Origin: Candidatus Magasanikiibacteriota bacterium
Lineage (GTDB): Bacteria > Patescibacteriota > Patescibacteriia > Magasanikbacterales > JACTTX01
DNA: 32,360 nt
Direction of reading: 5' to 3'
Assembly: GCA_015661005.1 (NCBI GenBank)
Contig: JACTTX010000003.1
Span: forward strand, 1 to 32,360
Position 1 is the stretch's first letter; every line of letters begins with the position of its first letter. The position numbers and the translations under genes are program-made. The notes beneath the pieces are model-generated. The model had not been told where the DNA came from, searched no databases, and was given only the letters and a program-made list of their open reading frames with translations. Shown piece by piece: positions 1 to 32,360 of this stretch.

Positions 1-186
1 CTTGGCCAGCGGTTCTTCCTGAAGTCCAACGAACCGTTTAAGCAAAAGGATAATCTTGCACCGCGTCGGCGTCTCGGCGTCCACATGAATCGTGACCGAG
101 ACCTTTGATGCCAAACGGGGCGCCGTGAGCCCCATCAGACACCGCGCCGGAAGCATCTTAATATCTCCGATTGGCCCCGGTTGCAT
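1..186 (-). CDS. N-terminal part of an unknown protein (truncated by window edge)
   Basis: Reverse strand reads GGAGGGAAAG-ATG then MQPGPIGDIKMLPARCLMGLTAPRLASKVSVTIHVDAETPTRCKIILLLKRFVGLQEEPLAK, open to the window edge; clear Shine-Dalgarno. Confidence 0.6.
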   Translation of the reverse strand, partial: MQPGPIGDIKMLPARCLMGLTAPRLASKVSVTIHVDAETPTRCKIILLLKRFVGLQEEPLAK

Positions 187-346
187 CTTTCCCTCCTTGT
201 TTTTGAGGACGCTTTATTGACCTCGCGCCACTGCGTTCTATGAACACTTACACGTCGGCGCGCCATCCGTTACACGCCGTCAAAAATTTTATCCCAGTAA
301 CAAAACGCCCCGACTTTATCAGAGCGCCAGTTACTCCGTTTCTAAA

Positions 347-3300
347 TTACGAGCATCCCATGGAATTCCCGCAGTTCAAACATTTATAACACGATCCATT
401 CCTGACCGTGATATGCCCGCAGGTGTCGCAAGCCGGAGCGTCGCCCATCATTTCTTCCAGTTGAGCGTCAACGGCGGTTTTTCCAGAAGCGGCGACTGAC
501 GCCGTTTTAATTTCCATCGTGGCGGACGCTTCTTTAATAAACGGCGCCGCTTTCAAGACATCCTGAAAACTATCCGCCCGCGTTTCTGTTGGCGCCACTT
601 GCACAATATCCGTGCGTCCCAAATATTCCATAGCCAGCACGCGGAAAATATAATCAATGACCGACGTGCACATTTTCACGTTCGGATGATTGGTAAAACC
701 GGACGGCTCAAAGCGCGTGAAGGTGAATTTCTCCACGAACTTTTCCAGCGGCACGCCGTATTGAAGCCCCAAAGAAATGGAAACGGCAAAACAATTCAAG
801 AGTGAACGGAAAGCCGCGCCTTCTCTGAACATATCAATGAAAATTTCACCTAAGGCGCCATTCGGATATTCACCGGTGCGGATATATACTTGTTGATTGC
901 CAATTTTAGCTTCCACCGTAATGCCGGTGCGCTTGGCCGGTAACTGCCGCCGCACGCCGTACTCGGCACCGTTTGAAATCGCGGCTGGCGCTGCGGCCGC
1001 AACCATTACCTGTTCCCGGTTATTTGTTATTTGTTCTTTATTTTCCATTTTAGAAGTGTCCCCTTTAGAACTGTCCCCATTCTTTTTGTTATCTGACTTT
1101 GTTGAAAGCGGCTGTGACAATTTGCATCCATCGCGGTAAAGAGCGACGGCTTTTAATCCCAGACGCCACGATTCCATATACGCATCTTTCACGTCGTCCA
1201 CCGTTACCTCATTCGGCATGTTGATGGTTTTGGAGATGGCGCCGCTCAAAAATGGTTGCACCGCCGCCATCATCCGAATGTGCCCCAAGTGATGAATGAA
1301 GCGCTGACCTTTCTTGCCGCACCGATTGGCACAGTCAAAAACGGAGTAATGTTCCGACTTCAAATACGGCGCGCCTTCAATGGTCATGGCGCCGCAAACA
1401 AATTCATTGGCCGCTTCAATCTCTGTGTCCGTGAAGCCCAGCGCTTTCAATAAATTAAAATTGAAATCATTGTATTGCGCCGCGGTCAGGCCGAGCCGCT
1501 TCATCACTTCTTCACCAAGCGTCCAGACGTTAAAAGCAAACGGTATTTCAAAAACACCGGCCAAATTTTTCTCCACCACTTCCAAATCCTTCTCCGTGAA
1601 GCCCTTGGCCTTTAAACTTTCATGATTGATGTGCGGCGCGTTTTTCAAAGTGGCGCGGCCTTTGACATATTCCACAATTTCTTTAATTTGCATTTCATTA
1701 TATCCAAGCGTGCGCAAAGCCGTCGGCAATGACTCATTCACAATCTTCATATAACCGCCGCCGGCAAGTTTTTTGAATTTCACCAAGGCAAAATCGGGTT
1801 CCACACCGGTGGTGGCGCAATCCATCAAAAGTCCAATCGTGCCGGTGGGCGCCAGCAATGTTGTCTGCGCATTGCGGTAACCATACCTTTCACCAAGCAC
1901 CACCGCCTCATCCCACGATTCCTGCGCCGCTTTAAGGAGATACGATGGACAAACATTTTGATCAAGACCAACCGGCAGAACTTCCAATTTTTCATATTCC
2001 GTTGGCGCGGTGTTGTAGACGGCGCGGCGGTGATTGCGCATCACTCGCAACATCTCTTCTTTGTTCTCATTGTACTTTGGAAACATTCCCAAATGTCCGG
2101 CCATTTCCGCGGACGTGGCATAGGAAACACCGGTCATAATGGCGGTGACGGCGCCGGCAATGGCGCGTGCTGGCGGCGAGTCATAAGCAATGCCGGAAGC
2201 CATCAGCACTCCACTTCCCAAATTAGCGTAACCCAAACCAAGTGTGCGAAAATCATAACTCATCTGGCCGATTTCTTTGCTTGGGTACTGGGCCATCAAC
2301 ACGGAAATTTCCAAAGTGATGGTCCAAATGCGGACGGCGTGGCGGAAGTCATCAACTTTGAAAGTCAAAGTGTTGGCGTCAAAAAAATGTTGAAGATTCA
2401 AAGACATTAAGTTGCAAGCGGTATTGTCCAAAAACATGTATTCAGAGCATGGATTACTGGCGTTGATTCGACCGGACTTCGGACAAGTGTGCCACTCGTT
2501 AATGATGGTGTCGGTTTGAATGCCGGGATCGGCACAGCTCCAAGCCGCATAAGCAATTTTCTGCCAAAGATCGCGGGCTTTGAAGGTCTTGCAAACGCGA
2601 TCGTCAGTGCGCCATTTCAGATTCCAATCACCGTCTTCCAAAACAGCGCGAAAAAAACTGTTCGGTATGCGCACGGAGTTGTTGGAATTTTGTCCGGAGA
2701 CGGTGAGATAGGCCTCGCCTTCATAGTCAGATGGATAACCGCCAACAATTAAAGCCGCCACCTTTTTCTCTTCTTCCACTTTCCAATTCACAAAGGCCTC
2801 AATATCCGGATGATCAATATCCAAACAAACCATCTTGGCGGCGCGGCGGGTGGTGCCGCCGGACTTGATGGCGCCGGCGGCGCGATCGCCGATTTTCAAA
2901 AACGACATTAATCCGGAAGAGCGGCCGCCGCCCGAGAGCGGCTCGCCATTGCCGCGCAAAGAGGAAAAGTTGGTGCCGGTGCCGGAACCATATTTAAACA
3001 ATCGCGCTTCTCTGACCCAGAGATCCATAATGCCGCCTTCATTCACCAAATCATCTTTGATGGATTGGATGAAGCAGTTATGCACGACGACGCCATTGGC
3101 GGCAAATTTTTCTGTAGAAGTTTGAATGTCAAAAACCTCTTGCACATCAAGCGGCTCAAAAGCAATAACGGTTTCTTCAGAAATATTTTTTTTATTTTTA
3201 CCGTCAACCGTTTCATTTAGTTCTCTCAACTTTGTCATTTTTCTTTTGGAAGCAAACCCAACCTGCTCTTCAAATTTCTTTCTTTCTGAAGCGTACGCAA

Positions 3301-4762
3301 TGATGACGTGATTCAGAACACCGCGATTTTCTCTTCTATCCCGACACTCGCTGATACGCGAATAAATTCCCAGACCGGATAAAAGCAGGTGCACTTCATG
3401 AGCTAATTTTGCCGATGTCGTTGCTAAACAGACATCACCGGAATTTCTCCCGTCATCTTTGCGTATTCTTACCGCGCCATCGGCTTGAAATAATCCTCTA
3501 AGAAATGCCCGCTGTGCTTCCGGCGTAGCCGCAAAAATTTTCTTCGGCACGCCCACATTTCTACTACCTAAACCAAGTTCAAAGACCTGACGAAATTCTA
3601 TCGTTTCTTTAAAATCGTGTTTGACAATTTTATATTCAGGACTGATGTTGGGCTTAGCGGTAACAGTGTAGGCGCCAAAAACATCCTCAAATAATCGCGC
3701 GATTCTGACAAATTCATCTTCCGTAGCGGCAACTACTCCAAAAAGAGTGGTCTTATTATAGGTGCCGGCATAACCATCGCCAACATGGAAACCGACCAAC
3801 TCTGCTTGCGCAGTTGTAACCATTTCTTTTTCTTTCAAAAAACTATAAGCGCCAACCTCTTGTTTAGTTACAAATAAAACTTTTTTATTTAATGTCTCCT
3901 CTGCCGGAAGCCAAGAATACCAACCACCTTCCTTCTCTCTTTCTTTTGAAGCCATGACCAAATGATCAGCGGTCAAATCAACATACTGGCCATTGCTCAA
4001 TTTCATTCTGAATACTTGTCTCTTGCCATTTTTTTTAACGGCTAAAATTTTTGCCCAATTATTGCCGTCATAAACTAACAGATCCGTTCGGTTGTTTTGA
4101 ACGACTTCACTGATGGTCAACCATCCTTCGCTTGTTAAAAGTTTGGTGTCACCAACGACGCACGCATGGGGCTGTGGATGCGTATATGCGTCCGCGGCGC
4201 GAGTGAGCACGCCGGTTCCCGGATCAACATAATAATGTCCTTGCGACTGGCTGTTGATGCCATAAGCCCAATTCAAACCAGTGTTAAAAAATTGCGGGGA
4301 GTTCGGGACGCCCATTTGATGGAGCATCATATAAACACTCTCATCATAATAAGCGGCCGCATCTTCCGTGGTGGCAAAGTATCCGTACTTCTCTCCCCAA
4401 TATCGCCAGCATCCCACCATTCTATGCACGACTTGTTTCACGCTGTGTTCGGACCCAAGCGCCGGTTGACCGTCCGCCGTGCGTTTAGGCGTGCCGTCTT
4501 CATTGGTTTGCGGCACGCCGGTTTTACGAAAATATTTTTGCGCCAAAATATCCGTGGCCACTTGCGACCAAAAAATCGGCACTTCCACATCATTCATTTC
4601 AAAAACAACGGTCCCGTCCGTGTTGCGGATAATTGAAGACCGTTTTTCATATTGTACGCTGGCAAAGGGATCGGCGCCGACCTTGGTAAAAATACGAGGA
4701 ATGGCCAAACCTTTAAGAGCCGTGCTCTGGGCGACGGCAAACCCGGTTTGCAGTTCGGACAT
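347..4762 (-). CDS. nrdJ: Adenosylcobalamin-dependent (class II) ribonucleotide reductase with in-frame intein
   Basis: ELQTGFAVAQSTALKGLAIPRIFTKVGADPFASVQYEKRSS N-terminus, NPCSEYMFLDNTACNLMSLNL, C-terminal CDTCGHITVRNGSCYKCLNCGNSMGCS; typical of B12-dependent RNR. Confidence 0.95.
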   Translation of the reverse strand: MSELQTGFAVAQSTALKGLAIPRIFTKVGADPFASVQYEKRSSIIRNTDGTVVFEMNDVEVPIFWSQVATDILAQKYFRKTGVPQTNEDGTPKRTADGQPALGSEHSVKQVVHRMVGCWRYWGEKYGYFATTEDAAAYYDESVYMMLHQMGVPNSPQFFNTGLNWAYGINSQSQGHYYVDPGTGVLTRAADAYTHPQPHACVVGDTKLLTSEGWLTISEVVQNNRTDLLVYDGNNWAKILAVKKNGKRQVFRMKLSNGQYVDLTADHLVMASKEREKEGGWYSWLPAEETLNKKVLFVTKQEVGAYSFLKEKEMVTTAQAELVGFHVGDGYAGTYNKTTLFGVVAATEDEFVRIARLFEDVFGAYTVTAKPNISPEYKIVKHDFKETIEFRQVFELGLGSRNVGVPKKIFAATPEAQRAFLRGLFQADGAVRIRKDDGRNSGDVCLATTSAKLAHEVHLLLSGLGIYSRISECRDRRENRGVLNHVIIAYASERKKFEEQVGFASKRKMTKLRELNETVDGKNKKNISEETVIAFEPLDVQEVFDIQTSTEKFAANGVVVHNCFIQSIKDDLVNEGGIMDLWVREARLFKYGSGTGTNFSSLRGNGEPLSGGGRSSGLMSFLKIGDRAAGAIKSGGTTRRAAKMVCLDIDHPDIEAFVNWKVEEEKKVAALIVGGYPSDYEGEAYLTVSGQNSNNSVRIPNSFFRAVLEDGDWNLKWRTDDRVCKTFKARDLWQKIAYAAWSCADPGIQTDTIINEWHTCPKSGRINASNPCSEYMFLDNTACNLMSLNLQHFFDANTLTFKVDDFRHAVRIWTITLEISVLMAQYPSKEIGQMSYDFRTLGLGYANLGSGVLMASGIAYDSPPARAIAGAVTAIMTGVSYATSAEMAGHLGMFPKYNENKEEMLRVMRNHRRAVYNTAPTEYEKLEVLPVGLDQNVCPSYLLKAAQESWDEAVVLGERYGYRNAQTTLLAPTGTIGLLMDCATTGVEPDFALVKFKKLAGGGYMKIVNESLPTALRTLGYNEMQIKEIVEYVKGRATLKNAPHINHESLKAKGFTEKDLEVVEKNLAGVFEIPFAFNVWTLGEEVMKRLGLTAAQYNDFNFNLLKALGFTDTEIEAANEFVCGAMTIEGAPYLKSEHYSVFDCANRCGKKGQRFIHHLGHIRMMAAVQPFLSGAISKTINMPNEVTVDDVKDAYMESWRLGLKAVALYRDGCKLSQPLSTKSDNKKNGDSSKGDTSKMENKEQITNNREQVMVAAAAPAAISNGAEYGVRRQLPAKRTGITVEAKIGNQQVYIRTGEYPNGALGEIFIDMFREGAAFRSLLNCFAVSISLGLQYGVPLEKFVEKFTFTRFEPSGFTNHPNVKMCTSVIDYIFRVLAMEYLGRTDIVQVAPTETRADSFQDVLKAAPFIKEASATMEIKTASVAASGKTAVDAQLEEMMGDAPACDTCGHITVRNGSCYKCLNCGNSMGCS
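1049..1078. repeat. Two tandem 15-bp copies of the GGGGACAGTTCTAAA repeat inside the RNR coding region
   Basis: TTTAGAAGTGTCCCC TTTAGAACTGTCCCC, translated on the minus strand as GDSSK GDTSK. Confidence 0.85.
3077..4162 (-). mobile_element. Intein (362 aa) with LAGLIDADG/DOD homing endonuclease, inserted in the RNR
   Basis: Begins CVVGDTKLLTSEGW (block A), GQYVDLTADHLVMA (block B), DOD motifs LVGFHVGDGYAG and LRGLFQADGAVR, ends FAANGVVVHN followed by +1 Cys (CFIQS). Exteins rejoin as QPHA|CFIQS. Confidence 0.95.
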
Positions 4763-4776
4763 AAGGTGCTGATGAT

Positions 4777-4797
4777 GGCGGAGAGCCGCCGTTTTTT
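4777..4797 (+). terminator. Possible intrinsic terminator (plus-strand sense) in the RNR 5' region
   Basis: GGCGG-AGAG-CCGCC-G-TTTTTT. Confidence 0.4.
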
Positions 4798-4851
4798 GAC
4801 GATTTAAAAGCCACGCGGCGGACCGGCGTTTTTCATTAAAATTACGCGATC

Positions 4852-4897
4852 CACTACATCTTGTGGTTCAAACCGTTCTGAACCACTAGATATTGTG
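4852..4897 (-). promoter_or_regulatory. Paired NrdR-box-like sites upstream of the RNR gene
   Basis: CACTACATCTTGTG (4852-4865) and CACTAGATATTGTG (4884-4897), 32 bp apart, both resembling the NrdR consensus acaCwAtATaTwGtgt; inner 8-bp inverted repeat GTGGTTCA/TGAACCAC. Confidence 0.7.
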
Positions 4898-5029
4898 CGT
4901 GGCATTCTGAGCAAGGAGAAGTATAGCAAGCCGTTTTTAGCCCGGCAAGTTTCCCCTGCGACCCGTTTTTACCGCGTTTTTGCGTACGTTTTTCGCTCCC
5001 TTATTTTGAGACGCCAAGGTTATCCACAC

Positions 5030-5057
5030 GGGGACAGTTACCTCGGTAACTGTCCCC
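5030..5057. repeat. GGGGACAGTT-family palindrome
   Basis: GGGGACAGTTACC-TC-GGTAACTGTCCCC, 13-bp perfect arms. Confidence 0.8.
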
Positions 5058-5186
5058 AATTTGACAACACCGACGGCTTCCATTAAAGTGGGTTTGGAGG
5101 AAAGAATCCGTGCTTCCTCCGAAGCGCTTTTTTGTACCCGTGAAGCCCTACCAAAAGTTTAAACCCAAACCATTAGGAGGTTTTCC

Positions 5187-5753
5187 GTGAATACTCCCGC
5201 CGTCTCTCGTTTTTCCGCCAAAAAAACCCGTCCGGATATCTTGTCGCCAAAATTCGCGGCCGTGCGTCGTTTGTTCAAAGCGGCCACGGCAATGAGTGAA
5301 CATGTTGTCGTTGTGCCAATCAATACCGACGACAATGTTTTCATGCGCCGCACCGCCAAGAAATCCGCGTCAAATATGACGGCGCTCCCCGCCGCCAACA
5401 CCAATTTCGTTCTTCCCCATGGCGTCCTGCGCGTCGGCGAGGATATTTTTGAGGCCGGCCGACGCGTCCTCGCCGTTCAGATGGGCCTCACCGCCCTGTC
5501 ATGGCGCCGGATTGCCCACTTCGGGGACCATTGCTATCAGTGCAGTATCGTGGTGGCGCGAAAAGTTGAACTTGACCCCGCGGAAATCGCTTGGGCAACC
5601 GTGGATGAAAACGATCTCGTTCCCGTCACTCTTCGTTACCCGCCGTCTTTTCCGGCGTCGGAACTTCTCTCGCAACTTGCAAGCGGCGTCACACCACTCA
5701 TCTCCGGTTTCGGGATCGCGCTCTGGCTGGCAACGTATATGCACATGACCTAA
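5187..5753 (+). CDS. Hypothetical protein, possible divergent Nudix-like fold
   Basis: AGGAGG 6 nt before GTG start; LPHGVLRVGEDIFEAGRRVLAVQMGL resembles a degenerate Nudix box (REXXEE residues not conserved). Confidence 0.6.
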   Translation: MNTPAVSRFSAKKTRPDILSPKFAAVRRLFKAATAMSEHVVVVPINTDDNVFMRRTAKKSASNMTALPAANTNFVLPHGVLRVGEDIFEAGRRVLAVQMGLTALSWRRIAHFGDHCYQCSIVVARKVELDPAEIAWATVDENDLVPVTLRYPPSFPASELLSQLASGVTPLISGFGIALWLATYMHMT

Positions 5754-5798
5754 TCAACGCCAATCCCTGACCAAAAAACACGATCAAACAAAACGAAG

Positions 5799-5828
5799 GA
5801 GGGCAACACGAACGTGCTGCCCTCTTTT
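5799..5828 (+). terminator. Intrinsic terminator
   Basis: GAGGGCA-aCACGaaCGTGc-TGCCCTC followed by TTTT. Confidence 0.75.
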
Positions 5829-5863
5829 ATGTTGTCTCCTTTTATGTTGACCGCCTGTCCTCA

Positions 5864-6472
5864 TTAGAAAATCGTGAGGAGGGCGGCGGTGCCGACCGGC
5901 ACGATCAGGTTGTCATGGCGGCGGCTCGCTAGCTCCAGCGCCGCAATGTAAAACGGCGCGCGAATGAGCATGGCGGCGGTGAAACTCACGTCCTGCCCGG
6001 AAAGCAGAAACGCGAGCGCCAGTGTCAGCACGTTGCTGGCCACCAAACAGGCGAACGCGCCCGAGAGCGTCTTGCCATTCCGGAGACGCACGTGGCCCCA
6101 GTGCAGACCGACAATCCGCGCCACCGGATCGGCGGCCACGGAAATGATGGCCAGGAGCGCCACTGATTTTGGAAAAAACTCCACGGCCAGATAAATCCCG
6201 ACCGCCAATTCCCCAAAACCGGTGATGCCGTTCTTCTCATGAGGCCGCATCAGTTCTCCGTAGTGCCGGATCACCCACGCTCGAAACGGCGCGTGAATGA
6301 ACTTCCAGAGTTCAATCGTGATCACCACGATTACGAATCCGCGGCCGAGAGCGCGCACTTCCATAACGCTCAAGCCGTAGAATCCGTAAAACCCAATCAC
6401 GAATGCGGCGACCCCCCAATGGATCGTCGCGCGAAAAAAACTGTCTCGTTCTTCCTGCGTCCATTTCGCCAC
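5864..6472 (-). CDS. Integral membrane polyprenol/phytol-kinase-like protein (VTE5/SEC59 family)
   Basis: Multiple TM segments; ADPVARIVGLHWGHVRLRNGKTLSGAFACLVAS and ...RRHDNLIVPVGTAALL match the family pattern; GTG start with GGAGG upstream. Confidence 0.65.
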   Translation of the reverse strand: MAKWTQEERDSFFRATIHWGVAAFVIGFYGFYGLSVMEVRALGRGFVIVVITIELWKFIHAPFRAWVIRHYGELMRPHEKNGITGFGELAVGIYLAVEFFPKSVALLAIISVAADPVARIVGLHWGHVRLRNGKTLSGAFACLVASNVLTLALAFLLSGQDVSFTAAMLIRAPFYIAALELASRRHDNLIVPVGTAALLTIF

Positions 6473-6592
6473 GATCCCCTCCTTAGTTGGTTCGTTTGGT
6501 TATACCATCGCGCTTGCGCTTGGTCAATGATGGTGTTATTATTTTCTCGCACCTAACGTGCGCTGTGTATGGAAACCCCCAAGGGAGAAAAT

Positions 6593-7531
6593 ATGAACGT
6601 TGACAGCGGGCAGTCTGAAAAGCAAAGGGAGATCACCATGATGCTCCTTGAAGACGGCCGGGGTGAGTTTCCAGATTTGCACACGCTGGAATTGCCGCCG
6701 GAACTCTTGCGTCTTTACGGCACCGGTCTGGAATTCGTCCGGTCGCCGGAAGGGATGACGGTCCCGCTCACGTTCGTGAACTTCGTCGTGAGCAAGGAAG
6801 GAATCTACAATCTCAAGGACCGGCCGGGCGGCGGCGCCATCTCCGGAGGAAACCGCGCCGACGCTTTCGGGATGGCCATCTTCCGCGCGGCGGCTGATGC
6901 GGTGATGGTTGGCTCGGGTACGGTGAACGGCGAACCAAAGCACCTGTGGAATCTGGACTTCATCTTTGACAAGTTCCCACAGATGCAGGGACTTGAAGAA
7001 CTACGCGCCGCGTTTCATCGCTTTCGCAAAGGATTGGCCAAGAAGGACAAGAACCCGCCAACTTTCTTCATGACCAACTCCGGAGACGTGAATCTTGATG
7101 CCGTCGTTTTTCACGATGAAACGACCAGCACATATATCGTCACCGGTGCGCAAGGTGCGGAGAACTTGGCCAGGAAATATCCGGATCTCGCCTCGCGTCG
7201 GCCAAAAGTTCTGGTCTACGGGATGGAGACACTGGATGAACCGGCAATGATGACGGATTTGCGGGGCCGTTTCAACATCAAGCACCTCCTTCATGAAGGT
7301 GGTCCAAGGGTTGTGAACGCGCTCATGCAAAAAGGGCTCGTTCACCAGTTCTTCCTAACGCAGATGAAGCAATCGCCCGCAGGCAACCTGTCGCCGGAAA
7401 ACGCGCAGTACCTGTTCTCCACACAGGATCACACCATCCCGCCGGAAGCAAAGATCGTCACCACGCGCCGTGACGCCACCGGCAACGCTACCCTCTACAA
7501 CTTGGATTTCCGCGCCGTCAAGCAACTCTGA
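6593..7531 (+). CDS. RibD C-terminal-domain (pyrimidine reductase / DHFR-like) protein
   Basis: FGMAIFRAAADAVMVGSGTV and HEGGPRVVNALMQKGLVHQFFLT are RibD_C-like; GGGAG precedes ATG at 6593 (the ORF track starts at 6569). Confidence 0.75.
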   Translation: MNVDSGQSEKQREITMMLLEDGRGEFPDLHTLELPPELLRLYGTGLEFVRSPEGMTVPLTFVNFVVSKEGIYNLKDRPGGGAISGGNRADAFGMAIFRAAADAVMVGSGTVNGEPKHLWNLDFIFDKFPQMQGLEELRAAFHRFRKGLAKKDKNPPTFFMTNSGDVNLDAVVFHDETTSTYIVTGAQGAENLARKYPDLASRRPKVLVYGMETLDEPAMMTDLRGRFNIKHLLHEGGPRVVNALMQKGLVHQFFLTQMKQSPAGNLSPENAQYLFSTQDHTIPPEAKIVTTRRDATGNATLYNLDFRAVKQL

Positions 7532-7545
7532 CCGGCGCGCGCACA

Positions 7546-7579
7546 GCAAGGACTTCCGCTTTTCACGGAAGTCCTTTGC
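7546..7579. terminator. Hairpin terminator between convergent genes
   Basis: GCAAGGACTTCCG...CGGAAGTCCTTTGC. Confidence 0.6.
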
Positions 7580-7594
7580 TTTGATCCCAAATTT

Positions 7595-8083
7595 TTACTT
7601 CGTTTTTTTCTCCCATCGCGCCCGCGAGCCGCCAGTTAAAGCCACGGCCAAGGCATCAGCGGCATCATCTGATTTTAGCGGCGCCTTCAAACCAAAAATG
7701 ATCTGCACCATTTTTTGCACTTGTTTTTTATCAGCGTTGCCGTTCCCGGCAATGGTCTGCTTTACTTCCGCCGGTTTGACTTCCACAATCGGCAAACCGG
7801 CCTGCGCCGCCGCCAAAATAATAACACCGCGGCCGTGCGCCACTTGAATCGCGGTTTTTACATTTTTGGCAAAAAATAATTCTTCCACCGCCACAACTTC
7901 CGGATGAAATTTTTTTATCAAACGCCGCAACTCATCAGATAAGACCAAAAGCCGCTCGGCAAACGACATTACTGATTTTGTTTCCACGCATCCAAATTCT
8001 ATAGCACGCACACCCGAACCGGCAATTTCAACAATAGCCCAGCCCATTCTCCCAAAACCCGGATCAATCCCAAGAACTTTCAT
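7595..8083 (-). CDS. ruvC: Holliday junction resolvase RuvC
   Basis: MKVLGIDPGFGRMGWAIVE, AVEELFFAKNVKTAIQVAHGRGV, SDDAADALAVAL. Confidence 0.97.
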   Translation of the reverse strand: MKVLGIDPGFGRMGWAIVEIAGSGVRAIEFGCVETKSVMSFAERLLVLSDELRRLIKKFHPEVVAVEELFFAKNVKTAIQVAHGRGVIILAAAQAGLPIVEVKPAEVKQTIAGNGNADKKQVQKMVQIIFGLKAPLKSDDAADALAVALTGGSRARWEKKTK

Positions 8084-8100
8084 ATTTTTTGTCTTTCACT

Positions 8101-8829
8101 TCAGGCCTCATTGCTCCAAACATTTTGCACATCATCATGATTTTCAAGCGCATCATACAAAACTTCTAACTTTTCCAGCGCTACCGCATCTTCCACTTTC
8201 ACCGTTTCTTTCGGCCGCCACTCAATGCCGGAATATTCGGCCGCGATTCCCAATTTCATCACCGCTTCCAAAACAATTTTCAAACCGGCAACCGTCGTGA
8301 CCACCGTCAATCCATTGTCTTCAGAAATAATATCTTGCGCACCGGCGTCAATCAAAATCAGTTCAATTTCATCCAAAGATTTTTTAACAAACTCATCCAT
8401 GCTTATACGCACGATTCCTACCCGTTCAAACATCCACTGCACCGCTCCCGGGCCGGCCAGAGTACCACCGTGCTTGGAAAGAAGATGCCTTATTTCCGCG
8501 GCCGTGCGATTATTATTATCGGTCAGCGCTTCAATTAAAAAAGCCACGCCGCTCGGACCATACGCTTCAAAAAGGACGGCATCCAATTGCGCGCCGTCAA
8601 CGCCGCCGCTACCCTTTTGAATGGCGCGCTCCACATTGTCCCCTGGCACATTGGCGGCGTGCGCCTGATCAATGGCCGTGGCTAATTTGAAATTGGTGGA
8701 AATGTCCGCGCCACCCTCTTTGGTAGCCACGGTAATGGCGCGAGCGAGTTTGGTAAAAATCACCGCCCGTTTTTTATCAACGGCGTTTTTTCGTGTTTGA
8801 ATGTTGGCCCATTTGGAATGACGAGCCAT
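8101..8829 (-). CDS. yebC: YebC/PmpR family transcriptional/translation regulator
   Basis: MARHSKWANIQTRKNAVDKKRAVIFTKLARAITVA, GPSGVAFLIEALTDNNNRTAAEIRHLLSKHGG. Confidence 0.97.
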   Translation of the reverse strand: MARHSKWANIQTRKNAVDKKRAVIFTKLARAITVATKEGGADISTNFKLATAIDQAHAANVPGDNVERAIQKGSGGVDGAQLDAVLFEAYGPSGVAFLIEALTDNNNRTAAEIRHLLSKHGGTLAGPGAVQWMFERVGIVRISMDEFVKKSLDEIELILIDAGAQDIISEDNGLTVVTTVAGLKIVLEAVMKLGIAAEYSGIEWRPKETVKVEDAVALEKLEVLYDALENHDDVQNVWSNEA

Positions 8830-8838
8830 AGTTGGTTA

Positions 8839-8890
8839 AATAGACAGTGCAATTGACGTGTTCTCCAATCAAGAACGCCAACTGTCTATT
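8839..8890 (-). repeat. Leader hairpin family, copy A (upstream of yebC)
   Basis: AATAGACAGT...ACTGTCTATT arms; apex (sense strand) GGCGTTCTTGATTGGAGAACACGT shared with copies B and C. Confidence 0.8.
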
Positions 8891-8900
8891 CTCTACTGCT

Positions 8901-10163
8901 CTATCTTTGTACCGCTCTTTCGAGCGCTGCCATCACTTTCACTTGCGCGACTTTTATATCCACCTCTCGCCCGGCCACGGCCACACCTTCACGTCCCAGT
9001 CGCTCGCGTTCCTCCCCGCTTAATTGTTTCATCTTCAAGATGGCCTTGCCAAGCTCCAGACGATTTCCGAACGGCGCCAAAAAACCGTTTTCATTTTCAT
9101 GAATCACCTCTGGCAAACCGCCAATTGAATAACCAACCACCGGCAACCCTGAAGACATCGCTTCCGTGAGCGACATTCCCAAACACGCCCGCTCGGTGGT
9201 GGAGGCATCGCAGTATATGTCCGCGGTCTTATAAAGATCAATTAAATCCTGCTCCGAAAGTTTCTGAAAAACTTTAAGCCGATCGCTCATACCGTAATCC
9301 GCCGCTCGCGCTAAAAGCCAATTTGGATTCCCGGCGCCGCAAAGCGCAATAAAGATATCGCGACCTTGTTCCCGTAAAAGATGCACGGCGTCAATAATAT
9401 GATCATGACCTTTGCGCGGCGTATAAGCGCCGACCGCGAGCACAATAAAGGCCTCTGGCGGCAAGCCGAATTTTTCACGCATCTTTTGTTTGACGCCCGA
9501 ACCGCCGCCGGTATAAAGACCAACATCAATGCCCGGATAAATAACTTCAACCTTCTCTGGCGGCGCATAAAGGAGCGAGCCGTTTGAGCAAAACCAACTG
9601 CAAGTAAGCACAACCTCGGGCAAGGACAAAAAGTACCGCCAATAATTTCCCAAGGTCGCGGCGATATTTTCCCCGCGGGAGTTGGAAAGCCAGTGCACTT
9701 CCGCGTAGGGCGCGAGCACAAAAGGAATACCATGCTCTCGGGCTAAATGCGCCGCCATAAATGACTTGACGAGCGCCGCCTGACCCAAAATCAAATCCGG
9801 TTGAAATTTTTTAATCAGATGACCCAGCCAAACGCCGTAAGATGAATACATTATTCCTTCTTTAGTCAGCCCAAAAAAACGGGCATAAGCGCGATGCAAG
9901 CGAAAATACAATCGCGGATCAGCAAAAAACCATTTCAACAAAAATAAAATTTTTTTGAACTTATTCGGACGGCTTGCGAATTCAAAAAAATATTCTCCGC
10001 CCGCGCCCAAATCGTCCTCGTGATCATGACGGTGGACAAAAGTAATGGCAATTTTGTGTCCGGAACGCGCCCACTCCCGGGCCCAAAGCATGGTAAGTTT
10101 TGGGATGCCGGCATAAGGCGGCGGCAGTGATTCGCCAACGGTACCGGTAATCAGAATCTTCAT
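8901..10163 (-). CDS. Glycosyltransferase family 4 protein
   Basis: VGAYTPRKGHDHIIDAVHLL, CDASTTERACLGMSLTEAMSSGLPVVGYSIGGLPEVI. Confidence 0.92.
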   Translation of the reverse strand: MKILITGTVGESLPPPYAGIPKLTMLWAREWARSGHKIAITFVHRHDHEDDLGAGGEYFFEFASRPNKFKKILFLLKWFFADPRLYFRLHRAYARFFGLTKEGIMYSSYGVWLGHLIKKFQPDLILGQAALVKSFMAAHLAREHGIPFVLAPYAEVHWLSNSRGENIAATLGNYWRYFLSLPEVVLTCSWFCSNGSLLYAPPEKVEVIYPGIDVGLYTGGGSGVKQKMREKFGLPPEAFIVLAVGAYTPRKGHDHIIDAVHLLREQGRDIFIALCGAGNPNWLLARAADYGMSDRLKVFQKLSEQDLIDLYKTADIYCDASTTERACLGMSLTEAMSSGLPVVGYSIGGLPEVIHENENGFLAPFGNRLELGKAILKMKQLSGEERERLGREGVAVAGREVDIKVAQVKVMAALERAVQR

Positions 10164-10235
10164 ACTAAACTTTTAACGGCCTCACATATGGTCTTTACAA
10201 CGTGTGCCAATTCTTCATTTTTCAAACAGGAACCA

Positions 10236-11021
10236 TCATACGGCGCGAGCAACAATCATCATGTTCCATTTTTCCGGCGATGGCGGCGCTTCCGTGTTGC
10301 CAAATTCATGCGCCGCCAAAAGCGCCAAACCATTCTGCTCCAAAAAATAAGTTAGCTCCGGCACCATCCAATACCGGACGCGATGTCGCTCCGACCAGTC
10401 CGAAATAACTTTCTCTCCCTCTTTAATCGCCACTGTAAATTCAATCTCCAAAAGATCATCGTTCACGAGTTGAACGGTTTTCGCGCGGCGCACAATTTGA
10501 CGCTGACCATCCTGAAACTCGACCACCCGATCAGTTGGCGGATCTTTAAAAATCGCGGGCGCAAACCAACAATCAAAAACAAAGATGCCACCCGGGCGCA
10601 GAGCGGCACGCACGCATCTTAAAGTGGCTACTAAATCTTCATTCTTCGCGCAATAGCCAATGATGTTAAACATCGCGATCGCCGCGTCAAACCGACCCGT
10701 ACCCAAAGCATCGGTACCAGGTACATTAAAAGAACGCATGTCAGCAACTTCAACTTGAATGTTTGTTGCGTTCCCCGCTGAAATTTTTTCTTTGGCCATG
10801 GCAATCATCTCGGTGCTTTGATCAATCCCAAAAATCTTATAGCCGTGTTTGGCCAAAAGTAATTCGTGTCCAAGCGTTCCGCATCCAATACTTAAAATTG
10901 AATGAACGCTACCTTCAACAAACCGCTTCAACAAAATTTCCAACGTTGCTACCTCCCCCGTGTAATCTTTTTGACCATAAAAAAGATCGTAGTAATTAGC
11001 GTAGAGCGAAGCAAACGCCAT
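10236..11021 (-). CDS. Class I SAM-dependent methyltransferase
   Basis: ILSIGCGTLGHELLLAKHGYKIFGIDQSTEMIAMA motif I; start MAFASLYANYYDLFYGQKDY at 11021 preferred over the track start. Confidence 0.9.
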   Translation of the reverse strand: MAFASLYANYYDLFYGQKDYTGEVATLEILLKRFVEGSVHSILSIGCGTLGHELLLAKHGYKIFGIDQSTEMIAMAKEKISAGNATNIQVEVADMRSFNVPGTDALGTGRFDAAIAMFNIIGYCAKNEDLVATLRCVRAALRPGGIFVFDCWFAPAIFKDPPTDRVVEFQDGQRQIVRRAKTVQLVNDDLLEIEFTVAIKEGEKVISDWSERHRVRYWMVPELTYFLEQNGLALLAAHEFGNTEAPPSPEKWNMMIVARAV

Positions 11022-11022
11022 A

Positions 11023-14000
11023 TCATGCCGCCTCCACCACAGCCGGAACATCCGTAACCGGCGTCGTCATCAAACCCATCCGACTATCGTATCCGGTGCC
11101 GGCCGGAATGAGCCGCCCAATAATGACGTTCTCTTTGAGACCGTCCAAGAAATCAATCTTGCCGGTAACGGCGGCGTTGATGAGCACGCGCGCCGTTTCC
11201 ATAAACGACGCCGCCGAGAGGAAACTTTGAGTGGAGAGCGCCACCTTAGAAATTCCCAAGAAAAGTTCCTGACCAACCGCCGGCTTCTCACCTTTCTTCA
11301 AAATTTTGTTGGCCGTTGCCACCTGCGCTTTCTCCACCACTTCCCCGGGCAAAAGTTCCGTGTCGCCGGATTCCGTCACCAGCATGCGCGAAAAAAGCTG
11401 GCGAATAATCGTTTCAATATGTTTGTCGTTTAATTTCTGTCCTTGCGAAGAATAGATGTCCTGAATTTCTTTCAAGATATATTTCTGCACCGCTTCTTTG
11501 CCTTTGAGGGCAAAGAGTTCCGTCAAATCAACGTGGCCTTCGGTCATCATATCGCCGGGGTTCACCAAGTCCCCTTCTTTGACGGTAATTTTATATCCCA
11601 ACGGGATGATGTATTCTTTTTCCGTTCCGTCCATGGCCTTCACTTTCACGATTTTCTGCCCACGCCGTCCTTCAAAAATTTTCTTGCCGGTCGGTGATTC
11701 AATCACGCGCCCCTCGGCCGATTCAATCGTGCAGACACCGGCGATTTCCGAGACAAATGATTTTTTCTTGGGGGCGCGCGCTTCAAACAATTCTTCCACG
11801 CGCGGGAGCCCCTTGGTGATATCCGTTCCGGCCACGCCGCCGGTATGGAAAGTACGCATGGTGAGCTGGGTGCCGGGTTCGCCAATGGACTGGGCGGCAA
11901 TGATGCCAACAGCCGTTCCCATTTTTACCAGTTTGTTGTGACCCAATTCAAAACCATAGCATTTCTGGCAAACGCCTTTAGGCATCAAACATTTTAACAC
12001 CGAACGGACATGGATTTCCGTGAGCTTGGCATTGGCAATTTCCCGCGCCGCCGCTTCCGTAATCAATTCTCCGGCCGCCACGATCGGTTTTCGTTTGCCC
12101 GGCGCCTTGATGTCCGCCAGAGCGAATCTTCCGACCACGCGCTCGGATAATTTTTCACCCATAACTTGCGAGTCCTCTTCCGTGATAATTGCGCCTTCCG
12201 TATCACCGCAATCCTCTTTCAAAACAACCACATCCTGCGCCACATCCACCAAACGCCGCGTCAAATAACCGGCGTTGGCCGTGCGCAAAGCCGTATCGGA
12301 CAAACCTTTGCGCGTGCCGTGCGAGGAGATAAAAAATTCCAGCACATCAAAGCCCTCTTTAAAGTTGCCTTTGACCGGCAATTCAATAATTTCACCGGAC
12401 GGGCTGGAAACCAATCCTTTCATACCGATAACTTGCGTCAACTGCCCCCACGATCCGCGCGCGCCGGATTCAATCATAGCAAAGACCGGGCCCAAAGGAT
12501 CCAATGTTTGACGATTTTGCGCCACGATACGATCCTTGATTTCCGTCCAAGTGTCAATAATTTTTGTATGCCGTTCACTTTGCGTCAGCAATCCTTCTTC
12601 ATACTGCTCTTCAATCTCTTCCACGCGCTTGTCGCCTTCACCTAAGAGTTCGGTTTTGCCGGTCAAAGACGGAAAATCATCCATGCCCAAAGAATATCCG
12701 GACTTGGTAACATACTTGAAGCCCAAGTTTTTGATGGCATCAAGCAAATGCGCCGTTTCCACTTCCCCATAAAATTCCAACGACAAGCGGATAATTTCCC
12801 CAAGTTTTTTTACGTTGATTTGTTCATTGTAAAAGGGAATTTTTTCCGGCATGATTTCATTAAAGAAGATGCGGCCAACCGTTGTTTCCAAGAGCGCGCC
12901 GTCCGGACCTTTGGCCTCGGCCCGACCGTCTCCCGGCCGCACTTTTATTTTTTCCTGCAAAGTAATGCGACGGAGTTTGTACGCCAATTTTGCTTCCTGA
13001 AATGAACCGAAAGTTTTAACCAATCCATCGGCGCGATCGCGAATGGTGGAGATGTAAAAACATCCGAGGGCCACGTCTTGTTTGGGCGTGGCCACCGGCG
13101 TGCCGGTAGCCGGCTTCAAAAGTCCGCGCTCCGCGGCCATCAACTCCTCCGCTTCTTTCTTGGCCTGTTCGGTCAACAAAACATGGACGGCCATTTGATC
13201 ACCGTCAAAGTCAGCGTTGAAGGCCGTGCAAACCATGGGGTGAATACGAATCGCCTTGCCTTCAATCAATCGCGGTTTGAAGGCCTGAATGCCCAAGCGG
13301 TGAAGAGTAGGCGCGCGATTCAAAAGCACACGCGTATTCTGCGTGATGCCCTCCAGAATATCCCACACTTCATCACGTTCGGATTCCACAATGCGCGAGG
13401 CGCTACGGATATTGTGAGCGAGACCTTGTTTGATAATCTCACTCATCACAAACGGCTTAAAAAGTTCCAAAGCCATCCGTTTTGGCAGACCGCACTCATC
13501 CATATTCAAGTTCGGCCCCACAACAATGACTGAACGGCCAGAATAGTCCGTGCGTTTGCCCAGCAAATTTTGACGGAAACGTCCTTGTTTACCTTTCAAA
13601 ATATCGGCAATGGAACGCAACTGGCGCTTTTGGCCGGTTGAAGCCGTTACGGTTTTGGAGCGACGGGCATTGTTGTCAATCAAAGCGTCCACCGCTTCCT
13701 GCAACATCCGCTTTTCATTGCGCACAATAACTTCCGGCGCATTGAGCTCCAACAATTTTTTCAAACGATTATTGCGGTTGATGACGCGGCGATAAAGATC
13801 ATTCAAATCCGAAGTGGCAAAACGTCCGCCGTCCAAGGCCACCATCGGCCGCAAATCCGGCGGAATGACCGGAATGACATTCAGCATCATCCACTCCGGC
13901 TTAACGCCATTCATTTTCAAACTCTTCAAAAGTTTGGCGCGACGCACCAAGCGATCATGCTTGGCGCCCTTGGCTTCCTCAATTTCCGTCTTCAAAGCGA

Positions 14001-14772
14001 CCATGGTTTTTTCCAAATCCAACCGCCCGAGCAATTGGCGCACGGCTTCCCCGCCGATGCCGGCGTCAAAAACGTGCCCAAAGCGCATAGACATATCCTG
14101 ATACTGCTGTTCAGAAATAATTTTCATCGGCACGAGTTCCTTCAACTCATGCTCCACTTGCACAAATTCCTCTTCCAAGGTCTTCAGACGTTTTTCCATT
14201 TCCGCTTTGGATTTTTCCACGCCTTTATTATCACCTTTGGCGACGGCATTATCCGCTTTTTGTTTGCCTTCATTTTCAATTTGTTTGTGTTTGCTCTTGT
14301 ACTCTTGGCGCAACTGATCCAATGTTGCCGCTTTCAAACCATCATCAACATCCGTGATGATGAAATTGGTGAAGTAAATGACTTTTTCCAACGCCTGCAC
14401 GGATAAATCCAACACGATCCCGATCTTTGAAGGAATGGAACGCAAAAACCAAATGTGCGCCACCGGGGTGGCTAATTCAATATGACCCATGCGTTCGCGG
14501 CGCACCAATGAATGCGTCACTTCCACGCCGCACTTGTCGCAAACAATTCCTTTGTAGCGAATTTTTTTGTACTTGCCGCAATAACATTCCCAGTCCTTGG
14601 TCGGACCGAAAATTTCTTCGGCAAAAAGTCCGCTCTTTTCCGGTTTCTGCGTGCGATAGTTGACGGTTTCCGGCTTGGTCACTTCACCGTAAGACCAATG
14701 ACGGATTGTTTCCGGCGAAGCGACGCGCAAGCGAATCGCGTCAAAGTCAATTATTTTTGTTGGTTCATGCAT
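11023..14772 (-). CDS. rpoC: DNA-directed RNA polymerase subunit beta'
   Basis: NADFDGDQMAVH, zinc finger CYCGKYKKIRYKGIVCDKCGVEV; start MHEPTKIIDFDAIRLRV at 14772 (the 14-aa track extension MAFRTVPIRTVPIN is translated repeat). Confidence 0.97.
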   Translation of the reverse strand: MHEPTKIIDFDAIRLRVASPETIRHWSYGEVTKPETVNYRTQKPEKSGLFAEEIFGPTKDWECYCGKYKKIRYKGIVCDKCGVEVTHSLVRRERMGHIELATPVAHIWFLRSIPSKIGIVLDLSVQALEKVIYFTNFIITDVDDGLKAATLDQLRQEYKSKHKQIENEGKQKADNAVAKGDNKGVEKSKAEMEKRLKTLEEEFVQVEHELKELVPMKIISEQQYQDMSMRFGHVFDAGIGGEAVRQLLGRLDLEKTMVALKTEIEEAKGAKHDRLVRRAKLLKSLKMNGVKPEWMMLNVIPVIPPDLRPMVALDGGRFATSDLNDLYRRVINRNNRLKKLLELNAPEVIVRNEKRMLQEAVDALIDNNARRSKTVTASTGQKRQLRSIADILKGKQGRFRQNLLGKRTDYSGRSVIVVGPNLNMDECGLPKRMALELFKPFVMSEIIKQGLAHNIRSASRIVESERDEVWDILEGITQNTRVLLNRAPTLHRLGIQAFKPRLIEGKAIRIHPMVCTAFNADFDGDQMAVHVLLTEQAKKEAEELMAAERGLLKPATGTPVATPKQDVALGCFYISTIRDRADGLVKTFGSFQEAKLAYKLRRITLQEKIKVRPGDGRAEAKGPDGALLETTVGRIFFNEIMPEKIPFYNEQINVKKLGEIIRLSLEFYGEVETAHLLDAIKNLGFKYVTKSGYSLGMDDFPSLTGKTELLGEGDKRVEEIEEQYEEGLLTQSERHTKIIDTWTEIKDRIVAQNRQTLDPLGPVFAMIESGARGSWGQLTQVIGMKGLVSSPSGEIIELPVKGNFKEGFDVLEFFISSHGTRKGLSDTALRTANAGYLTRRLVDVAQDVVVLKEDCGDTEGAIITEEDSQVMGEKLSERVVGRFALADIKAPGKRKPIVAAGELITEAAAREIANAKLTEIHVRSVLKCLMPKGVCQKCYGFELGHNKLVKMGTAVGIIAAQSIGEPGTQLTMRTFHTGGVAGTDITKGLPRVEELFEARAPKKKSFVSEIAGVCTIESAEGRVIESPTGKKIFEGRRGQKIVKVKAMDGTEKEYIIPLGYKITVKEGDLVNPGDMMTEGHVDLTELFALKGKEAVQKYILKEIQDIYSSQGQKLNDKHIETIIRQLFSRMLVTESGDTELLPGEVVEKAQVATANKILKKGEKPAVGQELFLGISKVALSTQSFLSAASFMETARVLINAAVTGKIDFLDGLKENVIIGRLIPAGTGYDSRMGLMTTPVTDVPAVVEAA

Positions 14773-14778
14773 ATTGAT

Positions 14779-14832
14779 GGGGACAGTTCTAATGGGGACA
14801 GTTCTAAATGCCAAGCATTTAGAACTGTCCCC
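14779..14832. repeat. GGGGACAGTTCTAA repeat: one extra copy plus a perfect 18-bp-arm palindrome in the rpoB-rpoC gap
   Basis: GGGGACAGTTCTAAT then GGGGACAGTTCTAAATGC-CAA-GCATTTAGAACTGTCCCC. Confidence 0.9.
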
Positions 14833-14841
14833 CTTGATTCT

Positions 14842-17800
14842 TTATTCATCCGGCAATGGTTCTTTAAATCTTGGCGGCGGGGCTTTGGTTTCTTCTTTCA
14901 CATCAACTGCCACGATGGTGAGCACACCATCCTCATTGCGCTTCAGAAGCTCCACGTCCAAAGACAGACCTTTAAGTTCACGAGTGAGCACATGGAACGA
15001 TTCCGGGATATTAATCTTGGTGATCGGTTCACCTTTGATGATGGCCTCATAGGCCTTGGCGCGGCCCGGGACGTCGTCGGATTTAATGGTTAGAATTTCC
15101 TGAAGCGTATGCGCGGCGCCATAGGCCTCAAGCGCCCACACTTCCATTTCACCAAAACGCTGGCCGCCAAATTGTGCCTTGCCGCCCAACGGCTGTTGGG
15201 TGATCAAAGAGTACGGCCCGATGGAGCGTTGGTGAATCTTGTCCTCAACCATGTGGTTCAACTTCAAAATATAGGTGTAACCAACCGTAACTTTCCGATC
15301 AAACGCTTCACCGGTGCGACCGTCATATAATTGCACCTGACCTTCAACCGGAAAACCGGCTTTTTCCAACTCCCCTTTGATTTGCTCTTCCGTAACGCCG
15401 TTTAACACCGGTGTTGCCGCTTTATATCCCAAAGCATTGGCCGCCAATCCCAAATGCGTTTCCAAAATCTGGCCCAAATTCATACGCGATATAACGCCGA
15501 GCGGCGAGAGAATAACGTCAACCGGCGTGCCATCTTCCAAAAACGGCATATCTTCAATGGGCACGACGCGCGAGCAGACGCCTTTGTTGCCGTGGCGCCC
15601 CGCGACCTTGTCTCCGACTTGAATCTTTCGCATATCCGCCACCGAGACCTGAATCGTCTTGATGACGCCCGGCGGCAACTTGTCTCCGGCTTCGGCCGAG
15701 AAAATTTTAATATCCACCACTTTGCCGTGCTCCCCATGCTCTAAATATTTTGAAGAGTCGCGAACATCGCGCGCTTTTTCTCCAAAAATGGCGCGCAACA
15801 ATTTTTCTTCCGCCGACAATTCCGTTTCACCCTTAGGCGTAATCTTGCCGACCAAAATATCCCCGGACTGCACTTCCGCGCCAATCCGGACCACGCCTTC
15901 CGAATCCAAATTTTTCAGTTTTTCTTCCGAGACGTTGGGGATGTCCGCGGTCACCACTTCCGGCCCGAGCTTTGTTTCCCGAACATCAGTGGAATAATCT
16001 TCAATGTGAATGGATGAGAAGCGATCATTGTGCACCAGCCGTTCGGAAAGAATCACCGCGTCTTCAAAGTTGTATCCATCCCAAATCATGTAGGCCACCA
16101 AAATATTTTGTCCGAGCGCCAACTCTCCGCCTTGGGTGGACGGGCCGTCAGCCAGCGGCTGTCCTTTTTTAACTTTCTCCCCGCGGTTCACAATCGGCCG
16201 CTGGTTGATGGCCGTGGATCCGTTGGAGCGTAAAAATTTATTCAAGCGGTAATTGTAAGTTTTCCCGCTTTTGCCGGAGAGCGCGATTTTCCCGCCATCC
16301 ATTTCCGTAATCTCCCCATCTTCTTCAGCCAAAATAACGTGGCCGGAATTGTGGGCGGCCAAGGCCTCCACTCCGGTGCCGACGATAGGCGCTTCCGGAT
16401 TGATGCAGGGTACGGCTTGACGTTGCATATTGGTGCCCATCAAAGCGCGGGTGGCGTCATCGTGTTCCAAAAAGGGAATGAGGGAAGTGGCGATGGAAAT
16501 AACTTGATTGGACGCCACGTCAATGTATTCAATGTCTTCCACGTCCGCGGAACTCGGGTGGCCAAACTTGCGCACCGGCGCTTTTTCACCGGTGAAATAA
16601 CCGTTCAGATCCACCGGCACCGTGGAAGAAGCGGTGATGGTTTTTTCTTCCTGAAAAGCGTTCAAGTACACGATTTCCGATCCGACGCGCGGCTTGACCG
16701 GAATTATTTCCCAACCCGCCGTTTCCAATTTTTTAGCCATTGCCTCATCCACGGCAACGCCGCGAGCGCCAATAATTTCTCCCGATGATTTGTGAGTTAT
16801 GTCCTCACGCAAAATTTCACCAACAGTGAATTTTGATTTGTTCGGAACTTCCCGCAAAACTTTTCTATACGGCGTTTCCAAAAATCCAAACTCATTGACG
16901 CGAGCATAAGAAGAAAGGTGACCGACGAGTCCGATGTTCGGACCTTCCGGCGTGGCAATTGGACAAATGCGGCCGTAGTGTGTCGGGTGGACATCGCGCA
17001 CATCAAAACCGGCGCGATCACGGGAAAGTCCGCCCGGGCCAAGAGCCGAAAGGCGGCGCTTGTGTTCCAACTCCGAAAGCGGATTGATTTGATCCATGAA
17101 CTGGGAAAGCTGGGACGACATGAAAAATTCTCGGACCGCGCCAATGACCGGCCGAGCATTGATCAGTTTGTTTGGTGAAAGCGTGGTGACGTCATAGGTT
17201 GACATCCGGTCTTTCACAATGCGCTCCATCCGCGCCAAGCCCACGCGAAAACGATTTTGCACCAACTCACCCACGGCGCGAATGCGGCGGTTGCCCAAGT
17301 GATCAATGTCATCCGGATCTTCTTGCGTTACATTCAAACGAATGACTTCCTTAATGATGCGCAAAACATCTTCCTTTTTAAGAACACGATGCTCTTTGGA
17401 ATTCAAATCCGCTTCCGCTTCCGGAATGCCAAAACGCTGATTGAATTTATACCGGCCGACGCGTCCCAAATCATAACGATCAAAATTGAAAAACATGGCG
17501 TGAATCAGCTGACGGGCATTATCCGCCGTGGCCAGATCCCCGGGACGAATGCGTCTGTACACTTCAATCAACGCCTCCTCTTCATTGGTAGAAGCGTCTT
17601 TGGCCAGCGTCATTTCCACATAATCAATTTGCGGATGAGTGTTCACTTCTTTCATCAGTTCACGCATTTCATCCGTGTTCACATAACCGAAAGCCCGCAG
17701 AAGCGTGGCCGCGGAGACCTTGCGCTTGCGGTCAACTTTAACCCACAGCACATTATTCAAATCCGTTTCAATTTCAATCCACGCTCCGCGATTCGGAATA

Positions 17801-18282
17801 ATCTTGGCCCCGTAATAACGGCGCCCGCGCGCCGCTTCCGAAGTAAAAAATGCGCCCGGCGAACGAATCAGTTGAGAAACAATCACCCGTTCAATCCCGT
17901 TCACAATAAAAGTTCCGCGCGGCGTCATGATTGGAAAATCACCAAGGTACACTTCCTGATCTTTAACGTCACCAGTGCGCTTATTCACCAGACGCGCATT
18001 GACGCGCAAAGGCGCTTCAAAAGAAATATTTTTTTCTCGACTCGTCACTTCATCAAATTTTGGTTCGTCCAAATAATAATCCAAAAAAGAAAGTTCCAAA
18101 TCCCGGCCGGTGAAATCCGTGATCGGCGAAACCTCGTCAAAAAGTTCGCGAATGCCTTTTTTGAAAAACCAATCGTAAGCATTTTTCTGCACCTCAATCA
18201 AGTCCGGGACCGGCGCCGTATCCCGCAAGCTAGTGAAATATTTTCGTTCGGCGATGATCGTGGGTTGGCGTTTGAAAATCAT
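14842..18282 (-). CDS. rpoB: DNA-directed RNA polymerase subunit beta
   Basis: IATPEGPNIGLVGHLSSYARVN, GYNFEDAVILSERLV, LGGKAQFGGQRFGEMEVWALEAYGAAHTLQE; start MIFKRQPTIIAERKYF at 18282. Confidence 0.97.
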   Translation of the reverse strand: MIFKRQPTIIAERKYFTSLRDTAPVPDLIEVQKNAYDWFFKKGIRELFDEVSPITDFTGRDLELSFLDYYLDEPKFDEVTSREKNISFEAPLRVNARLVNKRTGDVKDQEVYLGDFPIMTPRGTFIVNGIERVIVSQLIRSPGAFFTSEAARGRRYYGAKIIPNRGAWIEIETDLNNVLWVKVDRKRKVSAATLLRAFGYVNTDEMRELMKEVNTHPQIDYVEMTLAKDASTNEEEALIEVYRRIRPGDLATADNARQLIHAMFFNFDRYDLGRVGRYKFNQRFGIPEAEADLNSKEHRVLKKEDVLRIIKEVIRLNVTQEDPDDIDHLGNRRIRAVGELVQNRFRVGLARMERIVKDRMSTYDVTTLSPNKLINARPVIGAVREFFMSSQLSQFMDQINPLSELEHKRRLSALGPGGLSRDRAGFDVRDVHPTHYGRICPIATPEGPNIGLVGHLSSYARVNEFGFLETPYRKVLREVPNKSKFTVGEILREDITHKSSGEIIGARGVAVDEAMAKKLETAGWEIIPVKPRVGSEIVYLNAFQEEKTITASSTVPVDLNGYFTGEKAPVRKFGHPSSADVEDIEYIDVASNQVISIATSLIPFLEHDDATRALMGTNMQRQAVPCINPEAPIVGTGVEALAAHNSGHVILAEEDGEITEMDGGKIALSGKSGKTYNYRLNKFLRSNGSTAINQRPIVNRGEKVKKGQPLADGPSTQGGELALGQNILVAYMIWDGYNFEDAVILSERLVHNDRFSSIHIEDYSTDVRETKLGPEVVTADIPNVSEEKLKNLDSEGVVRIGAEVQSGDILVGKITPKGETELSAEEKLLRAIFGEKARDVRDSSKYLEHGEHGKVVDIKIFSAEAGDKLPPGVIKTIQVSVADMRKIQVGDKVAGRHGNKGVCSRVVPIEDMPFLEDGTPVDVILSPLGVISRMNLGQILETHLGLAANALGYKAATPVLNGVTEEQIKGELEKAGFPVEGQVQLYDGRTGEAFDRKVTVGYTYILKLNHMVEDKIHQRSIGPYSLITQQPLGGKAQFGGQRFGEMEVWALEAYGAAHTLQEILTIKSDDVPGRAKAYEAIIKGEPITKINIPESFHVLTRELKGLSLDVELLKRNEDGVLTIVAVDVKEETKAPPPRFKEPLPDE

Positions 18283-18302
18283 ATTTATAGAAGTGGGGAT
18301 TG

Positions 18303-18367
18303 GAGAACGGTGATTTGTGAATGGCGTGTTCTTCAATCAAGAACGCCATTCACAAATCACCGTTCTC
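18303..18367 (-). repeat. Leader hairpin family, copy B (upstream of rpoB)
   Basis: GAGAACGGTGATTTGTGAATGGCG arm perfectly repeated inverted; apex (sense) GGCGTTCTTGATTGAAGAACACGCC. Confidence 0.9.
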
Positions 18368-18520
18368 TGTTCTCCAAGGCAACAATAAAATCCCTGCCTC
18401 GACAATTGTCGAGGAGGGTCAGTGACTTTATTACTCCTTTAGAGAGGAATGCAAGGTGGGCATGAAGTCCTTGCACACAGAATTCCGCTTAAACAACGGA
18501 AATCCGTGATAGGTGGCAAC

Positions 18521-18549
18521 AGTGTAGCGTGCATAAAAAGTTTTGTCAA
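18521..18549 (-). promoter_or_regulatory. Sigma70-type promoter for rpoBC
   Basis: Minus strand TTGACA-N17-TACACT; implies a ~230-nt rpoB leader. Confidence 0.75.
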
Positions 18550-18624
18550 ATGTCAAATCATGTTAAATTTGTGCGCGATTCTGCTAATTTAAGCAAAAAA
18601 ATCAATTTCTGCGCCTTTTAGCAC

Positions 18625-18653
18625 TTGACAGACCTGTGGATATCTGTTATAGT
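18625..18653 (+). promoter_or_regulatory. Near-consensus sigma70 promoter for the 1.2-kb ncRNA
   Basis: TTGACA (18625-18630)-N17-TATAGT (18648-18653). Confidence 0.85.
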
Positions 18654-18659
18654 GCTGGG

Positions 18660-19864
18660 TTCTTAACAATGTCTTGCCTCTCGAGGAGGGACAAGGAGGA
18701 GAGAAAACGGTGTTGCGTACCTCGCTTTAGCGGGGGGTAATCCCCAGCTAAAGGGGGGATTCACGCGGCATCGTCGGTGTTTTTGGGAGGATTCGTTGGG
18801 CTTCGGCTCAACAACCCCTTTCAAACTCACCACGCGTGGTCGTCGGCGCTTGCGCTGACAAAGACCTGCATCTCGCCTCCGGATCCGTCCTCAAGAAATT
18901 GAGGACACGAATCTGGGGGCGGCGGGTCGAGTGCTTGTCCGTCCCCTATTCACAATTTGATCTCCAATCATCCAAAGTGAAGTTATTGCCGAATGACTTT
19001 GCTTTGGACGATTGGCAGATCATAGTGAGACGCCGTTTATGCCGGACTTGAGTGTCGGCTTCCGGGTGGATCAAGTATCTGCCAACCGTTCTTCTTCTTC
19101 GCCCGAACGCAACGCGCGTGCGGGCATTCACAGGCCACATTGGCCAGGAAGGAAGGTGGGGGATGACGTAGCTAAGCACACCCCCAAACTTACGATTGCG
19201 AAAAAAAACGAGCCGGCTAGTGCCCCGGTGCAACAATTTGGCACGAACCCGCCCTTTTGCGGCGAAAGATCCCCCTTAGGGGAACAAGGAGGAAAAATGG
19301 TGGCAAGCCGCCGCTTGCTCTACCGCCTGTAGGCCTGAACGGCCACCAGGCGGCCACAACCAAAAAAGTGTGAGGACGCGGCGACCGCGTTCTCCAACAG
19401 TCGGGGTACAACAGCACTCAATTGGTCCCACAAGGATCAAGGACTTCGGTCCAAAAGAGTGTGTACACCGACGGAGGGAACAAAACATCGTTCCCTTCCA
19501 CTCTTAACTCATTTCCAAGAAGTGGTTTGAGAGTGGAACTTCCGAGGTACTTCTACGCAAGAGCTACCTCTACTCAAAACGAGGAGGAAAAATGAATCGT
19601 TTAACCTAACCAGCGACGGCGCGCTGGTGTCACAAACAAATACGGGAGGAATCGCCAATTGCCTCCCGTCGCTTTCCCGGGTCACCTCGGTTGAGATGAC
19701 ATGAGAAAGCGATCGTTCCTTCAAACGGCTAAAGAGCGGAGTCCCGTGACTGCCACCCAAGTGATCTTTTCATTATCACGCCGCAGTCACGGCTCCACTT
19801 GTTGGCCGTTTCCAATAAATTTTTACCCACTCAAACAAACGCGCCGTCAGCGCGTTTGTTTTTT
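18660..19864 (+). ncRNA. Candidate large structured non-coding RNA (~1.2 kb), unidentified class
   Basis: Promoter at 5' end, intrinsic terminator at 3' end, no plausible protein, many hairpins (e.g. GTCCTCAA-GAAA-TTGAGGAC; CAATC-A-TCCAAAG..CTTTGGA-C-GATTG; CCGCCT-gta-GGCC..GGCC-acc-AGGCGG; CCGTGACTGC..GCAGTCACGG). Confidence 0.8.
19834..19864 (+). terminator. Intrinsic terminator of the 1.2-kb ncRNA
   Basis: AACAAACGCG-ccgtcag-CGCGTTTGTT-TTTT. Confidence 0.9.
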
Positions 19865-20093
19865 AATCACACTCATATCGTTTGACAACCAGGGTTTGGT
19901 CTTACTGCAATTATAGTAACTATCTACCACAGTTATGTTTAATTTCCGTTCCACGCTATGACAAAAACTTTTACTCTATTTGTTTACCAATCCAACGCGG
20001 AACCACTACGTCCGTGAGCTTGGTCGCATTATTGATGTTGATCCCACCAACTGATTGAAGAACAAATGTGAGCAAATTTCTTGGCAAGCACGT

Positions 20094-21041
20094 TTAATTT
20101 TTTCGTTGCCTGCTTCGGTTTTTTAGGTATCGCTCAATGGCTTCTTTTGAAGTTAGCCAATCCCTGTCTTCCTTGTGGGCTTCAAGTTTACCTTGTCTTG
20201 CCAGCAAATTTAGATATTTTGCTGAAAAAGGCGTGCTTTTAGATATTTCAGTCAGTGATGCAAATTTTTCCTGTTTTTGAGTTGCTGGAGTCAATGTTTT
20301 TAGGTAGATATCAAGAGAGCGCTCTATTGATTGAGCGATAAATTTTACCAGCGGTTCGTATTTACCGCTGTCAGCTTTATCTAATACATCATAATATTTT
20401 TTGCGATCATTCTTTAAAATAATGACAAGCGGATAGCCAGCCTTCATTAGTAGTAAATTCATAGTAAGTCGCGCGGTTCTACCGTTGCCGTCAAAAAATG
20501 GATGAATGTGCACTAATTTGTGATGCAGTAACGCAGACAGTTCAATGACGCTAATTTTGTTTCTTTGTAAATTAAGCCAACCGATTAAATCTCGCATTTT
20601 TTGCGGCACCTGCAAGGCATCCGGAGGGGTGTGTTTAGCTCCGCCAATAATCACCTTGGCGTTTCTATATCTCCCCGCCCACTCTTTATCCGTTTCTTGA
20701 ATAATAATTTGATGCAAATTTCGTATTAGCATTTCAGAAATAGTGTGTTTTTTATCTTTATCTACCAAATCATACAAATATTCCAGCGCAGCTTGGTGGT
20801 CTTTGGCCTCTAGGTGATCTTTTAAAGGTTTGCCTTTTATAGTCACGCCTTCATTGATGACCAAAAAAGTCTCTTTTAAGGTTAAAGAGTTGCCTTCAAT
20901 AGCGTTTGAATTGTAGGTCATTTCTATCTGGAATTTTTCTCGTAGTTTTTGCACCGCTGATTTTGGCAGGGGGCGGAGCTTATTGAGTTTGGTCAGTTTC
21001 TCCTCCAAACGATTTTTTATGATCGGCGATAGGTAAGTCAT
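20094..21041 (-). CDS. Fic family protein (adenylyltransferase-type) with C-terminal winged-helix-like region
   Basis: HPFFDGNGRTARLTMNLLL (HPFxDGNGRxxR) and upstream TYNSNAIEGN matching the (S/T)xxxE(G/N) inhibitory motif. Confidence 0.95.
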   Translation of the reverse strand: MTYLSPIIKNRLEEKLTKLNKLRPLPKSAVQKLREKFQIEMTYNSNAIEGNSLTLKETFLVINEGVTIKGKPLKDHLEAKDHQAALEYLYDLVDKDKKHTISEMLIRNLHQIIIQETDKEWAGRYRNAKVIIGGAKHTPPDALQVPQKMRDLIGWLNLQRNKISVIELSALLHHKLVHIHPFFDGNGRTARLTMNLLLMKAGYPLVIILKNDRKKYYDVLDKADSGKYEPLVKFIAQSIERSLDIYLKTLTPATQKQEKFASLTEISKSTPFSAKYLNLLARQGKLEAHKEDRDWLTSKEAIERYLKNRSRQRKN

Positions 21042-21049
21042 AGCAAATA

Positions 21050-21104
21050 CTTAATATGGTTTAGTTAATTATTTACAGTATACCATATTAAGAAAACTGG
21101 TCAA
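21050..21104 (-). promoter_or_regulatory. fic promoter with 11-bp inverted-repeat operator
   Basis: CTTAATATGGT (21050-21060) / ACCATATTAAG (21082-21092); minus-strand TTGACC-N16-TATACT overlaps the distal arm. Confidence 0.75.
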
Positions 21105-21331
21105 GATTTTGAATTTTAGGCGGATGGCTGAGGATGAATGCCCCGAAGCCCAAATTCCTTATGTTTTAGGTTTGTGGTATTCCCTGTTTAATTCAAAACC
21201 TTTATTTATTTCCGCTTCAACTTCTTTTATTAGTGTAAAAATTCCGTTGCCCCTACTTTAATCCATGGCCAAGGCGACTGTCAAACACCGCTGGAAAGGC
21301 CTGTGACTCTTTGATATAATAATCGCGGCCT

Positions 21332-23638
21332 GTGTCTAACAAACATAAAAAGCGCGATCGTGAACAAAAACCAACGCCAACCGTCAATCCGCAAATCAAA
21401 CGCGGAGTGGTGGTAATTTTTTTGTTCGTGCTGGCCATTTTATCCGTTCTCTCATTTCTCAACTTGGCCGGCATTGTCGGAACTTTTTTTGAGGATCTGC
21501 TCTCTTGGCTCTTTGGCGTTTTACGTTATGTCGTGCCGGTGATTTTAATCTGGCTCGCCGTTATGATCATGCGCCACCATAAAGAATCCGAACACCGTCC
21601 AACTTACATCATTGGCTTTATACTCTTGGCGCTCACTTTGAGCGGCCTTATTCATCTGCGTTTGCCGCTTGAACAAAATATTTCGGCGGCGCTTCAAGGA
21701 GAAAGCGGCGGTTTAGTTGGCGTGGCTCTTTCCTATCCGCTTCTTTTCTTAATGGGATTTTGGGGCGCGATAACTATTCTCGGCGCGCTTTTGATTGTGT
21801 CCTTAATTTTGATTTCCAGCGCTTCCATTTCCAAACTAATGGAACTGGCTCGCGGCGTGCGCGGAAAACTGGCCGCTCTGCGGCCAATAAAAGTTCATGG
21901 CGCGTATGAAGATACTCGCGGTTTTGAATCGCGGGAAATTGATCCGGACGCTGATGAAGACGCCAAAGAAGAAAAAAACGTCGGCGCGGAAGAAGAGGAG
22001 ACGGAGGATGAATCCGAGGAGCCGCTTGATGATGAAATTGAAGAGGAAGACAAAGAAAAATTGATTGACGGCAAACAGATGCCGCTCCCAAAACCAAAAG
22101 TGAAACGGCATTGGCGTTTGCCCGGCATTGAGTTGCTCATCACTTCCAAGTCCAAACCAACGGCCGGAGACGTCAAAGCCAATTCTCAACTTATTCATGA
22201 CACGCTTTCGCAATTTGGCATTGAAGTGGATATGGGAGAAATCCGTGTTGGACCAACCGTAACACAATACGCTTTGAAACCATCGCGCGGAGTGAAACTT
22301 TCCCGCATCACGGCTCTGCATAATGATTTGGCCTTGGCCTTGGCCGCTCATCCCATCAGAATTGAAGCGCCCATTCCCGGGAAGCCGTATGTCGGCATTG
22401 AAGTTCCCAACCAGCGGGTGGCGCTCGTTACTTTGCGGGAACTTTTGGAATCCGATGAATTTAAAAATCGCGAAACGGGAATGTCCATTGCCTTGGGCAA
22501 AGACGTGGCCGGAAAAGTTTGGTTTGCGGATTTGCCGCGCATGCCGCATCTCTTAATTGCTGGCGCCACCGGTTCTGGAAAAACGGTTTGCATCAACACC
22601 ATTATTTTGAGTTTGCTTTATCAAAATACGCCGGAACAGTTGCGTTTCATTATGGTGGATCCCAAACGCGTGGAGCTTCCTTTATATAACGGCATTCCGC
22701 ATTTGCTGACGCCGGTCATTACGGATGTGCCGCGGACCGTGAATGCTTTGAAGTGGACTATTGGAGAAATGGATCGCCGTTTTGAATTGCTGGCCAAAGC
22801 CGGTCGGCGCGATGTCGGATCGTACAATCGGATCGCTGACGATCCTCTGCCGTATTTGGTTTTTGTGATTGATGAGCTGGCGGATCTGATGGCCACCTCG
22901 GCCGCGGAAGTGGAAGCCGGAATTATTCGTTTGGCGCAAATGGCGCGCGCTGTTGGCATTCACTTGGTGGTGGCCACGCAACGGCCGTCCGTTGATGTCA
23001 TCACCGGTCTGATGAAAGCCAACATTCCGACGCGCATCGCGTTTTCCGTTGCTTCCATTATTGACTCGCGCACAATTTTGGATGCAAGCGGCGCGGAAAA
23101 ATTATTGGGACGCGGCGATATGCTCTTTTCCACCGCTGAACTTTCCAAACCAAGACGTCTTCAAGGGGCGTTTGTATCAGAGGAGGAAATGAAACGAGTG
23201 GTGGAATTTCTCAAAACTGATGACGCGCCGGAATATAATGAGGCCGTGGTGGAAGTGCAGTTCGGCGCCTCAACCAGCGTTTTCGGTCCGGCCGCTCACA
23301 ATGATCGCGATCCGCTTTTTGAGGAAGCCAAAAAAGTTGTCATTGAATCCGGCAAAGCCAGCACATCTCTTTTGCAGAGACGTTTGAAATTGGGCTATGC
23401 CCGCGCCGCCCGAATCATAGATGAGTTGGAGGCGGTCGGCGTGGTGGGCAAAGGTGAAGGCGCCAAGCCGCGGGAAATCTTGGCTCTCAAGGGGCAAAAT
23501 GGTATGATGACCCCCGGAGGGGTCTCTCCTGAAGAACTCGCCAACGACGGCGCGGCGGATTTGGCTTACGCCGAAGCGTCGGGTGATGAGATTGAAGACG
23601 ACGGCGTGCCGGAGGATATAGAATTTCAAAAAAATTGA
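21332..23638 (+). CDS. ftsK: DNA translocase FtsK/SpoIIIE
   Basis: N-terminal TM segments, LLIAGATGSGKTVCINTIILSLLY Walker A, VFVIDELADLM Walker B, C-terminal gamma-like winged helix. Confidence 0.95.
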   Translation: MSNKHKKRDREQKPTPTVNPQIKRGVVVIFLFVLAILSVLSFLNLAGIVGTFFEDLLSWLFGVLRYVVPVILIWLAVMIMRHHKESEHRPTYIIGFILLALTLSGLIHLRLPLEQNISAALQGESGGLVGVALSYPLLFLMGFWGAITILGALLIVSLILISSASISKLMELARGVRGKLAALRPIKVHGAYEDTRGFESREIDPDADEDAKEEKNVGAEEEETEDESEEPLDDEIEEEDKEKLIDGKQMPLPKPKVKRHWRLPGIELLITSKSKPTAGDVKANSQLIHDTLSQFGIEVDMGEIRVGPTVTQYALKPSRGVKLSRITALHNDLALALAAHPIRIEAPIPGKPYVGIEVPNQRVALVTLRELLESDEFKNRETGMSIALGKDVAGKVWFADLPRMPHLLIAGATGSGKTVCINTIILSLLYQNTPEQLRFIMVDPKRVELPLYNGIPHLLTPVITDVPRTVNALKWTIGEMDRRFELLAKAGRRDVGSYNRIADDPLPYLVFVIDELADLMATSAAEVEAGIIRLAQMARAVGIHLVVATQRPSVDVITGLMKANIPTRIAFSVASIIDSRTILDASGAEKLLGRGDMLFSTAELSKPRRLQGAFVSEEEMKRVVEFLKTDDAPEYNEAVVEVQFGASTSVFGPAAHNDRDPLFEEAKKVVIESGKASTSLLQRRLKLGYARAARIIDELEAVGVVGKGEGAKPREILALKGQNGMMTPGGVSPEELANDGAADLAYAEASGDEIEDDGVPEDIEFQKN

Positions 23639-23697
23639 ATATTGAACGGCCAATAGCGTTCTTGTTTGGAGAACACGCTATTTGCCGTTCAATATTC
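23637..23697 (+). repeat. Leader hairpin family, copy C (ftsK/rodZ-like gap)
   Basis: GAATATTGAACGGC(c/a)AATAGCG arms; apex GCGTTCTTGTTTGGAGAACACGC. Confidence 0.9.
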
Positions 23698-23713
23698 CAC
23701 CAAGCGCGATCCT

Positions 23714-24421
23714 ATGACAACATTCACTTCCAAACAATTGGAAGCGCCAATGGCGGTCTGTCATCGTTTGAAAGAAGCCCGCACCAGCCGCGGCGTTACT
23801 TTGGATGTGCTCGCCGCCAAAACGCGAATCGCGAAAAAATATTTACAGGCCTTGGAAGAATGCCGTTATGAAGCTTTGCCTTCCGGCGTTTATCAAAAAC
23901 ATTTTTTGAAACTTTACACCAAGACGCTCGGAATTGACGCCGGTGAATTTGTGCATCAATATGAAATGGAGGTCGGGGATCAACTGCCCACACCAAACGC
24001 TCTGACCGCCGCGGTGGAACCGCGCGCCATGGCTAATGTGCCGGGAATTGTAAAGACACTGGCGCTCTCCGTTCTGTCGCTCGCCCTCCTTGGTTATCTC
24101 GGTTTCCAAATCACCAACATTGTCCGGTCGCCAAAATTGGAATTGCGTTCACCGGCGGACGGACTCATAACTACGGTGGCGTCAATTGTGGTGGAAGGAC
24201 AATCAGACAAAGAGGCACAGTTGGAAATCAATGGTGAACAGGTGGTCTCGGATCAAGGCGGCGCCTTCCGCCAGTTGGTGGACTTGCAAGAAGGCGTGAA
24301 TACCATTACCATAAAGGCCACCAAGAAACACGGCCGCACCACGGAGTTGCAGAGAAAAGTTCTGTTTGAGGTGCCGCAAGGCACGGTGGAAAAAGTTTCC
24401 ATTGGTGTCATCGGGCCGTAG
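23714..24421 (+). CDS. RodZ-like protein: N-terminal HTH, one TM segment, extracytoplasmic domain
   Basis: VCHRLKEARTSRGVTLDVLAAKTRIAKKYLQALEECRYEALPSGVYQKHFLKLYTKTLGID; TM IVKTLALSVLSLALLGYLGFQI; Ig-like tail. Confidence 0.85.
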   Translation: MTTFTSKQLEAPMAVCHRLKEARTSRGVTLDVLAAKTRIAKKYLQALEECRYEALPSGVYQKHFLKLYTKTLGIDAGEFVHQYEMEVGDQLPTPNALTAAVEPRAMANVPGIVKTLALSVLSLALLGYLGFQITNIVRSPKLELRSPADGLITTVASIVVEGQSDKEAQLEINGEQVVSDQGGAFRQLVDLQEGVNTITIKATKKHGRTTELQRKVLFEVPQGTVEKVSIGVIGP

Positions 24422-24442
24422 CACTTTAAGAATTCAGCTGAT

Positions 24443-24468
24443 GAGCGGGGCCAAGGCCTCGCTCTTTT
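24443..24468 (+). terminator. Intrinsic terminator
   Basis: GAGCGGGGCC-AA-GGCCTCGCTC-TTTT. Confidence 0.85.
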
Positions 24469-24552
24469 ATAAACTTACTAATCGGATAAACGCGATGGTC
24501 TGCTCGCCCGTGACGACCCCGTGATCATCGTGCCAGTCCGAATTAAAAAAAT

Positions 24553-25650
24553 ATGTCTAAAGAAAAATCTTACGTCTCGGAAAAATTACGGGCCGCGGAA
24601 GAAGCCATCAATCAAATTCGCGAACGCTTTGGCGAGGGCTCCATCATGAAATTCGGCGAGGCCAAAGCCATGATCGTTGACGCGGTCTCCACCGGCTGTC
24701 TCTCCTTGGACATTGCGCTTGGTGTTGGCGGCGTGCCGCGCGGACGCGTCATTGAAATTTTTGGTCCGGAAGCGTCCGGTAAAACAACTTTGGCCCAACA
24801 CATTGTGGCGGAAGTGCAGAAACTTGGTGGCATTGCGGCTTTTGTGGATGCGGAGCATGCCTTGGATCCTGATTACGCGCGCAAAATCGGCGTGAACGTC
24901 AATGATCTTTTTATCTCTCAACCGGACACCGGCGAGCAGGCCTTGGAGATTGTGGAAACATTGGTGCGTTCCAATGCCGTTGATGTGGTGGTGATTGACT
25001 CGGTGGCGGCCTTGGTCCCCAAAGCGGAAATTGAAGGTGATATGGGGGAACCGCAAATGGGTTTGCAAGCGCGGCTGATGTCCCAGGCCCTCCGGAAATT
25101 GACCGCGATTGTCAGCAAGACCAAAACGATTGTCATCTTCATCAACCAAACGCGGATGAAGATTGGCGTCTTCTTTGGTAATCCGGAAACAACCACCGGC
25201 GGCACGGCTTTGAAATTTTATTCCTCCATGCGCATTGAAGTGCGTCGCGCCGCGCAAATTAAACTGGCGGAAAAAGTTATTGGCAATCGCGTCAAAGTAA
25301 AAATTGTGAAAAACAAAGTGGCGGCGCCGTTCCGCACCACGGAGTTTGACATCATGTACAATGAAGGTATTTCCGTGGCCGGTGACACCATTGACACGGC
25401 CGTTTTGTACGGCGTTTTAAAGAAGAGCGGCAATACTTATGTTTGGGGTGAGGAAAAATTGGGCGTCGGCCGAGAAAACGCCAAACAATTTTTGCGCGAA
25501 CACCCGAGCATCATGACGGAAATAAAAAAAGCCACGTTAGATGAAGTTCACAAACGGGAAAATGTTGAGCGCGAAAGCACTTTGGTCACCGTGGCCGCGG
25601 CGGCGGACAATGCGCCGTCCGATGAAGACGTGCCGGTGTTTGAAGGTTGA
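24553..25650 (+). CDS. recA: Recombinase RecA
   Basis: [72 protein letters not shown]. Confidence 0.98.
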
Positions 25651-25691
25651 GTTTGACTTTGGCGACCGATCTGGCGCTGACGCTGAAATTG

Positions 25692-25730
25692 AAAGGGCGG
25701 CTCGGAAATATCGGGCCGCCTTTCTTTGTT
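25692..25730 (+). terminator. Intrinsic terminator after recA
   Basis: AAAGGGCGGCtCGGAAATATCGgGCCGCCTTTCTTTGTT. Confidence 0.75.
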
Positions 25731-25776
25731 TAGGCGGGTCTGTATAACTTCTTTACATTCCTATTGATAAGAAAAC

Positions 25777-25902
25777 ATGCATCAACTATACTGGCGATAT
25801 AGTCGTATTAACCATAACGTTAAAGAATATGATGGATTAGTTTGGGATATGATCCAACGTTTAGAGAAAAAGGTCGGAAAAATTACTGATTCATCAAATT
25901 AA
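25777..25902 (+). CDS. Possible small ORF (41 aa) immediately upstream of the TA pair
   Basis: MHQLYWRYSRINHNVKEYDGLVWDMIQRLEKKVGKITDSSN, stops 4 nt before the next ATG; no Shine-Dalgarno seen. Confidence 0.35.
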   Translation: MHQLYWRYSRINHNVKEYDGLVWDMIQRLEKKVGKITDSSN

Positions 25903-25906
25903 AACT

Positions 25907-26689
25907 ATGCTTGCTAAATTTATTCGAGAACAACGCAAAAGGCGCAACTTGACGCAAGAGTTTTTGGGGTCTGCGCTTAAAATTTCCCGCCCGACTTATA
26001 TGCAAATTGAGCAGGGCGAGCGAGATTTAACTATTACCGAAGCCAAGAAATTGGCAGAGGTTTTTGATATTTCATTTGAAAATTTTTTGGAGGGAAAAGA
26101 AGATGCAAAAGTATTTGTAAAGATTGATGGCAAAAAGAAACAAAAACAAGAAGCCGGGGGCGAAATTCGCATCAGCGTCCCGCAAGAGAAGGCGGAAAAG
26201 TTTGAACAGACGCTTTTGTATATTCTGGCAAAAATCGGCGGTAAGCCGAATATTGGGCAGGCCGTACTCTATAAGCTGTTGTATTTTATTGATTTTGACT
26301 ATTACGAAAAGTTTGAGGAGCAACTGATTGGCGCAAAATACATCAAAAATCATTATGGCCCAACTCCCGTGATGTTTGCCAAGTTTATTGAGCGTCTGGA
26401 AAAAAAAGGCAAGGTGGAGAAGATCAAGAGCAAGTTTTATAAGCATGAGCAAACCAAGTATCTTGTCAACCCAAATGAACCGCTTAATTTATCCGCCCTT
26501 TCAGCTCAGGAGCTTGCTCATATTGATTGGGAAATCGACCGTCTTGGTAATCTAACCGCGACGCAAATTTCCGCTTTGTCTCATCTTGATACGCCGTGGG
26601 TTTCGGCAAAAGACAGAGAGCCGCTGGAATACGAGCATGTATTCTACCGACCTGAAGAAACCTCCGTAAGAGAATATGAGCCACTTTGA
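25907..26689 (+). CDS. HTH (Xre) + Panacea/DUF4065 (SocA-like) antitoxin
   Basis: N-terminal FIREQRKRRNLTQEFLGSALKISRPTYMQIEQGERDL; C-terminal AVLYKLLYFIDFDYYEKFEEQLIGAKYIKNHYGPTP. Confidence 0.85.
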   Translation: MLAKFIREQRKRRNLTQEFLGSALKISRPTYMQIEQGERDLTITEAKKLAEVFDISFENFLEGKEDAKVFVKIDGKKKQKQEAGGEIRISVPQEKAEKFEQTLLYILAKIGGKPNIGQAVLYKLLYFIDFDYYEKFEEQLIGAKYIKNHYGPTPVMFAKFIERLEKKGKVEKIKSKFYKHEQTKYLVNPNEPLNLSALSAQELAHIDWEIDRLGNLTATQISALSHLDTPWVSAKDREPLEYEHVFYRPEETSVREYEPL

Positions 26690-27017
26690 TGCTCTTGCAG
26701 AATTTGAAAAAGAATTTAAGCGGCTTTTCAAGAAATACGGAACGCTTGATGATGATTTGGAAAAATTCAAAAAAATTCTGATGATCACTCCAACCGGTAT
26801 TGGAAAAAATTTTGTCACCGTTTATTCCTCGCAAACCGTAAAAATTGTAAAAGCGCGTATGGCCTGCCGCGCGCTTCGCGATCGATCGCTCCGTATCGTT
26901 TATTCCTATTTTGAACAAGAACAACTTGTTGAATTTATCGAACTCTATTTCAAGGGCGACAAAGAGAATGAGGATCGTGATAGAATTAAAGAGTACCTAA
27001 GCAATCATCAAAACTAA
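26676..27017 (+). CDS. Putative toxin of RelE/ParE-like type
   Basis: Overlaps the antitoxin by 14 nt; VKIVKARMACRALRDRSLRIVYSYFEQEQLVEFIELYFKGDKENEDRDRIKEYL resembles RelE/HigB-type small toxins. Confidence 0.65.
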   Translation: MSHFDALAEFEKEFKRLFKKYGTLDDDLEKFKKILMITPTGIGKNFVTVYSSQTVKIVKARMACRALRDRSLRIVYSYFEQEQLVEFIELYFKGDKENEDRDRIKEYLSNHQN

Positions 27018-27157
27018 CCCCGCCCGCCACCCAAATTGAGGTTCCGCCGCCCGAAAAATCCGCTGGGGGGTCCAGCAGGCGGATAAAGCGAAGTTGTATT
27101 GAAACCGAATCAAGCCAACAAATTATAGAACGCCGGAAAGAGCTCGAACGGGAGCTT

Positions 27158-27970
27158 ATGGATATGCCCAAGGAAACCCAGAGTGATTTTACTCTTGATT
27201 ATGTCCGTGATGCCATTTTCCCTAAGGATACTGAAAATATGTCTCCGAAATATGATTTAGACAAAATCAAATTCGCAACCGATGGGCCGACTTTTGAAAA
27301 AGCGGTTGATTTATATGAGAAAGGAAAGGTAACGCAGTTTAAGGAAGGGATTGGTGCTTATTCGGCTGTCGTAATGGGCACAAAGCCGTATCGTGTTTCA
27401 GTTGAGGCGCGCCGGTATGATTATGGACATTGCGAATGTTATCTCGGCCAGAACGACACGCTTTGCAAGCACATGGTGGCTGTGGCAATTTATGTGGTGA
27501 TGGGCGGCAAAAAAATGAGTGACGAAGATAAACGACTCGTATCTCAAGCTGTTTGTAGTGGTGAGTTGGGAGAATTAAGCAAGAGTGAGTTAGCGGCAAC
27601 GAAGAAGGCAATCACCGCTGGCCTGCGGTATATCAAATCATACGAGGGCCCGTCTCGTATTTGGTTTTCGTATCAAAGTTCTCTCTCTGAAGGGTGCAAT
27701 CGTTTATCAAAAATTGTTTCCGAGTTGCCGGTAAGCGAGCAAACTGCAAAAGTTCTGGTTGATATGCTTTTGCGGCTTGATGACAGGTTGTGTCGTGGCG
27801 GCGTTGATGATTCTGATGGCACTGTTGGTGGGTTTATTGAAGAGACCGTGCAGGTGCTTAAAGAATACACAAAACTCAATCCTTCTTGCATTGAAGCGCT
27901 CAACGAACTAAAAGGTAAAGAAACCTGTTTTGACTGGGAGGAACCGCTTTTGGAATTCGTTAAGAATTGA
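27158..27970 (+). CDS. SWIM zinc-finger protein
   Basis: YDYGHCECYLGQNDTLCKHMVAVAIYV = CxCx(n)CxH; N-terminal boundary uncertain. Confidence 0.75.
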   Translation: MDMPKETQSDFTLDYVRDAIFPKDTENMSPKYDLDKIKFATDGPTFEKAVDLYEKGKVTQFKEGIGAYSAVVMGTKPYRVSVEARRYDYGHCECYLGQNDTLCKHMVAVAIYVVMGGKKMSDEDKRLVSQAVCSGELGELSKSELAATKKAITAGLRYIKSYEGPSRIWFSYQSSLSEGCNRLSKIVSELPVSEQTAKVLVDMLLRLDDRLCRGGVDDSDGTVGGFIEETVQVLKEYTKLNPSCIEALNELKGKETCFDWEEPLLEFVKN

Positions 27971-27974
27971 TATA

Positions 27975-28231
27975 GTGATGTTGGAATAGCGAGAGTCGGT
28001 ATTTACCGGCGAAAGCCGGTAACAGGGTTGTGTAATGAGTCCGCCATCCGCCTTTGTGCGGTGGATTCGCCCGAAAGGACGAAGGGTGCGGTGAAAAGCA
28101 ATTCTGGCTTACGGGTGTACCGAGAGCTTGGCCGAGCATCACTGGGCACAATCGAGGGCCGCGGGGCGCAAGAGGGATTCATCTCTCCCGCTCGCTGTTC
28201 CCGCAAAAAACTCCCAGCATGGGAGTTTTTT
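27975..28231 (+). ncRNA. Candidate structured RNA (~250 nt), unidentified class
   Basis: TTACCGGC-GAAA-GCCGGTAA hairpin, CCA(T)CCGC..GCGGTGG hairpin, further GC-rich pairings, ending in a strong terminator; no credible protein. Confidence 0.5.
28205..28231. terminator. Bidirectional-looking intrinsic terminator
   Basis: AAAAAACTCCC-AGCAT-GGGAGTTTTTT. Confidence 0.9.
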
Positions 28232-28296
28232 GCTACAGCTCGTCAAAATGTATTAATGCTGTTCAATTTGGGGAAAAAATTCGTTACAATAAAAAC

Positions 28297-28986
28297 ATGA
28301 AAAAACTTACCGCTATAATTTCTGTTTTTGGATTAACCTTTGTTGTTGTCGGCATGGCCAATGCCCAGATGATGGGCAGTTTTTCCAATTCTGCGGCTGA
28401 CTGGAATGAAGTCGTTGAGCACATCACCCGCGAAGAACAAGAGGGCAAAAAGCTTTGGAATAAACTGCAAGCCAAAGATATTGTTTGCGAGAATTTGGAC
28501 GATGAGCAGTTTGGAGTTCTCGGCGAATACTTTATGGGGCAAATGACCGGAGATTCGCACGCCGCCATGAATGCCATGATGATCCAGACGCACGGCGAAG
28601 ACGGCGAGGAGCAGATTCACATCGTCATGGGCAAGCGTCTTTCAGGGTGCGATACATCGGTGGCTTTTCCGGCGGAAAGCCTCGGCTGGATGCCAATGAT
28701 GAATATGATGTGGGGAGGATGGTCGTCTCCTTTTGGCAGTAATAATTCAACAAACAATATAATGAATTTGGGATTCGGGCCTTTTGGCGGTTTCGGCTGG
28801 ATTTTTATGGTTCTTTGGTGGGTTCTGATAATCGTCGGCATTGTCGCGCTTATCAAATGGCTCACAAGAGGGTCGCGCGGCATTCACAATCGTGAAAAAT
28901 CCGCGCTTGAAATTTTGCAGGAACGATGTGCTAAGGGCGAGATTAACAAGCAGGAGTTCGAGGAAAAGAAAAAGGATTTAAGCTGA
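28297..28986 (+). CDS. Secreted/membrane protein with C-terminal SHOCT domain
   Basis: Signal-peptide-like MKKLTAIISVFGLTFVVVGMANAQ, TM segment, EKSALEILQERCAKGEINKQEFEEKKKDL. Confidence 0.8.
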   Translation: MKKLTAIISVFGLTFVVVGMANAQMMGSFSNSAADWNEVVEHITREEQEGKKLWNKLQAKDIVCENLDDEQFGVLGEYFMGQMTGDSHAAMNAMMIQTHGEDGEEQIHIVMGKRLSGCDTSVAFPAESLGWMPMMNMMWGGWSSPFGSNNSTNNIMNLGFGPFGGFGWIFMVLWWVLIIVGIVALIKWLTRGSRGIHNREKSALEILQERCAKGEINKQEFEEKKKDLS

Positions 28987-28993
28987 CCAGCCT

Positions 28994-29116
28994 ATGAAAA
29001 TCGGCATTATCTTGTAATCCAATAATCCGGAGCATAATTGGAACACGTTTCGTTTCGGCATCACTTCACTCAAGGCCAATTATGATGTGACCATTCCGCG
29101 CAAAAAATTTTTTTAA
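28994..29116 (+). pseudogene. Decayed DsrE-family gene remnant
   Basis: ATG then MKIGIIL*SNNPEHNWNTFRFGITSLKANYDVTIPRKKFF*; resembles the DsrE-family N-terminus, with TAA at codon 8 and early truncation. Confidence 0.6.
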
Positions 29117-29676
29117 TTCTGCCGCTCCACGTATTCTCCGGTATCAGTATTCACCACTACCATTTCTCCTTCTTTGATAAAAATCGGGACTTGTGTTTTG
29201 AGCCCATTCTCCAAAACGACTTCTTTAGTCACGTTGCCGCCGGCGGTGTCACCTTTCACGGCCGGCGGCGCTTCTGTCACTTTATAGGCAATTTTCCGCG
29301 GCAGTTCCACGGCCACGGGCGCGCCCTGATAAAAAAGCACCATCACTTCCAATCCTTCTTTCAAAAATTTGACGTCATCGCCTAAAACATCGGCGCCAAT
29401 CTGCGACTGCTCATAACTGGTATTGTCCATGAAATTATAAAATTGGCCGTCGCTGAAAAGATACTGCATATTTTTCCGCTCCACCTCCACGATTTCCACA
29501 CTCTCCACGGCTTTGAAAGTATTTTCCAACGCCTTGCCGGTGGCCACATTTTTAAGACGAGTGCGCGTGAAAGCTGACCCCTTCCCGGGATTGACGTGCT
29601 GAAATTCCGTAACGACATAAAGTCCGTCTTTAAAACGGATGACAATGCCTTTTTTGAGATCAGATGTTGAGGCCAT
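29113..29676 (-). CDS. efp: Elongation factor P
   Basis: MASTSDLKKGIVIRFKDGLYVVTEFQHVNPGKGSAFTRTRLKNVATGKALENTFKAVESVE; start at 29676 rather than the track start. Confidence 0.95.
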   Translation of the reverse strand: MASTSDLKKGIVIRFKDGLYVVTEFQHVNPGKGSAFTRTRLKNVATGKALENTFKAVESVEIVEVERKNMQYLFSDGQFYNFMDNTSYEQSQIGADVLGDDVKFLKEGLEVMVLFYQGAPVAVELPRKIAYKVTEAPPAVKGDTAGGNVTKEVVLENGLKTQVPIFIKEGEMVVVNTDTGEYVERQN

Positions 29677-29730
29677 ACGGAAGAAGCTGGAAGCTTGAGA
29701 CTGAGGGCTGGAATGTATAAATGTTATCAA

Positions 29731-29830
29731 GGGTGTGAATATCTGTTTGTTAGACATGGGTTTGCGCCACCTTAGTGTTATCTTCAGAGACGGCGCGGGA
29801 CCCGTGTCGAACAAACAGATATTCACACCC
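29731..29830 (-). repeat. ~100-bp foldback (long inverted repeat) upstream of efp
   Basis: 31-nt arms GGGTGTGAATATCTGTTTGTTaGACAtGGGT / ACCCGTGTCGAACAAACAGATATTCACACCC (29/31 complementary) with inner GCGCC/GGCGC. Confidence 0.9.
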
Positions 29831-29919
29831 GCAAACATTCCGGTCTCCATCTTCCACATTCAACATTCTATATTCTATTTTCCTTCCGGTCAAGGCGCTC
29901 TTCACGCGCTTCATGCTAA

Positions 29920-29955
29920 AAACAAAGAAGACCACCGGTTGGGGCGATCTTCTAT
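29920..29955 (-). terminator. Probable terminator downstream of the sigma-factor gene
   Basis: Minus strand GAAGA-tcgCCccaaccGGtgg-TCTTC-TTTGTTTTT. Confidence 0.55.
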
Positions 29956-31043
29956 CGTTTGTCTCCTTTCTTAAGACGATAATCTTTTCCGTAACGTTGA
30001 ATTTTTCGGAGCCGTTGAAGCGTTGCTGGCCCTTCGTCAAAAGACATGACGAAATGAAGGAGCTCGCCAAAAGTGTTGAGCTTCGGAACGGATGCCCATC
30101 GCGCGCAGATGAGAACCGGCATTTGGTTCAGCACGCGCAATTCACTTTGCTGGATGGCTTGCCGACTCACCCTGAAAAATCGGCCAACCTCGGTCTGCAA
30201 AAGCGGGTTAAGTTCGGGGACGCCCCAAAGAGCCCGCATGTACTTGGCGTCTTTTTCACCAACGCAATCCAGCGCCGCGTCAATCATCCGAATGGCGCGC
30301 TTCAGATCATGACCGGCTTCCGCCATTTCCGATGGTGACCAGTGCAAACTTTCGGCCGTTGTTTTTCCGTCTGATGAAGCATCGCCATCCCGTTCCGCGA
30401 GCGGGAAGGTGTGGCCAAAAGCGAACCCTATCGCCAACCGGATGGTTCCCTTTGATAGGGGTCTGCTTGCAAACGGATTGGTCTCCTTTCTAAAGGCCGC
30501 AAGAATTTCTATCTCCATCGGTGATCGTCCCAGTTCACGCCGAAGACGCTCATGGACGCGTTCAAGAACATCCGTGGCGACATGAACATAATCCGGCATT
30601 TTGAACGGAAAACGACTACTCATGGCGCAGGCGGCGCGGAACATCCTGCGCCGGACATGCGTCATAATAAAAGTCGCCAGTGAGCCGCGCGACGGATCAA
30701 AACGCGGCAGAAGCCAAAACAAGGCAATCATGCCGACCTGTACCAAATCATCCTTTGAAACGTTGAATCGCCGGAAACGAGCCGCCATCTTCACAATTAT
30801 TTTTAAGTTGTGGAGGAGCAAGGCATCGCCCGCTTCTTCGGCGGCACGGCGCGATTTAGGATCTGTGCTTGGCGCACACATCTGTCGAAAGAGCGCCGCC
30901 GTTTCTTCAGGAGTTAGTATGATGTGGCCAAGAAGTGGTTTGAAAAACAAATCAAATCCACTGGCCTGACCGCGGCTCTGACGCGCCTCTTGCAGAGCCA
31001 GTGTTTGTGCGGCCGCCACGCGGCCGCGGAAGGAACTGCTCAT
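29952..31043 (-). CDS. Sigma-70 family RNA polymerase sigma factor (divergent)
   Basis: LLLHNLKIIVKMAARFRRFNVSKDDLVQVGMIALFWLLPRFDPSRGSLATFIMTHVRRRMFRA (region 2), LGRSPMEIEILAAF (region 3), RFFRVSRQAIQQSELRVLNQM (region 4 HTH). GGAGGAGACAATG start at 31043. Confidence 0.85.
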   Translation of the reverse strand: MSSSFRGRVAAAQTLALQEARQSRGQASGFDLFFKPLLGHIILTPEETAALFRQMCAPSTDPKSRRAAEEAGDALLLHNLKIIVKMAARFRRFNVSKDDLVQVGMIALFWLLPRFDPSRGSLATFIMTHVRRRMFRAACAMSSRFPFKMPDYVHVATDVLERVHERLRRELGRSPMEIEILAAFRKETNPFASRPLSKGTIRLAIGFAFGHTFPLAERDGDASSDGKTTAESLHWSPSEMAEAGHDLKRAIRMIDAALDCVGEKDAKYMRALWGVPELNPLLQTEVGRFFRVSRQAIQQSELRVLNQMPVLICARWASVPKLNTFGELLHFVMSFDEGPATLQRLRKIQRYGKDYRLKKGDKR

Positions 31044-31136
31044 TGTCTCCTCCTTTGACCGCTCTGCTGTCACCATGACAGCCCGCTCAATTTATGTTGT
31101 TTTCCGTTTATTGTCAAGAAGAAAGAAGATGTGTTT

Positions 31137-32153
31137 TTATGCTCCAAAAAGTTCTCCGGTGGAATTAAAAATTACCTCATCAATTTTTTGTTTATTCAAA
31201 AGCAACATCACCAGCCGATCAACACCAAAAGCAATACCACCCGTTGGCGGAAAACCGGAGCGCAAAGCGTTCAAAAAATCGCGATCAATTTCAAAAACTT
31301 TTTTACCGAGGGCGCGGCGCAAATCTTGTTCCTCTCGCAAACGTCTTTCTTGTTCATCCGCATCCCGCAATTCCGTAAAAGCGTTACCAAGTTCCATACC
31401 GCCGACGTACACTTCAAATCTTTGCGCGTAATGTGGATCTTGAACGCATTTTTCGGAAAGCGCCGCCATTTGAACGGGATAATCGTACAAAAAAACCGGC
31501 CGCTCGCCAATGGAGAGCGCCGGTTCAATCTCCGTCAAAAAAATTCTAAAAAAGGCGTCATCAAAAGTATCATCATCTTTGGCATCGTATCCTTTTTCCC
31601 GCGCCAGCATAATCATTTTCCCGCGATCCAAAAAATCATCCAAATTAACGTCGGCATACTTTTGCCATGCCGCTCTCATGGACAGGCGTGTCCACGGTGG
31701 CATCAGATCAATCGTCCGACCGGCGTAATTTATTTGCGGACCCAAACCTAAAACGCGCGCCACTTCAAAAACCATTTCCTCAACATCTTTCATCACATCA
31801 AAATAATCCGCCTTGATGCGATACCACTCAATCATGGTGAACTCGGGATTATGCGTGCCGCCAAGCGGCTCATTGTTTCTAAAGACCTTTCCTAAACAAT
31901 AAATTTTTTCCAAACCCCCAGCCAACAATTTTTTCATGGCATACTCCGGCGACGTGGTGAGATAGGCCGGAAACTCATGGCCTTGTTCATCCCACAAAAC
32001 TGTCTCAAAGGGATTCAAATACGGTTCCATCCCCGGACACTTCACCAAAGTTGGTGTTTCCACTTCCAAAAAATCGCGGATATTAAAAAAATCGCGAATG
32101 GCGGAAATAATTTTGGCGCGTTTTTTCAAGATGTCCCGAGAAATAATTGTCAT
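31137..32153 (-). CDS. epmA: EpmA/GenX-like lysyl-tRNA-synthetase paralogue (EF-P lysine ligase)
   Basis: Class II LysRS catalytic core without the N-terminal anticodon-binding domain: FLEVETPTLVKCPGMEPYLNPFETV, GKVFRNNEPLGGTHNPEFTMIEWY, GFPPTGGIAFGVDRLVMLLL. Confidence 0.88.
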   Translation of the reverse strand: MTIISRDILKKRAKIISAIRDFFNIRDFLEVETPTLVKCPGMEPYLNPFETVLWDEQGHEFPAYLTTSPEYAMKKLLAGGLEKIYCLGKVFRNNEPLGGTHNPEFTMIEWYRIKADYFDVMKDVEEMVFEVARVLGLGPQINYAGRTIDLMPPWTRLSMRAAWQKYADVNLDDFLDRGKMIMLAREKGYDAKDDDTFDDAFFRIFLTEIEPALSIGERPVFLYDYPVQMAALSEKCVQDPHYAQRFEVYVGGMELGNAFTELRDADEQERRLREEQDLRRALGKKVFEIDRDFLNALRSGFPPTGGIAFGVDRLVMLLLNKQKIDEVIFNSTGELFGA

Positions 32154-32183
32154 ATCGGCCTCATCGTAACACATTTGAAACAA

Positions 32184-32211
32184 AAAGGAAGCCCCGCCCG
32201 GGGCTTCCTTT
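32184..32211 (-). terminator. Intrinsic terminator after rpsR
   Basis: AAAGGAAGCCCC-GCCC-GGGGCTTCCTTT with a T-run on the minus strand. Confidence 0.85.
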
Positions 32212-32246
32212 GAACGATAACGATGGAGAAATTTTACGGAGGATTT

Positions 32247-32360
32247 TTACTTGTGCACCGGCACGTACGGCACCATGCCGAGCGTTCGGGCGCGCTTAAT
32301 GGCTTTGGCCATCTTGCGCTGGGTCGGATCGCTCGCTCCCGCATTCCCGCCGTCGAGCGT
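32247..32360 (-). CDS. rpsR: 30S ribosomal protein bS18, C-terminal part (truncated by window edge)
   Basis: Minus strand ...TLDGGNAGASDPTQRKMAKAIKRARTLGMVPYVPVHK*. Confidence 0.88.
   Translation of the reverse strand, partial: TLDGGNAGASDPTQRKMAKAIKRARTLGMVPYVPVHK

Follow-up and report, generated by a model that had tools for sequence, protein, structure and literature searches.

A probable structured RNA gene divergent from rpoBC in a Patescibacteria genome, with a 5′ domain resembling a recurrent four-way-junction module

Between the start of rpoB (near position 18282) and a Fic gene, the stretch of Candidatus Magasanikiibacteriota DNA analysed here (32,360 nucleotides, hereafter the window) holds an interval of about 1.2 kb in which a sequence-only reading saw a promoter, closely spaced hairpins and a terminator, and which it proposed to be a large structured RNA of a new class. 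What does this interval encode, and does it have relatives? Genomes of Patescibacteria are minimal, and few of their RNAs have been studied. The host, a Candidatus Magasanikbacteria-like member of this group with an 870-kb genome, is the sole representative of its own family in the genome set compared, and its rpoB N-terminus is 68–78% identical to those of the 80 best named relatives. The unit lies on the plus strand, divergent from rpoBC as had been claimed, and both flanking genes lie on the minus strand. The proposed promoter was located (Table 1); it matches the consensus at 11 of 12 positions, has an extended TG, and is one among 53 of equal strength genome-wide. The proposed terminator consists of a perfect 12-bp inverted repeat (19833–19844/19850–19861) followed by T6, and was absent from the output of a simple terminator scan. 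The start of the unit is inferred from the promoter and its end was set at the terminator; its transcription is likewise predicted from sequence. No tRNA was found in the window, and the surrounding genes are ordinary chromosomal ones. One of the window's genes, encoding a class II ribonucleotide reductase (347–4762), contains an intein with a LAGLIDADG domain.

Table 1. Features of the window in and around the structured RNA unit.
Feature	Positions	Strand	Remarks
rpoB, divergent neighbour	14842..18282	-	N-terminus anchors synteny
Promoter-like site TTGACA-17-TACACT, divergent rpoB side	18521..18549	-	
Promoter TTGACA-N17-TATAGT, TG ahead of -10 box	18625..18653	+	promoter type also precedes the module arrays of relatives
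Structured RNA unit	18655..19866	+	folding z -14.6, no coding signal, no Rfam match
Putative divergent copy of four-way-junction module	18674..18897	+	R2, 22.5 bits, model 1-174
P1 5′ strand around GGACAAGGAGGAGAG	18686..18702	+	partner ~18874-18893 (model) or 19716-19722 (minimum-energy fold)
AGGAGG + micro-ORF GTG..TAG (MLRTSL)	18694..18730	+	
Helix P2	18707..18774	+	pair probability ~0.98
Helix P3	18776..18831	+	cap GUUGGGC-UUCG-GCUCAAC at 18795-18812, invariant G.U + G-C
Strong hairpin, competitor of modelled P1	18863..18928	+	
Long closed domain including 17-bp hairpin 18971-19008	18931..19078	+	fold; no homologue found
AGGAGG + micro-ORF ATG..TAG (MVASRRLLYRL)	19287..19332	+	
AGGAGG + micro-ORF ATG..TAA (MNRLT)	19582..19609	+	
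3′ hairpin domain, nested stem 19723-19811	19609..19812	+	fold; no homologue found
Intrinsic terminator AAACAAACGCGC-cgtca-GCGCGTTTGTTT-TTT	19833..19864	+	
Fic gene, next after unit	20094-21041	-	

The minimum free energy predicted for the unit was −543.5, compared with −410.8 ± 9.1 for 20 dinucleotide shuffles (z = −14.6), which bears out the earlier argument for a selected RNA fold. The antisense strand reached a z of −9.0, and control stretches lying within the window but wholly outside the unit ranged from +0.1 to −4.7. In a comparison covering essentially the whole 870-kb genome, the unit was the most structured long stretch among the 64 ORF-poor ones of at least 500 bases, exceeding the 23S rRNA locus. 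The individual hairpins that had been listed are present, most with pair probabilities above 0.9. No coding signal was found in any of the six frames examined, in agreement with the initial impression of about 1.2 kb without a credible coding sequence, and no protein-like signal, which would have spoken for a different identity, was seen. Comparison with Rfam gave nothing at the gathering score and only short chance matches up to an E value of 10; the models of OLE, GOLLD, ROOL and HEARO, whose signatures had been judged absent by eye, were unmatched. RNase P in disguise was rejected as an identity for lack of an Rfam match to RNase P (RNase P type A RNA was not found in the host genome), and so was tmRNA, which is located elsewhere in the host genome. 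Group I introns of the host lie in the 23S rRNA (L157) and at 2683–2914 of L160. Promoter-like sites followed by structured sequence with no Rfam match were noted at L176 1663–2080, L150 3351–3600 and L146 3745–4390, the last of which also encodes a secreted-looking orphan of 117 aa.

It is very improbable that the unit is the remnant of a decayed gene or mobile element. Its G+C content, higher than that of the flanks, would fit such an origin, as would the palindromic repeats of the genome and its IS110-like transposase unit, whose leader is rich in hairpins, but promoter and terminator are intact, the locus is kept across genera, the structure is far above that of shuffled sequences, and a coding remnant was rejected on the six-frame result. 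The transposase unit (L166, 12430–14930) comprises an ORF of 480 aa (Transposase_20) with a leader of ~800 nt and a strong ribosome-binding site. Hairpins sharing an apical core of approximately GGCGTTCTTGATTGAAGAACACGCC occur at 18294–18377 of the window, L195 16090–16345, L166 11980–12040, L150 10480–10545 and L200 8360–8420; their outer arms differ, each being near-perfectly palindromic, and they are MITE- or REP-like.

Searches for relatives by sequence gave little. No homologue of the whole unit was found by blastn in 86 genomes of the order, 384 genomes of the class, phages or plasmids, the hits in class genomes being confined to a shared ribosome-binding word before protein genes, and a search of IMG/VR with a hairpin pattern returned two matches, roughly the chance level, in dissimilar contexts. 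Because these searches were fruitless, the same position upstream of rpoB was inspected in 80 relatives. In several of them (L086, L075, L090, L117 and L127), a divergent promoter is followed by structured, ORF-poor sequence. The rpoB-divergent RNAs of L075 and L090 are ~330 nt long and mutually homologous, and in L086, another Magasanikbacteria genome, a structured, ORF-poor sequence of ~880 nt runs from promoter to terminator (4324–3425), divergent from rpoB. Other relatives carry ordinary genes upstream of rpoB, for example one for a TSP3-repeat lipoprotein-like protein in L054. An RNA-like element of ~190 nt (CAACTGCG..CTCTCTCTT..CGCAG) was seen upstream of rpoB in L061, L068, L094, L100 and L131, where it apparently precedes an ftsK-like gene.

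A ~175-nt element common to L117 and L127 was first recognised by sequence, L127 containing three copies and a fourth, more diverged one, with small ORFs interleaved. This module is predicted to form a four-way junction; its closing stem, P1, is of the GGAGG/CCUCC type, and the 5′ strand of P1 has the consensus GACGUGGAGGAGA. A covariance model built from four module copies of L127 and L117 (R1) found the module in 14 of the 384 class genomes, often in tandem, and a refined model (R2) was built from 16 modules among the R1 hits, none of them from the organism of the window. R2 matched 42 of the 384 class genomes; in a 384-genome sample of the phylum, it matched seven class members and, weakly, a single genome from elsewhere in the phylum. 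Compensatory changes were present at 59 of the 63 pairs in an alignment of 27 modules, in which 88% of the cells were paired, compared with 61% after shuffling and 35–45% after sliding; these figures lean towards structure because the alignment was fitted to the model, and related copies within it are not independent, but the effect is far beyond the controls despite the fitting. The tip of helix P3 carries a G·U and a G–C pair in all 27 modules and often a UUCG cap (capped tip in 12), and the junction bases are conserved. Four loci that carry the module were compared with Rfam, and nothing relevant was found. A tRNA-like element in L127, called by ARAGORN only at relaxed settings, was dropped.

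The module recurs in a characteristic setting. At least 16 of the 34 module loci examined are adjacent to and divergent from rpoB, most of the flanks available being only 1.5 kb, and a promoter of the TTGACA-17-TG.TATAGT type stands about 14–350 nt before the first module in nearly all loci. L075 and L090, two Magasanikbacteria, carry one module each, flanked by promoter and terminator and accompanied by no ORF; in Uhrbacteria and others, tandem modules alternate with ribosome-binding sites and small orphan ORFs. Since L075 and L090 had been spotted by position before R2 was built, their R2 matches (30.4 and 23.8 bits) were an independent test of the model, which it passed.

In the window, R2 matches the 5′ end of the unit over the full length of the model and on the plus strand, 20 nt past the −10 box. 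The E values are 1.9e-6 for the 2-kb region, 3.1e-5 for the window, 8.4e-4 for the whole genome and 7.4e-4 across the 81 rpoB loci (763 kb), where all matches at E ≤ 1 are rpoB-divergent (L127, L117, L075, L090 and the window). R1 gave hairpin-type matches only in the window, and a fast genome search with the module gave no match in the order. The score alone does not prove this match, because tandem palindromic repeats of GGGGACAGTTCTAAA in the host genome (L200, 7054–7184) reach 45 bits with R2 and thus outscore the window; they were rejected as a second member of the family, being a false positive. Like the modules of relatives, the window RNA is divergent from rpoB and has the TTGACA-17-TG.TATAGT type of promoter just upstream. 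Tandem copies, which are frequent in relatives and not defining, as the single modules of L075 and L090 illustrate, are absent: R2 detected no second module in the window, and for the ~970 nt that lie 3′ of the single one, made up of hairpins and micro-ORFs, no homologues were detected.

The 22.5-bit match could be a chance one, the window RNA then being a separate, lineage-specific large RNA that has only locus, promoter and style in common with the arrays. The weak score, the homologue-free 3′ portion, the lack of blastn similarity within the order and the L086 RNA, which R2 leaves unmatched, are all consistent with this, as is the ambiguity of P1: the modelled stem (18686–18700 with ~18874–18893) contains several non-standard pairs, and in the energy model its 3′ strand prefers another hairpin. 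If the 5′ strand paired as in the minimum-energy fold, the window RNA as a whole would be a single giant module in which one arm is expanded. We nevertheless consider a separate RNA unlikely, given that the match is full-length and on the right strand, that its spacing from the promoter is as expected, that the 763 kb of rpoB loci yielded zero matches outside the rpoB-divergent interval, and that the P1 5′ strand, GACAAGGAGGAGA, is identical to the consensus at 11 of 13 positions. The window furthermore has a unique signature hairpin: the 870-kb genome contains just one capped P3 tip backed by an outer stem of 3 bp or more, which lies at 18799, the place predicted by the model, and the G·U and G–C pairs of the tip are found in 7/7 sequences of alignment A6, window included. 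As this signature was picked after viewing the alignment, it is supporting rather than blind evidence.

Taken together, the window RNA is probably a real structured RNA gene whose 5′ domain belongs to a new module family. The absence of an Rfam match, the absence of a coding signal and the covariation of the 5′ domain support the earlier proposal of a new structured RNA class divergent from rpoBC. Conservation, unproven at that stage, can now be stated for the 5′ domain on the strength of module covariation and the R2 match. The suggested search for homologues thus failed with blastn and succeeded, for this domain, with a covariance model, and covariation was found among its relatives and not along the whole RNA.

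The unit also carries strong signals for translation initiation, a feature absent from the sequence-only reading. There are five instances of GGAGG with a start codon 4–10 nt further on, compared with an expectation of 0.42; none of 1000 shuffles reached this roughly tenfold excess, and three such signals lead micro-ORFs of 5, 6 and 11 codons. The host genome contains two copies of AGGAGGAAAAATG, both inside the window RNA; in other members of the class, the word stands ahead of protein genes and is therefore probably a real ribosome-binding site there. The GGAGG stretches of the window RNA are mostly predicted to be paired. Given these start signals and micro-ORFs, it may go too far to call the unit "strictly non-coding".

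The same signals bear on function. As a cis-acting leader or intercistronic element, each module would control, in the manner of a riboswitch or attenuator, the small ORFs behind it, the window retaining only ORFs of leader-peptide size. We regard this as rather doubtful as the main role, even though the modules of the larger arrays stand ahead of ribosome-binding sites, which argues for such control: in L127, L117, L209, L210, L223, L225 and others they lie between the promoter and small ORFs led by ribosome-binding sites, the P1 strand is itself Shine-Dalgarno-like, the three micro-ORFs of the window have strong start signals, and the array loci fit cis action at least as well as trans action. 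The ORFs behind modules are, however, orphans that for the most part show no relation to each other (43 ORFs include two similar pairs), unlike the targets of metabolite riboswitches; L075 and L090 go from module to terminator with no ORF; and the window RNA has no same-strand gene 3′ of it that could be regulated, the terminator being followed by the opposite-strand Fic gene. The complete, ORF-free units of L075 and L090 argue for a trans-acting RNA product, and tandem growth suggests multivalent binding. We therefore put forward, tentatively and as only slightly likelier than cis control, binding in trans as the main function. The window RNA would be a stand-alone gene transcribed divergently from rpoBC, with a divergent module copy as its 5′ domain; each module would present an identical folded surface to a cellular partner, which may be a protein or the 30S subunit; module copy number would set the valency; and strong expression would be tied to the rpoBC locus. 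A class absent from Rfam, largely restricted to one class of Patescibacteria, tied to the RNA polymerase operon, growing by duplication of a four-way junction to 1–2 kb and serving as a multivalent scaffold or titrator in trans is a reading to which we give somewhat less than an even chance.

With a strong promoter, covarying pairs, an occurrence in 42 or more of the 384 genomes sampled and a frequent position beside rpoBC, the module constitutes a concrete and testable new class. Its locus suggests a tie to transcription or translation capacity, and if giant RNAs arise here by tandem multiplication of a junction domain, that would be an uncommon way of building them. Literature searches by organism and RNA terms, of limited and mostly open-access coverage, returned no description of such an RNA.

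Among known RNAs, OLE (ornate large extremophilic) RNA resembles the window RNA in being large, stand-alone and ornate, but the latter is unmatched in Rfam and differs in host group, locus and module architecture. GOLLD and ROOL are giant ornate RNAs with many hairpins that occur in phages and prophages, often near tRNA islands (PMC12286853). The window RNA is like them in size and ornateness only, being chromosomal, divergent from rpoB and without tRNA or phage genes or an Rfam match; nor does it match the Rfam model of HEARO. Homo-oligomeric particles are a further hallmark of OLE, GOLLD and ROOL. In titrating RNAs of the CsrB type, GGA sites are repeated and accessible, and CsrA is the partner. 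The repeated GGA-bearing units of the module RNAs would permit the multivalent binding seen in protein-titrating RNAs of the CsrB/RsmZ type, but the modules are large four-way junctions, and GGAGG in the window is enriched yet predicted to be paired. Tandem aptamers occur in riboswitches, and tandem riboswitches share with the module RNAs their tandem folded domains, conserved junction bases and ribosome-binding sites downstream; the ORFs behind the modules are unrelated, however, some copies are ORF-less, and Rfam gives no match. The module and window RNA would form a class without a known family and, more broadly, one more large structured bacterial RNA.
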